A DNA stretch of 64,000 bases, taken from Bacillota bacterium (GTDB taxonomy: Bacteria; Bacillota; Sulfobacillia; Symbiobacteriales; ZC4RG38). The notes beneath the pieces are model-generated. The model saw only the letters and a program-made list of their open reading frames with translations, did not search any database and had not been told where the DNA came from. The stretch covers positions 1-64,000 of the forward strand of contig JAKKUO010000002.1 of the NCBI GenBank assembly GCA_021890795.1, written 5' to 3'. Position 1 is the first letter of the stretch. The number at the start of each line of letters is the position of its first letter. This document shows positions 1-64,000 of this stretch, in pieces. A program made the position numbers and the translations under genes.

Positions 1-95
1 CGCCGGCGGCACCGGCCCAGCCCGCCGCCCGGGGCCAACCCCCGGCGGAATCGCCACAACCGAAATAACGCCGGGACGGAATCGACCCTTCCCTC
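1..95. other. No supported gene at the left edge
   Basis: GC-rich sequence in which I can support no gene. It may be the tail of the intergenic region behind an upstream gene outside the window. Confidence 0.4.
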
Positions 96-124
96 TTGAT
101 CCGTGGGAGGACCGATGCTATAAT
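96..124 (+). promoter_or_regulatory. SigA-type promoter of the aroF operon
   Basis: A -35 box TTGATC (96-101) and a perfect -10 box TATAAT (119-124) are 17 bases apart. Transcription would start near 131, just before the T-box leader, so the leader is made in full. Confidence 0.85.
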
Positions 125-140
125 CCTTCCAACGATAAGA

Positions 141-419
141 GGAAAGCGATGACCGGGAGGAGTAGGCAGGGAGCCCGGAGCCCCAGAGAGCCGGCGGGCG
201 GTGCAAGCCGGTGCCCGGACCCTGCTGAATACACCCGGGAGCGCGGGGCGAACGGCGCAGCCTGCTGTGCCCAGTAGCCGCCGACGGCGACCTCCCCCGT
301 TACCGGGAGGGGAGCATGGTGGTGCTCCGGAAGAGGGGCCGCCGGGCCAGCCGGCGGCAACGAGGGTGGTACCGCGGAAGCCAGGCTTCCGTCCCTTGGC
401 GGACGGAAGCCTTTCGTTC
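141..419 (+). promoter_or_regulatory. Tyrosine-type T-box riboswitch leader
   Basis: Stem I is clear: CCGGG (153-157) pairs with CCCGG (234-238), and GCAGGG (166-171) pairs with CCCTGC (220-225). Between them the 5' strand carries AGTA (161-164) and the 3' strand carries GAA-TAC-ACC, which puts the specifier codon UAC (Tyr) at 230-232. A distal AGAGAGCCGG / GGTGCAAGCCGG arrangement (186-212) fits the tRNA-elbow-binding loops. The conserved T-box AGGGTGGTACCGCG is at 363-376; its UGGU would pair with an ACCA tRNA end, as expected for tRNA-Tyr. An intrinsic terminator follows at 383. Uncharged tRNA-Tyr should favour readthrough into aroF-tyrA-aroA. The specifier is read directly; the regulation is inferred from the family. 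Confidence 0.93.
383..419 (+). terminator. T-box-controlled intrinsic terminator
   Basis: AGGCTTCCGTCC (383-394) and GGACGGAAGCCT (401-412) form a perfect 12-base-pair stem with a six-base loop, followed by TTTCGTT. It competes with the antiterminator that contains the T-box bulge. Confidence 0.9.
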
Positions 420-475
420 GTTGCGCCATCGGCCCCGCAGGGCGCCCAGAGGAAGTTTGTGGGGGTGTCGGAGCG

Positions 476-1531
476 GTGATCGTGGTGATGCGCAAAGGTG
501 CCACGGACGAGGAGATCCAGGCGGTGGTGGACCGGCTGCAAAAGGAAGGCTTCGGCGTCCACCTCTCCCGGGGGGTTGAAGCGACCGTCATCGGGGCGAT
601 CGGCGAGGACCGGGCGCGGCTCGAGGCCCTGGGGCTCGAGGCCTATCCCGGGGTGGAGAAGGTTATGAAGGTGACCAAGCCCTACAAGCTCGTCAGCCGT
701 GAATTCCATCCCGAGGACACCGTGGTCCGGGTGGGCAATGTTCAGTTCGGCGGCGGCGAGGTGCCGGTGATCGCCGGCCCCTGCGCGGTGGAGGGGCGGG
801 AGGCCTACCTGGAGGCGGCCCTGGCTGCCAAAGCGGCGGGGGCCACGGTGCTCCGGGGCGGGGCCTTCAAGCCCCGGTCCAGCCCCTACAGTTTCCAGGG
901 GCTGGGGGAGGAAGGGCTGAAGATCCTCGCGGAAGCCCGGGAGCTGACCGGACTGCCGGTCTGCACCGAGGTGATGGACCCCGAGTCGGTGCCCCTGGTG
1001 GCGGAGTACGCGGACATCCTCCAGGTGGGGGCCCGGAACGGCCAGAACTACCCGCTGCTGAAGGCCCTCGGCCGGATCCGGAAGCCGGTGCTGCTGAAGC
1101 GAGGCTTCGGCATGACCATCGAGGAGTGGCTCTCGGCCGCGGAGTACATCCTGGCCGGGGGCAACGACCAGGTGATCCTCTGCGAACGGGGGATCCGCAC
1201 CTTTGAGGCGAGCACCCGGTTTACCCTGGACATCTCCGCGGTGCCGGTGGCCAAGGGGCTCACGCACCTGCCGGTGGTGGTCGATCCCTCCCACGCCGCG
1301 GGCAAGCGGGCCTGGGTGCCGGCCCTGGCCCGGGCCGCGGTGGCCGCGGGGTGCGACGGCCTGGAGGTGGAGGTCCACCCCCGGCCGGATGAGTCCATCT
1401 CCGATGCCGCCCAGGCCCTCAGCCCGGAGATGTTCAAGGCGATGATGGACGAGGTGGCGGCCATCGCCTCCGTGCTCGGCCGGCGGGTGCCGCTGCCCGA
1501 TGCCGACCCGGTCCGGGCCGCGGCGGACTGA
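476..1531 (+). CDS. aroF: 3-deoxy-7-phosphoheptulonate (DAHP) synthase, with N-terminal ferredoxin-like domain
   Basis: First step of the shikimate pathway: phosphoenolpyruvate plus erythrose 4-phosphate gives DAHP, in the cytoplasm. The 351-residue protein has an N-terminal ferredoxin-like regulatory domain (about 1-70, ending in [10 protein letters not shown]) and a TIM barrel. Visible barrel motifs are IAGPCAVEG (from residue 99), [42 protein letters not shown] and EVHPRPDES, which carry phosphate- and metal-binding residues. This is the Thermotoga/Bacillus-like type in which the extra domain confers feedback inhibition by tyrosine or phenylalanine (family knowledge). The GTG start at 476 gives the family-typical MIVVM beginning; ATG at 488 would shorten it. 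It heads aroF-tyrA-aroA and lies behind the Tyr T-box. Confidence 0.95.
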
Positions 1532-1550
1532 CCGCCGGGGAGGGGCAGCC

Positions 1551-2495
1551 ATGGGCTTTGCCGCGGGCTTTCCCCTCGGCCGGGTGGCCATCTGGGGCGT
1601 GGGGCTGATGGGGGGCTCGCTGGGGATGGCCCTCCGGTCCGCCGGGGTGGTCCGGGAAGTGGTGGGGGTCGATCGAGACCCGGAGGTCCTGGCCGAGGCC
1701 TGCCGCCGGGGGGCGGTGGACCGGTGGACCCTGGACCCGGCGGAGGCCATGGCCGGGGCGGACCTGGTGGTCCTGGCCCTGCCCGTGGCCGCCCTCGGGG
1801 AGTTAGGCCCCCGGTGGGCCCCCCGGGTTCCCCCCGGCTGCGTGGTGACGGACCTGGGCAGCACCAAGGCGGCGGTGGTGGCCGCCTGGGAGTCGCACCT
1901 CGCCCCGGGGGCGGCCTTCGTGGGTTCCCACCCCATGGCCGGGTCGGAGCGAGCGGGGATCGCGGCGGCCCGGCCGGACCTCTTCCGGGGGGCGGTCTGG
2001 GTGATCACCCCGACGGAGCGGACGCCCCCGGCCGCGGTGGCCCTGGTCCGGGCCCTCGCCGGGGCTGTCTTCGCCCGGCCGGTGCTGATGGACCCCCGGG
2101 AGCACGACCGCCGGGTGGCCTATGTGAGCCACCTCCCCCAGTTGGTGGCCACCGCCCTGGCGGCTGCTGCCGGGATGGGGGAGGAGGCCCTGGGCCGGGT
2201 ACTGGCCCTGGGGGCCGGGGGTTTCCGGGACACCACCCGGCTGGCTCTCAGCCCCGGGAGCCTGTGGCAGGAGATTCTCCTCAGCAACCGGGAGCCGGTC
2301 CTGGAGGCCCTGGCGGCCTTCCGCCGGGCCCTGGACGGCCTGGAGGCAGCGGTGCGGGCCGGCGACCCGGAGGGGATCGCCCGGTGGTTTGCCCGAGGGC
2401 GGGCGGCCCGGGAGCGGTTCGAGGAGGTCCGGAGGCGCCTGGAGGAGGCCCGGGAACCCCTAGACGAGGTGATAGCCAGCCATGGTGACCCTTGA
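1551..2495 (+). CDS. tyrA: Prephenate dehydrogenase
   Basis: NAD(P)-dependent oxidative decarboxylation of prephenate to 4-hydroxyphenylpyruvate, the tyrosine-specific branch step. The 314-residue protein starts with a Rossmann fold whose GVGLMGG dinucleotide loop is at residues 16-22; HPMAGSE (with the conserved His) and the helical C-terminal domain motif AYVSHLPQL follow. There is no C-terminal ACT domain, so it is the short form. ATG at 1551, with AGGGGAGG-like sequence just upstream, is preferred over an in-frame ATG at 1500 inside aroF. The end overlaps the aroA start by 14 bases, suggesting coupled translation. Its presence directly explains why the operon leader senses tyrosine. Confidence 0.94.
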
Positions 2496-3789
2496 ACCCG
2501 CCCGGAAGCCCCTCAAGGGGGCGCTCCGGGTCCCTGGCGACAAGTCCATCTCCCACCGGGCGGTGATCCTCGGGGGCATCGCCCGGGGCACTACGGAGAT
2601 CACCGGGTTCCTGCCCGGGGCCGACTGCCTGGCGACGGTTCGGTGCATGCAGGCCCTGGGGGTGACGGTGGAGGTCCTGGCCCCGGACCACCTGAAGGTG
2701 ACGGGGGTGGGGCTGGAGGGGCTCCGGGAGCCCGCGGATGTGCTGGACGTGGGCAACTCCGGCACCACCATCCGGCTCCTCGCGGGCCTGGTGGCCGGCC
2801 GGCCATACCTCACGGTGCTCACCGGGGACGCCTCCATCCGCCGCCGGCCCATGGACCGGGTGGCGGTGCCCCTCCGGCAGATGGGGGCCCAGGTGGACGG
2901 CCGGGAGGGCGGCCGGCTGGCGCCCCTGGTGATCCGGGGCGGGGGGCTCAGGCCCATCCATTACCGGAGCCCGGTGGCCAGCGCCCAGGTCAAGTCCGCG
3001 GTGCTCCTCGCGGGTCTGAGCGCCGAAGGGGAGACGGGGGTGACCGAGCCGGCCCGGAGCCGGGACCACACGGAGCGAATGCTGGCGGGCTTTGGCGCCC
3101 GGGTCCGGGTGGAGGGGACCACCGCCTGGGTCGAGGGCCGGCCCCGGCTGGAGGGGCAGCGGCTGGAGGTGCCCGGGGACATCTCCTCCGCCGCGTTCTT
3201 CCTGGTGGCCGCGGCCCTGGTCCCCGGCTCCGAGGTGCTGATCGAAAACGTGGGGGTGAACCCCACCCGCACCGGGATCCTGGATGCGCTCCGGGCCATG
3301 GGTGCGCCGATCGAGGTCCTCAACCTGCGGGAAGCCGCGGGGGAGCCGGTGGCCGACCTCCTGGTCCGGGGCGGCCAGGCCCTCCGGGGGACGGTGATCG
3401 CGGGGAACCTGATCCCCCGGCTCATCGACGAGATCCCGGTGCTGGCGGTGGCCGCGGCGGTGGCCGAAGGGCCGACGGAGATCCGGGATGCCGCTGAACT
3501 CCGGGTGAAGGAGAGCGACCGGATCGCCGCGGTGGCGGCCGAACTCCGGAAGCTCGGCGCCCGGGTGGAGGAGCGGCCGGACGGGATGATCATCGAAGGC
3601 GGGGCGCGGCTGCAGGGCGGGCAGGTGGAGAGCCACGGCGACCACCGGCTGGCCATGGCCCTCGCGGTGGCCGCCCAGGTGGCCGCCGGCCCGGTGCAGA
3701 TCGCCGGCGCGGAGGCGGTCGGGGTCAGTTTCCCCGGCTTTTTCGAGCACCTGCAGGCCCTGCGCCGGGGTGGTGGAGCAGCGGAATGA
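2482..3789 (+). CDS. aroA: 3-phosphoshikimate 1-carboxyvinyltransferase (EPSP synthase)
   Basis: Condenses shikimate 3-phosphate with phosphoenolpyruvate to EPSP, the sixth shikimate step. At 435 residues it has the usual two-lobed length. Conserved segments are [13 protein letters not shown] near the N terminus, [10 protein letters not shown] (about residue 90), [27 protein letters not shown] and [14 protein letters not shown]; these contribute substrate-binding Lys, Arg, Asp and Glu in the family. The start ATG lies inside the end of tyrA. It is the last gene of the T-box operon, followed by a strong hairpin shared with convergent gpr. Confidence 0.96.
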
Positions 3790-3794
3790 GGAGA

Positions 3795-3826
3795 CCGGGG
3801 GCGCCCCCATCCGCAGGCGCCCCCGG
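3795..3826. terminator. Hairpin between convergent aroA and gpr
   Basis: CCGGGGGCGCC (3795-3805) and GGCGCCCCCGG (3816-3826) form a perfect 11-base-pair stem between the two converging genes. There is no T-run on either side, so it may terminate weakly or only protect 3' ends. Confidence 0.5.
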
Positions 3827-3847
3827 GGCGTGCCGGCGGTTGGAACC

Positions 3848-4840
3848 CTACCCGCCGGCGTACCGGAGCAAGGCCTGGGCCTCCGGGGTGGTGTGGAGCA
3901 GGTCGTTCAGGGCCCGGGCGAGGAGCCGGGCCATGGCGTCGATCAGGTCGTCGATCTCCTTCGGGGTGACCACCAGGTCTCCCACCTCCGGCCGGAGCAC
4001 CTCCTGGATCAGCCGGCGCCGCTCCTCGGGCCCGAACTGGGCCATCAGGTCGAAAAAGGGGCTCTTCCCCTTCATCTCCCGGGCCAGGAGGTCCAGGGTG
4101 TCGAAGGCGACCGTCGCGGCGTGGACCACCGTGGGCACGCCGATGGCCACCACCGGGATCCCCAGGGTCTCCCGGGTGAGCCCGAGGCGGGCATTCCCCA
4201 GCCCGCTCCCGGGCTGGATGCCCGTGTCCGCCATCTGGATGGTGGTGCCCAGCCGTCCGATGCTCCGGGCCGCCAGGGCGTCGATCACCACCACCCGGTC
4301 CGGCCGCATGTGCTGGACCACCCCCCGGACCACTTCGCCGGTCTCCAGGCCGGTGGTGCCGAGGACCCCCGGGGCGATGGCCGCCACCGGCCGCAGGGTC
4401 CCCTCCTGCCCGGGAGGCATGTAGGCCTTCAGGTGCCGGGTGACCAGGATCCGCCGGACCGTCCGGGGGCCCAGGGCGTCGGGGGTCGCCTGGGCGTTGC
4501 CCAGCCCCACCACCAGGACGCTGGTCTCGGGCCGGAGGTCCAGCAGCCCCGCCAGTTCCCGGGTGAGGGCGGCCCGGACCGCCTCCTGCAGCTCCGGGTC
4601 CCGGTCCCGGAGCCCCGGGGCCTCCAGGGTGATGTACCGGCCCTGGGCTTTGCCGAGGGCCGCTTCCCCTTCCGGGGAGAAGACCTCCACCCGGGCGATG
4701 CGAAGCCCCGGCGCCTGGCTCTCTTCCATCCGCACCCCGGGGACCTCGCCGCCGGAGGCGCCCCGGAGGGCCGCCGTTGCCTCCAGGGCGAGGTCGGTGT
4801 AGGGCTGTTCCCATCGGTTCTGCCACGGGTCCTGCGCCAC
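3848..4840 (-). CDS. gpr: Germination protease (spore protease GPR)
   Basis: Endoprotease that starts degradation of small acid-soluble proteins (SASPs) when spores germinate; made as a zymogen in the forespore. The 330-residue protein shows the family pattern: a short N-terminal pro-region with TDLALEA at residues 15-21 (resembling the processing region of the family), VLVVGLGNAQATPDALGPRT, a LVTRHL segment, then PGVLGTTGLETGE and VVVIDALAARS. The GTG start is preceded by GGGAGGTGAG. The gene stands alone on the minus strand between two plus-strand units. It is the clearest sign in the window that the organism makes spores. Confidence 0.93.
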   Translation of the reverse strand: MAQDPWQNRWEQPYTDLALEATAALRGASGGEVPGVRMEESQAPGLRIARVEVFSPEGEAALGKAQGRYITLEAPGLRDRDPELQEAVRAALTRELAGLLDLRPETSVLVVGLGNAQATPDALGPRTVRRILVTRHLKAYMPPGQEGTLRPVAAIAPGVLGTTGLETGEVVRGVVQHMRPDRVVVIDALAARSIGRLGTTIQMADTGIQPGSGLGNARLGLTRETLGIPVVAIGVPTVVHAATVAFDTLDLLAREMKGKSPFFDLMAQFGPEERRRLIQEVLRPEVGDLVVTPKEIDDLIDAMARLLARALNDLLHTTPEAQALLRYAGG

Positions 4841-4858
4841 GGCGCCTCACCTCCCGGC

Positions 4859-4888
4859 TAGGGTGGTCCCGGGCGGCGCCGGGTATTC
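4859..4888 (-). promoter_or_regulatory. Possible forespore (SigG/SigF-like) promoter of gpr
   Basis: On the minus strand GAATA (4884-4888) and CACCCTA (4859-4865) are 18 bases apart. The first fits the SigG -35 pattern and the second matches five of seven bases of the CATnnTA-type -10. The predicted start would fall in or very near the ribosome binding site, which weakens the case. Confidence 0.35.
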
Positions 4889-4954
4889 CGGCGGCCCTGG
4901 CCGCGGCCGGCTCCGTCCCCGGTCCCCCGGGTTTCCGCCCCCGGACCCGGGGGT

Positions 4955-4983
4955 TTTAGCCCCTGGAAGGGTTCTGTTATAGT
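4955..4983 (+). promoter_or_regulatory. Possible SigA-type promoter of the methyltransferase pair
   Basis: TTTAGC (4955-4960) and TATAGT (4978-4983) are 17 bases apart, about 30 bases before the first methyltransferase start. The -35 is weak and the -10 good. Confidence 0.5.
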
Positions 4984-5012
4984 GGAAACGGAACGACCCT
5001 CCGGACGGGCAG

Positions 5013-5936
5013 GTGGTGGTTCTGGCGCACGAGGCGGGCGCGGGTACCTCCCGCCGGGAGCCCCGGTACATCGACCTGGGGGAGCGGGGCATCTACCACA
5101 CCGACAACCGGCTCAATGACCTGACCGGCAAGGAGTGGGTCTTTGCCACCCGGTCGGTCATCAACATGTCCTTCCCGCCGTCGCTGCAGTTCGAGCTCCG
5201 GAGCCAGCACGGCGGCCAGAAGCCGCCGGAGCTTTGCGCCTACCTGATCCGGATCTTCACCAAGAAGGGGCAGCGGGTGCTGGACCCCTTCGCCGGAGTG
5301 GGGGGCACCCTGCTGGGGGCGAGCCTGGCGGAGCGGCAGGCCGAGGGAATCGAGATCAACCCCCGGTGGGTCCGGATCTACCACGAGGTCTGCCGCCGGG
5401 AGGGGATCCCGCCCCAGCCCCTCCATGTGGGCGATGCCCGGGAGGTGCTGCCCACCCTGGAGGGGCCCTTCGACTTCCTCCTCACCGACGTGCCCTACTG
5501 GGACATGGACGTGCGCCGGCGATCCACCGGCAAGTTCAAGCGGGTGGGGATGCCGGCCCGGGAGCGGCGGCGGTCCAAGCTGCGGCCCTTCCACGAATTG
5601 GACCCCGAGGATGCCGCAGCCGGGGAGTGCACTCCCCAGCCCCTCCGGTCGGAGGCGGAATGGCTCGACCTGCTCCGGACAGTCTTCGCCCTGGCCCGGC
5701 CGCTCCTCAAGCCCCGGGCGTACCTCGCGGTCTTCATCGGCGACATGTACCACTCCGGCCGGTTCCACCCCCTCTCCCACCGGGTGACCGAAGTGCTCTG
5801 CGACCTGGGCTACACCATGAAGGCCAACCTGATCTGGTACGACGTGAGCAAGAGCCTCCACGTCTACGGTTACCGCTACGAGTTCATCCCCAGCATGGTC
5901 CACCAGAACATCCTGGTCTTCCGCAACGAGATCTGA
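5013..5936 (+). CDS. DNA methyltransferase (N4-cytosine/N6-adenine type)
   Basis: A predicted amino-methyltransferase of 307 residues acting on DNA with S-adenosylmethionine. The AdoMet-binding segment VLDPFAGVGGT starts at residue 89, preceded by HGGQKPPELCAYLIR (motif X-like) and followed by GIEINP. The catalytic motif is TDVPYW at 158-163, with Val where most family members have the first Pro of (D/N/S)PPY. The C terminus ends NILVFRNEI. AdoMet region before catalytic motif is the opposite of the common beta order. The GTG start at 5013 sits in a GTG run; the exact start is uncertain. A second methyltransferase follows after 17 bases and no nuclease gene is next to it. Substrate and recognition site cannot be read; RNA as target is less likely. 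Confidence 0.8.
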   Translation: MVVLAHEAGAGTSRREPRYIDLGERGIYHTDNRLNDLTGKEWVFATRSVINMSFPPSLQFELRSQHGGQKPPELCAYLIRIFTKKGQRVLDPFAGVGGTLLGASLAERQAEGIEINPRWVRIYHEVCRREGIPPQPLHVGDAREVLPTLEGPFDFLLTDVPYWDMDVRRRSTGKFKRVGMPARERRRSKLRPFHELDPEDAAAGECTPQPLRSEAEWLDLLRTVFALARPLLKPRAYLAVFIGDMYHSGRFHPLSHRVTEVLCDLGYTMKANLIWYDVSKSLHVYGYRYEFIPSMVHQNILVFRNEI

Positions 5937-5953
5937 CGGCAGGAGGGGCTGCG

Positions 5954-7027
5954 TTGGCTGGGTCGCTGCCGCCTGCGGACCTCAGGCCGGTCTACATCCA
6001 CAACCGCAAGTTCATCGGCTCCAAGCAGAACCTCTTGGATTTCATCGGCGGTGTCATCTCGGCCCGGGCCCCGGAGGCCCGGACGGCGGCGGATCTCTTT
6101 GCCGGCAGCGGGGTGGTCGCGGACTACCTGGCCCAGCGGGGGCTGCGGGTGGTGGCCGCCGACCACCTCTTCTGTAACTACGTGCCGGTCCGGGCCTTCC
6201 TGGCCACCCCGCCCGGGGCGGTGGACCCGGAGCGGCTCGGGCGGCTTCTCCGGGAACTCAACGCCCTCCCCGGCCGGCAGGGGTACGCCTGGACCCACTA
6301 CGGAGGCACCTACTTCACCCACGAGAACGCGGCCCGGATCGACGCGATCCGGGACCAGATCGCGCATTGGCAGGAGACCGGGGCGATCGGCGAGGCGGAG
6401 GCGATGCTGCTCCTCACCAGCCTCCTGTACGCGGCGGACAAGGTGGCCAACACCTGCGGGCAGTACGATGCGTACCTCAAGCACCTGGGCCGGGAGCCCT
6501 ACGCCCCGGACGGCACCCACCTGGTGGACGCCAGCGCCTACCGCCCCCTGGAGCTGGGCTGGCCCATGTACCGGCCCGACGGCGACCGGCACCGGGTCTA
6601 TCTGGCCGACGCCAACCAGCTGGTCCGGGAGGTGGAGGTGGACCTCCTCTACCTGGACCCGCCCTACAACACCCGGCAGTACGTGGACAACTACCACGTG
6701 CTGGAGAACCTGGCCCGGTGGGAAAAGCCCCCTCTCCGGGGCAAGACCCGGAAGTTCGACCGGACCGGGCTGAAAAGCCCCTACTCCAGCCGGACCCGGG
6801 CGGCCGCGGCCCTGGCGGACCTGGTCCGGGCGGCCCGGTGCCGGCACATCCTCCTCAGTTACTCCAGCGACGGGATCATCCCCCCGGCGGAGATCGTGGC
6901 CATTCTCGCTACCCGGGGGCCGGTGGAGGTTTTCGAGCACCCCTACCGCATCTTCGGCAACGGCGCCGGCCGCTCCCGGCGGCGGCCGGTGGTGGAACGG
7001 ATCTTCTACTGCCGGGTACAGGACTAA
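5954..7027 (+). CDS. DNA adenine methyltransferase (D12-like class)
   Basis: Predicted N6-adenine DNA methyltransferase, 357 residues. The N terminus has the D12-class signature KFIGSKQNLLDFI (about 19-31), the AdoMet loop FAGSG is at 49-53, and the catalytic DPPY is at 235-238 within LLYLDPPYNTRQY. The TTG start at 5954 is chosen because AGGAGGGG stands seven bases upstream and the FIGSK motif then falls at the usual distance from the N terminus; a frame open far upstream is a shadow of the previous gene. It forms a two-gene unit with the preceding methyltransferase. Two neighbouring methylases of different class could serve an asymmetric site or act as solitary epigenetic regulators; no restriction endonuclease is visible in the window. 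Confidence 0.87.
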   Translation: MAGSLPPADLRPVYIHNRKFIGSKQNLLDFIGGVISARAPEARTAADLFAGSGVVADYLAQRGLRVVAADHLFCNYVPVRAFLATPPGAVDPERLGRLLRELNALPGRQGYAWTHYGGTYFTHENAARIDAIRDQIAHWQETGAIGEAEAMLLLTSLLYAADKVANTCGQYDAYLKHLGREPYAPDGTHLVDASAYRPLELGWPMYRPDGDRHRVYLADANQLVREVEVDLLYLDPPYNTRQYVDNYHVLENLARWEKPPLRGKTRKFDRTGLKSPYSSRTRAAAALADLVRAARCRHILLSYSSDGIIPPAEIVAILATRGPVEVFEHPYRIFGNGAGRSRRRPVVERIFYCRVQD

Positions 7028-7145
7028 AGTCCTATTCCCGGTGCGACACACAGGAAATTCCGTAGCACGTGCCGTATGCCAACAGCAGTGTCGGGCTTTG
7101 TCAGAGATCCCGTGGCGAGCCCGCAGAGGCGTCCGGTAGACTGGG

Positions 7146-8309
7146 GTGGTGCTGCGGGTGTACAGAGTCTCGGTCTCAGCGCTGAAGCCCGGGATGCGCA
7201 TCGGCCGGTCGGTGGTGGATGTCACCGGCCGGATCCTGCTGACGGCTGGCACGGTGCTCAAGCCCAGTTACATCCAGTACCTGAAGCAGCGGGGGATCCC
7301 GGCGGTCTACGTCATCAACGAGCTGGCCCCGGACGTCAGCCTCCCCGAAGTGGTCTCCCCGGAGACCCGGACCCGGCTGGCCGCTGAACTGAACCGGGCG
7401 GTGGCGGAGCTGCGGGAGGTGATGGCGACCCGGGGGACGGCGTCCCTCCGCAGTTGGGCGAACGCACAGCTCTCCCGGGTCCGGGAGGCCGTCGCCGGGG
7501 TGGTGGACGAGATCCTCCGGCAGCCCCAGGCGGTTTTCCACCTCCAGGAGATCCGGACTCACGACGACTATACCCTGCAGCACTCGGTAGACGTCTGCAT
7601 CCTCAGCGTGCTGATCGGCGTCAGCCTGGGCTACGACGAGCGGCAGCTGCGGGACCTTGGCCTCGGCGCGGTCCTCCACGACATCGGGAAGGTGACCATC
7701 CCCGAGGCGATCCTGAAAAAGCCCGGCCCCCTCACCGCCGAGGAGAGGGCGGAGATACAGAAGCACACCACCCGGGGATTCGAGATCCTGATGCACTGCG
7801 GGGAGTTCAGCTTTCACGTGGCCCATGTGGCCTACCAGCACCACGAGCGCTGGTGCGGCGGCGGGTACCCCCGGGGGCTGAAGGGGCCGGAGATCCACGA
7901 ACTGGCCCGGGTGGTCGCGGTGGCCGACGTCTACGACGCCATGACCTCGGACCGGGTCTACCGGCCCGGCTACCCGCCGGAGCGGGCCCTCCGGAACATG
8001 CTGGAGGTGGTCCCGGACTGGTTTGATCCCCGGGTGCTGGCTGCCCTGGTGGAGAACGTGGCCATCTACCCGGTGGGGACCCTGGTCGAGCTCAACACCG
8101 GCGAGACGGCCGTGGTCACCGGGGTGGTGAAGGGCCAGGCCGCCCGGCCCCGGGTCCGGGTCCTCCGGGATCCCGCCGGCCGGCCGGTGCGGGAGCCGTG
8201 GGAGGTGGACCTGGCCGCCGATCCTACCTATTGGATCGTCCGCACCTTCGCCGAGGTGCCGCCCGCCCTGGCGCCGGAACTGCAGGAAGCGGTCGGGATG
8301 ATGGACTGA
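7146..8309 (+). CDS. HD-GYP domain protein, probable cyclic-di-GMP phosphodiesterase
   Basis: Predicted hydrolase of the second messenger cyclic di-GMP, 387 residues. The N-terminal third resembles the small domain often found before HD-GYP (SALKPGMRIGRSVVD; about 1-70), followed by a helical linker. The HD-GYP core has HDIGK at 178-182, HHE at 232-234 and GYP at 240-242, so all hallmark metal-binding and signature residues are present and the enzyme should be active. The C-terminal 90 residues form a small additional region with an LNTGETAVV strand. No receiver, PAS or membrane segment is seen. The GTG start at 7146 has only a weak ribosome binding site. It is convergent with a CheX-like gene; both suggest links to motility signalling. 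Confidence 0.9.
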   Translation: MVLRVYRVSVSALKPGMRIGRSVVDVTGRILLTAGTVLKPSYIQYLKQRGIPAVYVINELAPDVSLPEVVSPETRTRLAAELNRAVAELREVMATRGTASLRSWANAQLSRVREAVAGVVDEILRQPQAVFHLQEIRTHDDYTLQHSVDVCILSVLIGVSLGYDERQLRDLGLGAVLHDIGKVTIPEAILKKPGPLTAEERAEIQKHTTRGFEILMHCGEFSFHVAHVAYQHHERWCGGGYPRGLKGPEIHELARVVAVADVYDAMTSDRVYRPGYPPERALRNMLEVVPDWFDPRVLAALVENVAIYPVGTLVELNTGETAVVTGVVKGQAARPRVRVLRDPAGRPVREPWEVDLAADPTYWIVRTFAEVPPALAPELQEAVGMMD

Positions 8310-8332
8310 TGCCGGGATCCGGCAAAGAATAC

Positions 8333-8362
8333 GGCGGGTTCCCGCCTGGGCGGGAACCCGCC
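8333..8362. terminator. Bidirectional hairpin between HD-GYP gene and cheX-like gene
   Basis: GGCGGGTTCCCGCC (8333-8346) and GGCGGGAACCCGCC (8349-8362) form a perfect 14-base-pair stem between two convergent genes. On the minus strand a T-rich stretch (ATTCTTTG) follows; on the plus strand the T-run is poor. Confidence 0.75.
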
Positions 8363-8386
8363 TGCTATCCTTCATCACGAACTCGA

Positions 8387-8851
8387 TCACGAACTCTCCT
8401 GCAGGGCGACGTCCAGCCGGATCTCCCCGAGGGAGGTCTGCAGGGGGATGCGGATCCGGGGGATCCCCAGGGTGCTGAAGTAGGCGCCTTTCCCCACCAT
8501 CACCGACGGCGGGGTCAGGTCGCAGGTGTAGCCCTGCTCGCTGAGGGCCATCAGCGCCCGTCCGGTGACCACGTTGCCCAGCTCCGCCACTGCGGAGAGC
8601 ACCAGGTCGTCCAGCGTCGCAAAGGGCATGCCGGCCATCCGGGAGGCGAGGGCCAGGGCCGTCTCCCGGCTCATCCCGAAGAGCACGAGCCCCCGGGGGT
8701 TGCCCACCGCACCCAGAAAGACCGTTACCTCGCTGTCCAGGGTGGGGTCGATGGTGGCCGTCAGGGCTCCCCGGTGGACCGAATCCTTTATCTCACAGCG
8801 GAGGGTCTCCACCGCTGCCCGGAAGAACGCGTTCAGGACTTCCGCTTTCAT
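8387..8851 (-). CDS. cheX: CheX-like chemotaxis phosphatase family protein
   Basis: A 154-residue protein of the CheC/CheX/FliY superfamily, whose members dephosphorylate CheY-P and so reset chemotactic signalling. The family helix SAVAELGNVVTG carries the paired Glu90 and Asn93 that serve as catalytic residues in CheX and CheC. Length and single motif fit CheX rather than CheC, which has two. It is transcribed alone from its own promoter on the minus strand, far from the flagellar operon further right, and converges on the HD-GYP gene. A role in c-di-GMP or other receiver signalling instead of CheY is possible. Confidence 0.82.
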   Translation of the reverse strand: MKAEVLNAFFRAAVETLRCEIKDSVHRGALTATIDPTLDSEVTVFLGAVGNPRGLVLFGMSRETALALASRMAGMPFATLDDLVLSAVAELGNVVTGRALMALSEQGYTCDLTPPSVMVGKGAYFSTLGIPRIRIPLQTSLGEIRLDVALQESS

Positions 8852-8901
8852 CGGTTGGCCTGCCCCCCAGCCGGTGCCGTTGTTGCCAAAATCCAGGCTG
8901 A

Positions 8902-8931
8902 TTATATCACAGAACAGATCGTGCTGTGAAG
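8902..8931 (-). promoter_or_regulatory. SigA-type promoter of the cheX-like gene
   Basis: Read on the minus strand, TTCACA (8926-8931) and TATAAT (8902-8907) are 18 bases apart, about 50 bases before the cheX-like start. The -10 is perfect and the -35 matches five of six. Confidence 0.75.
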
Positions 8932-9025
8932 TAACCGCCGGACGGGGGGCTTGCGCCCCTGGCTCCGAACCGCACCCCCTGGCACCCGTTCGGCCGGACA
9001 GCGGATGCCCCGGAACGATTCCTCG

Positions 9026-9034
9026 TGGTATAAT
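9026..9034 (+). promoter_or_regulatory. Extended -10 promoter
   Basis: TGGTATAAT (TGn plus a perfect TATAAT at 9029-9034) lies 36 bases before the next gene. No good -35 is visible, which is normal for an extended -10 promoter. Confidence 0.65.
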
Positions 9035-9069
9035 GTTCTACTGGCGAGCGGAGAGGGAGGAAGTGAGAC

Positions 9070-9600
9070 TTGCTGCAGGCGTTGGAAAACCTGGCACAGA
9101 CCCTGAAGAACGCCCTGATGGATCTGGGCCTCCCGCTCACGGTGCGGACGGCAATCGAACAGTGGGAAGGGTCCGTCACGCCCCAGGTCGAGGTGATTAT
9201 CAGTGTCGGCCGGGATCCGAACAGTGAGGCCGGTCCCGTGGCCGACATTTATCTATACCCCGGCCGGGAACAGACCTGTGGCGTCGAGGTGGAGGTCACC
9301 CTGCCCGCCCATACCGTCAGCCACCTGCAACCGGCGGAGCTCTGGGCCCGAGCCAAGGAGATCGCCGGGGTGGATGTCGGCATCAGCGGCATCCAGCGGT
9401 ACTTCCGGGGCGAGAGCGGGCAGACGGTACACATCCAGCTCGAGTCCCACTTCATCATCGACTACTGGTTCGAGGTGGAGGTCCCGGACGAGGGCGAGGC
9501 CAGCGACGAGGAATGGGACGACTTTGCCGCGGAGGTCTCCGCCATCGCCCAGGGCGTGGCCGGGCTGCTGGCCCTGGCCGATGAGGTGGGCGGCCGGTGA
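9070..9600 (+). CDS. Protein of unknown function
   Basis: I do not recognise this 176-residue protein. It is acidic, without signal peptide or membrane segment. The N-terminal 25 residues look helical, the middle (about 35-140) alternates short hydrophobic strands (VEVIISVG, VADIYLYPG, VEVEVTLPAH, HFIIDYWFEVEV) typical of an alpha/beta or beta-rich fold, and the end is a helix after a very acidic linker (GEASDEEWDD). The TTG start at 9070 is chosen for its position after GGGAGGAAG and a clear extended -10 promoter. Codon use matches its neighbours. It precedes coaD by about 95 bases and may share its transcript. Confidence 0.75.
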   Translation: MLQALENLAQTLKNALMDLGLPLTVRTAIEQWEGSVTPQVEVIISVGRDPNSEAGPVADIYLYPGREQTCGVEVEVTLPAHTVSHLQPAELWARAKEIAGVDVGISGIQRYFRGESGQTVHIQLESHFIIDYWFEVEVPDEGEASDEEWDDFAAEVSAIAQGVAGLLALADEVGGR

Positions 9601-9695
9601 TCCCCGCGCCTGGCAGGGGTTGCAGAAGTGCGCGTAGAATGCGGAATCTGCATCCCTGTCAGGTGACGGTCCAAGCGCGTGGGGAGGCAGTACCG

Positions 9696-10175
9696 TTGGC
9701 AAAGGCCCTCTGTCCTGGCAGCTTTGACCCCCCGACCTGTGGGCACCTGGACATCATCGAGCGGGCTGCCCAGATCTTTGAGCATGTGGTGGTCGGGATT
9801 CCCACCAATGCCCACAAGAAGCCCCTTTTCACCCTGGACGAACGGCTGGCCATGGTCCGGGCCATCACCGCGCACCTGCCCAACGTCTCCGTCGTCCCCA
9901 TCCCGGGGCTGACGGTGGAGGCGGCCCGGCAGCACGGTTGCCGGGTCATCGTCCGGGGGATGCGGGCGATCCAGGACTTTGAGTACGAGTTCCAGATGGG
10001 CCTGATGAACAAGAGGATGGCCCCGGACGTGGAAACCGTCTTCCTTCTGTCCGACGTCCGCTATTCCTTCGTCAGCTCGACGCTGGTGAAGGAGGTGGCC
10101 GCGTACGGGGGGAGCCTGGACGGCCTGGTCCCGCCGCTGGTGGCGGAGCAACTGCTGCGGAAACTGGGGCGATAA
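9696..10175 (+). CDS. coaD: Phosphopantetheine adenylyltransferase
   Basis: Penultimate step of coenzyme A synthesis: 4'-phosphopantetheine plus ATP gives dephospho-CoA. The protein has 159 residues, the usual family length. The nucleotidyltransferase motif PGSFDPPTCGH near the N terminus carries the TxGH-type catalytic histidine; FSSTL-like SFVSSTLVKEVA near the C terminus is the second ATP-binding motif. A TTG start at 9696 after GGGGAGG is preferred; the open frame extends upstream but lacks family similarity there. The gene heads the coaD-ylbL-DUF177-rpmF block known from Bacillus; supplying CoA next to fatty-acid genes makes sense. Confidence 0.95.
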   Translation: MAKALCPGSFDPPTCGHLDIIERAAQIFEHVVVGIPTNAHKKPLFTLDERLAMVRAITAHLPNVSVVPIPGLTVEAARQHGCRVIVRGMRAIQDFEYEFQMGLMNKRMAPDVETVFLLSDVRYSFVSSTLVKEVAAYGGSLDGLVPPLVAEQLLRKLGR

Positions 10176-10206
10176 CGGGTGAGTCGCCACCCGTGCAGGA
10201 GGTTCG

Positions 10207-10653
10207 GTGGCGGTGGAGATCTTCGCGCTATTGGACCAGCTGGAGGAAGCGATCCAGAGCGGCACCCGGGTGCCGCTGACGGGAAAGGTGATGCTCGACC
10301 CCGAAGAACTCCTGGCGCTGCTGGATCAGATCCGGGAAGCCCTGCCGGAAGAGCTGCGGACCGCCGCCCGGATCGCCGCGGAACGGGACCGGATCCTGCA
10401 GGCGGCCCGGGAGGAGGCGGAGACCACCGTCCGGGAGGCCAAGAACTACGCGGCCCAGTTGGCCGATGAGACGGCGGTGGCCCGGGAGGCCCAGCTCAAG
10501 GCGGAGGAGACCCTGGAGCAGGCCAAGCGGGTCGCCCGGGAGATCCGGATGGGGGCCCTGGAGTACGCCGAGCAGGTCCTCACCAAGGTGGAGGAGAACC
10601 TGGCCAAGGCCATCGAGACGGTGCGGCTCAGCCGGCAGGAACTGCGGAAGTAG
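10207..10653 (+). CDS. Conserved coiled-coil protein between coaD and ylbL
   Basis: A 148-residue protein of a group often labelled ATPase or V-type ATPase subunit-like in Bacillota, without proven function. The N-terminal 50 residues contain the recognisable stretch SGTRVPLTGKVMLDPEELL followed by a long charged helix (about 45-148) rich in Ala, Glu, Arg and Lys, predicted to form a coiled coil, as in ATP synthase b subunits or DivIVA-like proteins. No nucleotide-binding motif is seen. The GTG start is preceded by AGGAGG. It stands where Bacillus carries ylbJ/ylbK, 31 bases behind coaD and 22 before ylbL, so all three are probably cotranscribed. Confidence 0.78.
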   Translation: MAVEIFALLDQLEEAIQSGTRVPLTGKVMLDPEELLALLDQIREALPEELRTAARIAAERDRILQAAREEAETTVREAKNYAAQLADETAVAREAQLKAEETLEQAKRVAREIRMGALEYAEQVLTKVEENLAKAIETVRLSRQELRK

Positions 10654-10675
10654 GCGCGGCAGGAGGAGAGCGCAG

Positions 10676-11800
10676 GTGGCGGCCACCCAGCCCAGTCCGG
10701 AGACAGCGCCGGCCCCGGGCCAGGACCTCCAGGCCCCGGGGGCCGGCGCGGTCAGGCGAGGCCTGTGGACCCGGCCCCGGTGCCGCCAGATCCTCGTTGC
10801 TGCCGGCCTGGTGGCGGTCGCCGGGGTGCTGGGCTGGTTCATCCCGACCCCCTACGTGGTCACCGCTCCGGGGACGGCCTACGACGCCGCCGGGATGGTG
10901 CGGGTGCCGGGGGCGGTGGACCCGGAGCACCCGGGGCGGTTTCTGGTGCTCACCGTCACCTCCCGGCAAGCCAACCTGTACTGGTACCTTTACGGCCGGC
11001 TGTACCCCTGGCGGGTGCGGCTCCAGCCTCTGGACGAAGCCCTGGGGGCGTACCCGGATTACCAGCAGTACGAGGCGGACGCGGCGGCGCTCATGGCCGA
11101 AAGCCGGCTGTACGCCGCGGCGGCCGCCCTCCGGCTGTTGGGTTACCCCGTCCGGGTGGAGCCCCGGGGCGCCCGAGTGGTCGCGCTAACCACAGACTCC
11201 CCGTCCGGAGGGCTCCTGCAGCCGGGGGACCGGATCGTGGCCGTGGCCGGCCAGCCGGTACCGGGGGTGAGGGAGCTGATGGCGGCGCTCCGGCAGCACC
11301 CGCCGGGGCAGCCTCTCCCGGTCACCGTCGAGCGGGGCGGCGGCCGGCTGGAGCGGACGGTCCCCACCGGCCGGCACCGGAGCGGGGAGGGCGCGGCCCT
11401 GGGGATCCTGGTCCGGGACGCCTTTGCCGTCGAGCTGCCCCTGGCGGTGGAGGTGGAGCCCGGCGGCATCACCGGCCCCTCCGCGGGCCTGATCTTCAGC
11501 CTGGAGATTGTGGAGCAGCTGACCGGGGAGCCCCTGGCCGGGGACCTCCGGGTGGCGGGCACCGGCGCGGTGGACCCGGAGGGCCGGGTGGGACCGGTGG
11601 GGGGCGTCCCCCAGAAGGTCTACACCGCGGAGGCCGCCGGGGCCCGGGTGCTCTTTGTCCCCCGGGAGAACTACGCCGAGGCCCGGGCCGTTGCCACCCG
11701 GGTGGAGGTAGTGGCAGTGGGCAGCGTCGAGGAGGCGGTGGCCTGGCTTCGGGCCCACCGGTCCGAGGTGCCGGGCACCGGCTCGGCGGGGAGGGGATAG
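10676..11800 (+). CDS. ylbL: PDZ-domain Lon-type serine protease (YlbL family)
   Basis: Membrane-anchored protease with a catalytic domain like that of Lon; in Bacillus YlbL is tied to DNA-damage checkpoint recovery by degrading a cell-division inhibitor (family knowledge). The 374-residue protein has one membrane segment (about 38-56), an extracytoplasmic region, a PDZ domain (about 175-235, SPSGGLLQPGDRIVAVAGQPV) and the Lon domain with catalytic Ser269 in GPSAG and Lys314 in GVPQKV. GTG at 10676 follows AGGAGGAGAG and replaces a longer frame that runs through the previous gene. Confidence 0.9.
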   Translation: MAATQPSPETAPAPGQDLQAPGAGAVRRGLWTRPRCRQILVAAGLVAVAGVLGWFIPTPYVVTAPGTAYDAAGMVRVPGAVDPEHPGRFLVLTVTSRQANLYWYLYGRLYPWRVRLQPLDEALGAYPDYQQYEADAAALMAESRLYAAAAALRLLGYPVRVEPRGARVVALTTDSPSGGLLQPGDRIVAVAGQPVPGVRELMAALRQHPPGQPLPVTVERGGGRLERTVPTGRHRSGEGAALGILVRDAFAVELPLAVEVEPGGITGPSAGLIFSLEIVEQLTGEPLAGDLRVAGTGAVDPEGRVGPVGGVPQKVYTAEAAGARVLFVPRENYAEARAVATRVEVVAVGSVEEAVAWLRAHRSEVPGTGSAGRG

Positions 11801-11815
11801 GTGGAACCCGTCGCG

Positions 11816-11845
11816 TTGACAATGGGATCGGAGACGGCCTATAAT
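11816..11845 (+). promoter_or_regulatory. Strong SigA-type promoter before DUF177-rpmF
   Basis: Perfect TTGACA (11816-11821) and perfect TATAAT (11840-11845) are 18 bases apart, 38 bases before the DUF177 gene. This is one of the best consensus promoters in the window, as expected for a ribosomal protein gene. Confidence 0.9.
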
Positions 11846-11882
11846 ACGTCGTGTGCCTTTTCCGGCGAGGTGAGGCCCCGTG

Positions 11883-12422
11883 ATGCTCGATGTCAGCGAG
11901 GTTGTGGGCCAGCCGGGTGCCGCCAAGGAGGTCCCCCTCACCGTCGGGTTGGACCCGGGGGACCTGGGGGAGGACGTGCTCAGGGTGCTGGGGCCCCTGA
12001 CCGGCACCGCCCAGGTCGTGGGCACCGAGGAAGGCGCTCTGGTGCAGTTCCGGCTCGAGGGTGAGGTAGAACTCGCCTGCGGCCGGTGCCTCCAGCCGTA
12101 CCGATTTCCTGTGGACCTGGCCTTTGCCGAGGAGTTCCGAACCGGGCCGGTGGCCGTCGGGTCGGCGGAGCTCGAGGCCGACGACGACGGGTCTACCTTT
12201 GTCATGGTGGCGGACGGCCTGATTCCCGTGGCCGAGGTGGTGCGCCAGTACCTTCTGCTGGCGTTGCCCATGAAGCCCCTCTGCCGGCCGGACTGTGCGG
12301 GACTCTGTCCAGGCTGTGGCGTCAACCTCAACGAAGAACCCTGCCGGTGTGAGCCCGAGGCTGGCGATCCCCGCCTCGCTGTGCTCCGGAAACTCCTGGA
12401 CAATCCGGAGGCCGGCGGATAA
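11883..12422 (+). CDS. ylbN: DUF177 (YceD/YlbN family) protein
   Basis: A 179-residue member of the DUF177 family, which is linked to large-subunit rRNA accumulation and is nearly always next to rpmF. Conserved cysteines occur as CGRC near residue 65 and, toward the end, in CRPDCAGLCPGCG and CRC, suggesting metal binding. The Bacillus YlbN position (after YlbL, before rpmF) is kept. GTG at 11880 directly before ATG 11883 could also be used. The downstream rpmF starts 14 bases after the stop. Confidence 0.88.
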   Translation: MLDVSEVVGQPGAAKEVPLTVGLDPGDLGEDVLRVLGPLTGTAQVVGTEEGALVQFRLEGEVELACGRCLQPYRFPVDLAFAEEFRTGPVAVGSAELEADDDGSTFVMVADGLIPVAEVVRQYLLLALPMKPLCRPDCAGLCPGCGVNLNEEPCRCEPEAGDPRLAVLRKLLDNPEAGG

Positions 12423-12436
12423 AGGGGGGAGACGAT

Positions 12437-12634
12437 ATGGCAGTTCCGAAGAAAAAGACCACCCATCGCAAGCAGGCGCAGCGCCGGGCCCAGAACTTCC
12501 GACTGGCGGCTCCCACCCTGGTGGAGTGCTCCCAGTGCGGTTCGCCCAAGCTGCCCCACCATGTCTGCCCCACCTGCGGCTACTACGCTGGCCGCCAGGT
12601 GGTGAGCCAGGAGGCCGCTGCCGCGGAGTCGTAG
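12437..12634 (+). CDS. rpmF: 50S ribosomal protein L32
   Basis: Large-subunit protein of 65 residues. It begins with the family-typical MAVPKKKTTHRK, and has a zinc-ribbon with CSQC and CPTC pairs (about residues 31-49), so it is the zinc-binding paralogue type. The start is preceded by GGGGGGAGA. A strong terminator follows, ending the coaD-to-rpmF block before the fatty-acid operon; the order rpmF then fap/fab genes is conserved across many bacteria. Confidence 0.97.
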   Translation: MAVPKKKTTHRKQAQRRAQNFRLAAPTLVECSQCGSPKLPHHVCPTCGYYAGRQVVSQEAAAAES

Positions 12635-12680
12635 CCAGGCGGCAGCGACGGCTCCAGCGGGGAGGTTCCCGCCGGATGCG

Positions 12681-12719
12681 AGGCGAGGAGTCCACGGGCT
12701 CCTCGCCTGTGTTGTTTTT
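12681..12719 (+). terminator. Intrinsic terminator after rpmF
   Basis: AGGCGAGGAG (12681-12690) pairs with CTCCTCGCCT (12699-12708), followed by GTGTTGTTTTT. A textbook stem with a T-rich tail, separating rpmF from the FapR promoter. Confidence 0.9.
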
Positions 12720-12763
12720 GGGCCCGGTCCCGGGTGGAAACCCTTTTGTACGGCTGGAAACCC

Positions 12764-12811
12764 TTGCGTGGGACCGGGGTTCTGCGTATACTGATAGTAC
12801 CTGCTACTAAA
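12764..12811 (+). promoter_or_regulatory. fapR promoter with overlapping FapR operator
   Basis: TTGCGT (12764-12769) and TATACT (12787-12792) are 17 bases apart. Immediately behind and touching the -10, GATAGTACCTGCTACTAAA (12793-12811) closely matches the known 17-base FapR operator (TTAGTACCTnnTACTAA-like inverted repeat). FapR bound here would cover the start of transcription; malonyl-CoA releases FapR in the known systems. The operator is seen directly, the autoregulation inferred. Confidence 0.88.
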
Positions 12812-12869
12812 ATCTCCTGTTAAGACAGCCCTACCGACCTGACAGGCATCGCCCCGGGAGGGATCGCAG

Positions 12870-13469
12870 GTGGCACCGGGCCTCCGGAAGCGGGACCGGC
12901 AGGTCATGCTGCGGGAGAAGCTGCGGGAGAATCCGTTCCTCAGCGATGAGGAGCTAGCCCGGATCTTCGGCGTCAGCGTGCAGACCATCCGGCTCGACCG
13001 TCTCGCCCTGGGGATCCCGGAGCTAAGGGAGCGGACCAAGTCCGTTGCCGAGCGTACCTACGGGGTGGTGCGGGCCCTGGGGGCCAAGGAGATCGTCGGG
13101 GAGCTCATCGACATTACCCTGGGCCAGAGCGGCATTTCCATCCTGGAGACCACGGAGGAGATGGCCTTCGAGCGCACCCGGGTGATCCGGGGGCAGTACA
13201 TCTACGCCCAGGCGGAGTCCCTGGCCATCGCCCTCCTGGACGCGGACGTGGCCCTGACGGGCCTGGCCAACATCAAGTTCAAGCGGCCGGTCTACGTGGG
13301 GGAGCGGCTGGTGGCCAAGGCGGAGGTGATCCGCCGGAAGGGGGACCACCACGTGGTGCTGGTGGAGACCCGGGTGGGTCCGGAGAAGGTCTTCCGGGGC
13401 AAGTTCGTGGTCTTTGCGGTGGACCCGGCCCGGGTGATGGGGGGCGAGCGGTCTGAGAGTCGCGGTTGA
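12870..13469 (+). CDS. fapR: Transcription factor FapR
   Basis: Repressor of fatty-acid and phospholipid synthesis genes that senses malonyl-CoA. The 199-residue protein has a DeoR-like N-terminal helix-turn-helix (about 22-45, LSDEELARIFGVSVQTIRLDR), the linker helix, and a C-terminal hot-dog ligand domain (about 85-190, with GQYIYAQAESLAIALLDAD and the strand NIKFKRPVYVGERLVAKAEV). The GTG start is preceded by GGGAGGGATCGCAG. It is first in fapR-plsX-fabH-degV-fabD-fabG-acpP and has its own operator upstream. The last 17 bases overlap the inferred plsX start. Confidence 0.95.
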   Translation: MAPGLRKRDRQVMLREKLRENPFLSDEELARIFGVSVQTIRLDRLALGIPELRERTKSVAERTYGVVRALGAKEIVGELIDITLGQSGISILETTEEMAFERTRVIRGQYIYAQAESLAIALLDADVALTGLANIKFKRPVYVGERLVAKAEVIRRKGDHHVVLVETRVGPEKVFRGKFVVFAVDPARVMGGERSESRG

Positions 13470-14520
13470 TGCCATGGGCGGGGATCACGCCCCGGGCGTG
13501 GTGGTGGAGGGGGCCCTCGCGGCGGCCCGGACCCTGGGCCTGGAGATCCTGCTGGTCGGCCGGGAGGAGGCCATCGAACGGGAGCTGAGGGCCCGGGGGG
13601 GCCGGCCGCCGGGGGTGCGCATCGTCCCCGCCGCAGAAGTGATCGGCTACGACGAGCCGCCGGTGCAGGCGGTGCGACGGAAGAAGGACGCCTCCCTGGT
13701 GGTGGCGGCCCGGCTGGTGAAGGAAGGCCAGGCCGACGGGATGCTCTCCGCGGGCAGCACCGGGGCGCTCCTGGCCGCGGGGCTCTTCATCGTCGGCCGG
13801 ATGGACGGGGTGGACCGGCCGGCCCTGGGGACTCCGGTGCCCACCCGGAGCGGCCGGCCGGTCCTCCTCCTGGACGTGGGGGCGAACGCAGAGAACCGGC
13901 CGGAGCACCTGGTCCAGTTCGCGGTGATGGGGAGCGTCTACGCCCAGACAGCCCTGGGGATGGCCGAGCCCCGGGTCGGACTCCTGAACATCGGCACTGA
14001 GGCGGAGAAGGGCAACGCCCTGGTGAAGGAGGCCTACGCGCGGCTGAAGGAGGTTCCCGGCATCCGGTTCATCGGCTTTGTGGAGCCCCGGGACGTGCCC
14101 TTCGGCGCCGCGGAGGTGGTGGTGACCGACGGCTTTACGGGCAACGTGGTGCTGAAGACCTACGAAGGGGCGGCCATGGCCCTGATGGGGATGCTCCGGG
14201 ACGCCTTCGCCTCCTCGCCCCTGGCCCGGGTTGGGGGGCTCCTGGCCCGACCGGCCCTCCGGCGGGTCCGGCGCACCACCGACTGGACCGAGTACGGTGG
14301 GGCGCCGCTCCTGGGCCTGAGGGCCCCGGTGGTCAAGTGCCACGGGGCCTCCGACGGCCGGGCGATCCTGAGCGGCCTCCGGGTGCTCAAGGGGCTCCTG
14401 GAGGGGCAGGCGATTCCCCGGATGGCGGCCGCCCTTGTGGCGAGCCTGGCCGGGGTAGGGGAGAAGGGGAAGGGGGCAACCTCCCGCCCCGACTCTGAGC
14501 CCCGGGAAGGAAAGGAGTAG
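13453..14520 (+). CDS. plsX: Phosphate acyltransferase PlsX
   Basis: Makes acyl-phosphate from acyl-ACP, the first dedicated step of phosphatidic acid synthesis with PlsY. The family begins M-(R/K)-(I/V)-A-(V/L)-DAMGGDHAP; here the codons before the first ATG (13474) encode RVAVDA in frame, so the real start must be upstream. The only near-cognate start before the frame closes (TGA at 13435) is CTG at 13453, preceded by a G-rich GGGGGGCGAG. Starting there gives 355 residues and the full first beta strand; ATG 13474 would cut it off. Other motifs: SAGSTGALLA, DVGANAENRP, GLLNIGTEAEKG, DGFTGNVVLKT. Confidence 0.9.
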   Translation: MRVAVDAMGGDHAPGVVVEGALAAARTLGLEILLVGREEAIERELRARGGRPPGVRIVPAAEVIGYDEPPVQAVRRKKDASLVVAARLVKEGQADGMLSAGSTGALLAAGLFIVGRMDGVDRPALGTPVPTRSGRPVLLLDVGANAENRPEHLVQFAVMGSVYAQTALGMAEPRVGLLNIGTEAEKGNALVKEAYARLKEVPGIRFIGFVEPRDVPFGAAEVVVTDGFTGNVVLKTYEGAAMALMGMLRDAFASSPLARVGGLLARPALRRVRRTTDWTEYGGAPLLGLRAPVVKCHGASDGRAILSGLRVLKGLLEGQAIPRMAAALVASLAGVGEKGKGATSRPDSEPREGKE

Positions 14521-14529
14521 CGCCGGGAG

Positions 14530-15528
14530 ATGGAAAAGCGGGTCCGACCGGTGGGTATCACCGGCATCGGCGCCTACGCCCCGGAGCGAGTGCTGAGCAA
14601 CGCCGACCTGGAACGCATCGTGGAAACCTCCGACGAGTGGATTGTCACCCGGACAGGCATTCGGGAGCGGCGGATCGCCGGGCCGGAGGAGACCACTTCG
14701 ACCATGGCGGTCCAGGCCGCCCGGCAGGCCCTGGAGATGGCCGGGGTCCGGCCGGAGGAACTGGACCTGATCGTCGTGGGCACCGTCACGCCGGACATGG
14801 TCTTCCCCGCCACGGCGTGTCTGGTCCAGGACGCCCTGGGGGCCCGGCGGGCGGCCGCCATGGATATCTCTGCGGCCTGTCCGGGGTTTTTGTACGGCCT
14901 CGGGGTGGCGAGCCAGATGGTGGCCACCGGCCTTTATGAAAAGGCCCTGGTCATCGGCGCGGACACCCTGAGCCGGATCACCGACTACCAGGACCGGAGC
15001 ACCTGCGTCCTCTTCGGCGACGCCGCCGGGGCGGCGGTGCTGGAGCCGGTCTCCGAGGGCCGGGGGATCCTCGGCCTGGAGCTGGGGGCCGACGGCAGCG
15101 GCCGGGACCACCTCTACCTCCCCGGGGGCGGGAGCAAGCACCCGGCCTCCCACGAGACGGTGGAGCAGCGGCTCCACTACGTGAAGATGAATGGAAAGGA
15201 GGTCTTCAAGTTCGCGGTCCGGGTGATGAACGAGTCCACCCTCCGGGTGCTGGCCCAGGCGGGGCTCACCCCCGCGGACGTGGACCTCCTGGTCCCCCAC
15301 CAGGCCAACCTCCGGATCATCGAGGCCGCGGTGGAAAGGCTCGGGATTCCCTGGGAGAAGGTGGTGGTCAACCTGGACCGCTACGGCAACACCTCCGCGG
15401 CGGCGATCCCCCTGGCCCTGACGGAAGCCTGGCGGGCGGGCCGGATCCGGGACGGGGACCTGCTGCTCCTGGTCTCCTTCGGCGCCGGCCTGGTCTGGGG
15501 GGCGGTGGCCCTCCGGTGGGGCCGGTAG
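14530..15528 (+). CDS. fabH: 3-oxoacyl-ACP synthase III (beta-ketoacyl-ACP synthase)
   Basis: Starts fatty-acid chains by condensing an acyl-CoA with malonyl-ACP. The 332-residue thiolase-fold protein has the full Cys-His-Asn triad: Cys117 in SAACPGF, His257 in VPHQANLR, Asn287 in YGNTSAA. TSDEWIVTRTGIRERRIA near the N terminus is the family signature. It lies 9 bases after plsX in the FapR-controlled operon. In Bacillus, fabH is elsewhere; here it is within the operon, as in many Clostridia and Gram-negatives. Specificity for branched or straight primers cannot be told from this sequence. Confidence 0.96.
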   Translation: MEKRVRPVGITGIGAYAPERVLSNADLERIVETSDEWIVTRTGIRERRIAGPEETTSTMAVQAARQALEMAGVRPEELDLIVVGTVTPDMVFPATACLVQDALGARRAAAMDISAACPGFLYGLGVASQMVATGLYEKALVIGADTLSRITDYQDRSTCVLFGDAAGAAVLEPVSEGRGILGLELGADGSGRDHLYLPGGGSKHPASHETVEQRLHYVKMNGKEVFKFAVRVMNESTLRVLAQAGLTPADVDLLVPHQANLRIIEAAVERLGIPWEKVVVNLDRYGNTSAAAIPLALTEAWRAGRIRDGDLLLLVSFGAGLVWGAVALRWGR

Positions 15529-15581
15529 CGGGGGCCGGCAGCCCCTGGCAGGGATGAGGATGTGGGAAAGGAGCGAGGGCG

Positions 15582-16436
15582 ATGGCGCGGGTGGCGGTGG
15601 TGACCGACTCCACCGCGGACCTGCCGGCAGAGCTCCGGCAGGCGCTGGGGATCCGGGTGGTTCCCCTGAACGTGCACTTCGGCGATGAGGTGTTCAAGGA
15701 CGGGGTGGAGATGACCCCGGAGGGGTTCTGGGAGAAGCTTCGGCAAAGCCCGCACCATCCCCGCACCTCCCAGCCGGCCCCGGGGGACTTCCTGACGGTC
15801 TACCGGGAGCTGGAGGCGGCTGGGCATCCCATCTGCTCCATCCACATCTCCGCGGAGATGTCCGGGACCCTCCAGTCTGCCCAGGTCGCGGCGGAGATGT
15901 TGGGGAGTCCCGGGGGGATCGAGGTGGTGGACAGCCGGAGCGTCTCCATGGGCCTCGGGCTGGTGGTCCTGGCCGCGGCCCGGGCGGCCCAGCGGGGTGC
16001 GTCTCTCCCAGAGGTGGCGGCGGAGGCCCGGGCGGTGGCCGGGCGGCTGCAGATCCTCTTCGGGGTGGACACCCTGGAGTTTCTCCAGCGGAACGGCCGG
16101 ATCGGCCGGGCCCAGGCCCTGGTAGGGGGACTTCTCAACATCAAGCCGGTCCTCCAGGTGGAGGACGGGGTGGTGGCCGCCGCGGACAAGGTCCGGGGCC
16201 GGTCCCGGGTGCTGCCCCGGTGCCTCGAGATCATGGCCGAGCGGATCCCGCCGGGGCGGAAGGTGGCCGCCGCGGTCCTCTACACCACCGACCCCGGGGA
16301 GGGCCGGGCCTGGCTGGAGGCCTTCCAAAAGCAGTACCAGATGGTCGAGCGCTACCTGGTGCCCCTGGGACCGGTGGTGGCCTGCCACGCGGGGCCGGGG
16401 ACCGTGGGCATCGCCATGTACGAGGTGACCGGGTAG
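15582..16436 (+). CDS. DegV-family fatty acid-binding protein (FakB-like)
   Basis: DegV proteins bind a fatty acid; FakB members present it to the kinase FakA, which phosphorylates it for use by PlsX/PlsY. The 284-residue protein shows TDSTADLP at 8-15, the SQPAPGDF segment near residue 64, the IHISAEMSGT segment, and the NGRIGRAQ motif that lines the fatty-acid site in the family. Its position inside the FapR operon next to plsX supports a role in fatty-acid import or recycling; the matching FakA is not in the window. It is separated from fabH by 53 bases and has GGAAAGGAG upstream. Confidence 0.88.
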   Translation: MARVAVVTDSTADLPAELRQALGIRVVPLNVHFGDEVFKDGVEMTPEGFWEKLRQSPHHPRTSQPAPGDFLTVYRELEAAGHPICSIHISAEMSGTLQSAQVAAEMLGSPGGIEVVDSRSVSMGLGLVVLAAARAAQRGASLPEVAAEARAVAGRLQILFGVDTLEFLQRNGRIGRAQALVGGLLNIKPVLQVEDGVVAAADKVRGRSRVLPRCLEIMAERIPPGRKVAAAVLYTTDPGEGRAWLEAFQKQYQMVERYLVPLGPVVACHAGPGTVGIAMYEVTG

Positions 16437-16525
16437 CCAGCGCCCGGGACGAGATGACCGGGCGGTCCGTGTCCAGCAGTCCAACCCAGGGACGACGGGT
16501 GCAGGCAGAGGAGGTGGGGGCGAGG

Positions 16526-17479
16526 TTGGGGAAGGTCGCCTTCGTCTTCCCCGGCCAGGGGGCTCAGTACGTGGGCATGGGCCGGGACCTGGCGGAGCAG
16601 TACCCCCAGTTCCGCCGGTACTTCGACGAGGCCAGCGAGGTCCTGGGCTTTGACCTCGCCCGGCTCTGCTTTGAGGGGCCCGAAGAGCGGCTCCAGGAGA
16701 CCGCCAACACCCAGCCGGCGATCCTGACCGTCTCCGTGGCCACCCTGGCCCTCCTCCGGGAACGGGGGCTGGAGCCGGACGTGGTGGCGGGCCTCAGCCT
16801 CGGGGAGTACACCGCCCTGGTGGCCGCCGGCGTGCTGGAGTTCCGCCAGGCGGTAGACCTGGTCCGGCGCCGGGGGATCTACATGCAGGAGGCGGTGCCC
16901 CTGGGGGAGGGGACGATGGCCGCGATCCTGGGGCTGGAAAGCCAGGCGGTGGAGGAGATCTGCCGCCAGGCCCGGGATGTGGGGTGGGTGGAGCCTGCCA
17001 ACTACAACTGCCCGGGGCAGGTGGTGATCGCCGGCCACGTGGCCGCGGTGGAGAAGGCGGTGCGCCTGGCTCAGGAGGCCGGCGCGGCCCGGGCGGTGAT
17101 CCTGCCGGTGAGCGCGCCCTTCCACTGCAAGCTCCTGGCGCCCGCGGGGGAGCGGCTGGCCCGGGACCTCCAGGCGGTGCCCCTGGCGCCGGCCCGGATT
17201 CCGGTGGTGGCCAACGTCACCGCGGACTACGTCCGGGAGCCCGAGGCCATCCGGGAGCTCCTCATCCGGCAGGTCTCCTCGCCGGTGCGCTGGGAGGAGT
17301 CGGTCCGCCGGATGATGGCCGACGGGGTGGACACCTTCGTGGAGGTGGGCCCCGGCCGGACCCTCTCCGGGTTCGTCCGGCGGATTGACCGAAAGTTGCG
17401 AGTATTTAACGTAGAGGATAACCAGTCTCTGGTCAAACTGCTTGATTGCTGGGGGGAGGGTCTGCTAATATGTTGCTAG
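16526..17479 (+). CDS. fabD: Malonyl-CoA:ACP transacylase
   Basis: Transfers malonyl from CoA to ACP for chain elongation. The protein has 317 residues from the TTG at 16526, which follows AGAGGAGGT and gives the family-typical KVAFVFPGQGAQYVGMG beginning; an in-frame ATG at 16454 would add an unusual 24-residue tail. The nucleophile is Ser91 in GLSLGEY: Leu replaces the His seen in most GHSxG members, a variant common in Clostridia-like sequences. APFHCKL carries the catalytic His, and VEVGPGRTLSGF is the C-terminal signature. The end overlaps the fabG start by 10 bases. Confidence 0.94.
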   Translation: MGKVAFVFPGQGAQYVGMGRDLAEQYPQFRRYFDEASEVLGFDLARLCFEGPEERLQETANTQPAILTVSVATLALLRERGLEPDVVAGLSLGEYTALVAAGVLEFRQAVDLVRRRGIYMQEAVPLGEGTMAAILGLESQAVEEICRQARDVGWVEPANYNCPGQVVIAGHVAAVEKAVRLAQEAGAARAVILPVSAPFHCKLLAPAGERLARDLQAVPLAPARIPVVANVTADYVREPEAIRELLIRQVSSPVRWEESVRRMMADGVDTFVEVGPGRTLSGFVRRIDRKLRVFNVEDNQSLVKLLDCWGEGLLICC

Positions 17480-18216
17480 CCAACCGGGTGGCGGTTGTAA
17501 CCGGCGCCACAGGCGGCCTCGGGCGATCCATCGCCCTCGCGCTCGCCCGGGAGGGGGCCCGGGTGATCCTCGGGTACAGCCGGAATGCCCAGGCCGCGGA
17601 AGAGCTGGCGGCGGCCATCGCCGCCCAGGGAGGCGAAGCCCGGGCGGTGCGGGCCGACATCACCCGGGCGGAGGAGGCGGAGGCGCTCACCGAGGCAGCC
17701 CTCACCGCCTTTGGCCGGCTCGACATCCTGGTCAACAACGCGGGCATCGCCCGGGACAGCCTCCTGCTGCGGATGAAGGAGTCGGAGTGGGACGAGGTCC
17801 TGGACACCAACCTGAAGGGAGTCTTCCTGGTGACCCGGGCCGCCGTCCGGCCGATGGTGAAGCAGCGGTGGGGCCGGGTGATCAACATCGCCTCGGTGGT
17901 GGGGCTGACCGGCAACGCCGGCCAGGTCAACTACTCGGCGGCCAAGGCAGGGGTCATCGGGTTTACCAAAGCCCTGGCGCGGGAACTGGCGTCCCGCAAC
18001 ATCACCGTCAACGCCGTCGCCCCAGGGGCCATCGATGCAGGAATGTTGCACAGCCTCAGCGAAGAGCAACGGCAGGCCTTCCTCTCCGCCATCCCGGCGG
18101 GTCGGCTGGGGCGGCCGGAGGAGGTGGCGGCTGCGGTGGTCTTCCTGGCCTCGGAAGCAGCCGGTTACATCACCGGCCAGACCCTGGCGGTGGACGGCGG
18201 CATGACCATGCACTGA
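17470..18216 (+). CDS. fabG: 3-oxoacyl-ACP reductase
   Basis: NADPH-dependent reduction of 3-oxoacyl-ACP, the first reduction in each elongation round. A 248-residue short-chain dehydrogenase with TGATGGLG cofactor loop near the N terminus, NNAG, and the catalytic Ser142, Tyr155 and Lys159 (NYSAAKAG). The C terminus ends GQTLAVDGGMTMH, typical for FabG. ATG 17470 lies behind GGGGGGAGGG; the frame is open upstream to 17446 but only through fabD. It is followed after 53 bases by acpP. Confidence 0.96.
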   Translation: MLLANRVAVVTGATGGLGRSIALALAREGARVILGYSRNAQAAEELAAAIAAQGGEARAVRADITRAEEAEALTEAALTAFGRLDILVNNAGIARDSLLLRMKESEWDEVLDTNLKGVFLVTRAAVRPMVKQRWGRVINIASVVGLTGNAGQVNYSAAKAGVIGFTKALARELASRNITVNAVAPGAIDAGMLHSLSEEQRQAFLSAIPAGRLGRPEEVAAAVVFLASEAAGYITGQTLAVDGGMTMH

Positions 18217-18269
18217 GATCCACCCCTCAGACCAGGTTCCCGTGATCACCGGGGGGAGGTGAAACCAGC

Positions 18270-18512
18270 ATGCCCAGCAAGGAAGAGATCTTCAAGAAAG
18301 TAAAGGCTATCATCGTAGACCAGTTGGGCGTTGACGAGTCCGAGGTGACCCCGGAGGCGCACTTCATTGACGACCTGGGGGCCGACTCCCTCGACATCGT
18401 CGAACTGATCATGGCCCTGGAGGAGGAGTTCGACCTGGAGATCCCCGACGAGGACGCTGAGAAGATCGCCGTGGTCAACGACGCGGTGGAGTACATCCGG
18501 AAACGGCTCTAA
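18270..18512 (+). CDS. acpP: Acyl carrier protein
   Basis: Carries growing acyl chains on a phosphopantetheine arm. The protein has 80 residues, is strongly acidic, and has Ser40 in GADSLD as the attachment site. All four helices of the fold are represented. It is the last gene of the fapR operon, placed before an intrinsic terminator, with GGGGGGAGGTG as ribosome binding site, in line with the high abundance of ACP. Confidence 0.98.
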
Positions 18513-18565
18513 GCCTTCTCCGACGGGGCCATCGGCCGGTCTTAACAGGCCTGTGTTTGGCAAGG

Positions 18566-18612
18566 AGTCCCGTACCGGCGCGGCTTCTCTCCGCGGCGTA
18601 CGGGACTTTTTT
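18566..18612 (+). terminator. Intrinsic terminator after acpP
   Basis: AGTCCCGTAC (18566-18575) pairs with GTACGGGACT (18598-18607); a second smaller hairpin may sit in the loop. A run of six T follows (18607-18612). It separates the fapR operon from fabF-rnc; partial readthrough may feed fabF, for which no clear own promoter is seen. Confidence 0.88.
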
Positions 18613-18688
18613 GAAGGCAAGATGGAGGAAAGCAAATGCGGAGGCCCCCGGCCTGGGTAGGGCGGATCGAGCAACGGGAGGTTCCGAG

Positions 18689-19933
18689 ATGGCGGAGCGG
18701 GTTGTGGTGACCGGCCTGGGCGCCATCACGCCCCTGGGTCTGGACGTCCCCACCTTCTGGGAGGCGCTCAAGGCCGGGCGGAGCGGCGTGGGGCCCATCG
18801 AGCGGTTTGACGCCTCCCAGATGGAGTGCCGCATCGGCGCGGAGGTCAAGGATTTCGACCCCCTCAAGTACCTGGACCGCCGGGAGGCCCGGCGGATGGA
18901 CCGGTTTGTCCAGTTTGCCATCGCCGCGGCCCAGGAGGCCCTCCGGGACGCGGGCCTCGACCTGGACCACGTGGACCGGGAACGGGTCGGGGTCTACTTC
19001 GGCAGCGGCATCGGCGGCATGGAGACCTTCTCCGAGCAGTTTGAGGTCATGATAACGAAGGGGCCCAAGCGGGTCAGCCCCTTTCTGATCCCGATGATGA
19101 TCGCCAACATGGCGGCGGGGCAGATCGCCATCTACTTCGGGCTGAAGGGCCCCAACCTCACCACCGTCACCGCGTGCGCCTCGGCGAGCCACGCCATCGG
19201 CGAGGCCTTTGAAGCCCTCCGGAACGGCAAGGCGGATGTGATCCTGACCGGCGGCTCCGAGGCGGCCTTCGTCCCCATTGCCATCGCCGGCTTTGCCGCG
19301 ATGCAGGCCCTCAGCACCCGGAACGACGAGCCGGAGAAGGCCTCCCGGCCCTTCGACGCCCGCCGGGACGGGTTCGTCATGGGCGAGGGGGCCGGCATTC
19401 TGGTGCTGGAGACCCTCCGCCACGCCCAGGCCCGGGGAGCCCGGATCTACGCGGAGGTCATCGGCTACGGGGTGAGCGCGGACGCCTACCACATGGTCCA
19501 GCCCCCGGAGAGCGGCGAGGGGGGCGCCCGGGCCATGCGCCAGGCCCTGGCCTCTGCGGGGATTCCCCCCGAGGCGGTGGACTACATCAACGCCCACGGC
19601 ACCTCCACCCCCCAGGGGGATGCGGCGGAGACCCGGGCGATCAAGGCGGTCTTCGGCGAGCACGCCTATCGGCTGGCGGTCAGCTCCACCAAGTCGATGC
19701 ACGGCCACCTCCTCGGGGCCGCGGGGGCGGTGGAGGCCATCGCCTGCGTGAAGGCCCTGGAGGAGCAGATCCTGCCGCCGACCATCAACCAGGAGGAGCC
19801 CGACCCGGAGTGCGACCTGGACTACGTTCCCAACAAGGCCCGGCCGGCCCGGATCGAGGTGGCCCTCTCCAACTCCTTCGGCTTCGGCGGCCAGAACGCC
19901 ACCCTGATCTTCCGCCGCTGGCGGCCGGAGTGA
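18689..19933 (+). CDS. fabF: 3-oxoacyl-ACP synthase II
   Basis: Elongating condensing enzyme of type II fatty-acid synthesis. 414 residues from ATG 18689, after GGGAGG; the frame is open further upstream, through the terminator, without similarity. The catalytic residues fall exactly at the numbers of the well-studied enzyme: Cys163 in TACASA, His303 in NAHGTSTP and His340 in [21 protein letters not shown] closes the protein. Placement between acpP and rnc is common in many bacteria. It is followed after 13 bases by rnc. Confidence 0.96.
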
Positions 19934-19946
19934 GGGGACCCGGAAG

Positions 19947-20636
19947 ATGGACGAGGCGACAGCCCTGACCTGGGCGGAGCGGGTCCTGGGCCACCGGTTC
20001 CGGGATCCCGGGCTCCTCACCCTGGCCCTCACCCACCCCACCTACGCCTACGAGCACGGGGGTGAGTCCAACCAGCGGCTGGAGTTCCTGGGAGACGCGG
20101 TGGTGGAGCTGGTGGTGAGCGACTACCTCTACCGGCACCTGGCCGGCGCCGGCGAGGGGGAGCTGACCCGGGTCCGGGCCGCGGTGGTCTCGGCGCCGAC
20201 CCTGGCCCGGCGGGCCCGGGCCCTGGGGGTGGGGCAGGTGCTCCGCCTCGGCCGGGGGGAAGAGCAGCTGGGCGGCCGGGACCGGGACTCCAACCTGGCG
20301 GACGCCTTCGAGGCCCTGGTCGCCGCCATCTACCTGGACGCGGGGCTGGAGGCCGCCCGGGCCTTTGTCCTCCGGGAGCTGGCCCCGGAGGTGGAGGCGG
20401 CGGTGGCCGGGCACCTCAACCCCAACTACAAGGCCCGGCTCCTCGAATGGGCCCAGCGGGAGCACAAGGAGCCCCCCCGGTATGAGGTGGTGGCCGAGGA
20501 GGGGCCGGACCACGCCCGGCGCTACCGGGTCCGGGTCCTGGTGGCCGGCCGCACCCTGGGGATGGGGGAAGGCTCCTCCAAGCGAGAGGCGGAACAGGAG
20601 GCAGCCCGGCAGGCCCTGGCGCAGCTGGGGCTGTGA
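19947..20636 (+). CDS. rnc: Ribonuclease III
   Basis: Cleaves double-stranded RNA during rRNA and mRNA processing. 229 residues: an endonuclease domain with the signature RLEFLGDAVVELVVS (residues about 43-57), whose acidic residues bind magnesium, ALVAAIYLDAG as the second acidic motif, and a double-stranded RNA-binding domain (about 155-229) ending with GSSKREAEQEAARQAL. Usually rnc precedes smc directly in Bacillota; here spoVS is inserted between. A strong terminator follows. Confidence 0.96.
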   Translation: MDEATALTWAERVLGHRFRDPGLLTLALTHPTYAYEHGGESNQRLEFLGDAVVELVVSDYLYRHLAGAGEGELTRVRAAVVSAPTLARRARALGVGQVLRLGRGEEQLGGRDRDSNLADAFEALVAAIYLDAGLEAARAFVLRELAPEVEAAVAGHLNPNYKARLLEWAQREHKEPPRYEVVAEEGPDHARRYRVRVLVAGRTLGMGEGSSKREAEQEAARQALAQLGL

Positions 20637-20674
20637 TCGCCCTGGGCTATGGTGTTGAGCCCGAGGGAAACGAA

Positions 20675-20721
20675 AGGGCCCACGGCGGGGGGATGGCCCC
20701 TGGCCGTGGGCCCTAGTTTTT
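20675..20721 (+). terminator. Intrinsic terminator after rnc
   Basis: AGGGCCCACGGC (20675-20686) and GCCGTGGGCCCT (20703-20714) form a perfect 12-base-pair stem followed by AGTTTTT. Confidence 0.92.
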
Positions 20722-20804
20722 CATTTCCGTGGAACCATCGAAGGTCTCTTTCGCGTCCTAGGGGTGGGATAGAAACTATTAGGCTAAAAGTTTAGAAAAG
20801 GTCA

Positions 20805-20833
20805 AGAGGAATCTGGGGGGGCACGCTGAATAG
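20805..20833 (+). promoter_or_regulatory. SigH-like promoter of spoVS
   Basis: AGAGGAATC (20805-20813) and GCTGAATAG (20825-20833) are 11 bases apart and match the Bacillus SigH patterns RnAGGAwWW and RnnGAATww except in one position each. spoVS is a SigH gene in B. subtilis, which supports the reading. Confidence 0.72.
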
Positions 20834-20884
20834 AAATAGTGGAGCCAACCACACCCAAAGTCGCAACTGGGAGGAAGGTGGACC

Positions 20885-21145
20885 ATGGAGGTACTAAAGG
20901 TTTCAGCTCAGTCCAAGCCCAAGTCGGTCGCTGGGGCACTGGCCGCCGTGCTGCGGGAGAAGGGCTCCGCGGAGGTCCAGGCGGTGGGGGCCGGGGCGGT
21001 GAACCAGGCCGTCAAGGCCATCGCTATCGCCCGCGGGTACGTGGCTCCCAACGGCATCGACCTGGTTGCAGTGCCCGCTTTCGCTGAGATCGACATCGAC
21101 GGCGAGGAGCGCACAGCGATCCGATTCATCGTGGAGCCCCGGTAA
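20885..21145 (+). CDS. spoVS: Stage V sporulation protein S
   Basis: Small Alba-like protein of 86 residues that in Bacillus affects septation and coat assembly during sporulation; homologues occur in some non-spore-formers as well. The sequence is typical: VLKVSAQSKPKSVAGALAA at the start, GAGAVNQAVKAIAIARGY in the middle, and an ending FIVEP. ATG 20885 follows GGGAGGAAGGTGG. It stands as a single gene between two terminators, with a SigH-like promoter, in the otherwise continuous rnc-smc region. Confidence 0.95.
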   Translation: MEVLKVSAQSKPKSVAGALAAVLREKGSAEVQAVGAGAVNQAVKAIAIARGYVAPNGIDLVAVPAFAEIDIDGEERTAIRFIVEPR

Positions 21146-21163
21146 CAATCGAAAGTCGGGGAA

Positions 21164-21194
21164 CCGGCCGGCTGCACCGGCCGGCTCTTTTGTT
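21164..21194 (+). terminator. Intrinsic terminator after spoVS
   Basis: CCGGCCGG (21164-21171), loop CTGCA, CCGGCCGG (21177-21184), then CTCTTTTGTT. An eight-base-pair all-GC stem with a T-rich tail. Confidence 0.8.
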
Positions 21195-21213
21195 CCGGGG
21201 GCGAGAAGGGCCA

Positions 21214-21222
21214 TGGTACAAT
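21214..21222 (+). promoter_or_regulatory. Extended -10 promoter of smc
   Basis: TGGTACAAT (TGn plus TACAAT at 21217-21222) about 58 bases before smc. A TTGTTC at 21190 is 21 bases away, too far to be the -35. Confidence 0.55.
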
Positions 21223-21279
21223 AGCCGGTGAAAACCACCCCGGCCCCCCTGGGGCCGGGGATGGCCTGCGGAGGCTCCT

Positions 21280-24200
21280 ATGTACCTCAAACGGCTGGAA
21301 CTGGTGGGCTTCAAGAGCTTTGCCGAGCGGACGGAGCTCGAGTTCGGGCCCGGGCTGACCGCGGTGGTGGGTCCCAACGGCTCCGGCAAGTCCAACATCT
21401 CCGACGCCATCCGCTGGGTCCTGGGGGAGATGAGCGCCCGGGAGCTGCGGGGGCAGAAGATGGAGGACGTGATCTTCAACGGGGCCGAAGGACGCCGCCC
21501 CCTGGGCTACGCGGAGGTCTCCATCACCTTCGACAACAGCGACGGCTACCTGCCCCTGGCCTACACCGAGGTGGTGATCACCCGGCGGATCGACCGGGCG
21601 GGGCAGAGCGAGTACTTCATCAACCGCACCCCGTGCCGGCTCCGGGACATCCAGGAGCTCTTCCTGGACACCGGCATCGGCAAGGAGAACTACTCGGTCA
21701 TCGGCCAGGGGAAGATCGATGAGATCCTGCTGGCCCGGCCCGAGGAGCGCCGGGCCCTCTTTGAGGAGGCCGCGGGGATCACCCGGTACAAGGTCCGCAA
21801 GCGGGAGGCCGCCCGGAAGCTGGAGGAGACGGAGCAGAACCTCCTCCGCCTGGGTGACCTGATCGGCGAGCTGGAGGCCCGCCTCGGGGACCTGGCCGAG
21901 CAGGCGGAGAAGACCCGGCGGTACAACGCCCTGGCCGGCGAGCTCCGGGACCTGGAGGTGGGGCTCCTGGCCCGGGCCCTCCGGCAGACGGCGGCAGACC
22001 TGGCCTCTGCCCGGGAGCAGGTGGCCGCGGGCCGGGCCCGGCTCCAGGAGGTGGAGCTCCGGCTCCAGGAGGCGGAGCAGGCCCTGGAGGTGGCCCGGCA
22101 ACTGACCGGCGCGCTGGAGCAGGAGGCCGGGGCGCTCCAGGCCCGGGCGGTGGAGGCCGCAGCCCGGTACGAGCGGGCGGAGGGGGCCCTCCGGCTCCAC
22201 CGGCAGGAGCTGAGCCAGGTCGACGGGGAGGCGGAGCGGGGGCGCCGGGAGATCGGGGAGCTGGAGGAGCGGCTCGGTCGGCTCGGCGCCCAGCTGGCGG
22301 CGGACCGGGACCGGGCCCGGGCCGCGGCCGCCGGTGCCCGGGAGGCGGCGGAGGAACTGAGCCGGGCGGAGGCGGAGCAGCAGGCGGCCCGGGCGGCCCT
22401 GGCGGAGGCGGAGGCTGCCCTGGAGGAGGCCCGGGCGGAGCTCTACCGGCTCACCGAGGCCGCCCGGGACCGGCGGAGCCTGGCCCAGGCCGAGGGCCGG
22501 GCCCGGCAGGAGGCCACCGAGCGCCTCGCTGCCCTGGAGGCCGAGGCCCAGGCGGCCGCGGCGGCTGCAGCCCGGGCGGAAGGGGAGTGGGAGGCGGCGC
22601 AGGCTCGCCTCGGGGACCTCGCCCGGCAGCAGGAGGCGGCCCGGGCGGCGGTGGCGGCCGCCCGGGAGGCGGAGGAGGTCGCCGCGGCGCAGGCGGCCGC
22701 TGCGGCGGAACGGCTCGCCCGGCTCCGGGAACGGGCGGAGGCGGTGGCCTCCCGTCTCAGCCTTCTGGAGGAGCTGAAGGCGGGCTTTGAGGGCTTTGCC
22801 CGGGGATCCCGGGCGGTGCTCCAGGCCCGGGACCGGGGGGAGCCCTGGGCCCGGGGCGTGGTGGGCGCGGTCGCGGAGGTGATCCGGACGGACCCCGCCT
22901 ACGAGCGGGCCATCGAGGTGGCCCTGGGCGGGGCGATCCAGAACATCATCACTGAGACCGAAGCCGACGCCAAGGCCTGCATCGAGGCCCTGAAGCAGAC
23001 CGGGGCCGGCCGGGCCACCTTCCTGCCCCTCAGCACCATCCGGCCCGCGGCCCTCCGCCCGGAGGAGATCCGGGCGGCAGCCCAGGTCCCGGGATACCTC
23101 GGGTGCGCCCTGGACCTCTGCCGGTTCGACGAGCGGCTGCGGCCGGCCCTCGCCCACCTCCTGGGTCGGGTGCTGGTGGCCCGGGACCTCGACGCCGCCC
23201 TGGCCATGGGCCGGGCCTGCGACTTCCGGATCAGGATCGTCACCCTGGAAGGGGAGGTGCTGGCCCCCGGCGGGGCGATGACCGGCGGCTCCCTCGAAGG
23301 CCGGGCCGCGGGGCTCCTGGCCCGGGAGCGGGAGCTGGAGGAGCTGAAGGCGGAGCGGGCGGCGCTGGCGGCGGACCTCGCGGCCGCCCGGGCGGAGCTG
23401 GAGGCCGCCCGGGCCGGGCAGCGGGAGGCCGAGGCCGCCCGGACCGCCCGGGAGGCCGAGCTCCGGGAGCTGGACCTGGCCCTCGCCGCGGCCCGGGCGG
23501 AGGCCCAGCGGCTGGAAGGGGAGGTGCGCCGGCTCCGGGAAGAGGCCAGGGCCCGGCAGGAGGCCGCTGCGGCGCTTGCCGGCCGGCTGGCCGGGGATGC
23601 TGCGGCCACCCAGCGGCTCCTGGCCGAGGCGGAGGAGCTGGAGGCCCGGGCCCGAGCCTGGGAGCAGGAGGAGATCCCCCGGCGGTTTGCCGCCGCCCAG
23701 GCCGCCCGGGAGCGGGCGGAGGCTGCCGCCGCCCGGGTGACGGCCGCCCGGGTCCGGTGTGCGGAGCTGGCCCAGGCGGAGCGGTCGCTGGTGGAGCAGG
23801 TGGAGCGGCTGGAGGCGGAGGTCCGGGAGCTGCAGGAGGACCTGGAGCACCGCCGGCAGGCCGTTGAGGACCTCGCAGCCCGGCGGGCGGAACTCCTGGA
23901 CCGGCTGGCCGCCACCGAGGCGGAGCTCGCCGCGGCGGCTCGGGAGCGGGACGAACTCCGGCAGCGGCAGGAGGAGCTCCAGGCCCGGAGGCTCAGCGCC
24001 CGGGAGCAGGTCGCGGACCGGGAGCGGGAGATCCGGGCCCTCCGCCGGGCCCAGGCGGAGGCCACCGCGGCCCTGAGCCAGGCGGAGGTGGAGGCGGCCC
24101 GGCTCCAGGCGGAACTCGACGGGCTTACTCAGCGGCTTCAGGAGCAGCACGGACTCACCCCGGCGGAGGTGGCGGGCCGGGAGCTGGACGAGGCCCTGGT

Positions 24201-24864
24201 GCCCATGGCCCGGCAGCGGATCCAGGCCCTGAAGGAGGCCATCCTGGAACTGGGGCCCGTCAATCCTTCGGCCATCCAGGAGTACGAGGAAGCCCGGCAG
24301 CGGCACCAGTTCCTCACCCAGCAGCGGGCAGACCTGGAGGAGGCCAAGGCGTCCCTCTACCGGGCCATCGCGGAGCTGGACCGGCGGATCGAGACCCACT
24401 TCCTCCAGGCCTTCCGGACCATCCAGCGGGAGTTCCAGCAGGTCTACCAGGAGCTCTTTGACGGGGGCCGGGCGGAGCTGGTGCTGGTGGACGAGCAGAA
24501 CCTCCTGGAGACCGGGGTGGAGATCCAGGTCCAGCCGCCGGGGAAGAAGATGACCCCCCTCACCCTCCTCTCCGGCGGGGAGCGGGCCATGACCGCCATC
24601 GCCCTGCTCCTGGCCCTCCTCCGGGTGCGGCCCAGCCCCTTCGTGGTCCTCGACGAGGTGGAGTCGGCCCTGGACGAGGCCAACGTGGAGCGGGTGGCCC
24701 GATACCTCAAGCGCTGGAGCGAGAAGACCCAGTTCATCTGCATCACCCACCAGCGGGGGACCATGGAGGTGGCCGATGCCCTCTACGGGGTGACCATGGA
24801 AGGCACGGGGGTCTCCCGGGTGGTCTCGGTCCGGCTGACCGAGGCCCAGAAGATGGTCGGGTAG
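21280..24864 (+). CDS. smc: Chromosome segregation protein SMC
   Basis: Core ATPase of the bacterial condensin, organising and segregating the chromosome with ScpA and ScpB. The 1194-residue protein has the full layout: N-terminal head with Walker A GPNGSGKS at 31-38, a long Ala/Glu/Arg-rich coiled coil (about 165-490), the hinge (about 495-650, with GVVGAVAEVIRTDPAYERAIE), the return coiled coil (about 660-1000), and the C-terminal head with LSGGERAMTA (near 1097) and Walker B VVLDEVESALDE. No break or frameshift is seen. The high GC content turns the coiled coils into runs of A, E and R. ftsY follows after 42 bases, as in Bacillus. Confidence 0.97.
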   Translation: MYLKRLELVGFKSFAERTELEFGPGLTAVVGPNGSGKSNISDAIRWVLGEMSARELRGQKMEDVIFNGAEGRRPLGYAEVSITFDNSDGYLPLAYTEVVITRRIDRAGQSEYFINRTPCRLRDIQELFLDTGIGKENYSVIGQGKIDEILLARPEERRALFEEAAGITRYKVRKREAARKLEETEQNLLRLGDLIGELEARLGDLAEQAEKTRRYNALAGELRDLEVGLLARALRQTAADLASAREQVAAGRARLQEVELRLQEAEQALEVARQLTGALEQEAGALQARAVEAAARYERAEGALRLHRQELSQVDGEAERGRREIGELEERLGRLGAQLAADRDRARAAAAGAREAAEELSRAEAEQQAARAALAEAEAALEEARAELYRLTEAARDRRSLAQAEGRARQEATERLAALEAEAQAAAAAAARAEGEWEAAQARLGDLARQQEAARAAVAAAREAEEVAAAQAAAAAERLARLRERAEAVASRLSLLEELKAGFEGFARGSRAVLQARDRGEPWARGVVGAVAEVIRTDPAYERAIEVALGGAIQNIITETEADAKACIEALKQTGAGRATFLPLSTIRPAALRPEEIRAAAQVPGYLGCALDLCRFDERLRPALAHLLGRVLVARDLDAALAMGRACDFRIRIVTLEGEVLAPGGAMTGGSLEGRAAGLLARERELEELKAERAALAADLAAARAELEAARAGQREAEAARTAREAELRELDLALAAARAEAQRLEGEVRRLREEARARQEAAAALAGRLAGDAAATQRLLAEAEELEARARAWEQEEIPRRFAAAQAARERAEAAAARVTAARVRCAELAQAERSLVEQVERLEAEVRELQEDLEHRRQAVEDLAARRAELLDRLAATEAELAAAARERDELRQRQEELQARRLSAREQVADREREIRALRRAQAEATAALSQAEVEAARLQAELDGLTQRLQEQHGLTPAEVAGRELDEALVPMARQRIQALKEAILELGPVNPSAIQEYEEARQRHQFLTQQRADLEEAKASLYRAIAELDRRIETHFLQAFRTIQREFQQVYQELFDGGRAELVLVDEQNLLETGVEIQVQPPGKKMTPLTLLSGGERAMTAIALLLALLRVRPSPFVVLDEVESALDEANVERVARYLKRWSEKTQFICITHQRGTMEVADALYGVTMEGTGVSRVVSVRLTEAQKMVG

Positions 24865-24906
24865 GTTCGCTTTCATCCCAGGGAATTCGCAGCAGGGAGC
24901 GAGAGC

Positions 24907-25821
24907 ATGGGCTTGTTCGAGCGGCTGAAGGCAGGGCTGCAGAAGACCCGGCAGGCCCTGGTGGAGCAGATCAACCTGGTGATCACCAGCGTCCGGAAGA
25001 TCGACGAGTCCCTCTTCGAGGAGCTGGAGGAGGTGCTGATCCAGGGGGACGTGGGGGTGGAGACCGCGGCGGAGCTGGTGGACCACCTCCGGGACCTGGC
25101 CCGCCGCCGGCGGCTGGAGACCGCGGACCAGCTCCGGGAGGCGATCAAGGCCAAGGTGATGGAGATCCTCGGCGACCCGGTGCCCATGGCGGAGAACCCC
25201 TCCGGCCCCACGGTGATCCTGGTGGTGGGGGTGAACGGCGTCGGCAAGACCACCACCATCGGCAAGCTCGCCCACCACTACCGCAGCCAGGGCCGGCGGG
25301 TGCTGCTGGCCGCGGCGGACACCTTCCGGGCCGCGGCCATCGACCAGCTTCGGATCTGGGCGGAGCGGGCCGGGGCGGACTTCATCGCCCATCAGGAGGG
25401 GGCCGACCCCGCCGCGGTGGCCTTCGACGCGGTCCAGGCCGCCCGGGGGAGCCGCCGGGCCGACGTGGTGCTCATCGACACCGCCGGCCGGCTGCACAAC
25501 AAGGCCCACCTGATGGAGGAGCTGCGGAAGATCCGCCGGGTGGTGGAGCGGGAGCTCCCCGGCGCCCCCCACGAGACCCTCCTGGTCCTGGACGCCACCA
25601 CCGGTCAGAACGCGGTGCAGCAGGCCCGGCTCTTCAAGGAGGTGGCCGGGGTGACGGGCATCGCCCTCACCAAGCTCGACGGCACCGCCAAGGGCGGGGT
25701 GGTCATCGCCGTCCGCAAGGCCGAGGGCATCCCGGTCAAGTGGATTGGCGTCGGGGAGGGGCTGGAGGACCTGCAGCCCTTCGACCCCCGGCAGTTTGTC
25801 GCGGCCCTCTTCGAGGGGTAA
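24907..25821 (+). CDS. ftsY: Signal recognition particle receptor FtsY
   Basis: GTPase that docks SRP-ribosome complexes at the membrane. 304 residues, with a short N-terminal helix region in place of the long acidic domain of E. coli, as in Gram-positives. The NG domain shows [15 protein letters not shown] (from about residue 108), [32 protein letters not shown] and the closing [18 protein letters not shown]. It forms a pair with ffh downstream; here a MazG-like gene and ylxM lie between. Confidence 0.97.
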
Positions 25822-25929
25822 CGGGGCCCCGGTGTGGCCGGTGGCCCCGGGTCAGCCGGAGACCCCGGCCTGGCCCGTGGCTCCGGGTCAGCCGGGCCGG
25901 GGATCGCACCCAGTGGAGGTCGGCAGCCG

Positions 25930-26265
25930 ATGGAACTCAGGGATGTGCAGCGGGCGGTAGACGCCTGGATCGGCCAGTTCAAGGACGGCTACTGGCCGCC
26001 CCTGGCCAACCTCGCCCGGCTGGTGGAAGAGGTGGGGGAGCTCTCCCGGGAGCTGAACGCCCGGTTCGGCCCCAAAACCAAGAAGCCCACGGAGGCGGAC
26101 CGGGATCTGGCCCTGGAGCTGGGGGACATCCTCTTCGTGGTGGCGGTCCTGGCCAACCAGCTCGGGGTCGACCTGGAGGAGGCCTTCCGGGGGGTGATGG
26201 CCAAGTACGAGGGCCGGGACCGGGACCGGTGGGAGCGGAAGGACGTGTCAGCCAATGCCCCTTGA
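25930..26265 (+). CDS. MazG-like nucleotide pyrophosphohydrolase
   Basis: A 111-residue member of the all-alpha NTP pyrophosphatase superfamily, which removes aberrant nucleotides or lowers nucleotide pools. The metal-binding pattern is visible: [16 protein letters not shown] (ExxE) near residues 30-45 and [18 protein letters not shown] (ExxD) near 64-80. ATG 25930 is chosen because the family starts close to it; the frame is open upstream through GC-rich repeats. The gene lies between ftsY and ylxM, not usual in Bacillus. Its stop codon overlaps the promoter of ylxM-ffh. Confidence 0.88.
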
Positions 26266-26290
26266 CAGCCTGGGGACCGGAAGGTAGAAT
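26262..26290 (+). promoter_or_regulatory. SigA-type promoter of ylxM-ffh
   Basis: Perfect TTGACA (26262-26267) and TAGAAT (26285-26290) are 17 bases apart. The -35 box overlaps the stop codon of the MazG-like gene. Confidence 0.85.
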
Positions 26291-26338
26291 GGTCTCCGCG
26301 GCCTGTCAAGTAGCGATACTTGACGAGGGGGCGGCGGC

Positions 26339-26719
26339 ATGAAAGACCTGGAGCGCATGGCCCTCCTGCTGGACTTCTACGGGCCGCTCCTGACCCCCCG
26401 GCAGCAGGCGCTGATGCGGGCCTACTACCAGGAGGACCTCTCCCTCGGGGAGATCGCCGAGGCGGAGCAGGTCTCCCGGCAGGCGGTCCACGACCAGATC
26501 AAGCGGGCCGAGGCGGCGCTCCAGGAGATGGAGAGCCGGCTGGGACTGGTGGCGGAGCACCTCCGCCAGCAGGCCATCCTCCGGGAAGCCTGCGCGCACC
26601 TGGAGGCGGCCCGGGCCCTGGTGGGCCAGGACGCCCCGGCGGCTGCGGCCATCGCAGCGGCCGAGGGGCTGATCCGGCAGCTGCTGCTTCCGGCCGATCC
26701 CCCGCCGGACAGGGGGTGA
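26339..26719 (+). CDS. ylxM: YlxM family DNA-binding protein
   Basis: A 126-residue helix-turn-helix protein nearly always paired with ffh in Bacillota; in streptococci its homologue modulates the SRP GTPase cycle. The SigA region 4-like HTH is clear (about 18-60: LTPRQQALMRAYYQEDLSL, then EIAEAEQVSRQAVHDQIKRAE). The C-terminal part is an Ala/Leu-rich helix and longer than in Bacillus. The start ATG follows AGGGGGCGGC; ffh begins six bases after its stop. Confidence 0.92.
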   Translation: MKDLERMALLLDFYGPLLTPRQQALMRAYYQEDLSLGEIAEAEQVSRQAVHDQIKRAEAALQEMESRLGLVAEHLRQQAILREACAHLEAARALVGQDAPAAAAIAAAEGLIRQLLLPADPPPDRG

Positions 26720-26725
26720 GGAGAG

Positions 26726-28102
26726 ATGGCAATGTTCGAAGGGCTCTCCGAGAAGCTCCAGGAGGTCATGCGCAGGCTCCGGGGCAAGGGGAAGCTGACC
26801 GAGGAAGACGTCGCCGAGGCGATGCGGGAGGTCCGGCGGGCCCTCCTGGCGGCGGACGTCAACTTCAAGGTCGCCCGGGACTTCGTCAACCGGGTCTCCG
26901 CCCGGGCGGTGGGGGCCGAGGTGATGGAGAGCCTCACCCCGGCCCAGCAGGTGGTGAAGATCGTCCATGAGGAGCTGACCGCCCTCATGGGCGGCGAGGC
27001 CGCCCGGCTCGCGGCCGCACCCCAGCCACCCACCGTGGTCATGCTGGTGGGCCTCCAGGGGGCGGGCAAGACTACCCACGCGGCCAAGCTGGCGGTGCTG
27101 CTGAAAAAGCAAGGCCGGCGGCCGCTCCTGGTGGCGGCGGACATCTACCGCCCTGCGGCCATCCGGCAGCTCCAGGTGCTGGGGGAGCAGGCCGGGGTAC
27201 CGGTCTTCAGCCTGGGGCAGGAGGACCCGGTGCGGATCGCCACCGAGGCGGTGGCCCACGCCCGGTCCCAGGGTCTGGACTACGTCCTCGTCGACACCGC
27301 GGGGCGGCTCCACGTCGACCAGGAGCTGATGGCCGAGCTCCAGCGGATCCGGGACGCGGTCGGGCCCCACGAGGTCCTGCTGGTCGTGGACGCGATGACC
27401 GGCCAGGACGCGGTGAACGTGGCGGAGCAGTTCCACCAACAGCTCGGGATCACCGGGGTGATCCTGACCAAGCTGGACGGGGACACCCGGGGCGGCGCCG
27501 CCCTCAGCGTCCGGGCCGTGACTGGCCAGCCGATCAAGTTCGTCGGCGTTGGGGAGAAGCTGGACGCTCTGGAGCCCTTCCACCCCGACCGGATGGCCTC
27601 CCGGATCCTGGGCATGGGGGACGTCCTGAGCCTGATCGAGAAGGCCCAGGCGGCCCTGGACGCCCAGAAGGCCCTGGAGCTGCAGCAGAAGGTGCAGCGG
27701 GCCGAGTTCAACCTGGAGGACTTCCGGGAACAGCTCCGGGAGATGCGGAAGCTCGGCCCCATCGACCAGTGGCTCGCCCTCCTGCCGGGGTTCGACCAGA
27801 TCAAGAAGCAGCTGCCTGAGAACCTCCAGGTGGGCGAGAAGGAGCTCCGGCGCATGGAGGCGATCATCAACTCCATGACCGTTGAGGAGCGCCGGCATCC
27901 GGAGATAATCGACACCCGGCGCAAGCACCGGATCGCCCGGGGCTCCGGCACCACCATCGCCGACGTCAACCGGCTCCTCAAGCAGTTTGAGGAGACCCGC
28001 AAGCTGATGAAGCAGTTCGCGGGGATGGAGAAGCAGCTCAAGAAGCGGATGGGCAAGCTCGGCCGGCTGCCCGGGCTGCCCTTCCTGGGGCCCAGGCGCT
28101 GA
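26726..28102 (+). CDS. ffh: Signal recognition particle protein Ffh (SRP54)
   Basis: Binds signal sequences and 4.5S/6S SRP RNA and docks to FtsY. 458 residues: N domain, GTPase G domain with GLQGAGKTTHAAKLA (about 107-121), AADIYRPAAIRQL, DTAGRLHVD, TKLDGDTRGG and GVGEKLDALEPFHPDR, and the M domain from about residue 330 with the RNA-binding RKHRIARGSGTTIADVNRLL. The end is compact (GRLPGLPFLGPRR) with few methionines, reflecting GC-rich coding. An internal terminator-like hairpin separates it from rpsP. Confidence 0.97.
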   Translation: MAMFEGLSEKLQEVMRRLRGKGKLTEEDVAEAMREVRRALLAADVNFKVARDFVNRVSARAVGAEVMESLTPAQQVVKIVHEELTALMGGEAARLAAAPQPPTVVMLVGLQGAGKTTHAAKLAVLLKKQGRRPLLVAADIYRPAAIRQLQVLGEQAGVPVFSLGQEDPVRIATEAVAHARSQGLDYVLVDTAGRLHVDQELMAELQRIRDAVGPHEVLLVVDAMTGQDAVNVAEQFHQQLGITGVILTKLDGDTRGGAALSVRAVTGQPIKFVGVGEKLDALEPFHPDRMASRILGMGDVLSLIEKAQAALDAQKALELQQKVQRAEFNLEDFREQLREMRKLGPIDQWLALLPGFDQIKKQLPENLQVGEKELRRMEAIINSMTVEERRHPEIIDTRRKHRIARGSGTTIADVNRLLKQFEETRKLMKQFAGMEKQLKKRMGKLGRLPGLPFLGPRR

Positions 28103-28121
28103 CAACCCGGTCGCTCACCCT

Positions 28122-28164
28122 TGCCGGCGCACCGGTCTCACCGGTGCCGGCAGGTTACCTTTTT
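28122..28164 (+). terminator. Intrinsic terminator between ffh and rpsP
   Basis: TGCCGGCGCACCGGT (28122-28136) pairs with ACCGGTGCCGGCA (28140-28152) with a two-base bulge, followed by GGTTACCTTTTT. It would end ylxM-ffh transcripts or act as an attenuator before the ribosomal protein gene. Confidence 0.8.
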
Positions 28165-28219
28165 CATCCGTAACGCTACAACAGTTTGCCGCCCAGCGCG
28201 GCAGGAGGGGGTGCGGAGG

Positions 28220-28486
28220 ATGGCGCTCAAGATCCGTCTGAAGCGGCACGGGGCCAACAAGAAGCCCTTCTACCGGTTTGTGGTGGCGGAGGAGACCTCC
28301 CCCCGGGACGGCCGCTTCGTCGAGGAGCTCGGGTATTACGACCCGACCAAGAACCCGGCGGTGATCAAGGTGGACGAGGAGAAGACCCTCGCCTGGCTGA
28401 AGCGGGGCGCTCAGCCCACGGACACCGCCCGGGCCCTGCTCTCGAAGGCGGGCATCCTGAAGAAGCTGGCCGAGAGCGACCAGTAG
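28220..28486 (+). CDS. rpsP: 30S ribosomal protein S16
   Basis: Small-subunit assembly protein, 88 residues. The beginning [19 protein letters not shown] and the segment [12 protein letters not shown] are family signatures. ATG 28220 is preceded by two good ribosome binding sites (GCAGGAGGGGG and CGGAGG); the frame is open upstream through the ffh terminator but this is not coding. It heads the conserved rpsP-khpA-ylqD-rimM-trmD-rplS group. Confidence 0.98.
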
Positions 28487-28546
28487 CTCTGGCCGGCGGC
28501 GGCTGCCGGGGGAGGACCCCGGCGGGGGAAGCAGGGGGTGCCCAGG

Positions 28547-28777
28547 GTGAAGGAACTGGTGGAGGTTCTGGTCCGTTCCCTGGTGGACCAGCCTGACCAG
28601 GTGGCGGTCACCAGCAAGGAGACGGCCCGCAGCCTGGTCCTGGAGGTCCGGGTCGCACCGTCGGACATGGGCAAGGTCATTGGCCGGCAGGGCCGGGTTG
28701 CCCGGGCGATCCGCACGGTGGTCAAGGCCGCGGCTGTCCGGGACGGCCGCCGGGTTCAGGTGGAGTTTGTGCCGTGA
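28547..28777 (+). CDS. khpA: KH-domain RNA-binding protein KhpA (YlqC)
   Basis: Small KH-domain protein of 76 residues that pairs with KhpB/Jag in RNA control of cell division and elongation. The KH core is visible as VAPSDMGKVIGRQGRVARAI (GxxG = GRQG). GTG 28547 gives the family-typical MKELVE beginning; GTG 28538, nine bases upstream, is the alternative and adds three residues. Its stop overlaps the ylqD start by four bases (GTGA). Confidence 0.93.
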   Translation: MKELVEVLVRSLVDQPDQVAVTSKETARSLVLEVRVAPSDMGKVIGRQGRVARAIRTVVKAAAVRDGRRVQVEFVP

Positions 28778-29184
28778 ACAAGATTCGGATTTTGCGCCCG
28801 GTCACCATCCGGGCCCGGGTGACGCCGGCCTTGAAGGCCCGGCTGAAGCAAGAGATCGAGGCGGAGGTCCGGCAGCTGGACCTGGAGGTCCAGGAGCTGG
28901 AGACCCAACTCAAGCGGGCCCAGCTGACCATGGCCAATATGACCCCCCAGCAGCAGCTTCAGCTCCGCCAGGCGGTGGACCTGGAGAAGCAGAAGCGGCA
29001 GGCGGAGAAAGAGGCGCTCTTGGAGCGGCTGCGGGAGATTGAAGCGCTGCCCCTGGGCAGCGAGGTCTTCCAGGGGACGGTCCAGGCGGTGGCCGAGGTG
29101 GGGGTCGGCGACGACTGGGAGAGCCTCCTGGCCACTGAGATCGTGGTCGAAGATGGCCGGATCATCGCGATCCGGAGGGGTTAG
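28774..29184 (+). CDS. ylqD: YlqD family protein
   Basis: A 136-residue protein of a Bacillota family without known function, found between khpA and rimM. The N terminus (IRILRPVTIRARVTPALK) is followed by a coiled coil (about 28-90), and a beta-rich end (LPLGSEVFQGTVQAVAEVGVGDDW) that resembles a small beta barrel. The GTG start overlaps the khpA stop; rimM begins six bases after its stop, so all are translated from one message. Confidence 0.85.
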   Translation: MNKIRILRPVTIRARVTPALKARLKQEIEAEVRQLDLEVQELETQLKRAQLTMANMTPQQQLQLRQAVDLEKQKRQAEKEALLERLREIEALPLGSEVFQGTVQAVAEVGVGDDWESLLATEIVVEDGRIIAIRRG

Positions 29185-29190
29185 CCAGCC

Positions 29191-29727
29191 ATGACCGGAG
29201 AAGCCCGTGGGGGACCGGAGTTCCGGGTCCGGATCGGACGCATCGTCGCGCCCCAGGGGGTCCGGGGCGCGGTCCGGGTCCAGTCCCTCAGCGACTTCCC
29301 CGAGCGCTGGGCCCGGCTGACCCAGGTGTACGTCGGCGATGAGCCGACCCCCCGGGCCGTGCGCTGCCTGGGGTTTACCCGGGGCGGCACCATGCCGGTG
29401 CTGAAGATTAGCGGCGTCGAGACCCGGGATGAGGCGGAAAAGCTCCGGGGGCGTTACCTGGAGGTCCCCCGGGACCAGGTTCACCCGCTGCCCGCGGATA
29501 CCTTCTATACCTTTGAACTCATCGGCCTGCGGGCGGAGGACCCCGCGGGCACCCTTTTGGGCCGGGTGGTGGACGTGGAGCCGGCACCGGCCTCGGACCT
29601 CCTGGTCCTGGAGCTCACCGACGGCCGCACCGCCCGGGTGCCCATGGTCCGGGCCTTCGTCCAGGCGGTGGACCTGGAGGGGCAGCGGGTGGTCATCCAG
29701 CCGATCCCGGGGCTCCTCGAGCCCTGA
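29191..29727 (+). CDS. rimM: 16S rRNA processing protein RimM
   Basis: Ribosome maturation factor that binds S19 in the 30S head. 178 residues with the N-terminal RimM barrel (VRIGRIVAPQGVRGAVRVQSLSD split by GVRG) and the C-terminal PRC-type barrel (TFYTFELIGLRAEDPAG to the end, with PMVRAFVQAVDLEGQRVVI). Standard place between ylqD and trmD. Confidence 0.95.
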   Translation: MTGEARGGPEFRVRIGRIVAPQGVRGAVRVQSLSDFPERWARLTQVYVGDEPTPRAVRCLGFTRGGTMPVLKISGVETRDEAEKLRGRYLEVPRDQVHPLPADTFYTFELIGLRAEDPAGTLLGRVVDVEPAPASDLLVLELTDGRTARVPMVRAFVQAVDLEGQRVVIQPIPGLLEP

Positions 29728-29760
29728 GGCCGGGTCCGGGGGACGGAAGGGGGCTGGCCG

Positions 29761-30546
29761 ATGCTGATCCACCTCCTCACCATCCACCCTGCCCTCTGCT
29801 ATGGCCCCCTGGAGGAGGCGATCCTCGGGCGGGCCCGGGAGAAGGGCCTCCTGGACATCCGGGTGGTCAACATCCGGGACTTCGCCCCGGGCCGGCACCA
29901 GATCACCGACGACTACCCCTACGGCGGCGGCGTCGGCCTGGTGATGAAGCCCGAGCCCATCTTCCTGGCGGTGGAGCACGCGATCCGCCAGGGGCCCTAC
30001 CGGGAGGTGGTGCCCCCGGAGGGGCTGACCGGCCCGCCCCCCGGGGGGCGGCCCCGGATCCTGCTGATGGACCCCGCCGGCCGCCGGTTTGACCAGGCCT
30101 ACGCCCGGGAACTGGCCCAGGAAGAGCACCTGATCTTTATCTGCGGCCGGTACGAGGGCGTGGACGAGCGGGTCCGGCTCCTGGTCACCGACGCGGTCTC
30201 CATCGGGGATTACGTCCTCACCGGCGGGGAACTCCCCGCCCTGGTGATGATCGACGCGATCAGCCGGATGGTCCCCGGGGTCCTGGGGGACCAGCAGTCC
30301 GCCCAGGACGACTCCTTTGCCACGGGCCTCCTGGAAGGGCCTTCGTACACCCGGCCGCCGGAGTTCCGGGGGCTCAGGGTGCCCGAGGTGCTCCTCCGGG
30401 GGGACCACCGGGCCATCGCCCGGTGGCGCCGGAAGGAGGCCCTGCGCCGGACCCGCCGGCTGCGGCCGGACTTGCTCCTGACGGCCCCGCTCACCGAGGA
30501 GGACCGGCAGCTCCTGGCGGAGATCGAGGCGGAGGAAGGGGCCTGA
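29761..30546 (+). CDS. trmD: tRNA (guanine37-N1)-methyltransferase
   Basis: Adds the m1G37 mark that prevents frameshifting. 261 residues of the SPOUT class. The AdoMet-binding trefoil knot is visible as [11 protein letters not shown] and [35 protein letters not shown] near residue 55 is the other signature, with the tRNA-contacting C-terminal domain ([19 protein letters not shown]). The start at 29761 lies behind AAGGGGG. Confidence 0.97.
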
Positions 30547-30589
30547 CCGGGGGCTTGCCGGCTGGGGGAGCTCGGGGCCGGGGCGGCTA

Positions 30590-30618
30590 TTGCCCCTGTA
30601 ACCAGCCTTTGCTATACT
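30590..30618 (+). promoter_or_regulatory. SigA-type promoter of rplS
   Basis: TTGCCC (30590-30595) and TATACT (30613-30618) are 17 bases apart. The resulting leader of about 70 bases can fold: GGGCG (30635-30639) pairs with CGCCC (30670-30674). A ribosomal-protein leader is possible but not proven. Confidence 0.75.
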
Positions 30619-30695
30619 AATGCCGTTGATTTGCGGGCGGTCCTCTGTCGCGGGGTCGAGCGGCACGAACGCCCGGACTGGAGGGGGGACAACAG

Positions 30696-31043
30696 GTGTC
30701 CGACATCATCCGGCAACTTGAGCAGGAGCAGATGCGCACCGATATTCCGGACTTCCGCCCCGGCGACACCGTACGGGTCCACGTCAAGGTCACCGAAGGC
30801 AACCGGGAGCGCATCCAGGTCTTCGAGGGTGTCGTGATCAAGCGCCAGGGGTCCGGGGTGCGGGAGACCTTCACCGTGCGGCGGGTCTCCTACGGTGTTG
30901 GCGTGGAGCGGACCTTCCCGGTTCACTCCCCCCGCCTGGAGAAGATCGAGGTCACCCGGCGTGGTAAGGTCCGCCGGGCCAAGCTCTACTACCTGCGGGA
31001 TCTGAGCGGCAAGGCGGCTCGGATCAAGGAGCGGGAGCGGTAA
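30696..31043 (+). CDS. rplS: 50S ribosomal protein L19
   Basis: Large-subunit protein at the 30S-50S interface, 115 residues. Family stretches are [33 protein letters not shown] and [23 protein letters not shown] 30696 follows GGAGGGGGG. It has its own promoter and terminator, so it can be expressed independently of the rpsP-trmD group. Confidence 0.98.
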
Positions 31044-31049
31044 CCAGGA

Positions 31050-31084
31050 GCGCCGGGCCTCTTCGCCCGGCGCATCTTTCCTTT
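31050..31084 (+). terminator. Intrinsic terminator after rplS
   Basis: GCGCCGGGC (31050-31058) pairs with GCCCGGCGC (31065-31073), followed by ATCTTTCCTTT. Confidence 0.85.
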
Positions 31085-31127
31085 GCACCCCGGTTCTGCG
31101 CCTTGGTTCCGCAGAGGAGGGATTGCC

Positions 31128-31832
31128 GTGGCGGAGACCGCCGGCAGTGGCGGCTGGCGCCCGGGGGCGGCAGCCGGCCAGGAGCCGGGGCCTGGGGGTT
31201 CCCCCCAGGGACCGGCCGGGGTACCGCCGGAGTTCGGGGCGGCTCCGGGAGCGCAGGGGAGCCGGCCTGCCCCGGAGACTCAGGGGGGCGGGCCCGGAAA
31301 GGGCCTGGTCCGGGAGATTCTGGAGACCGTCCTGGTGGCCCTGGTGGTCGCCCTGCTTGTCCGCACCTTTGTGGTTCAGGTTTACGTGGTGGACGGCGAC
31401 TCGATGCTCCCCAACCTCCACCACGGGGACCGGCTGCTGGTCAACAAATTCATCTACCGGCTGCGGCCGCCCCGGCCCGGGGAGATCATCGTCTTCCACC
31501 TGCCGGAACTTTCCGCCCGGCCCTTCATCAAACGGGTGATCGCGGTGGCCGGGGACCGGGTGGAGATCCGGGAGGGGGTGGTCTTCGTCAACGACCGCCC
31601 CGTGGCGGAGACCTACGGCCCCCACCTGGACGATCGGTCCTATCCGCCGGTGGTGGTGCCGCCGGGGACCGTCTGGGTCCTCGGGGACAACCGGCCGGTG
31701 AGCAGCGACAGCCGGCTGATCGGTCCGGTGCCCCTGGACCGGATCGAAGGGGAGGCCTTCTTCCGGTTCTGGCCTCCCAGGGACTGGGGAACCCTGCTGC
31801 CGCCGCGGCCGGCAGCGGCGGGGGGAGGCTGA
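31128..31832 (+). CDS. lepB: Signal peptidase I
   Basis: Membrane serine protease that removes signal peptides from exported proteins. 234 residues from GTG 31128 (after AGAGGAGGGATT). The first 60 residues are Gly/Pro/Ala-rich and probably disordered in the cytoplasm; a single membrane segment (about 70-90) precedes the catalytic domain. The Ser/Lys dyad is visible: Ser in VDGDSMLPNL and Lys in FIKRVIAVAGD; VWVLGDNRPVSSDSR is the closing signature. One membrane span is the Gram-positive type. The long proline-rich tail is unusual but may be common in high-GC relatives. Confidence 0.95.
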   Translation: MAETAGSGGWRPGAAAGQEPGPGGSPQGPAGVPPEFGAAPGAQGSRPAPETQGGGPGKGLVREILETVLVALVVALLVRTFVVQVYVVDGDSMLPNLHHGDRLLVNKFIYRLRPPRPGEIIVFHLPELSARPFIKRVIAVAGDRVEIREGVVFVNDRPVAETYGPHLDDRSYPPVVVPPGTVWVLGDNRPVSSDSRLIGPVPLDRIEGEAFFRFWPPRDWGTLLPPRPAAAGGG

Positions 31833-31839
31833 ACCGGAC

Positions 31840-31863
31840 CCGGGGCGGCCTCAGGCCGCCCCT
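31840..31863 (+). terminator. Hairpin after lepB
   Basis: GGGGCGGCC (31840-31848), loop TCA, GGCCGCCCC (31852-31860), then only TTT. Possible weak terminator. Confidence 0.5.
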
Positions 31864-31920
31864 TTCCGCTACCTGGCAGGGTGCCGGCGCTAAGCGGCCT
31901 GGAGTGGGAGGGGGGTGCGG

Positions 31921-32841
31921 ATGTCCGAGACGATCCAATGGTTTCCCGGCCACATGGCCAAGGCCCGGCGGCAGGTGCAAGAGCAGCTCAAGCTGGTGGA
32001 CGTGGTGATCGAGGTGGTGGACGCCCGGGTGCCCATCTCCAGCAGCAATCCGGACCTCGCGGCCATCACCGGCGGCAAGCCCCGGGTGGTGGTGCTGAAC
32101 AAGGCTGACCTGGCGGATCCCCAGGCCACCGCCGCCTGGATCCGCCACCTCCGGCGGCAGGGGCTGGAGGCGGTGGCCCTGGATGCCCGGGGGGGCCGGG
32201 GGACCGGGGAGGTGCTGGCGGCGGTCGCCCGGCTCTTTGCCCCGACCCTGGCGGCCCTTCAGGCCCGGGGGCGGCTTCCCCGGCCGGCCCGGGCGATGGT
32301 GGTGGGGATGCCCAACGTGGGCAAGTCTTCCCTCATCAACCGGCTGGTGGGCCGGCGCCGGGCGGCGGTGGGAGAGAAGCCCGGGGTGACCCGGGGTCCC
32401 CAGTGGGTTCGGACCGGCAAGGGGGTGGAACTCCTGGACACCCCGGGGATCCTGGTGCCCCGGATCCCGGACCTCCGGCAGGGCATCCGGCTGGCCGCCC
32501 TGGCCATGGTCAAGGACGAGGTGGTGAGCCCCACCCTGGTGGCGGGCGGCATCCTGCCCGAACTCTGGCCCCTGGCGGGGCCGGCCCTGGCGGAGCGGCT
32601 TGGCCTCACCTCCCTCTCCCCTGAGCCGGAGGAGAACCTGGCGGCCATCGCCCGGGCCAAAGGGCTCCTCCGGGCTGGCGGCCAGCCGGACCTGGACCGG
32701 GCCGCGGCCCTGCTCCTCCGGGAACTCCGGGAGGGGCGGCTGGGGCGGATCACCCTGGAGCGGCCGGAGGAGGAGCCGCCCGGCAGCGGATCCGGCAGCG
32801 GGCCCGCAAGTGGCCCCGGGAGCGAGCTCGGCAGCCGGTGA
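31921..32841 (+). CDS. rbgA: Ribosome biogenesis GTPase RbgA (YlqF)
   Basis: Circularly permuted GTPase needed for late 50S assembly. 306 residues from ATG 31921, giving MSETIQWFPGHMAKARR, the family beginning. The permuted motif order is seen: G4 NKAD (about 60), then G1 GMPNVGKSS (about 128), then G3 DTPG. The C-terminal domain (about 180-290) follows, with a Gly/Ser-rich last 20 residues that look like a disordered tail. GTG 31915 is an alternative start. It follows lepB, as in Bacillus. Confidence 0.94.
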   Translation: MSETIQWFPGHMAKARRQVQEQLKLVDVVIEVVDARVPISSSNPDLAAITGGKPRVVVLNKADLADPQATAAWIRHLRRQGLEAVALDARGGRGTGEVLAAVARLFAPTLAALQARGRLPRPARAMVVGMPNVGKSSLINRLVGRRRAAVGEKPGVTRGPQWVRTGKGVELLDTPGILVPRIPDLRQGIRLAALAMVKDEVVSPTLVAGGILPELWPLAGPALAERLGLTSLSPEPEENLAAIARAKGLLRAGGQPDLDRAAALLLRELREGRLGRITLERPEEEPPGSGSGSGPASGPGSELGSR

Positions 32842-33074
32842 TCCGGGCGCCGGGGCCGCGCTGGCGGAAGACCTCTGTTCCCACCGGGCCGGTCCTGCGG
32901 AAGGCCATTGTTCCGGATGTCGATTTTTTGACAGAACGGTGGCGTCCGGGCAGGATATTGCAAAAATCGTGTCGAACTTCCACCCCCAGGTGACCCGCTG
33001 ACCGGTCCGGTGGCCCCGGGGACCGGTCGGTAGCCGGCAGGACGGTGACCGGTGGGAGGGGGCGGACAGCCAGC

Positions 33075-33890
33075 ATGCGGCTCAGTCTCAAGCGGATGAG
33101 CCTGAAGCAACTGCAGCAGCTGATCCAGGAGCGGGGGCCGGAAATCTACCCGGAGGTGATCGCGGCCCTGTCCGGGGACCCCCGGGGGGGCGCACAGCGG
33201 CTGGTCCGGTACTGCCAGGCCCGGCTGGAGGAGTGGCAGCGGACCCGGGAGCGGCTCGAGCGGATGTACAGCTACGAGCGGCAGGTCTGGGCCATGGGCT
33301 ACCGGCTGGTCGCGGGGCTGGACGAAGTGGGCCGGGGTCCCCTGGCCGGCCCGGTGGTGGCCGCGGCGGTGATTCTGCCCGGAGAGGTCTACCTGCCCGG
33401 GCTGGAGGACCACCGGCGGCTGTCGGAGCGGAAGCGGCTGGAGCTTTACCAGCGGATCCAGGAGACCGCGGTGGCCGTGGGGGTCGGCATGGCCGACCCC
33501 GAGGGGATCGACGAGTCCAGCGTCCTGATGGCCACGTACAAGGCCATGGCCAAGGCGGTGGAGGCGCTGCCGGTCACCCCGGACTACCTCCTGGTCGATT
33601 CCCTCCACCTGCCGGGGGTCCGGCAGCCCCAGTCGCCGGTCGCCGGTGGCGACGCGATCTCCTGCTCCATCGCCGCCGCGGCGGTGGTGGCCCGGGTGAC
33701 CCGGGACCAGTACATGATCGAGATGGACCGGCTCTATCCCCAGTACGGCTTTGCCAACCACAAGGGGTACGGGACGCCCGAGCACCGGGCGGCCCTGGAG
33801 AAGTACGGCCCTTGCCCGATCCACCGGCCGGTGGGTCCAAACCGGGGGGCGGGCCCCCTCCTGCCGGTCCGGCCCGCCGGGGACCGGTGA
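33075..33890 (+). CDS. rnhB: Ribonuclease HII
   Basis: Removes ribonucleotides from DNA-RNA hybrids. 271 residues: a helical N-terminal extension (about 1-75; [16 protein letters not shown]) found in Gram-positive RNase HII, then the catalytic domain with the metal-binding Asp and Glu in [15 protein letters not shown], further acidic residues in LVDSLHLP and the [14 protein letters not shown] segment. ATG 33075 fits the family; GTG 33045 is an alternative. The 233 bases before it (32842-33074) hold no gene that I can see but contain an AT-rich stretch. Confidence 0.95.
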
Positions 33891-33895
33891 GGCCC

Positions 33896-34291
33896 ATGGG
33901 CGGCGGCCGGGGCTGGGGAGGGGGGAGGCTGGGGCGGGCGGCAGAGGAGGCCGCCCTGGCCTTTCTCACCGGGCATGGGCTGCGGGTGGTGGCCCGGAAC
34001 TGGCGCTGCCGGATGGGGGAGATCGACCTGGTGGCCCTGGAGGGCTCCCAGGTCGTCTTTGTTGAGGTGAAGGCCCGGCGGTCCGCCCGGTGGGGGAGCC
34101 CTGCCGCAGCGGTGGACCGCCGGAAGCAGGAGCGGCTCTGGCGGCTGGCGAGCCTCTTCCTTCAAAGCCGGGGCTGGTCCGACCGGCCCTGCCGGTTCGA
34201 CGTCCTGGCCCTCACCCTCACCGGGACCGGGGAGTGGGCCTGTGAGTGGATCCGGGACGCCTTCCAGGGCGCCTCGGGTGGAAGATATTGA
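33896..34291 (+). CDS. yraN: UPF0102 (YraN) endonuclease-like protein
   Basis: A 131-residue protein with a predicted PD-(D/E)xK nuclease fold, no proven role, usually next to rnhB and comM. The core shows GRAAEEAALAFL, VARNWRCRMGEIDLVA (the conserved GEIDLV) and VVFVEVKAR (the ExK of the nuclease motif). ATG 33896 or GTG 33887, the latter overlapping the rnhB stop, are both possible starts. The Gly-rich first ten residues are probably disordered. Confidence 0.9.
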   Translation: MGGGRGWGGGRLGRAAEEAALAFLTGHGLRVVARNWRCRMGEIDLVALEGSQVVFVEVKARRSARWGSPAAAVDRRKQERLWRLASLFLQSRGWSDRPCRFDVLALTLTGTGEWACEWIRDAFQGASGGRY

Positions 34292-34317
34292 CATGCAGCG
34301 GGTCCGGGGCATACCAT
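34288..34317 (+). promoter_or_regulatory. SigA-type promoter of comM
   Basis: Perfect TTGACA (34288-34293) and TACCAT (34312-34317), 18 bases apart, overlapping the end of yraN. About 95 bases before comM. Confidence 0.6.
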
Positions 34318-34410
34318 AAAAAGGAAATCACGGCCGGCGACCAGGGCATGGCGGCAGCCGGGAGCCGGGGCCGGTGCACGGCGGGAGTGTGGCGGTGCGG
34401 GGCGGTGGCG

Positions 34411-35973
34411 ATGTTCACACGGGTTCTCAGTTTTTCCCGGCACGGGGTGGAGGCCCTGCCGGTGGCGGTGGAGGTGGACGTGGGCACCGGGCTGCCTACC
34501 TTTGATCTGGTGGGGCTGCCGGGGACGGCGATCCGGGAGGCCCGGGAGCGGGTGCGGGCGGCGATCCGGAATGCCGGCGCCCAGTTTCCGGCCCGCCGGG
34601 TGACGGTCAACCTGGCCCCCGCGGCCCTGCCGAAGGAAGGGGCGGGCTTCGACCTGGCCATCGCCCTGGGGGTGCTGGCGGCCACCGGGCAGATCCCCGC
34701 CGGGCGGCTGGAGGGGCTGGCGGTGGCAGGGGAGCTTTCCCTGGACGGCACCCTGCGGCCGGTGCGGGCGGCCCTGGCCATGGCTGTGGCGGCCCGGGCG
34801 GAGGGGTGCCGGGGGCTCCTGACCGCGGCGGAGTCGGCTCCGGAGGCTGCCCTGGCGGGCTTTCCCGTCTACCCGGTCCGCACCCTGGCGGAGGCGATTC
34901 GCTGGCTCCGGGGGGACCTGGAACTGGCCCCGGCCCCGCCGGCCGGGGACCGGGAGGAGGCCGGCGGCTGGGTGGAGCTGGCGGAGGTCCGGGGGCAGCC
35001 GGTGGCCCGCCGGGCGCTGGAGATCGCCGCGGCCGGAGGGCACAACCTGCTGATGATCGGCCCGCCCGGGGTCGGCAAGAGCCTGCTGGCCCGGGCCCTC
35101 CCCGGCCTCCTGCCGCCCCTTACCCTGGAGGAGTCCCTGGAGGTGACCGGGATCTACAGCGCCGCCGGGCTGACCGGCGGCGAGCGGATCACCCGGCCCC
35201 CCTTCCGGGCCCCCCACCACAGCGCCAGCCGGGCTGCCCTCCTGGGGGGCGGGAACCCACCGGGCCCAGGGGAACTCTCCCTGGCCCACCGGGGGGTGCT
35301 CTTTCTGGACGAGCTGCCGGAGTTCGGCCGGGACGTGCTGGAGGCCCTTCGCCAGCCCCTGGAGGAAGGGGTGGTGCGGATGGCCCGGGCCGGGTGGCGT
35401 CTCACCTTTCCCGCCCGGGTCCAGCTGGTGGCGGCGGCCAACCCGTGTCCCTGCGGGTACCTGGGAGACAACCGGCAGCCCTGCACCTGCCCGCCCGGGG
35501 CGGTCAGCCGCTACCGGGAGCGGCTCTCCGGGCCTCTCCTGGACCGGTTTGACCTCCAGGTCTGGGTCGGGTGGGTGCCCCCGGAGGAGTGGGCCCGGGC
35601 CCCCGGGGAGGAGACCGCCCGGGTGGCCGCCCGGGTCCGCGCGGCCCGGGAACGGCAGCGCCGCCGGCAGGCGGGGTGGATCGCCGGCGCGGGCGGCGGC
35701 GCGGGCCGCCCCCGGGACCTGTACCGGGCCATGGCCCTCGAACCGGCCGGGGTCGCGGTGCTGGAGCAGGCGGCGGACCGGCTGCGGCTCAGCCTCCGGG
35801 GCCGGGACCGGGTCCTCCGGGTGGCCCGTACCATCGCGGACCTGGCCGGGTCGGAGACCGTGGGCGCTGCCCACGTGGCCGAGGCCCTCCAGTACCGACT
35901 CCCCCCGGCGGAGCTCCCCGGGGCGCCGACGGGCTTGTCCCGCTCTTTCCACGGATCGCCCCTTCGGGTATAA
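34411..35973 (+). CDS. comM: ComM/YifB family Mg-chelatase-like AAA+ ATPase
   Basis: In naturally competent bacteria ComM is a hexameric helicase that extends branch migration during uptake of foreign DNA; the role in Bacillota is inferred. 520 residues: N-terminal Lon-protease-like domain (FTRVLSFSRHGVEALPVAVE; GLPTFDLVGLPG), Walker A GPPGVGKS at 217-224, Walker B VLFLDELPEF, a cysteine-containing segment NPCPCGYLGDNRQPCTC, the YRERLSGPLLDRFD sensor region and the helical C terminus. ATG 34411 is the family start; the frame is open further up without similarity. dprA lies two genes downstream, which supports a role in DNA uptake. Confidence 0.93.
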   Translation: MFTRVLSFSRHGVEALPVAVEVDVGTGLPTFDLVGLPGTAIREARERVRAAIRNAGAQFPARRVTVNLAPAALPKEGAGFDLAIALGVLAATGQIPAGRLEGLAVAGELSLDGTLRPVRAALAMAVAARAEGCRGLLTAAESAPEAALAGFPVYPVRTLAEAIRWLRGDLELAPAPPAGDREEAGGWVELAEVRGQPVARRALEIAAAGGHNLLMIGPPGVGKSLLARALPGLLPPLTLEESLEVTGIYSAAGLTGGERITRPPFRAPHHSASRAALLGGGNPPGPGELSLAHRGVLFLDELPEFGRDVLEALRQPLEEGVVRMARAGWRLTFPARVQLVAAANPCPCGYLGDNRQPCTCPPGAVSRYRERLSGPLLDRFDLQVWVGWVPPEEWARAPGEETARVAARVRAARERQRRRQAGWIAGAGGGAGRPRDLYRAMALEPAGVAVLEQAADRLRLSLRGRDRVLRVARTIADLAGSETVGAAHVAEALQYRLPPAELPGAPTGLSRSFHGSPLRV

Positions 35974-35974
35974 T
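35946..35974 (+). promoter_or_regulatory. SigA-type promoter of the M20 peptidase gene
   Basis: TTTCCA (35946-35951) and a perfect TATAAT (35969-35974) are 17 bases apart; the -10 box overlaps the comM stop codon. Confidence 0.65.
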
Positions 35975-36034
35975 CTGTTGTTGAAATGCCCCCCGGGGCT
36001 GGGAAGCCCCGGCCAACGGAGGCTGGATGGAGCC

Positions 36035-37225
36035 TTGGAAGCCGTGCTGGCCTCGCCGGTGGTGGATCAGGTCCTGGGTTGGTGCCTCCGCCACCTCGAC
36101 GAGTTGGTAGACGAGGTGGCCCGGATCGCGGGAATTCCGGCCCCCACCGGGGCAGAAGGCCGGCGCGCCGCCTATGTGGCCGAGCGGATGCGGCAGTGCG
36201 GCCTGGCCGGAGTGGAGACCGACCCGGTGGGCAACGTCCTGGGGCGGGTCCTCCCTCCGGCGGGGGCGGGCCAGCCCCGGATTCTGCTGGCGGCCCACCT
36301 GGACACGGTCTTTCCCGAGGAGACGCCCCTGGAGATCCGCCGGGACGGCCACCTGCTCCGGGGGCCCGGGGTGGGAGACAACGCCGCGGGCCTAGCCGGG
36401 CTCATCGGTGCTGGACGGCTCCTCGTGGAGCTGGCGGACCGGCTCCGGGGAGAGGTGATCCTCGCGGCCACCGTGGGCGAGGAAGGGCTCGGCAACCTTC
36501 GGGGGATGCGGGCCCTGATGGAGCGGTATGGCGACACCGTGGATTACGTACTGGCCCTGGACGGCACCCTGGGCGGGATGGTCCGCCAGGCGGTAGGCAG
36601 CCGGCGCCTCCGGTTGCGGGTGCTGGCGGAGGGCGGCCACTCCTGGGGCGCCTTCGGGGCCCCTAGCGCGGTGCACAGCCTCTGCCGCATGGTGGCCGCG
36701 ATCGCGGACCTGCCGGTGCCCAGTAACCCGAAGACCACGTACAACGTAGGCCTCATCCGGGGCGGCACCTCTGTCAACACCATTGCCGCGGAGGCCGAGG
36801 CGGTCCTGGACCTCCGGTCCCTCGACCCGCGGGAACTGGACCGGCTGGAGCGCCGGGTGCGGCGCTCGGTGGCGGCCATCGCCGCCCGGGACGGGGTGCG
36901 GGTGGAGGTGGAGCTACTGGGGGAGCGGCCGGCGGGGGAGGTGCCCGAAAGCCACCCCCTCTGCCAGGTGGTCCGGGCGGTCCATCGCCGGCTGGGCATC
37001 CAGACCCGGGTCTACCCCTCGAGCACCGACGGCAACATCCCCCTGGCCATGGGGATCCCGGCGGTGACCATCGGGGTGACCGTGGGGGCCAACGGCCACC
37101 GGGTGGACGAGTACATCGAGACCCGGCCCCTGGCCCGGGGGGTGGCCCAGGTGGTGCTGGCGGTGCTGGCCCTGCAGGAGGTGCCCCTGCCCCAGCCCGG
37201 TCGCCGCCGGTCTGTCGCCGGCTGA
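36035..37225 (+). CDS. M20-family metallopeptidase
   Basis: Predicted zinc-dependent aminopeptidase, deacetylase or carboxypeptidase of about 396 residues; the substrate is not readable. Metal ligands and catalytic acids are visible: AAHLDTVF, GVGDNAAGLAGL, TVGEEGLGNLRG (the catalytic Glu-Glu pair), and LDLRSLD near the lid domain. NTIAAEAEAVLDLRS and EGGHSWGAFG are typical of tripeptidase T-like and amidohydrolase-like members. The TTG at 36035 is the likely start; GTG 36044 is an alternative. It sits between comM and dprA, but with its own promoter, so a link to competence need not exist. Confidence 0.85.
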   Translation: MEAVLASPVVDQVLGWCLRHLDELVDEVARIAGIPAPTGAEGRRAAYVAERMRQCGLAGVETDPVGNVLGRVLPPAGAGQPRILLAAHLDTVFPEETPLEIRRDGHLLRGPGVGDNAAGLAGLIGAGRLLVELADRLRGEVILAATVGEEGLGNLRGMRALMERYGDTVDYVLALDGTLGGMVRQAVGSRRLRLRVLAEGGHSWGAFGAPSAVHSLCRMVAAIADLPVPSNPKTTYNVGLIRGGTSVNTIAAEAEAVLDLRSLDPRELDRLERRVRRSVAAIAARDGVRVEVELLGERPAGEVPESHPLCQVVRAVHRRLGIQTRVYPSSTDGNIPLAMGIPAVTIGVTVGANGHRVDEYIETRPLARGVAQVVLAVLALQEVPLPQPGRRRSVAG

Positions 37226-37238
37226 GGGGAGTGGAGCC

Positions 37239-38294
37239 GTGGTTACCCAGTGGGTGGCCCTGTCCTTCCAGGTCCGGCGGGCGGAACTGGTGCGGCGGAT
37301 GGCGGCAGGCCTTACGCCCAGGCCGGAGGAGCTGAGCGAAGCCGCCCTGGTCCGAGCCAGGGCGGCGGTCGAGCGCGTGGCCGCCCTGGGCGGCCGGGTG
37401 GTGACCTACGGCGCGGCGGAGTATCCCGGGTGGCTGCGGCATATCCCCGATCCGCCGGCCATTCTCTATTGTGTCGGTCCCCTCCGGCTGGACCAGGAGC
37501 CGGCGGTGGCGGTGGTGGGCTCCCGCCGGCCCTCCCGGTACGGGCTGCGGATGGCGGCCCTGTTGGGGAGGGAGCTCGCCGCCGCCGGGGTGACGGTGGT
37601 GAGCGGCCTGGCCCTGGGGGTGGACGGTGCCGCCCAGCGGGCCGCCCTGGAGGCCGGCGGTGCCACCTGCGCAGTCCTGGGCTGCGGCGTTGACGTGGTC
37701 TATCCCCCCGGGCAGCGGCAGCTTTACCTGGAGATCGCCCGGCGGGGATTGCTGGTGAGCGAATACCCCCCGGGGACGCCGCCCCTCAAGCACCACTTCC
37801 CGGAGCGGAACCGGATCATCAGCGGCCTCTGCCGGGGCGTGGTGGTGGTCGAGGGCGGTCCCCGGTCCGGCAGCCTGATCACCGCCCACCACGCCCTGGC
37901 CCAGGGGCGGGAGGTCTGTGCGGTCCCCGGGGAGGTGGGAAACCCCCTGGCCGAGGGGCCCCTGCGGCTGATCCAGGACGGCGCCTGGCTGGTGACCAGC
38001 GGCGAGGATGTGCTGGCCGCGCTGGGGATCGCTCCGGCGGGAGCCGTCGCGGTGCCGGGGGACCGGGACGAGTCCGGTGCCGGGATGCCGGCCCTGGTGC
38101 CGGGGGACCCGGCCTCCCAGGCGATCCTGGCGGCCCTGGAGCCCGGTCCCGCCCCGGTGGAGGCCCTGGCAGCCCGGACGGGACTGGAGCTTCCCGACCT
38201 TCTGGCCGCCCTCTCGATCCTGGAACTGGCGGGTGCGGTGGGTCGGCTCCCCGACGGTTCCATTCATAGAATCAAACGGAGCGGTGGAGGATAA
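37239..38294 (+). CDS. dprA: DNA processing protein DprA
   Basis: Loads RecA on incoming single-stranded DNA during transformation. 351 residues with an N-terminal SAM-like helical domain (about 1-60), the Rossmann core (VGSRRPSRYGLRMA, SGLALGVDGAAQRAAL, AVLGCGVDVVYP, FPERNRIISGL, VVVEGGPRSGSLITA) and a C-terminal winged-helix-like domain (about 290-351). GTG 37239 is the start; topA follows after 39 bases. Together with comM it suggests that the organism can or once could take up DNA. Confidence 0.96.
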   Translation: MVTQWVALSFQVRRAELVRRMAAGLTPRPEELSEAALVRARAAVERVAALGGRVVTYGAAEYPGWLRHIPDPPAILYCVGPLRLDQEPAVAVVGSRRPSRYGLRMAALLGRELAAAGVTVVSGLALGVDGAAQRAALEAGGATCAVLGCGVDVVYPPGQRQLYLEIARRGLLVSEYPPGTPPLKHHFPERNRIISGLCRGVVVVEGGPRSGSLITAHHALAQGREVCAVPGEVGNPLAEGPLRLIQDGAWLVTSGEDVLAALGIAPAGAVAVPGDRDESGAGMPALVPGDPASQAILAALEPGPAPVEALAARTGLELPDLLAALSILELAGAVGRLPDGSIHRIKRSGGG

Positions 38295-38333
38295 CCCCGC
38301 AGCGGCCCAACTGGGAGAACTGGAGGGTCAGGT

Positions 38334-40451
38334 GTGTCCAAGGCGCTGATTATTGTGGAATCGCCGGCCAAGGCCAAGACCATCGAGAAGTTCCTCGGAC
38401 GCCAGTACACGGTGCGGGCCTCGATGGGCCACATCCGGGACCTGCCTCGCTCCCAGCTGGGTGTGGATGTGGAGAACCAGTTCCAGCCGAAATATATCAC
38501 CATCCGCGGCAAAGGCGACGTGCTGAAGGAACTGCGGGAACAGGCCCGGAAGGCCAGCAAGGTCTACCTGGCCACCGACCCGGACCGGGAAGGGGAGGCG
38601 ATCTCCTGGCATCTGTGCCAGGCCCTGGGGCTGAAGGAGACGGACCCGGTCCGGATCGAGTTCCACGAGATTACCCGGGAAGCTGTCACCCGGGCGCTCC
38701 AGAACCCCCGGGCCATCGACCGGAACCGGGTGGAGGCCCAGCAGGCCCGGCGGATCCTCGACCGGCTGGTGGGGTACAAGCTTTCGCCCTTGCTCTGGCG
38801 GAAGGTGCGCCGGGGGCTGTCCGCCGGCCGGGTCCAGTCCGTCGCGGTCCGGTTGGTCTGCGACCGGGAGGCCGAGATTGAGAACTTCAAGCCTGAAGAG
38901 TACTGGACCCTCGACGCCTACCTGCGCACCGGACCGGACGGGCCGGTTTTCGTCGCCCGGTACCACGGCGCCGGCGAGGCCAAGGCGGAGCTGAAGACCC
39001 AGGCCGACGCCCAGGCCGTGGTGGCGGCGGTCCAGGGCCAGCCCTTCGTCGTCACCGGGATCCGGCGCCGGGAGCGCCGGCGGCATCCCGCGCCGCCCTT
39101 CACCACCTCGACGCTGCAGCAGGAGGCCTCCCGGAAGCTCGGCTTCAGCGTCCGGCGGACCATGGCCGTGGCCCAGCAGCTCTATGAGGGCCTTGACCTG
39201 GGGGAACTGGGCCACATCGGCCTGGTGACGTATATCCGAACCGACTCCACCCGGGTGGCGGAGGAGGCCCGGCGGGCGGCTGCGGCCTTCATCGCCGGCA
39301 CCTGGGGCGAGGAGTACCTCGGGGGGACCGAGCGCCGGGAGGAGAAGGAACGGCCCCACGTCCAGGGGGCCCACGAGGCCATCCGTCCGACGGACATCAC
39401 CCTCACCCCGGACCGGGTGCGCCCCTATCTCAACCAGGATCAGTACCGGCTCTACCGGCTGATCTGGGAGCGGTTCGTCGCCTCCCAGATGGCTTCGGCG
39501 GTCTTGGACACGGTGACCGCGGAGATCCAGGCCGGCTCGCACCTCTTCCGGGCCACTGGGTCGACCTTGAAATTCCCGGGGTTTATGGCCGTATATATTG
39601 AGGGTAGCGACGAGGAGAAGCCGGAGCCCGAGGAGGGGCTGCTCCCAGAGCTGATCGAAGGGCAGCGCCTGGAGCTGGTCCGGCTCGACCCACAGCAGCA
39701 CTTCACCACCCCGCCGCCCCGGTACACCGAGGCCACCCTGGTCCGCGCCCTGGAGGAACGGGGGATCGGCCGGCCTTCCACCTACGCGCCCATCATCGAG
39801 ACCATCCAGATGCGGGGGTACGTCCGGAAGGAGGATAAGCGCTTCGTCCCCACCGAGGTCGGCAAGGTGGTGGTCGAGCTCCTGAAGGAGTACTTCCCGT
39901 CCATCATCGATGTGGAATTCACCGCGCACATGGAGAGCGAGCTGGACCGGGTCGAGCAGGGGCAGGAAAGCTGGCAAGAGGTCCTCAACCGGTTCTACGG
40001 CCCCTTCGCCGCCACCCTGCGGGAGGCGGAGGAGAAGGTGGGGGGGTTTGAGATCCCGGACGAGGTGACCGGGGAGGTCTGCCCCCACTGCGGCCGGAAC
40101 CTGGTGAAAAAGCACGGCCGCTTCGGCTGGTTCCTGGCCTGCCCCGGCTTCCCGGAGTGCCGGTTCACCCGGCCCATCCTGGAGGAGACCGGGGTGGGCT
40201 GCCCGGCCTGTGGCGCCGGGGTCCTGGTGGCCCGAAAGACCAAGAAGGGCCGCCGGTTCTACGGCTGCAGCCGCTACCCGGAGTGCGACTTTGTGGTGTG
40301 GCAAAAGCCGGTGGCCGGCCGGAACTGTCCCGACTGCGGCGGCCTCCTGGTGGAAAAGCGCAGCCGGGACCAGGGCCTGCTCCACGTCTGTACCCGGTCG
40401 GAGTGCGGGTTCAGCGAGCCGGCCGCGGAGCTGGAGGAGATCCCGGGGTGA
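38334..40451 (+). CDS. topA: DNA topoisomerase I
   Basis: Type IA enzyme that relaxes negative supercoils. 705 residues: TOPRIM domain at the N terminus ([33 protein letters not shown] with the DxD acidic pair), catalytic Tyr300 in [10 protein letters not shown], and three C-terminal zinc-finger-like repeats of four cysteines each (about 583-700; CPHCGRN, CPACGAG, CPDCGG). GTG 38334 is preceded by GGAGGGTCAG. Follows dprA as in Bacillus. Confidence 0.97.
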
Positions 40452-40478
40452 GCCGGATCCCGGGCCAGCCGGATTGAA

Positions 40479-40498
40479 GGGGCCGCGCCCGCGGCCCC
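40479..40498 (+). terminator. Hairpin after topA
   Basis: GGGGCCGC (40479-40486), loop GCCC, GCGGCCCC (40491-40498), then GGTTGGGTTTC. A weak terminator candidate. Confidence 0.35.
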
Positions 40499-40572
40499 GG
40501 TTGGGTTTCGCCCCCCGGCCTGGTGCTGCCAGGGGGTTCTGCACGGGGATGTGTGAACGGAGGAACAAACCC

Positions 40573-41889
40573 ATGCCACCGGAGATCACGGTCATCGGTG
40601 CCGGCCTGGCCGGCAGTGAGGCCGCCTGGCAGGCGGCTCAGCGGGGAGTCCGGGTGACCCTGTACGAGATGCGGCCCCGCGTCTCCACGGGGATGCACCA
40701 GACGGACCAGTTCGCGGAGCTGGTCTGCTCCAACTCCTTCCGGGCCAACTCCCTGGAGAACGCGGTGGGGCTTCTGAAAGAGGAGATGCGGCGGATGGGG
40801 TCGCTGATCATGGCGATGGCCGACGCCCACCGGGTGCCCGCGGGCGGGGCCCTGGCTGTCGATCGGCACGCCTTTTCCGCCGCGGTCACCCGGGCCCTCA
40901 TGGAGCATCCGAACATCCGCATCGTCCGGGAGGAGGTCCGGGAGATCCCCCCGGACGGGATCGTGATCATCGCAACGGGTCCCCTCACCTCCGGGGCCCT
41001 GGCCGAGGCGATCCGGCGCTTTACCGGCGAGGAGTACCTGGCCTTCTACGACGCGGCGGCCCCCATCGTGGTGGCGGACTCCATCGACATGGAGAAGGTC
41101 TTCCGGGCTTCCCGGTACGGAAAGGGGCAGGGGGACGAGTATCTCAACTGCCCCATGACCCGGGAGGAGTACATGCGCTTCTACGAGGCGCTCCTCACCG
41201 CGGAGAAGGCGATTCCCCACAACCCGGAGGACCTGAAGATCACCTACTTTGAGGGTTGCCTGCCCATCGAGGAGATGGCCCGCCGGGGACCGGACACCTT
41301 GCGGTTCGGTCCCCTGAAGCCTGTGGGCCTGCGGGACCCCCGGACCGGGAAGGAGCCCTACGCGGTGGTCCAGCTCCGCCAGGACAACGCCGCGGCCAGC
41401 CACTACAACATGGTGGGGTTCCAGACCAGCCTGAAGTGGGGGGAGCAGCAGCGGGTCTTCCGGATGATCCCCGGCCTGGAGAACGCGGAGTTCGCCCGGT
41501 ACGGGGTGATGCACCGGAACACCTTCATCAAGTCCCCCAAGGTGCTGCTGCCTACCCTCCAGACCCGGAAGCGGCCCACCCTCTTCTTTGCGGGGCAGAT
41601 CACCGGGGTGGAAGGGTACGTGGAGTCCGCGGCCGGGGGACTGGTGGCGGGGATCAACGCGGCCCGGCTGGCCCTGGGGCTCGAGCCCCTGGCCTTCCCG
41701 CCGGAGACCGCGCTCGGGGCCCTGCCCCGGTATATCACCGAGGCGGACCCGGACAACTTCCAGCCGATGAACATCGCCTTTGGCCTCCTGCCGCCGCCGC
41801 CGGTGCGGACCCGGGACAAGCGCGCGGCGCGTCGAATCGTGTCGGAAAGGGCCCTGCAGGTGCTTGAAAACTTCAAGATGATGTTGTAA
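40573..41889 (+). CDS. trmFO: Methylenetetrahydrofolate-tRNA (uracil54-C5)-methyltransferase, FAD-dependent
   Basis: Makes ribothymidine at position 54 of tRNAs, using methylene-THF and FAD. 438 residues from ATG 40573, behind AACGGAGGA. Dinucleotide-binding loop [13 protein letters not shown] at the N terminus, then the family segments [22 protein letters not shown] split across residues 45-70, and [22 protein letters not shown] near the end. No break is seen. In Bacillus trmFO is followed by xerC; here the 347 bases to hslV hold no recombinase. Confidence 0.96.
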
Positions 41890-41896
41890 AGTCTAT

Positions 41897-41915
41897 CGGG
41901 TGGGTCTCCCACCCG
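41897..41915 (+). terminator. Hairpin after trmFO
   Basis: CGGGTGGG (41897-41904), loop TCT, CCCACCCG (41908-41915), eight bases after the trmFO stop. No T-run, so termination is uncertain. Confidence 0.4.
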
Positions 41916-42073
41916 GGCTGTCCCGGCCCGGCCGGGGCGGCCGCGGGCCCTGGGCCCTCCAGGGTACTGCCCGGCCATCGCCAAAACGAAAGACCATTGG
42001 CCGCAGCCCCGGCCCTTAGGCCCGGGCTCCGGCCAAAATGACATGGTTTCCTACACAATTACGAATTGCGCCC
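41916..42073. other. Gene-free stretch between trmFO and hslV
   Basis: The gap of 347 bases between trmFO and hslV is where xerC lies in Bacillus. The part from 41916 to 42073 shows no gene or xerC remnant, only GC-rich sequence with a more AT-rich end (42035-42070). The remainder carries the hslV promoter and its leader of about 130 bases. Confidence 0.6.
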
Positions 42074-42103
42074 TTGCCATGACAGTACTGAACGTGGTAG
42101 AAT
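42074..42103 (+). promoter_or_regulatory. SigA-type promoter of hslVU
   Basis: TTGCCA (42074-42079) and TAGAAT (42098-42103), 18 bases apart, with an extended -10 TGG directly before the -10. The start of transcription is about 125 bases before hslV. Confidence 0.8.
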
Positions 42104-42236
42104 GCTGTTCGCAAGGTTCGACAAGGGAAAGGCCCCGGGGGGATGCCAGGGCTCCCGGGAGGCCTGGGGATCCCTGGCGGACGGCTGGGATGCCGGGGCC
42201 GCCCTGGCGACCTTGCGGACACAGGGAGGTGCCGCT

Positions 42237-42776
42237 GTGCTGCACGGCACGACCATCGTCGCGGTACGGCGGGGAAACCGGGGGGCGATGGCCGGCGACG
42301 GCCAGGTGACCCTGGGGCAGAACACCATCCTCAAGCAGACAGCCCGGAAGGTCCGGCGGATCGCCGGTGGACAGGTGGTTGCGGGCTTTGCCGGTGCGGT
42401 GGCAGACGCCCTGACCCTGTTCGAGAAGTTCGAAGCGAAGCTGGAGGAGCACCGGGGGAACTTGCCCAGGGCGGCGGTGGCGGTGGCCCGGGAGTGGCGC
42501 ACCGATCGGATGCTCCGCCACCTGGAGGCGCTCCTGGTGGTCATGGATGCGCAGCATCTGCTGGTCCTGTCGGGTAGCGGGGAGGTGATCGAGCCCGACG
42601 ACGGCATCGCGGCGGTGGGTTCCGGTGGCCCCTACGCCCTGGCGGCCGCGCGGGCGCTGGTCCGCCACACCGATCTCGATCCCCGCACCATTGCGGAGGA
42701 GTCCCTGCGCATCGCCGCCTCCATCTGTGTCTACACCAACGACCACGTGACGGTGGAGGAGGTCGGTGGTCCGTGA
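42237..42776 (+). CDS. hslV: ATP-dependent protease subunit HslV (ClpQ)
   Basis: Proteolytic double-hexamer of the HslVU (ClpQY) protease, related to the proteasome beta subunit. 179 residues from GTG 42237 behind GGGAGGT. The N terminus is [10 protein letters not shown]; removal of the first four residues would expose the threonine nucleophile. GDGQVTLGQ and [11 protein letters not shown] are family signatures. B. subtilis uses an N-terminal serine instead, so this is the classical Thr type. It overlaps hslU. Confidence 0.95.
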
Positions 42777-44170
42777 TGGGGCTCACCCCCAGGGAGATCG
42801 TGGCGGAGCTGGACAAGTACATCGTCGGCCAGACCGCAGCCAAGCGGGTGGTGGCCATCGCCCTGCGGAACCGGTACCGGCGGATGCAGTTGCCGCCGGA
42901 ACTCCGGGATGAGGTCTCGCCCAAGAACATCCTGATGATCGGCCCCACCGGCGTGGGGAAGACCGAGATCGCCCGGCGGCTGGCCCGGCTGGTGGGCGCT
43001 CCCTTTGTGAAGGTGGAAGCCACCAAGTACACCGAGGTCGGCTACGTGGGCCGGGACGTGGAGTCCATGGTCCGGGACCTCGTAGAGACCGCGGTGCGGA
43101 TGGTGAAGAACGAGCGGATTGAAGCGGTGAAGGAACAGGCCCAGCGGCTGGTGGAGGAGCGGATCCTTGAGGCCCTGGTGCCGATGCCAACCCGGGAGCC
43201 CCGGTTCCGGGGCCCGTGGGAGATGCTCTTCGGCGGAGCGGGGGCCGGCGGCTACGAGGATCCGGAGCTGGAACGGAGGCGCCGGGAGGTGGAAGCCGCC
43301 CGGGCCCAGCTGCGGCCCCGGCTGGCCGCTGGGGAGCTAGAGAACGAGTACATCGAGATCGAGTTGGAAGAGCAGGGAATCCCCGGCCTGGAGCTGCCCG
43401 GCGTCCAGGGGATGGAAGAGCTTCATCGGGGGCTCCAGGAGATGTTGGGTGGGCTGCTGCCCCGGCGCCGGCGGCGCCGGAGAGTGACGGTGGCCCAGGC
43501 CCGGAACCTTCTGCTCCAGGAAGAGGCCACGAAGCTCATCGACATGGACGAGGTCGCCGCCGAGGCGATCCACCGGGCCGAGCAGCACGGGATCATCTTC
43601 ATCGACGAGATCGACAAGATCGCCAGCCGGGAAAAGGTCTACGGCCCGGACGTCTCCCGGGAAGGGGTGCAGCGGGACATCCTTCCCATCGTGGAGGGCT
43701 GTACCGTCTACACCCGCTACGGCCCGGTGCGCACCGACCACATCCTTTTCATCGCGGCGGGCGCGTTCCACGTCTCCCGGCCCTCGGACCTGATTCCAGA
43801 GCTCCAGGGCCGGTTTCCCTTGCGGGCGGAGCTGAGCCCCCTGGGGGAGCAGGACTTCGTCCGGATCCTGACGGAGCCGGAGAACGCCCTGTGCAAGCAG
43901 TACAGCGCCCTGCTGGCGACGGAAGGGATCGAACTCGTCTGGACCCCGGAAGGAATCGCCGAGATTGCGCGCATAGCGGCACGGGTCAATGCGGAAACTG
44001 AGGATATCGGAGCCCGCAGGCTCCACACCATCCTGGAAAAGCTCCTGGAGGAAGTCTCCTTCCTGGCGCCGGAGATCGCACCGGCCCGGATTGTGATCAG
44101 CGAGGCCTATGTCCGGGAACAACTCGCCGGCATTCTGGCCCGTCAAGATGTCAGCCGCTTTATCCTCTAG
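42776..44170 (+). CDS. hslU: ATP-dependent protease ATPase subunit HslU (ClpY)
   Basis: AAA+ unfoldase that feeds HslV. 464 residues with [17 protein letters not shown] at the N terminus, Walker [10 protein letters not shown] (about 55-63), the I domain (about 110-250), Walker [13 protein letters not shown], and a C terminus DVSRFIL, the tail that inserts into HslV in the family. GTG 42773 or ATG 42776 are both possible starts, overlapping the hslV stop. The stop codon TAG lies inside a perfect 22-base tandem duplication. Confidence 0.96.
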
Positions 44171-44211
44171 GACAAGACTCTATCACCTTTAGGACAAGAC
44201 TCTATCACCTT
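44168..44211. repeat. Perfect 22-base tandem duplication at the hslU stop
   Basis: A 22-base unit starting TAGGACAAGACTC occurs twice without a mismatch (44168-44189 and 44190-44211). The first TAG is the hslU stop codon. The second copy ends just before the codY ribosome binding site. It looks like a recent slippage or duplication event. Confidence 0.97.
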
Positions 44212-44230
44212 GAAACGGAGGCAAAGCGCT

Positions 44231-44992
44231 ATGAAGTCCCTGCTTGAGAAGACTCGTCGCATCAACCGGCTGCTGCAGCGGAGCGCCGGTACCCAGGTGA
44301 ACTTCAACGAGATGGCCCAGGTGCTCTCGGAACTGATTAACGCCAATGTCTACGTCGCTTCCCGGAAGGGGAAGATCCTCGGCAGCGGCGTCCGCCACGG
44401 GGTGGAGGGGCCGCTCACCGGTGCGACCTTCTCCGAGGAGTTCAACCACAAGCTGATGAAGATCGATGAGACCACCCCGAACACCACCTTCGGCCGGCTC
44501 GTCCTCGTCAAGGACGGCAACGAACTCTACTTCGATGAGAACCTGGTGACCGTCGTCCCTATCAACGGCGGCGGTGAGCGGCTGGGCACCCTGATCCTGG
44601 GCCGGGACAGCGGGGAGTTCGGCGATGAGGAGCTGATCCTGGCCGAGCTGGGGGCGACCGTGGTAGGCATGGAGATCCTCCGGGCCCACGCGGCCGAGAT
44701 GGAGGAGGAGGCCCGGAAGAAGGCGGCGGTCCAGGTCGCCCTGGGTACCCTCTCCTACTCGGAGCTGGAGGCGGTGCAGCACATCTTCGACGAGCTGGAC
44801 GGCAACGAAGGGCTGCTGGTCGCCTCGAAGATCGCCGACCGGGTCGGCATCACCCGCTCGGTGATCGTCAACGCCCTGCGGAAGTTCGAGAGCGCGGGCG
44901 TCATCGAGAGCCGGTCCCTGGGCATGAAGGGCACCCACATCAAGGTGCTCAACGACCGGCTGATCGAGGAGCTGCGGAAGCTCCGGGGCTAA
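44231..44992 (+). CDS. codY: Global transcription regulator CodY
   Basis: GTP- and branched-chain-amino-acid-sensing regulator of nutrient-limitation genes, including competence, motility and sporulation genes in Bacillus. 253 residues from ATG 44231, which has AACGGAGG upstream: GAF ligand domain (about 1-155) with the linker helix, and a winged HTH with [20 protein letters not shown] near residues 200-220. The following strand [16 protein letters not shown] is the family ending. It stands between hslU and the flagellar operon, as in Bacillus. Confidence 0.97.
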
Positions 44993-45122
44993 GGGGTGCC
45001 CCCCCGGGGGGGGGGGCCGGGGGGGGGGTGGGGGCCGGTACCGGCCCCAACCGCCCCGCTCCGTGGGACTCGGGTCCCACGCCGGCGCTCCTTGGCGTTC
45101 CCTGAATAGGACCTCTGACACA
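44993..45122. other. G-rich stretch directly after codY
   Basis: Directly after the codY stop come seven C (44999-45005), eleven G (45006-45016), CC, ten G (45019-45028), T and five G (45030-45034). Such runs can form a G-quadruplex on the plus strand and are a common source of sequencing length errors. The rest up to 45122 shows no gene. Confidence 0.8.
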
Positions 45123-45168
45123 GGATCCCCGACCGGCCGACCGCCGGTCGGGGATCCCTTCCTTTTTA
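45123..45168 (+). terminator. Intrinsic terminator after codY
   Basis: GGATCCCCGACCGGC (45123-45137) and GCCGGTCGGGGATCC (45143-45157) form a perfect 15-base-pair stem with a five-base loop, followed by CTTCCTTTTTATA. Confidence 0.93.
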
Positions 45169-45389
45169 TATATGTACGCCGGCCGCCCGGACGGGGGGCG
45201 GCGGATGCCGTGGGATGGCGGATGAGACTAAGGTCCCAAAGTTAATTGTCTAGAGTTGGAGATGCAGGGAATCCAATGGATCATGTCGAACCAAGTCGAG
45301 GCAACTTGAAGCCCAGTAGGACTTTTCCAGGTCAGTACCGTTCCCGTCCTGTAGCAACCGGTGCGGGGGCTCAAAGAGGAGGTGGTTGC
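45169..45389 (+). other. Leader-like intergenic region before flgB
   Basis: About 220 bases between the codY terminator and flgB. It is lower in GC than the surrounding genes, with short inverted repeats (CAAGT/ACTTG at 45291-45309; GGAC/GTCC around 45318-45353). I see no clear SigA or SigD promoter and no known riboswitch motif. It must contain or receive the main start of the flagellar operon, so a structured leader is possible. Confidence 0.4.
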
Positions 45390-45818
45390 GTGCCGCTCTT
45401 CCCGCCCCACCTGTCGATCCTCCAGCGGGGCCTGGAAGCGGCCACGGTCCGGCAGGCGGCCCTGGCCCACAACCTGGCCAACGTCAACACCCCCGGGTAC
45501 AAGGCCCTCCGGGTGCGGTTTGAGGAGCACCTGGCGGCTGCCCTGGGAATCGCCGGGACGGGCGAGGGGCCCCGGCTGCCGCTGCAGGTCACCCACCCCC
45601 GGCACCTGAGGGGGCGGGGGGTCCAGGCCGCCCAGGAGGTCCGCCCCGAGGTGGTCCGGGATCCCTCCCGGTCTGACCGAGCGGACGGCAACAACGTGGA
45701 CGTGGAAGCGGAGATGGCCCAGATGGCGGCCAACGAGATCTGGTACGGTGCTCTCCTGCGGCAGCTGAATGACGAGCTGGCCCGGCTGCGGCTGGCCGTG
45801 ACCGAAGGGAGGCGGTAG
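45390..45818 (+). CDS. flgB: Flagellar basal-body rod protein FlgB
   Basis: Proximal rod component of the basal body. 142 residues from GTG 45390, just after AGAGGAGGTGG. The N terminus contains LAHNLANVNTPGYKALRVRFEE, the rod/hook family motif, split here for length as LAHNLANVNTPGY and KALRVRFEE; the C terminus is the usual amphipathic helix. First gene of the long flagellar operon; an earlier in-frame start at 45246 has no similarity. Confidence 0.94.
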   Translation: MPLFPPHLSILQRGLEAATVRQAALAHNLANVNTPGYKALRVRFEEHLAAALGIAGTGEGPRLPLQVTHPRHLRGRGVQAAQEVRPEVVRDPSRSDRADGNNVDVEAEMAQMAANEIWYGALLRQLNDELARLRLAVTEGRR

Positions 45819-45820
45819 TC

Positions 45821-46330
45821 GTGCCGGGGTGGTTCCGGATTCTGGAGATTAGCGCCACCGGCCTGACGGCCGAGCGCTTCCGGATGGAGGTCATCGCCAA
45901 TAACATCGCCAACGCCAACACGACCCGGACGGAGCGGGGCGGCCCGTACCGGCGCCGGGTCGCTGTCCTTGCGGCCCGGGAAGAGGCGCCGGCGCCATTC
46001 TCCGAGTGGCTCGGCCGGGCGATGGCCCAGGTTGGGGTCCGCACCTTCCGGCCCCCGGGCATCCCGGGGACCGGGGCGGAGGTGGCCGGCCAGGTGGGGG
46101 CCGGGGTGCGGGTGGTGGCAGTGGGGGAGGACCCCCGTCCGTTGCCCCTCCGGTACGACCCCACCCATCCGGATGCCGACGCCAACGGGTACGTGCAGAT
46201 GCCCAACGTCGACCCCTTGCTGGAGATGGTGGACCTCATCAGTGCCTCCCGGGCCTACGAGGCCAACGTGACGGCCTTTACCACCGCCCGGCAGATGGCG
46301 CTCCGGACCCTGGAACTGGGGAGGTCGTAA
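45821..46330 (+). CDS. flgC: Flagellar basal-body rod protein FlgC
   Basis: Proximal rod component. 169 residues, slightly longer than usual because of an inserted stretch near residues 75-100. The N terminus has ISATGLTAERFRMEVIANN and IANANTT; the C terminus has VQMPNVDPLLEMVDLISASR and AYEANVTAF, all family signatures. It starts with GTG two bases after the flgB stop. Confidence 0.95.
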   Translation: MPGWFRILEISATGLTAERFRMEVIANNIANANTTRTERGGPYRRRVAVLAAREEAPAPFSEWLGRAMAQVGVRTFRPPGIPGTGAEVAGQVGAGVRVVAVGEDPRPLPLRYDPTHPDADANGYVQMPNVDPLLEMVDLISASRAYEANVTAFTTARQMALRTLELGRS

Positions 46331-46337
46331 GTGAGGG

Positions 46338-46679
46338 ATGAACGGCGTGGTGCTTTCCGGACTGCCCGGCGCCGGTCGGGCAGCGGGCGCCGTGTCGGGC
46401 CTTGCACCGGGCGCCGCCCCGGGCCAGGCCCAGAGCCGCCAGGAGCCGGCGGGAGCCGGCCAAAGCTTTGCCGCCTTCCTGGAGGAGGCCCTGGCCCGGG
46501 TGGAAGCCCAGCAGCTGGAGGCCCAGGCGGCGGCGGTCCGCCTGGCGGCCGGCCAGGCGCCGGACCTGGCCGCGGTGATGCTGACCTCGGAGAAGGCGAC
46601 CCTCAGCCTGCAGTTTGCCATCGCGGTGCGGAACAAGGTGCTGGAAGCTTACCAGGAGATCATGCGGATGCCCCTGTGA
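46338..46679 (+). CDS. fliE: Flagellar hook-basal body protein FliE
   Basis: Links the MS ring to the rod. 113 residues; the first 40 are Gly/Ala/Pro-rich and variable, and the conserved end reads VMLTSEKATLSLQFAIAVRN, then KVLEAYQEIMRMPL, typical for the family. Starts seven bases after the flgC stop; the same order flgBC-fliE is nearly universal. Confidence 0.95.
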   Translation: MNGVVLSGLPGAGRAAGAVSGLAPGAAPGQAQSRQEPAGAGQSFAAFLEEALARVEAQQLEAQAAAVRLAAGQAPDLAAVMLTSEKATLSLQFAIAVRNKVLEAYQEIMRMPL

Positions 46680-46719
46680 CGGGCACCGGGTTTGAACCCG
46701 GTCCAAAGGAGTTGACCCC

Positions 46720-48399
46720 GTGAGCGGTTGGTTCGCGCGGGCGTGGTCTCAGGTTCGGGAACGCTGGCGCAACCTGCCAGCCAATCTGCGGATTCTGCTC
46801 ATCGGCACGGCGGTTGCCCTGGCCCTTGCCGGCGCCGTGCTCATCGGTCTCAGCGCCAGGGATCGGGAACAGGAACTGGTGCCGCTGCCGGGACAGCCCT
46901 ATGCGGCCGAGGAGCTGGCCGCGGTGGTGGCCAAGCTGGACGAGGCGGGTATCCCCTATCGCCACGGGGGGCGGGACGGCACCCTGATCCTGGTCCCCCG
47001 GCAGGACCTCCTCCGGGCCCAGTTGGCGGTGGCCCAGGCCGGGGTGGAGACCGGGCCGCCGGGGTGGGAACTCTTTGACCGGACCAACCTGACGGCGACG
47101 GACTTCGACCGGCGGGTGATGCTCCTCCGGGCGATGGAGGGGGAGCTGAGCAAGGCCATCAGCAGTCTGGAGCCACTGAAGAGCGCCACGGTGAAGCTCT
47201 CCCTGCCGGAGCGTTCCGCCTTTGTCCGGGAGCAGCAGCCGGCCACCGCCGCGGTGCTGGTAGAGCCGAAGCCTGGCCGTTCCCTCAGCCCCCAGGAGGT
47301 GGAGGGAATCGTTCGGTTCCTCACCGGCGCGGTGCCGGGCCTCCAGGCGGAGAACGTGGTGGTCATCGACCACACCGGCCGGGCCCTGACCGGCGGTCCG
47401 GCGGGCGAGGAGGAGGCCCAGGCGGTCGACGCCAGCCGGCGGCTCCAGGCCCAGCTGGAGTACAAGGCCGCCCTGGAGAAGGGGCTCCAGGACTCCCTCG
47501 ACCGGATGTTCGGCCCTGGCAACAGCTCGGTGATGGTCAGCGTTACCCTGGACTTCGACACCCGCAGCGTGGAGTCCACGGAGTACACCCAGCCGCAGGT
47601 GCGGAGCCGGCAGGAGACGACGGAGACCTTCCAGGGGACCGGGGCCCCGCCGGGTGGGAACCAGGCCACCGGCGTCGACGCCAACAGCCCGAATCCCCCC
47701 ACCTACCAGACCATCCAGGGCGCCGGCACCTCCTCCTACGAGAAGGAGGATTCCATCGTCAACTACGAGCTCGGCCAGATCAAGACCCTGGAGGTCAAGG
47801 CGCCGGGTCAGGTCCGGGAGATCAGCGTCGGCGTCTTCCTCAACCGGAAGGTCCTGGAGACCATGGGGATGGACACCCAGGGGGTGATCCTGCAGGTTCA
47901 GCAGGCGGTGGCCCGGGCGGTGGGCGCGCCGGTGGAGAACGTCACCGTGGCGGCCATCCCCTTTGACAACCCGCTCCTGGAGGCCTTCCGGACTCCCGGG
48001 GCCGAGGAGCCCAGCAAACCAGTCCTCTCCCCGGTGGCCCTGGGGTTGGGGGCTGGCGCGGCGCTGCTGATCGTGGTGGCCCTCCTCTGGTACCTGCGCC
48101 GGCGCCGGGCCCAGGCGGAGCCGGTGGAGGTGCTGGAGCCCGGGCTGGAGGCCGAGACCATGGCCGCAGCCACCCTGGAGGCGCCGGAGCAGGCCACCTC
48201 GTCGCTGCCGGCGCCGCCGGAGCCTGAGCCCACCCAGGAGGAGCTGATCCAGTACCTGGGCGAGGAGTTCCTGCAGAAGGCGACCGACCCGGTGCGCCGC
48301 AAGCTCCGGGAGGAGGTCCGGAAGCTGGTGGAGACCAATCCGGAGTTGGCAGCCCAGCTGATCCGGGCCTGGCTCGCCGAAGAACGTGGGTCGAGGTGA
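46720..48399 (+). CDS. fliF: Flagellar MS-ring protein FliF
   Basis: Forms the membrane-supramembrane ring on which the motor is built. 559 residues with two membrane segments (about 24-44 and 439-459), ring-building motifs between (DFDRRVMLLRAMEGELSKAI; LPERSAFVREQQPATAAVLV; VRFLTGAVPGLQAENVVVID), and a cytoplasmic C-terminal tail that binds FliG (acidic, about 470-559). The stretch YEKEDSIVNYELGQIKTL is conserved. GTG 46720 is the start. Confidence 0.96.
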   Translation: MSGWFARAWSQVRERWRNLPANLRILLIGTAVALALAGAVLIGLSARDREQELVPLPGQPYAAEELAAVVAKLDEAGIPYRHGGRDGTLILVPRQDLLRAQLAVAQAGVETGPPGWELFDRTNLTATDFDRRVMLLRAMEGELSKAISSLEPLKSATVKLSLPERSAFVREQQPATAAVLVEPKPGRSLSPQEVEGIVRFLTGAVPGLQAENVVVIDHTGRALTGGPAGEEEAQAVDASRRLQAQLEYKAALEKGLQDSLDRMFGPGNSSVMVSVTLDFDTRSVESTEYTQPQVRSRQETTETFQGTGAPPGGNQATGVDANSPNPPTYQTIQGAGTSSYEKEDSIVNYELGQIKTLEVKAPGQVREISVGVFLNRKVLETMGMDTQGVILQVQQAVARAVGAPVENVTVAAIPFDNPLLEAFRTPGAEEPSKPVLSPVALGLGAGAALLIVVALLWYLRRRRAQAEPVEVLEPGLEAETMAAATLEAPEQATSSLPAPPEPEPTQEELIQYLGEEFLQKATDPVRRKLREEVRKLVETNPELAAQLIRAWLAEERGSR

Positions 48400-48405
48400 C
48401 GGTCG

Positions 48406-49428
48406 GTGCCAGCGCGGACGACGACCCAGGGGCTGACGGGCCGGCAGAAGGCAGCGATCTTCATGATCGCCCTGGGGCCGGAGATGGCCGCCAAGGTCTT
48501 CCGGCACCTCAAGCCGGATGAGATGGAGACCATCAGCCTGGAGATCGCCAACCAAAGGACCGTCACCCCCGACGAGCGGGACATGGTGCTCCAGGAGTTC
48601 TACCAGATGGCCATCGCCCAGAGCTACATCGCCGCGGGCGGCCTGGACTACGCCCGGGAACTCCTGGAGAAGGCCCTGGGGCCGGCCAAGGCGATGGAGA
48701 TCCTGCAGCGGCTGACGGCCTCCCTGCAGGTGCGCCCCTTCGACCTGATCCGGAAGGCCGACCCGTCCCAGCTCCTCTCCTTCATCCAGAACGAGCACCC
48801 CCAGACCATCGCCCTGATCATGGCCTACCTCCACCCGGATCAGGCGGCCACGGTGCTCTCCGCCCTGCCGCCGGAGCGGCAGGCGGACGTGGCCCGGCGG
48901 ATCGCCATCATGGACCGGACCAGCCCCGAAGTCCTCAAGGAAGTGGAGCGGGTGCTGGAGCGGAAGCTCGCCTCCCTGGTCAGCCAGGACTACACCGTGG
49001 CCGGAGGGGTCGAGGCGGTGGTGGAGATCCTCAACCGGGTGGACCGAGGCACCGAGAAGACCATCATGGAGGCCCTCGCGGTCCAGGACCCGTCCCTGGC
49101 CGACGAGATCAAGAAGCGGATGTTCCTCTTCGAGGACATCGTCCACCTGGACAACCGGACGGTCCAGCGGATCCTCCGGGAGGTGGACATGAACCGGGAC
49201 CTGCCCCTGGCCCTCAAGGTGGCCAGCGAGGAGGTCAAGCAGAAGATCTTCCGCAACATCTCCAAGCGGGCGGCGGAGAACCTCCGGGAGAGCATGGAGT
49301 ACCTGGGGCCGGTGCGGCTCCGGGACGTCGAGGAGGCCCAGGCCAAGATCGTCAACATCATCCGTCGGCTGGAAGAGGAAGGCGAGATCGTCATCGCCCG
49401 GGGCGGGGGGGACGACATCGTTGTCTAG
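48406..49428 (+). CDS. fliG: Flagellar motor switch protein FliG
   Basis: Rotor protein that contacts the stator and reverses rotation. 340 residues, full length. Family motifs: LTGRQKAAIFMIALGPE at the N terminus (FliF-binding), EHPQTIALIMAYL in the middle (the EHPQ motif), and the C-terminal charged ridge around FLFEDIVHLDNRTVQRILRE. The GTG start lies six bases after fliF; its stop overlaps the fliH start by eight bases. Confidence 0.97.
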   Translation: MPARTTTQGLTGRQKAAIFMIALGPEMAAKVFRHLKPDEMETISLEIANQRTVTPDERDMVLQEFYQMAIAQSYIAAGGLDYARELLEKALGPAKAMEILQRLTASLQVRPFDLIRKADPSQLLSFIQNEHPQTIALIMAYLHPDQAATVLSALPPERQADVARRIAIMDRTSPEVLKEVERVLERKLASLVSQDYTVAGGVEAVVEILNRVDRGTEKTIMEALAVQDPSLADEIKKRMFLFEDIVHLDNRTVQRILREVDMNRDLPLALKVASEEVKQKIFRNISKRAAENLRESMEYLGPVRLRDVEEAQAKIVNIIRRLEEEGEIVIARGGGDDIVV

Positions 49429-50374
49429 CAAGGGCTTGCGGGTCATCAAGGCAGCCTGGATCGCTGCGGGACCGGACGGCGCCCTCCCGAACGGGGCTTA
49501 CCCGAACGGGGCTCATCCGAACGGGGTTGTCCCCACGGGCGCTGGCCAGGGGGCCGGGAGCCGGTGGCCGGCAGGGAGCACACCCGCGCCCGTGCCCGTC
49601 CGGACGCCGGCGGAGGTCCTGGAGGAGGCCCGGCGCCGGGCCCGGGCCCTGGAGGCCGAGGCCGAGGCCCTGCTGGCCGAGGCCCGGGAGGCGGCTGAGC
49701 GGGAGCTGGCCCGGGCCCGGGAGGAGGCGGCGGCCTGCCTCGCCCGGGCCGAGGCGGAGGCGGCAGCCCTGGTGGCCGCCGCCCGGGAGGAGGCTGAGGC
49801 CCTCCGGGCCGAGGCCCGGCAGGCAGCGGAGGCCGAGGGCCGGCAGCAAGGCTACCAGGAGGGGCTGGCCGCCGCCCGGGCGGAGGCCGAGGCGGAGATC
49901 GCCCGGGCCCGGGAGGCGGCAGAGCAGGAACTGGCCGCCGCCCGGGCGGAGGCGGAGCGGATCCGGGCCGAGGCCCTGGCGGACCGGGACCGGCTCCTGG
50001 GGGAGCTGGAGCCGGAGCTGGTGGCCCTCGCCCTGGAGATCGCCCGGCAGATCCTCCGGGCGGAGCTGAAGCTCCAGCCCGAAGCGCTGGCCGCGATGGT
50101 GACCGCTGCCCTGACCAAGGTCCGGGGCGAACCCGAGGTGCGCCTCCGGCTTCATCCCGGGGACCTGCCCCTGGCGGAACAGCACCGGGCCCAGTGGCAG
50201 GGGGCCCTGGGGGGCCAGGTGGAGGTGGCGCCGGACCCGTCCCTGGAGCCGGGGGAGTTCATCCTCGACTCCCACCAGGGACAGGTGGACGGCCGGGTGG
50301 ATGCCCAGGTTCGGCAGGTGGCCGCCGCCCTGGGGGACCTGCTGCCCCGGGCCGCGGCCGCCGGCGGAAGGTAG
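49421..50374 (+). CDS. fliH: Flagellar export stator protein FliH
   Basis: Regulates the export ATPase FliI and links it to the motor. 317 residues: a variable N terminus with a 5-residue repeat (PNGAY, PNGAH, PNGVV), a long Ala/Glu/Arg coiled coil (about 60-195), and the conserved C-terminal domain (about 200-317; ALALEIARQILRAELK, DPSLEPGEFIL). The last segment is the FliI-binding domain in the family. The TTG start overlaps fliG. Repeats in the DNA explain the proline-asparagine stretch. Confidence 0.9.
   Translation: MSSKGLRVIKAAWIAAGPDGALPNGAYPNGAHPNGVVPTGAGQGAGSRWPAGSTPAPVPVRTPAEVLEEARRRARALEAEAEALLAEAREAAERELARAREEAAACLARAEAEAAALVAAAREEAEALRAEARQAAEAEGRQQGYQEGLAAARAEAEAEIARAREAAEQELAAARAEAERIRAEALADRDRLLGELEPELVALALEIARQILRAELKLQPEALAAMVTAALTKVRGEPEVRLRLHPGDLPLAEQHRAQWQGALGGQVEVAPDPSLEPGEFILDSHQGQVDGRVDAQVRQVAAALGDLLPRAAAAGGR
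49486..49530. repeat. Three tandem 15-base repeats inside fliH
   Basis: Three units of about 15 bases, each built around CCGAACGGGG (49486-49500, 49501-49515, 49516-49530), differ by two to four bases in their ends. They keep the reading frame and code for a short Pro-Asn-Gly repeat. Confidence 0.9.
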
Positions 50375-50423
50375 AGGGAAGGAAGGCAGAGCCGTAGGAC
50401 CGGTCCGAGGGGAGGGGTGAGGG

Positions 50424-51803
50424 ATGTCGGTGCTGGCAGAGGCCCGGCGCCGGATCCGCCGGGTCGACCCGCTCCCCCTGGTGGGGCAGGTGACCGGGGT
50501 GGTGGGCCTGACCATCCAGGCCCGGGGCCCCCGGGCCCGGGTGGGCGACCTCTGCTGGCTGGGCCCGCCTGGGAGCGCGGTGCCCCCGGGGCCCCTCTGG
50601 CGGCCGGCCCTCGCCCGGGAGGGGGAGGTGCCGGGGCTCTGGGGCGAGGTGGTGGGCTTCCGGGAAGGGCTCACCCTCCTGATGCCCCTGGGGGATCCGG
50701 CAGGCCTCGCCCCGGGCTGGGAGGTCCGGAGCCTGGGCCGCCCCCTGGAGGTGCCTGTGGGGCCAGGGCTCCTGGGCCGGGTCCTGGACGGGCTGGGCCG
50801 GCCCATCGACGGCAAGGGGCCGGTGCCGGCGGAGGCCTACTACCCCGTCACCCAGTCGCCGCCCCACCCCCTGGCCCGGCAGCGGATCCGCACCCCCCTT
50901 TCGGTGGGGGTCCGGGCCATCGACGGCCTGCTGACCGTGGGCCGGGGGCAGCGGATCGGGATCTTCGCCGGCTCCGGGGTCGGCAAGTCCACCCTCCTGG
51001 GGATGATGGCCCGGGGGACCCAGGCGGATGTGACGGTCATCGCCCTGGTGGGGGAGCGGGGCCGGGAGGTCCGGGAGTTCATCGAGGGGGATCTGGGGGA
51101 GGAGGGGCTCCGCCGGTCGGTGGTGGTGGCGGCCACCTCGGACCAGCCGGCTCTGGTGCGGCTGAAGGGAGCGCTCCTAGCCACCGCCATCGCCGAGTAC
51201 TTTCGGGACCAGGGGCTGGACGTGCTGCTCCTGATGGACTCCGTCACCCGGCTCGCGATGGCCCAGCGGGAGGTGGGGCTGGCGGTGGGGGAGCCCCCGT
51301 CCAGCCGGGGCTACACCCCGTCGGTCTTCTCCCTGCTGCCCCGGCTCCTGGAGCGGGCCGGGACCGCGGAGCGGGGCAGCATCACCGGCTTCTACACCGT
51401 CCTGGTGGACGGCGACGACATGACCGAGCCCATCGCGGACACGGTCCGGGGGATCCTGGACGGGCACATCGTCCTGAGCCGCCGGCTGGCGGCCCACGGC
51501 CAGTACCCGGCCATCGACCTCCTCCAGTCCGTCAGCCGGGTGATGCGCCAGGTGACGGATCCGGCCCACCAGCAGGCCGCGGCCCGGTTCCGGCAGTACC
51601 TGGCCACCTACCGGGAGGCGGAGGACCTGATCCACGTCGGGGCTTACAAGCCCGGCCAGAGCCCGGAGATCGACGCGGCGGTGGCCAAACTGCCGGCGAT
51701 GCGGCGGTACCTGATGCAGGGGGTAGAGGAGCGGACCGACCTCCGGCAGGCCATCGAAGAGCTTCTGGCTCTCTTCCCTCCTGATGAGCCGGCCGGCCCG
51801 TGA
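50424..51803 (+). CDS. fliI: Flagellum-specific ATPase FliI
   Basis: Hexameric ATPase of flagellar type III export, related to F1 beta. 459 residues; Walker A GSGVGKST at 183-190, [17 protein letters not shown], the Walker [21 protein letters not shown] and [14 protein letters not shown]. Preceded by GAGGGGAGGGGTGAGGG. The order fliG-fliH-fliI-fliJ is the standard one. Confidence 0.97.
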
Positions 51804-51861
51804 CGGGATGCCCGTCTTTACTACCTGAATTCGCAGAGTCGACGGGGTTTTGTGGGGGCAG

Positions 51862-52416
51862 GTGGCAGGGTTGAAGCGGTTTCGCTTTCGCCTGCAGCGG
51901 CTCCTGGACCTTCGGGAACAGGAGGTGGACGCGGCCCGGCGGGAGCTGGCCGCCGCCCGGCAGGCGGTGGCCACGGCGGAGGCCGGCCTCCGCACCGTCG
52001 AGGGCCTCGTCCGGCGGCGCCTCGACGACGCAGCCCGGCAGGAGGCCCTGGGGAGCCCGGCTCTGGACTTTGTCCTCCGGCGGCTGCAGATCGCGGGCCT
52101 CCTCCGCACCCTGGCCGAGGCCCGGGCTGGGCTTGAAGCCGCCCGGCAGGTTGAGGCGGAGCGGCGCCAGGAACTGGTGGCGGCCCTCGGCCGGGCCCGG
52201 ACCCTGGAGCGGCTCCGGGACCGGCGGCGGGAAGAGTGGCGGGCCGAGGCCGCCCGGGCGGAGCAGGCGGAGCTTGATGAACTGGCCCTCCGACCCCCCG
52301 GGGCCTTCGGACCGGTGGCTCCTCGCCTGAGCCTGTCCGGGACGGGCCCCCTGGGCCCGGTCGGGGAACTGGCCCTCCACCTGAGCACTTCCACGGGGAA
52401 GGAGGAACCGCGGTGA
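51862..52416 (+). CDS. fliJ: Flagellar export protein FliJ
   Basis: Chaperone escort/stalk-like protein of the export apparatus. About 184 residues, almost entirely coiled coil (about 10-150), with the family-typical FRFRLQRLLDLREQEVDAAR at the start. The start is uncertain: GTG 51862 is chosen; TTG 51850 and TTG 51871 are alternatives. A Pro/Gly-rich C-terminal tail (about 155-184) is an addition to the family length of about 150. Its last four bases overlap the next gene (GTGA). Confidence 0.83.
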   Translation: MAGLKRFRFRLQRLLDLREQEVDAARRELAAARQAVATAEAGLRTVEGLVRRRLDDAARQEALGSPALDFVLRRLQIAGLLRTLAEARAGLEAARQVEAERRQELVAALGRARTLERLRDRRREEWRAEAARAEQAELDELALRPPGAFGPVAPRLSLSGTGPLGPVGELALHLSTSTGKEEPR

Positions 52417-53219
52417 GCCTGCCGCAACGAGGGGCGACGTCCCCGCCGCTGGGGTCCGGCCCCGCCGGCCGGCCGCCGGCGCCGGGGCCGGGGTCCGCCG
52501 GCACCTACGGGCCACCGGGAACCAGGGCGGCCCAGCCCCGGACGGCACCGGGCGCTGCGCCACCGGAGCCGGAGGAGGCCCCGGGCGGGAGGGTCCGGAC
52601 CGTCGGGCTGATTCTGCTGGCGGTGATGGTCGTCGCCGGGGGGGTCGGAGGCTGGTGGTTCCGGGCACCGATCCGGCAGGCCCTGGCCCGGGTCCCCGTG
52701 GTGGGCCGGCTGATCCAGGCCGAGGGGGAGGACGGCGACGCCGCCCTCGCCGGCCCGGTGGGCTCCGGGACCGCCGGCTCCGAGGAGAGCCTGGCGGAGT
52801 GGGCCCGGCAGCTGGAGGAGCGAGAGCGGCAGCTCAGCGAGCAGGCTGCGACCCTGGCCGCCCGGGAAGAGGCCCTCCGGGCCCGGGAGTCGGAACTGGA
52901 GAGCCGGGCCCAGGAGCTGGACAGCCGGGAGGCCGCACTCCAGGAGCGGGAGGAGGCCCTCGCCCAGCGGGAGGCCTCCCTCGTGGCCAAGGAGGCGGCC
53001 CTGGCGAACCAGGAGGCCCGGGACGCCGAACTCAAGGCGATCTACAACGCGATGAAGCCCGAAGCCATCGCCGAAGCCCTGAAGGCCATGTCGGACCCCG
53101 ATGCCCTGTACATCCTCCGGCTCCTGGATCCGGACCGGGCAGCGGACGTCCTGCGGCGGATGGAACCCAGCCGGGTCGCCCGGCTGACCCAGCGGTGGAT
53201 GCCGGCCCCGGCCCGTTGA
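52413..53219 (+). CDS. ylxF: MotE/YlxF-like flagellar operon protein
   Basis: A 268-residue protein in the YlxF/MotE position between fliJ and fliK; MotE acts as a chaperone for the stator protein MotC in alpha-proteobacteria and the role in Bacillota is unclear. It has a proline/glycine-rich N terminus (1-60), one membrane segment (about 62-82), a strongly charged coiled coil (about 128-210) and a C-terminal MgtE-N-like domain (YNAMKPEAIAEALKAM, LLDPDRAADVLRRME). The GTG start overlaps fliJ. Confidence 0.85.
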   Translation: MSLPQRGATSPPLGSGPAGRPPAPGPGSAGTYGPPGTRAAQPRTAPGAAPPEPEEAPGGRVRTVGLILLAVMVVAGGVGGWWFRAPIRQALARVPVVGRLIQAEGEDGDAALAGPVGSGTAGSEESLAEWARQLEERERQLSEQAATLAAREEALRARESELESRAQELDSREAALQEREEALAQREASLVAKEAALANQEARDAELKAIYNAMKPEAIAEALKAMSDPDALYILRLLDPDRAADVLRRMEPSRVARLTQRWMPAPAR

Positions 53220-53385
53220 GGCCCTGGGCTGCAGCCGCTGAAGCTCCGGGCGAACCCGCTGAGGTCCGGGGCCGCAGCCGATACCCAGTGTCATCCCCGT
53301 TGCCGGTATCCGCCGGCACGATCCCATCGTTCGAGTTCCAACGTTCCAAAGCCGTGGAGGACCGACCGCGACAGGAGGTGAGGGA

Positions 53386-54921
53386 ATGGCCACAGCAGCG
53401 ACGGGACCGGTGCTGCCCCCGGTGGGGAGCGCCGACCCGGCCCCTGGCCGCCCTGGCGAAGGTCGGGGACGGGACGGGGAGGGGGCATTTGCCGGCGCCC
53501 TTGCCGAGGCCCTCGGCCGCACCGCTGCTTCCACCCGTGGCAGCCGGGCGGCCGGTGGTCCGGGGCAGCGGACCGGGACCGGCGCCCCGGCTGGTGGGGA
53601 GGAGCCGGCCGAAGCCGGAAACCCGACCCTGGTGGCCCAGACGGCCTGGGCTGTCGCCGCCGCCGGCGGGATGGCCCTGGTCTCTCTGACGGCGGTGGCC
53701 GGGGAGGCCGGCGGGGCCGGTGACGAGGCCGGGCTCGGGCTGACCGGGACTCTGGGTGCCGTACCGGTCGCCACGGGCGCCGCCGGGGGCGCCCCTGCCG
53801 CCGGGGCGGCAGGCGCCGGCGTTGCCAGCGCCCCCGACGGGGCTTTGACCCGGGAGGGGGTGGCGGCCACGCCGCCGGACGAAGCCGGCGCCGGGAGACC
53901 TCTGGCAGCGGGCCCCGGCTCGGAGGAGCCCTTCCCCGAGGCGCTCACAGCCGGAGCGGGGAACGGGCCGGCCGCACCGGACCGCCCGACCGCCGGCAGT
54001 GAGGTCCTCCCCGGGGGGACGGGGTCCGGTGGTGTCATGGGAGTTGATGGCCCCAGGGGGGCCGGCGACGGCCCCGAGGCGGCAGCACCGGGAGACCGGC
54101 TGCCCGAGCCCGCGGCCCGGACGGGCCCGGCCGGAAGTAGGGACCGGAGCACCCCTCTTCCCCAGGTCCAGGTACCGGCCGCCGAGGGGGAAGACCCTGA
54201 GATCCTGCCTGGAGACGGCCCGGCAGCGGCACGGGCCGGTCAGCCGGGGGATCGCCGGCCGGCGGAGGCCGCTGGCCCCGAGACGGCGGCTCTACCGGAG
54301 GCCCGGGAGAGACGGACGGAGAGCATCTCCGGCCCGGAGGCCCTCTCCGGGGAGAGGCCGGTGACCGAGGCGCCGGCTTCCGGGATCGCCGCTGAGCTGG
54401 CTGGGGCCGGGGATCCGGCCCGTGCCGGGGAGGTGGGCGAGGCCGGGGGACACGACCGGGGGCTCAGGTGGGAGCCCGGGCTGGCGGAGCAGGTGGCCCG
54501 GGCGATGGAGCGGGCCCGGCTCCGGGTCCGCCCCGATGGCGAGACCCAGGTCCGGATCCGGCTCGAGCCGCCGGAACTGGGGGAGATCCACCTGCGGCTC
54601 ACCCTCCGGGACGGCCAGATCCACGGCCAGATCCTGGTCGGCCGGCCGGAGGTGCGGGAGGCCCTGGAGGCCCAGAAGGCCGAGCTCTGGAGCCGGCTTC
54701 AGGAACAAGGCGTCCAGGTGGGCGGCCTTGACGTCGGGCTGGCCGGCGGCTGGGGGGCCCCCCGGCACGGGGAGGCTCATCCCGGGCGGCGGTCCGGGCA
54801 CCGGGGCGCTCTCGCCGGCGGCGAGGAGCCTTTGCCTGGGCTGGCGCCGGCCGGGACCGGTGAGGAAGCGGCTCGCTGGCCCGGCGGGCGAGGTAGCCGC
54901 CGGATCGACTTCCGGGCGTGA
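53386..54921 (+). CDS. fliK: Flagellar hook-length control protein FliK
   Basis: Measures the hook and switches export specificity. 511 residues: the first 360 are low-complexity Ala/Gly/Pro-rich, as usual for the ruler part, and the conserved C-terminal Flg_hook domain is at about 362-460 (VRIRLEPPELGEIHLRLTL, then DGQIHGQILVGRPEVREAL and LQEQGVQVGGLDV). The last 50 residues are again disordered. The 166 bases before it (53220-53385) hold no gene. No signs of a frame break. Confidence 0.88.
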   Translation: MATAATGPVLPPVGSADPAPGRPGEGRGRDGEGAFAGALAEALGRTAASTRGSRAAGGPGQRTGTGAPAGGEEPAEAGNPTLVAQTAWAVAAAGGMALVSLTAVAGEAGGAGDEAGLGLTGTLGAVPVATGAAGGAPAAGAAGAGVASAPDGALTREGVAATPPDEAGAGRPLAAGPGSEEPFPEALTAGAGNGPAAPDRPTAGSEVLPGGTGSGGVMGVDGPRGAGDGPEAAAPGDRLPEPAARTGPAGSRDRSTPLPQVQVPAAEGEDPEILPGDGPAAARAGQPGDRRPAEAAGPETAALPEARERRTESISGPEALSGERPVTEAPASGIAAELAGAGDPARAGEVGEAGGHDRGLRWEPGLAEQVARAMERARLRVRPDGETQVRIRLEPPELGEIHLRLTLRDGQIHGQILVGRPEVREALEAQKAELWSRLQEQGVQVGGLDVGLAGGWGAPRHGEAHPGRRSGHRGALAGGEEPLPGLAPAGTGEEAARWPGGRGSRRIDFRA

Positions 54922-55002
54922 GCCCGGGGGATGAAAAGAGATCCCCAACCCACCGGTGTCCCCGGGGTGCGCCGGGGCCCGGGACCAAAAGGGGGGAGAG
55001 GG

Positions 55003-55506
55003 ATGGCAGGGATGGACGGGATCCGCAGCCTGGCCGGGGCGACAGCTGCCGCCGCCGCAGCGGCCGGGGCCGCCGGCCAGGGGACGAGCGAGCTGGACAA
55101 GGACGCGTTCCTCCGGCTCCTGGTCACCCAGCTCCGGTACCAGGATCCCCTCCGGCCCCAGGAGGACAAGGAGTTCATCGCCCAACTCGCCCAGTTTGCC
55201 GCCCTGGAGCAGATGCAGGCCGTGGCCCGGATGACCGGCATGGCCTCGGCGGTGGGGATGCTGGGCCACCAGGTGTACGGGCGGACCCCGGAGGGCCAGG
55301 AGGTCACCGGGGTGGCCCGGGGTGTCTGGCAGGACGACCGGGGCTACCTCTGGATCCGGGTGGAGACCGCCGCGGGCCAGGCGGAGGTGCGCCTCGACCA
55401 GGTCCGGGCCGTGGCCCCGCCCGGGGCGGGGGACCCGGTGGTAAGCCCCGCCCATGCGCCGGCAGCGGCCGGCGCCGGCCAGGGTGGCCCGGGTCAGGCC
55501 GGGTAG
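55003..55506 (+). CDS. flgD: Flagellar hook assembly protein FlgD
   Basis: Cap protein needed for hook assembly. 167 residues from ATG 55003 (after GGGGGGAGAGGG); a longer frame begins at 54931 without similarity. The N-terminal signature LDKDAFLRLLVTQLRYQDPL, then DKEFIAQLAQFAALEQMQ, is unmistakable; the rest is a small beta domain (VYGRTPEGQEVTGVARGVW) and an Ala/Gly tail. Placed between fliK and the flagellar operon protein as in Bacillus and Clostridia. Confidence 0.94.
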   Translation: MAGMDGIRSLAGATAAAAAAAGAAGQGTSELDKDAFLRLLVTQLRYQDPLRPQEDKEFIAQLAQFAALEQMQAVARMTGMASAVGMLGHQVYGRTPEGQEVTGVARGVWQDDRGYLWIRVETAAGQAEVRLDQVRAVAPPGAGDPVVSPAHAPAAAGAGQGGPGQAG

Positions 55507-55521
55507 GGGAGGAGGGAGAGG

Positions 55522-55926
55522 TTGGCCGACCGGATCTACCTGGGACCCGCCGGGCTCCCGCCCGTAGGCCCGGCGGAACGCCGGCCTTCCCCGGCGACCC
55601 CAGGGGCTGAGCCAGCCACGAGGCCCGGGCAGACCTTCCGGGAGGCTCTGGCCGAGGCCCTGGGGAGCCCGGAACCGATCCGGCTGTCCGCCCACGCGGC
55701 CCAGCGGCTCCAGGCCAGCGGGCGGACCCTCACCCCCGAGGAGACCGCCCGGATCGCCGCCGCGGTGGACCGGGCCGCGAGCAAGGGGGCGCGGGAGTCC
55801 CTGGTGCTCCTCGGCGACCTTGCCCTGGTGGTCAGCGTCCGCAACCGGACGGTGATCACCGCGGTGACCGGGGAGCGGATGAAGGAGAACGTCTTCACCA
55901 ACATCGACAGCGCGGTGATCCTGTAA
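55522..55926 (+). CDS. Conserved flagellar operon protein (TIGR02530-like)
   Basis: A 134-residue protein of the family often called flagellar operon protein, sitting between flgD and flgE in many Bacillota; no proven function. The N terminus is Pro/Ala-rich; the conserved part from about 50 on (IRLSAHAAQRLQASGRTLTP, DRAASKGARESLVLLGDLA, then KENVFTNIDSAVIL) is typical. TTG 55522 follows GGAGGAGGGAGAGG. It may act as a chaperone or rod/hook regulator; this is inference from position. Confidence 0.85.
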   Translation: MADRIYLGPAGLPPVGPAERRPSPATPGAEPATRPGQTFREALAEALGSPEPIRLSAHAAQRLQASGRTLTPEETARIAAAVDRAASKGARESLVLLGDLALVVSVRNRTVITAVTGERMKENVFTNIDSAVIL

Positions 55927-56123
55927 GCCGTGCGGGTACCAAGCCGTGCGGGAACCGTGCGAAGGAGAGCGCGGTCACTGGGTGCGCCGGGGCCGGGAGC
56001 CCTGGCCGCCAGGGGGCTGGACCTCCTAAGAGGGGGCCCCCGGTGCCGCTGACCGACCGAGGCGGCACCCCGCGCCATCCGGGGAAGCGGGCTTCCCCGA
56101 CGACGAAGGAGGTTGGACGTCCG

Positions 56124-57404
56124 ATGCTGCGCTCCATGTACTCCGGCGTGCTGGGCCTGCAGGCCCACCAGGTCCGGATGGACGTCATCGGCAACAACAT
56201 CGCCAACGTCAACACCGTGGGCTACAAGAGCTCCCGGGCGACCTTCCAGGACACCTTCGCCCAGACCCTCCAGGGCGCCTCGGCGCCCGCGGCGGGCCGG
56301 GGCGGAACCAACCCGGTCCAGGTGGGCCTGGGGGTGGGCCTGGGCTCCATCGACGTGGACATGTCCCAGGGCATCTTGCAGATGACCGGCCGGCCCACGG
56401 ACTTCGCCATCCAGGGCAACGGGTTCTTCATCGTCAGCGACGGGCAGCAGCGGCTCTACACCCGGTACGGCGCCTTCACCCGGGATGCGGAGGGCTACCT
56501 GGTGAACGCCGCCACCGGCATGCGTCTCCAGGGCTGGGTGCCCGACGCCGACGGCAACTTCGGGGAGCGGACCCTCAGCACCCTTACCGACCTCCGGATC
56601 CCCCTGGGGGAGCCGGGGCGGGCGGTGCCGACCACCTTCCTGCGCCTCGGCGGCACCCTGGACGCGGATGCCGTGAATCCGACGGACCCGACCCAGCCGG
56701 CGGCGGTGACGGTGCCGGCGATGGTGGTGGACAGCCTCGGGTTCAAGCACACCATCTACATCCAGTTCACGAAGCAGGGCTCGCTCCAGTGGGACGTGGA
56801 GGTCTTCTTCGATGGCCCTCCCGGCACCGGAACTCCCATCGCCGGACCCGACATGCTGGTCTTCAACCCCGACGGCACCCTGGACACCAACCAGCTCGCC
56901 AGCCTGAACGTCCAATTCGACCCGGGCAACGGCGCCCAGCTGCTTGACATCACCCTCCACTTCGACGGCCTGGTTCTGGCCGCCCTGGGCCAGCCCGGAC
57001 GGGACGACAGCACCGTCCAGGTCACCGCCTGGGACGGGCTCACGGCCGGCTCCCTGGAGTCCTTCACCGTCGCGCCGGACGGCACCATCTGGGGCCAGTA
57101 CTCCAATGGGTCCCAGAAGCCCCTGGGGCAGATCGCCCTGGCCACCTTCGCCAACCCCGACGGCCTGTTGCGGGTGGGGCAGAGCGCCTACACCACCTCC
57201 GCCAACTCCGGCCCGGAGCAGGTGGGGCCGCCGGCCTCCGGCGGCCGGGGCACCGTGGCCGCCTCGACCCTGGAAGCGTCCAACGTGGACCTGGCCGCGG
57301 AGTTCACGAACATGATCATCACCCAGCGGGGCTTCCAGGCCAACTCCCGGATCATCACGGCCTCGGATGAGATGCTCCACGATCTGGTGAACATGAAGCG
57401 GTAA
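56124..57404 (+). CDS. flgE: Flagellar hook protein FlgE
   Basis: Builds the flexible hook. 426 residues from ATG 56124 after GAAGGAGGTTGG. N-terminal rod/hook signature SGVLGLQAHQVRMDVIGNN and IANVNTVGYK, middle FlgE-specific D2 domain (about 175-320, with NPDGTLDTNQLASLNVQFD), and C-terminal ASTLEASNVDLAAEFTNMI and QRGFQANSRIITASDEML. Exported through the type III apparatus. The position after flgD and before flbD fits FlgE rather than FlgF or FlgG. Confidence 0.94.
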   Translation: MLRSMYSGVLGLQAHQVRMDVIGNNIANVNTVGYKSSRATFQDTFAQTLQGASAPAAGRGGTNPVQVGLGVGLGSIDVDMSQGILQMTGRPTDFAIQGNGFFIVSDGQQRLYTRYGAFTRDAEGYLVNAATGMRLQGWVPDADGNFGERTLSTLTDLRIPLGEPGRAVPTTFLRLGGTLDADAVNPTDPTQPAAVTVPAMVVDSLGFKHTIYIQFTKQGSLQWDVEVFFDGPPGTGTPIAGPDMLVFNPDGTLDTNQLASLNVQFDPGNGAQLLDITLHFDGLVLAALGQPGRDDSTVQVTAWDGLTAGSLESFTVAPDGTIWGQYSNGSQKPLGQIALATFANPDGLLRVGQSAYTTSANSGPEQVGPPASGGRGTVAASTLEASNVDLAAEFTNMIITQRGFQANSRIITASDEMLHDLVNMKR

Positions 57405-57416
57405 GCCGGGCGCGGG

Positions 57417-57441
57417 GGCCGGGGGCCTCAGGCCCCCGGCC
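57417..57441 (+). terminator. Hairpin between flgE and flbD
   Basis: GGCCGGGGGCC (57417-57427), loop TCA, GGCCCCCGGCC (57431-57441): a perfect 11-base-pair stem, no T-run. It may stabilise the abundant flgE message or reduce downstream transcription. Confidence 0.45.
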
Positions 57442-57469
57442 GCCCCCGTGGGTGAGGGGGTAGGCTCCG

Positions 57470-57667
57470 ATGATCAAGGTGACCCGACTGGGCAGCGGGG
57501 ACGAGTTCGTCATCAACGCCGACCTGATCCTCACCGTCGAGGCCAAGCCCGACACCGTCATCACCCTGACCACCGGCCACAAGTTCATCGTCGAGGAAGA
57601 TATCGACGAGGTGGTCCGGCGGGTGGTGGCCTACCGGCGCTCGGTGATGCAACCGCTGCAAGGCTGA
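57470..57667 (+). CDS. flbD: FlbD family flagellar protein (SwrD-like)
   Basis: A 65-residue protein of the FlbD/SwrD family; in B. subtilis SwrD raises motor power for swarming. MIKVTRLGSGDEFVINADLI and the segment VEAKPDTVITLTTGHKFIV are family signatures, ending with VDEVVRRVVAYRR-like DEVVRRVVAYRR. It stands between flgE and motA, its common neighbourhood in Clostridia. Confidence 0.94.
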   Translation: MIKVTRLGSGDEFVINADLILTVEAKPDTVITLTTGHKFIVEEDIDEVVRRVVAYRRSVMQPLQG

Positions 57668-57688
57668 GACCGACGCGGGGGGATACCC

Positions 57689-58495
57689 GTGGATATCACA
57701 ACGCTCATCGGGATTCTGGCCGGCACGTTCCTCCTCCTGTGGGCCATCGGCACCGGCGGGTCGGTCCTGGCGTACTTCGACCTGGCCTCTGTCGCCATCA
57801 CCCTGGGCGGCACCATCGCCGCCACCCTGATCCACTACCCGCTGCCTCAGGTACTCAGCGTCCTGCGGGTTGCCAAGAACGCCTTCGTCTCCCGGGGCGA
57901 GGATCCGGAGGCGACCATCCGAATCCTGGCCCGGTTTGCCGAGCAGGCCCGGCGGGAAGGGCTCCTGGCCCTGGAGGACGCCCTGGAGCAGCTGGAGGAT
58001 CCCTTCCTGAAGAAGGGGCTGCAGCTGGTGGTGGACGGCACCGACCCGGAGCTGGTTCGGAACATCCTGGAGACGGACCTGGCGGCCCTGGAGGAGCGGC
58101 ACCGGGCCGGCGCCGGCATCTTCGAGGCGATGGCCCAGTACGCCCCGGCCTTCGGTTTGGTGGGGACCCTCATCGGGCTCATCAACATGCTCCGGACCCT
58201 GGACGATCCGGCCTCGGTGGGCCGGGGCATGGCGGTGGCGCTCCTCACCACCCTGTACGGGGCGATCCTCGCCAACCTGTTCTGCCTGCCCATCGCCGGC
58301 AAGCTGAAGGCCCGGAGCGCCGAGGAGGTCCTGAACCGGCAGATCATGGTCGAGGGCATCCTGGCCATCCAGGCCGGGGACAGCCCCCGGATCGTGGAGG
58401 AGAAGCTGCGGGCCTTCCTGCCGCCGGCCGCGCAGGCCCGGGCGAGCCGGCAGCGGCCGGGGGCCCTGCTGGACCACGAGCTGGAGGAGGCGTAG
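57689..58495 (+). CDS. motA: Flagellar motor stator protein MotA
   Basis: Stator channel subunit driving rotation by ion flow. 268 residues with four membrane segments (about 3-22, 30-48, 150-170, 180-200) and the large cytoplasmic loop between the second and third. PAFGLVGTLIGLINMLRTL carries the conserved Pro at the third segment; LLTTLYGAILANLFCLPIAG is the fourth. GTG 57689 is the start. Whether it uses protons or sodium cannot be read with confidence. motB follows after three bases. Confidence 0.94.
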   Translation: MDITTLIGILAGTFLLLWAIGTGGSVLAYFDLASVAITLGGTIAATLIHYPLPQVLSVLRVAKNAFVSRGEDPEATIRILARFAEQARREGLLALEDALEQLEDPFLKKGLQLVVDGTDPELVRNILETDLAALEERHRAGAGIFEAMAQYAPAFGLVGTLIGLINMLRTLDDPASVGRGMAVALLTTLYGAILANLFCLPIAGKLKARSAEEVLNRQIMVEGILAIQAGDSPRIVEEKLRAFLPPAAQARASRQRPGALLDHELEEA

Positions 58496-58498
58496 GCC

Positions 58499-59254
58499 AT
58501 GCTCCGGCGGCGGAAGGGTGGCAGCGAATCCCCGCCAGGCGCTCCCCTCTGGATGGTCACCTACGGGGACATGGTCACCCAGCTCCTGGCGATGTTCGTC
58601 ATGTTCTTCGCCTTCTCCACCCTGGACGCCCAAAAGTACAAGGCCGCCATCGCCTCCTTCCAGGGCGCGCTGGGCGTCCTCCCCGGCGCTCACTCGGTCC
58701 TCCTCGGCGCCGGGCCCGGGATAGGGCAGGAGCGCAGCGCTTCCCTTCAGGTGCCGCCAGCGATCTCCCGCCCGGGCTCCCTCTGGCCGGTGGACCCGCA
58801 GCTGGCCCAGATCCAGCGGCAGTTGGAAGAGGTGCTCGGCGAGAAGGGCTTCCTCGGCGAGGTCCAGGTGGAGATGGCCGAGGACCGGCTGCTGCTCCGG
58901 TTTGCCGACCAGGTGCTCTTCGACTCCGGCAAGGCGGACCTGCGGCCCGACGCCCTGCCCCGGCTCGACGCCCTGGCGGAGGTGCTCAAGCGCATCCCCA
59001 ACCGGGTCAAGGTGGAGGGGCACACCGACACCGACCCCATCGTCACCGCCCAGTTCCCCTCGAACTGGGAGCTGTCCACGGCCCGGGCCACCACGGTGGT
59101 GCGGTACTTCGTGGAGTGGCACGGCCTGGACCCCCGGCGGTTTGAGGCGTCGGGGATGGGCGAGTGGCATCCGGTGGCCCCCAACGACACGCCGGAGAAC
59201 AAACAGCGGAACCGCCGGGTGGACATCCTGATCCTGCCCGAGACGGAACGGTAG
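58499..59254 (+). CDS. motB: Flagellar motor stator protein MotB
   Basis: Anchors the stator to peptidoglycan and forms the ion path. 251 residues: a short N-terminal tail, one membrane segment (about 20-42) beginning WMVTYGDMVTQLLAMFVMF with the ion-binding Asp, a plug/linker region, and the OmpA-like domain (about 120-250; VLFDSGKADLRPDAL, EGHTDTDPI, NRRVDILIL). The usual TYAD is TYGD here. The same operon contains motA, so this is a complete stator set. Confidence 0.95.
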   Translation: MLRRRKGGSESPPGAPLWMVTYGDMVTQLLAMFVMFFAFSTLDAQKYKAAIASFQGALGVLPGAHSVLLGAGPGIGQERSASLQVPPAISRPGSLWPVDPQLAQIQRQLEEVLGEKGFLGEVQVEMAEDRLLLRFADQVLFDSGKADLRPDALPRLDALAEVLKRIPNRVKVEGHTDTDPIVTAQFPSNWELSTARATTVVRYFVEWHGLDPRRFEASGMGEWHPVAPNDTPENKQRNRRVDILILPETER

Positions 59255-59277
59255 GTTAAGGCGAGGTAGGTGCCGAG

Positions 59278-59727
59278 ATGCGCAAAGCGTTGCTATGGCT
59301 CACCGGCGGCCTGGCGGCGGTGGCCCTGGTGGCCGCGGTGACGGTGGTGACCGTGCGGGTGGTGCTGAGCACCATGAACGGGTCGCCGGCCGCGGCCGGT
59401 GCCCCGGCGGAAGGCGCCGAAGGGCCCCGGGGCCAGGAGGTCCCCCTGGAGAAGTTTGTGACCAACCTGAAGGACCCGGGCACTGCGGTGGACGTCACCC
59501 TGGTCCTGGTGGTGCCGGGGAAGAAGGAGGCGGCACGGGTCGCGGCGATGGAGTCGAGGCTCCGCTCGGCGCTCATCGGCATGCTCCGGGGGCTGACGAG
59601 CCGCGACCTCGCCGGCCCCGAGGGTCAGGCCCTCGTCGCCGCCCGGGCCCTGGAGACGGCCAACAAGGTCCTGGGCTCAGGCACCGTCATCGAGGTCCTG
59701 GTGACCCACATGGTGACGCAGCCCTAG
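59278..59727 (+). CDS. fliL: Flagellar basal-body-associated protein FliL
   Basis: Membrane protein that rings the stator and supports torque. 149 residues with one N-terminal membrane segment (about 6-28), an Ala/Gly/Pro-rich linker and the extracytoplasmic domain (about 55-149, with LEKFVTNLKDPGTAVDVTL and an ending VIEVLVTHMVTQP typical of the family). Between motB and fliM as expected. Confidence 0.92.
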   Translation: MRKALLWLTGGLAAVALVAAVTVVTVRVVLSTMNGSPAAAGAPAEGAEGPRGQEVPLEKFVTNLKDPGTAVDVTLVLVVPGKKEAARVAAMESRLRSALIGMLRGLTSRDLAGPEGQALVAARALETANKVLGSGTVIEVLVTHMVTQP

Positions 59728-59739
59728 GAGGAAGCCACG

Positions 59740-60747
59740 GTGGAGATTCTGACCCAGGCGGAGATCGATGCCCTGATCGCCTCGCTGATGGCTGAACAGG
59801 AGGGGCAGCCCCAGGAGACCAAGAAGGAGGAGCGGCCCCAGCCGCCCCGGCGGGTGCGAACCTACGATTTCCGCCGGCCGGACAAGTTTTCCAAGGATCA
59901 GCTCCGGAGCATTCAGGTGATCCACGAGGGGTTTACCCGGCTCCTGACCACCTTCTACACCGCCACCTTCCGGACGGTGGTGCAGCTGGTGGTCGGGTCC
60001 GTCGACCAGATGACCTACTCCGAGTTCATCCGTTCGGTCTCCAACCCCTCGGTGATCTGCCCCTTCACCTTGAGCCCCCTCCAGGGGACCTGCGTCCTGG
60101 ACATCAACCCGGTGGTCGCCTTCCCGATGATCGACCGGCTCCTCGGCGGGCCCGGCACCGCCCTGCCCCGGGTCCGGGAACTCACGGACATCGAACAGAC
60201 GGTGATGATGCGGGTCATCCGGGGCACCCTGGAGGCCTACCGGGAGGCCTGGAGCAACCTGGTGGAACTGCGTCCGGAGCCCGGTGGGATCGAGACCAAT
60301 CCCATCTTCGTCCAGGTGGCCGCTCCCAACGAGATCGTGGTGACGGTGGCCATCGACGTCCGGGTGGGGGAGCACGTGGGGGTGATCACCCTCTGCCTGC
60401 CCTACCTGACCCTGGAGCCGGTGATCCCCAAGCTCACCACCCGCACCTGGTTCGGGACCCGCATGGTCCAGGAGCAGCCGGAGGGGCGGGCGGCCCTGGC
60501 CCGGCGGATCAGCGGTGCCGTGGTGCCGCTGACGGTGCAGCTCGGGACCGCGGAGCTGACCATCCGGGAGCTCCTGGACCTGCAGGTAGGGGATCTCATC
60601 GTCCTCGACCGGCGGGTGGACGAGGAACTGACGGTCTACGTGGGCAACCAGCCCAAGTTTCGGGCCCGGCCCGGCCAGCGCAGCGGCCGCCTGGCGGTCC
60701 GGCTGACGGGCCTGGTGCCAAAGGGGGAACCAGAGGATGACGCATGA
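59740..60747 (+). CDS. fliM: Flagellar motor switch protein FliM
   Basis: C-ring protein that binds CheY-P and transmits it to FliG. 335 residues: CheY-binding peptide LTQAEIDALI at 4-13, the middle CheC-like domain (about 40-230; YDFRRPDKFSKDQLRSIQ; GGPGTALPRVRELTDIE), and the C-terminal SpoA domain (about 245-325). GTG 59740 follows AGGAGGAAG. The end overlaps fliY by 11 bases. Confidence 0.96.
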   Translation: MEILTQAEIDALIASLMAEQEGQPQETKKEERPQPPRRVRTYDFRRPDKFSKDQLRSIQVIHEGFTRLLTTFYTATFRTVVQLVVGSVDQMTYSEFIRSVSNPSVICPFTLSPLQGTCVLDINPVVAFPMIDRLLGGPGTALPRVRELTDIEQTVMMRVIRGTLEAYREAWSNLVELRPEPGGIETNPIFVQVAAPNEIVVTVAIDVRVGEHVGVITLCLPYLTLEPVIPKLTTRTWFGTRMVQEQPEGRAALARRISGAVVPLTVQLGTAELTIRELLDLQVGDLIVLDRRVDEELTVYVGNQPKFRARPGQRSGRLAVRLTGLVPKGEPEDDA

Positions 60748-61891
60748 GCCCATCTCCCAGGAAGAAATCGACGCGCTGCTCCGGGGCATGGGGCTGGGCG
60801 GCGCCCAGGGGCCGGACCGGTGGCAGGGCCTCCGGGAGCCCCTGGCGGACGCCCTGGCCGCGGCCTGGTCCCTCGCCCCGGCGGTGCTGGGAGGGCCGGT
60901 GGAGGCCGGCCCGGTGGAGCTCAAGGAAGAGAGCCCGGCGTCCCTTGCCGCCGGGCTGGGGGAGGGCAGCCTCTGGGGCCGGATCCCGGTGGGCGAGGCG
61001 GAGGCCTGGGTGCTCATCTCCGACCCTCTGGCCCAGGCCCTTCTCCAGCAGGCCTTCGGCGGCCAGGCGCCCGCAGGGGCGGCAGAGGGGGACGGGGCCG
61101 GCGCCGGTGCCTCCGCCCTCCAGGAGATCCTCTCCCAGCTGCTCAGCCGGGGGCTGCAGCGGCTTCTCGAAGCCACCGGGGTCCAGGAGCCCCTCGGGGG
61201 GCTGACCGTGGGCGGCCCCGGCCCCGGGGAGGAGACGGCCCTGGTAGCCTGCCGCCAGGAGGTGCGGTTGGGCTCCGGCGCCGGGGGCACCCTGGCCCTG
61301 GCCCTCCCTGTCGCCCTGGCGGAGCGGCTGCTCGCCGGGACCGGGGCCCGGGGCGGGGCACCGACCCCCGCGGCCGGGGGCGCCGGCGCCGCCCCGGCGA
61401 CGGGGGTTACTTCGCCCGCTGGGCCTACCCCCACGACCGGGGCGGGGACTGCGGCGCCGGTCGGGGCGGGGGCTGCCGCACCCGCCGGAGCGGGGACCGG
61501 GTCCGCTGCCGGCGGCAGCACAGCCCCGGCGGCCGGGCCTGCGCCCACGGCCGGGACGGGGATCTCCTACCGGCCGGTCCAGTTTGAGGAGTTGGACCCG
61601 CCGGCCGGGGAGCCGCCGAAGGTGGACGCCCGGAACCTGGACCTGCTCCTCGACGTGACCCTGCAGGTGACGGTGGAACTCGGCCGGACCCATCGGCAGA
61701 TCCGGGACGTCCTCGCCCTGGCCCCGGGCTCGGTCCTGGAGCTGGAGAAGCTGGCCGGTGAGCCGGTGGACGTGCTGGTCAACGGCAAGCTCATCGCCCG
61801 GGGCGAGGTGGTGGTCATCGACGAGCACTTCGGGGTCCGGATCACCGACATCATCAGCCCGGCGGAGCGGGCTGCCTCCCTGGGGCGCTGA
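60737..61891 (+). CDS. fliY: Flagellar motor switch protein FliY/FliN type
   Basis: C-ring protein combining a CheY-P phosphatase-like part with a FliN domain. 384 residues: CheY-binding-like peptide ISQEEIDALL at 6-15, a CheC-like middle (about 28-205), a low-complexity Ala/Gly/Thr/Pro linker (about 205-275) and the FliN/SpoA domain (about 285-380; LDLLLDVTLQVTVELG, VLVNGKLIARGEVVVID). The middle domain lacks a clear E..N active-site pair, so phosphatase activity may be lost. The single FliN domain at the end is complete. Overlaps fliM at the start. Confidence 0.9.
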   Translation: MTHEPISQEEIDALLRGMGLGGAQGPDRWQGLREPLADALAAAWSLAPAVLGGPVEAGPVELKEESPASLAAGLGEGSLWGRIPVGEAEAWVLISDPLAQALLQQAFGGQAPAGAAEGDGAGAGASALQEILSQLLSRGLQRLLEATGVQEPLGGLTVGGPGPGEETALVACRQEVRLGSGAGGTLALALPVALAERLLAGTGARGGAPTPAAGGAGAAPATGVTSPAGPTPTTGAGTAAPVGAGAAAPAGAGTGSAAGGSTAPAAGPAPTAGTGISYRPVQFEELDPPAGEPPKVDARNLDLLLDVTLQVTVELGRTHRQIRDVLALAPGSVLELEKLAGEPVDVLVNGKLIARGEVVVIDEHFGVRITDIISPAERAASLGR

Positions 61892-61894
61892 CCG

Positions 61895-62272
61895 ATGCGG
61901 GGGATCGGGGAAGCCGCGCTTTACCTCCTCCTCTTCGGCCTGGTGGTCAGCCTGGCGTACCTGGTGCCCCGGCTCCTGGGCCAGGGCTTCGGGGGGGTGG
62001 CCCGGGGCCGGCGGATCCGGGTAGTGGAGGTGCTGCCCGTCGGCCGGGACCGCGCCCTCATCCTGGTGGAGGTCGCGGGCCAGTACCTCCTCATCGGCTC
62101 CGGCCCCCAGGGGCTGACCTGCCTGGCTACCTTTGCAGATCCGGATGCCATCGCCCGGCTGGAAGCTGAGCCGGGCCCCGGATCCCCGGGGCCCGGTCCC
62201 GGGGGGCGATCCCCGGGGACGGATCCCTTCCGGCGGGTCCTCGAGCGCTTTTTCCAGAAGGGGCACGAGTAA
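61895..62272 (+). CDS. fliO: Flagellar biosynthetic protein FliO
   Basis: Small membrane protein that assists assembly of the FliP ring. 125 residues with one membrane segment (about 6-26) and a cytoplasmic part RIRVVEVLPVGRDRALILVE, then GQYLLIGSG typical of the FliO/FliZ family. The tail is Pro/Gly-rich. It starts three bases after fliY and ends three before fliP. Confidence 0.88.
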   Translation: MRGIGEAALYLLLFGLVVSLAYLVPRLLGQGFGGVARGRRIRVVEVLPVGRDRALILVEVAGQYLLIGSGPQGLTCLATFADPDAIARLEAEPGPGSPGPGPGGRSPGTDPFRRVLERFFQKGHE

Positions 62273-62275
62273 GCC

Positions 62276-63067
62276 ATGCGCCGACGACTGAGGCGGACCC
62301 TGTGGCTGTGGCTGCCGCCGGCGCTCCTGGTCCTGGTCCTGGTGCTCACCGCTGCCCAGGCCGGAGCCCAGCCTGAGGAGCCGGTCCCCCTCCCCCTGCC
62401 GGAGGTCCGGATCGGGGTGGAGCCGGCAGACGAGCCCCGGGAAGTGGTCGCCAGCCTGCAGATCCTCTTCCTGCTGACGATCCTCTCCCTCGCCCCGGCT
62501 CTCTTGGTCCTCACCACCTCCTTCACCCGGATCGTGGTGGTGCTGGCCTTCCTCCGGAACGCCCTGGGCACCCAGAACATGCCGCCCAACCAGGTGCTCA
62601 TCGGCCTCGCCCTGTTCCTCACCTTCTTCGTCATGCAGCCCACCTGGGCCCAGATCCACCAGAACGCCCTGCAGCCCTACCTGGCGGGAGAGATCACCCG
62701 GCAGGAAGCCCTGGCCGCGGCCGAGGCGCCCCTCCGGGAGTTCATGTTCCGGTACACCCGGGAGAAAGACCTCACCCTCTTTGTCGACGCGGCCAGGCTC
62801 CCGCCCCCCGAGGGGCCGGAGGATGTGCCCTTCTGGGTGCTGGTCCCCGCCTACGCCCTCTCGGAGCTGAAGACGGCTTTTCAGATCGGCTTTCTCATCT
62901 TCGTGCCCTTCCTCGTCATCGACATGGTGGTGGCCACCACCCTGATGTCCATGGGCATGTTCATGCTGCCGCCGATGCTGGTCTCCCTGCCTTTCAAGAT
63001 CCTCCTCTTCGTGGTGGTGGACGGCTGGCATCTGGTGGTGGAGCAGTTGCTCCTGAGCTTCCAGTGA
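62276..63067 (+). CDS. fliP: Flagellar biosynthetic protein FliP
   Basis: Core export-gate protein forming the FliPQR ring. 263 residues: cleavable signal peptide (about 1-30, ending TAAQAGAQ), then membrane segments (about 60-82, 95-112, 200-222, 230-250). Signatures: LVLTTSFTRIVVVLAFLRNA, GTQNMPPNQVLIGLALFLTF and LSELKTAFQIGFLIFVPFL. Followed by fliQ after 60 bases. Confidence 0.97.
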   Translation: MRRRLRRTLWLWLPPALLVLVLVLTAAQAGAQPEEPVPLPLPEVRIGVEPADEPREVVASLQILFLLTILSLAPALLVLTTSFTRIVVVLAFLRNALGTQNMPPNQVLIGLALFLTFFVMQPTWAQIHQNALQPYLAGEITRQEALAAAEAPLREFMFRYTREKDLTLFVDAARLPPPEGPEDVPFWVLVPAYALSELKTAFQIGFLIFVPFLVIDMVVATTLMSMGMFMLPPMLVSLPFKILLFVVVDGWHLVVEQLLLSFQ

Positions 63068-63127
63068 CCGCAAAGCAGGTTCCACTCGGGCCGGGGCTCC
63101 CCAGGCCCCGGGGGAAGAGGGAGAGCC

Positions 63128-63397
63128 GTGAGCGCGGAGATGGTGATGACCCTGGGCCGGGAATCCCTCGTGACGGTGCTGCTCCTCACCGCGCCGATCC
63201 TGGGCCTGGGGCTCTTGGTGGGGCTTTTGGTCAGCCTCTTTCAGGCCACCACCCAGATCAACGAACAGAGCCTGGCCTTCATTCCCAAGATCCTCGTGGT
63301 GATCCTGTCGATCTTCCTCTTTGGCCCCTGGATGCTCAACACGATGATGGACTTCACCCTGCGGGTCTTCGCCCGCATTCCGGACCTGGTGAGGTAG
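63128..63397 (+). CDS. fliQ: Flagellar biosynthetic protein FliQ
   Basis: Small gate protein, 89 residues with two membrane segments (about 15-38 and 50-73). GLLVSLFQATTQINEQSLAF is the typical central motif, followed by PKILVVILSIFLFGPWML. GTG 63128 follows GAGGGAGAGCC. Confidence 0.96.
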   Translation: MSAEMVMTLGRESLVTVLLLTAPILGLGLLVGLLVSLFQATTQINEQSLAFIPKILVVILSIFLFGPWMLNTMMDFTLRVFARIPDLVR

Positions 63398-63403
63398 GGT
63401 AGG

Positions 63404-64000
63404 GTGGATCGCCTCGAGCTCTTCCTCGGCCGCCTCGACCTGTTCCTGCTCCTCTTCTCCCGGTGGACGGGGCTCCTGGCCACGGCGCCGGTCTTCTCCC
63501 ACCGGCTGATCCCGGTCCAGGTCCGGGTGGCCCTGGCCGTGGTCTTCAGCCTGATCGCCCTGCCCCTCTTCGCGGGCGAACCGGCCCTCGCCTTTCCCGG
63601 GGGCCTGGCCCTGGCGGTGATCCGGGAGCTTCTCACCGGCATGCTGGTTGGGTTTGTCGCCTCCCTGCTCTTCAGCGCGATCGCCTTTGCCGGGGAACTT
63701 TTGGACATCGACCTGGGCTTTGCGGTCGTGAACGTCCTTGACCCCCTCTCCAGCCAGCCGGTGCCGATGCTGGGGAGCCTCCTCCAGATCCTCGCCCTCC
63801 TGTTCTACCTGGGGATGGACGGCCACCACAGCCTGCTTCTGGCGCTCCTGGAGAGCTACCAGGCGGTGCCCATCGCCGGGCTCAGCCCCGGCCCGGACTT
63901 TACCCAGCACCTGGTCCGGGCGGCCGGGGAGATCTTCCGGGCCGGCTTCCTCCTGGCGAGCCCGGTGCTCGCCGCGCTCTTCCTCGCCACCGTCGCCCTG
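63404..64000 (+). CDS. fliR: Flagellar biosynthetic protein FliR (partial, cut by window end)
   Basis: Third component of the export gate. Only the first 199 codons are present; the frame is open to the last base. GTG 63404, six bases after the fliQ stop, starts VDRLELFLGRLDLFLLLFS. Several membrane segments are visible (about 10-28, 38-55, 65-95, 120-140, 170-195), and the stretch GELLDIDLGFAVVNVLDP matches the family (usually GExxxxQxGFxxxxxxDP) with Asp where Gln is common. No stop codon occurs, as expected for a gene that continues beyond 64000. Confidence 0.93.
   Translation, partial: MDRLELFLGRLDLFLLLFSRWTGLLATAPVFSHRLIPVQVRVALAVVFSLIALPLFAGEPALAFPGGLALAVIRELLTGMLVGFVASLLFSAIAFAGELLDIDLGFAVVNVLDPLSSQPVPMLGSLLQILALLFYLGMDGHHSLLLALLESYQAVPIAGLSPGPDFTQHLVRAAGEIFRAGFLLASPVLAALFLATVAL

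Follow-up and report, generated by a model that had tools for sequence, protein, structure and literature searches.

The window, a stretch of 64,000 nucleotides from a member of the order Symbiobacteriales, encodes two adjacent DNA methyltransferases, here called M1 and M2 (Table 1). Both open reading frames had been predicted earlier and were confirmed as intact genes, M1 running from a GTG start to a TGA stop codon (307 aa) and M2 from TTG to TAA (357 aa). They lie on the same strand with a gap of 17 bases, the arrangement of a two-gene operon, and an AGGAGG sequence located a few bases 5' of the TTG of M2 provides a good ribosome-binding site. Scans for promoters and terminators were uninformative. 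The neighbours of the pair are gpr, an HD-GYP gene, a CheX gene and coaD, and no nuclease gene adjoins M1-M2 at this locus. Profile matches of the neighbouring genes thereby bear out the earlier description of a pair standing between gpr and an HD-GYP gene without an adjoining endonuclease. The HD-GYP and CheX genes (window 7146-8851) separate M2 from the coaD region.

Table 1. The M1-M2 unit and its flanking genes, in window coordinates.
Feature	Position	Strand	Evidence
M1, N6_N4-class DNA methyltransferase	5013..5936	+	Pfam N6_N4_Mtase, PADLOC PDLC03284, AlphaFold
M1/M2 spacer with AGGAGG ribosome-binding site	5937..5953	+	Read directly in the sequence
M2, D12-class N6-adenine DNA methyltransferase	5954..7027	+	Pfam MethyltransfD12, PADLOC MTase_II, AlphaFold
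gpr (germination protease), divergent gene next to M1, marker of the conserved locus, outside the unit	3848..4840	-	TIGR01441 1.3e-112
HD-GYP phosphodiesterase-type gene, downstream of M2, outside the unit	7146..8309	+	Pfam HD_5 4e-34

The identification of M2 as a D12 adenine methylase with FAGSG and DPPY, made in the original prediction, is confirmed by its match to Pfam MethyltransfD12 (3.3e-31), and it also matches PADLOC MTase_II (5.8e-64). The FAGSG and DPPYNTRQY motifs are those expected of the D12 class (FxGxG and DPPY), and DPPY and RQY are invariant among 29 M2 homologues. The AlphaFold model of M2 has a pLDDT of 93, with Dam from E. coli as its best solved match. Class and DPPY motif together make a strong case for m6A as the predicted product of M2.

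M1 matches Pfam N6_N4_Mtase (1.2e-18) and, over nearly its full length (residues 18-306), the PADLOC Type II methyltransferase model PDLC03284 (8.2e-71). Its AdoMet motif, DPFAGVGG (residues 91-98), precedes the catalytic motif TDVPYW (residues 158-163), the order that had been read from the sequence before. This motif order fits the N6_N4 class, and the catalytic motif is a family-wide TDV/IPY variant of (D/N/S)PP(Y/F/W). The original prediction had drawn attention to the Val of TDVPYW as an oddity, an emphasis that now appears misplaced, as Val or Ile at this position is a trait of the family: TDV/IP[YF] followed by W, F or Y occurs in 92 of 97 extracted M1 matches, some of which are the same gene fetched twice. 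In an alignment of 42 homologue rows T158, D159 and P161 are invariant, and a sister group of the same class (L009-L011) has plain DPPY. A structure prediction, proposed earlier as a check on M1, gave a class I methyltransferase core (AlphaFold, pLDDT 79), in which a loop at about residues 161-210 is modelled with low confidence. The part of this loop that follows TDVPYW, residues 161-200, is likely the target-recognition region.

A Foldseek search with the M1 model placed TrmN and Trm11-type RNA m2G methyltransferases, which have the same motif order, near the top. This would be expected if the substrate of M1 were an RNA base and not DNA. However, TM-scores against the RNA enzymes reach only 0.4-0.5, the DNA enzyme M.BseCI is listed as well, the sequence matches of M1 are DNA methyltransferases, and its orthologues are found in operons with a two-site nuclease (see below). 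We consider an activity on RNA extremely unlikely. Among DNA products, adenine is favoured as the target of M1 because the Asp of TDxPY is invariant (DPPY-type rather than SPPY-type); we predict with moderate confidence that M1 forms m6A, with m4C as the alternative. The haloarchaeal CTAG enzyme Zim was considered as a counterpart of M1 and dropped, as Zim has been described as a beta-type m4C enzyme (PMC6606915) and the motif order of M1 differs. The window's genome contains a second, distant N6_N4-type match (G000:C63:48799-49062; 36% over 92 residues, in a 421-aa frame).

Homologues of M1 were found in seven of the eight genomes of the order that were searched, the remaining genome being only 77% complete, and M2 directly follows M1 in all seven. 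The pair shows the conservation within a taxon expected of solitary methyltransferases, at a syntenic position in those 7/8 genomes. A divergent gpr lies beside M1 in every locus of the order that was checked, and coaD is located downstream of the pair in all loci long enough to tell. Outside the window's genus rsmD stands just before coaD, and sepM follows coaD in most loci of the order. The HD-GYP gene is present at the locus in the window's family, including genome G002, and none turned up when the syntenic loci of the other family were checked. Compared with a congener, dN/dS is 0.056 for M1, 0.134 for M2 and 0.191 for gpr; values against G002 and G003, where synonymous sites are nearly saturated, are indicative only. 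In the M1 tree the order forms a clade with a support of 99, within which one genome (L115) falls among the other family with a support of 91. The M2 tree recovers the order clade at 98/91 and separates the two host families with full support. The pair has been inherited vertically in this order, under purifying selection.

Relatives elsewhere were studied in a biased sample, the best 80 of 268 loci from a genome scan. In 19 loci M1 and M2 are separated by a nuclease gene, here called R, which in most cases overlaps or directly adjoins the two; in one of them, L065, the contig ends before M2. These loci are from Clostridia, Bacilli, Omnitrophota, Elusimicrobia, Patescibacteria, Alphaproteobacteria, Bacteroidota and others. 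R matches PADLOC models of Type II nicking and restriction endonucleases, including one named "Type II nicking endonuclease". Every large R protein contains PD (or PE)...E-X12-QR, and a second site, D...E(A/G)K (ESK in two), is found in the C-terminal part of R; in L056, L072 and L078 this second site is encoded on a separate protein of 200-220 aa, and in L071 the simple pattern used for it picked another stretch. Judged by these motifs, the organisation of R is that of the BtsI/BsrDI/BsmI/BsrI (Type IIS/IIT) enzymes. The E-X12-QR signature of this nuclease family was reportedly described by Xu et al. in 2007.

Nucleases of the BtsI/BsrDI/BsmI/BsrI group have two different catalytic sites, either in a single chain or divided between a large and a small subunit (PMC4081073, PMC2909958). 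In systems of the BtsI type each strand has its own methyltransferase, and the two enzymes may be separate or joined (PMC4081073; for BtsI, PMC2909958). The operons found here resemble those of BtsI, BsrDI, BsmI (Mva1269I) and BsrI in having two methyltransferases together with a two-site R, fused or split, and the kinship is drawn from the R signature and the PADLOC models, not from alignment to the named enzymes. Homologues of the window's methyltransferases flank R in Clostridia, Omnitrophota and others, whereas the two-site endonuclease itself is missing beside the window's pair. The pair differs further from the BtsI group in that no R is matched elsewhere in its genome and in its vertical inheritance at one locus, order-wide. 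A survey of neighbourhoods had been proposed earlier in order to see whether a nuclease ever accompanies homologous pairs. It does so regularly in other lineages, but none stands beside the pair in the window's order.

Because the pair regularly flanks a two-site nuclease elsewhere, we place its ancestry in a restriction-modification system. The genes might then be the decaying remains of such a system after recent loss of the nuclease, since the relatives are complete M1-R-M2 operons in which loss of R would leave the M1-M2 order seen here. This we regard as very improbable, given that the genes are intact, that their catalytic residues are invariant, and that they are under purifying selection and occupy one locus across two families. 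Because of this order-wide synteny and purifying selection the pair is better understood as a retained solitary unit. The original prediction had offered either a solitary methylation pair or the remains of a restriction system; each holds part of the answer, in the apparently solitary state of the pair and in its restriction ancestry (19 R-bearing loci), and the notion of decay does not stand in view of synteny and selection.

A search of 21 genomes with the PADLOC models PDLC03392 and PDLC03434 gave no match, and since the control genomes were silent too, we built our own R profile from 13 of the R proteins found here. This profile detected R in 4/4 control genomes known to carry it, and gave no match in 8/8 genomes of the order or in eight other genomes with the pair or M1 alone (Spirochaetota, one Firmicute and archaea). 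The window's genome, which is estimated to be 100% complete, matches none of the R models or R protein queries used, although a diverged nuclease could escape them.

One exception within the order is G003, where a 560-aa protein is homologous to the large R subunit of a Falkowbacteria locus, L040 (28% over 272 aa, E 1e-43). It is located 0.66 Mb from the M1-M2 pair of the same genome (L122:7995-10221; contig 1, ~912-914 kb). Its start is overlapped by a 185-aa ORF with D-x13-EAK, it lies downstream of an IS transposase gene, and neither an M1-type nor an M2-type methyltransferase is found beside it. The catalytic site is degenerate, with PD replaced by PT, E by T and QR by QI, and no homologue of this type was found in the seven other genomes of the order, the window's included. 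This protein could be what is left of the original nuclease or a partner that has moved away, or it could have no connection with the pair. The Falkowbacteria locus itself (L040:5983-10819) reads M2, a 420-aa protein, a 392-aa protein with PD...E-X12-QR, a 154-aa protein and M1. It is a nuclease-bearing member inside an otherwise solitary clade, its M2 belonging to the clade of the window's M2 (100/100). The 420-aa protein has weak matches to the REase_II and PDC-S11 models.

These observations bear on the possibility of a split system, in which the pair gives protection from a cognate nuclease whose gene lies at another place in the genome. There is precedent in Csp12AI of Clostridium sp. 12(A), whose active, FokI-like R lies 1.2 Mb from its M1/M2 (PMC4752239). 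Like the window's pair, the methyltransferases of Csp12AI are adjacent and have no nuclease beside them, and they serve an asymmetric site (PMC4752239), as the window's pair probably does; unlike the window's M1, both are FokI-like. The R homologue and adjoining D-x13-EAK ORF of G003, without a methyltransferase beside them, and the shared M2 clade of L040 and the window would also fit a split system. Against this, the G003 protein has degraded catalytic residues and lies downstream of a transposase gene, its type occurs in one of the eight genomes of the order only, and the window's genome matches no R model used. We hold a split system to be unlikely here, though it is a serious rival, and at least one species, G003, may have a displaced nuclease.

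Spirochaetota loci among the 80 have the reverse order, M2-M1, with a short gap in most, and no nuclease of the PD...E-X12-QR family was found in them. In two Spirochaetota M2 and M1 form one open frame, again with no nuclease (L036:1657-3666, 669 aa; L038:8756-10870, 704 aa). Long frames in L035 and L048 were at first taken for similar fusions and rejected, as they are in other reading frames; the only true single frames are L036 and L038. M1 without M2 or R, with a TDV/IPYW-type motif, is found in Asgard archaea (e.g. L046, L052-L055, L057-L064, L083, L086-L088) and in haloarchaea (L076, L084, L093-L111), and this lone archaeal M1 is conserved across Natrialbaceae and Lokiarchaeota.

The archaeal genes indicate that M1 can work alone, and M1 and M2 could accordingly be independent solitary enzymes that just happen to be neighbours, their targets being different palindromes or unrelated sites. 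We find this quite improbable: the two are neighbours in three arrangements (M1-M2, M2-M1 and M1-R-M2) and share one frame in the two Spirochaetota, and their trees broadly match, which fits a common target. Residues 161-180 of the M1 loop are 78% identical within the order and 56-65% identical in the Spirochaetota pairs, compared with 29% in the main group of R operons. This suggests that the solitary pairs share one specificity that sets them apart from most R-bearing operons. A common target of their own is probable for the solitary clade because the M1 loop is kept among solitary pairs and differs in most R operons.

Taken together, we think it likely that M1-M2 descends from an ancient Type IIS/IIT (BtsI/BsrDI/BsmI-like) restriction-modification system, whose modification half the order has kept as a solitary unit. 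By analogy, M1 and M2 would probably both methylate adenine at N6 and divide the two strands of a single asymmetric site between them; the common target, with one strand for each enzyme, is suggested because of the homology with M1-R-M2 operons of the BtsI type. Two m6A enzymes are plausible, because the sites of BtsI, BsrDI, BsmI and BsrI contain adenine on both strands and because MhoVII offers a precedent. In MhoVII of Mycoplasma hominis (GATG/CATC), a fused N6_N4-type M1 and D12 M2 accompany an R, and both methyltransferases were shown to make m6A (PMC12898733). As in the window, one enzyme is of the N6_N4 class and one of the D12 class, and those of MhoVII methylate adenine on one strand each of an asymmetric site. 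MhoVII differs in that its nuclease is active and in that its M1 has the beta order, with the catalytic motif before the AdoMet motif, whereas AdoMet comes first in the window's M1.

The genome would thus carry a mark on both strands, and no nuclease would be needed to maintain it. Its present-day role would be the marking of host DNA, for epigenetic regulation or as a permanent shield from a nuclease that recognises the same site, and not restriction; host DNA marking is the likely role because no nuclease was found with the pair. Orphan methyltransferases are common and often conserved, with 165 reported in one survey (PMC4752239). Like Dam, CcrM, the RAATTY family of Spirochaetaceae and others (PMC4752239), the window's pair is conserved across a taxon and appears to be solitary, without a nuclease partner. 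The best-known orphans, however, are single enzymes acting on palindromic sites, while the window has two classes that apparently act on one asymmetric site.

Less described is a solitary pair with one enzyme of each class that a whole order keeps at the same locus and that also occurs in another phylum, and no paper on methylation in Symbiobacterium was found in the literature searched. Regulatory orphan methyltransferases of the well-known kind act as single enzymes; if our reading is correct, a pair with a different enzyme for each strand of an asymmetric site would make strand-specific marks possible, and would clearly exemplify the conversion of a restriction system into a housekeeping one. 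A more speculative extension, which we hold to be rather unlikely, is that the pair is a domesticated, order-wide epigenetic writer, present also in Spirochaetota independently or by common descent, whose strand-distinguishable marks took on the control of genes or replication after the nuclease was lost, with the G003 homologue as its fossil. The set of lineages with R, without R, with fused genes and with M1 alone offers a test bed for modification genes that outlive their nuclease.

Mobile elements were encountered in a few places. On plasmids only three haloarchaeal relatives were found. The proteins encoded on the viral contig L125 are those of the Falkowbacteria locus, so that this contig is uninformative on phages. 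Two IMG/VR contigs classed as viral (L126:1853-3857 and L127:2416-4420) encode an M2-M1 pair (identity to M1, 40%) and, after it, a protein of 729 aa, and are possibly a phage-borne version of the pair.
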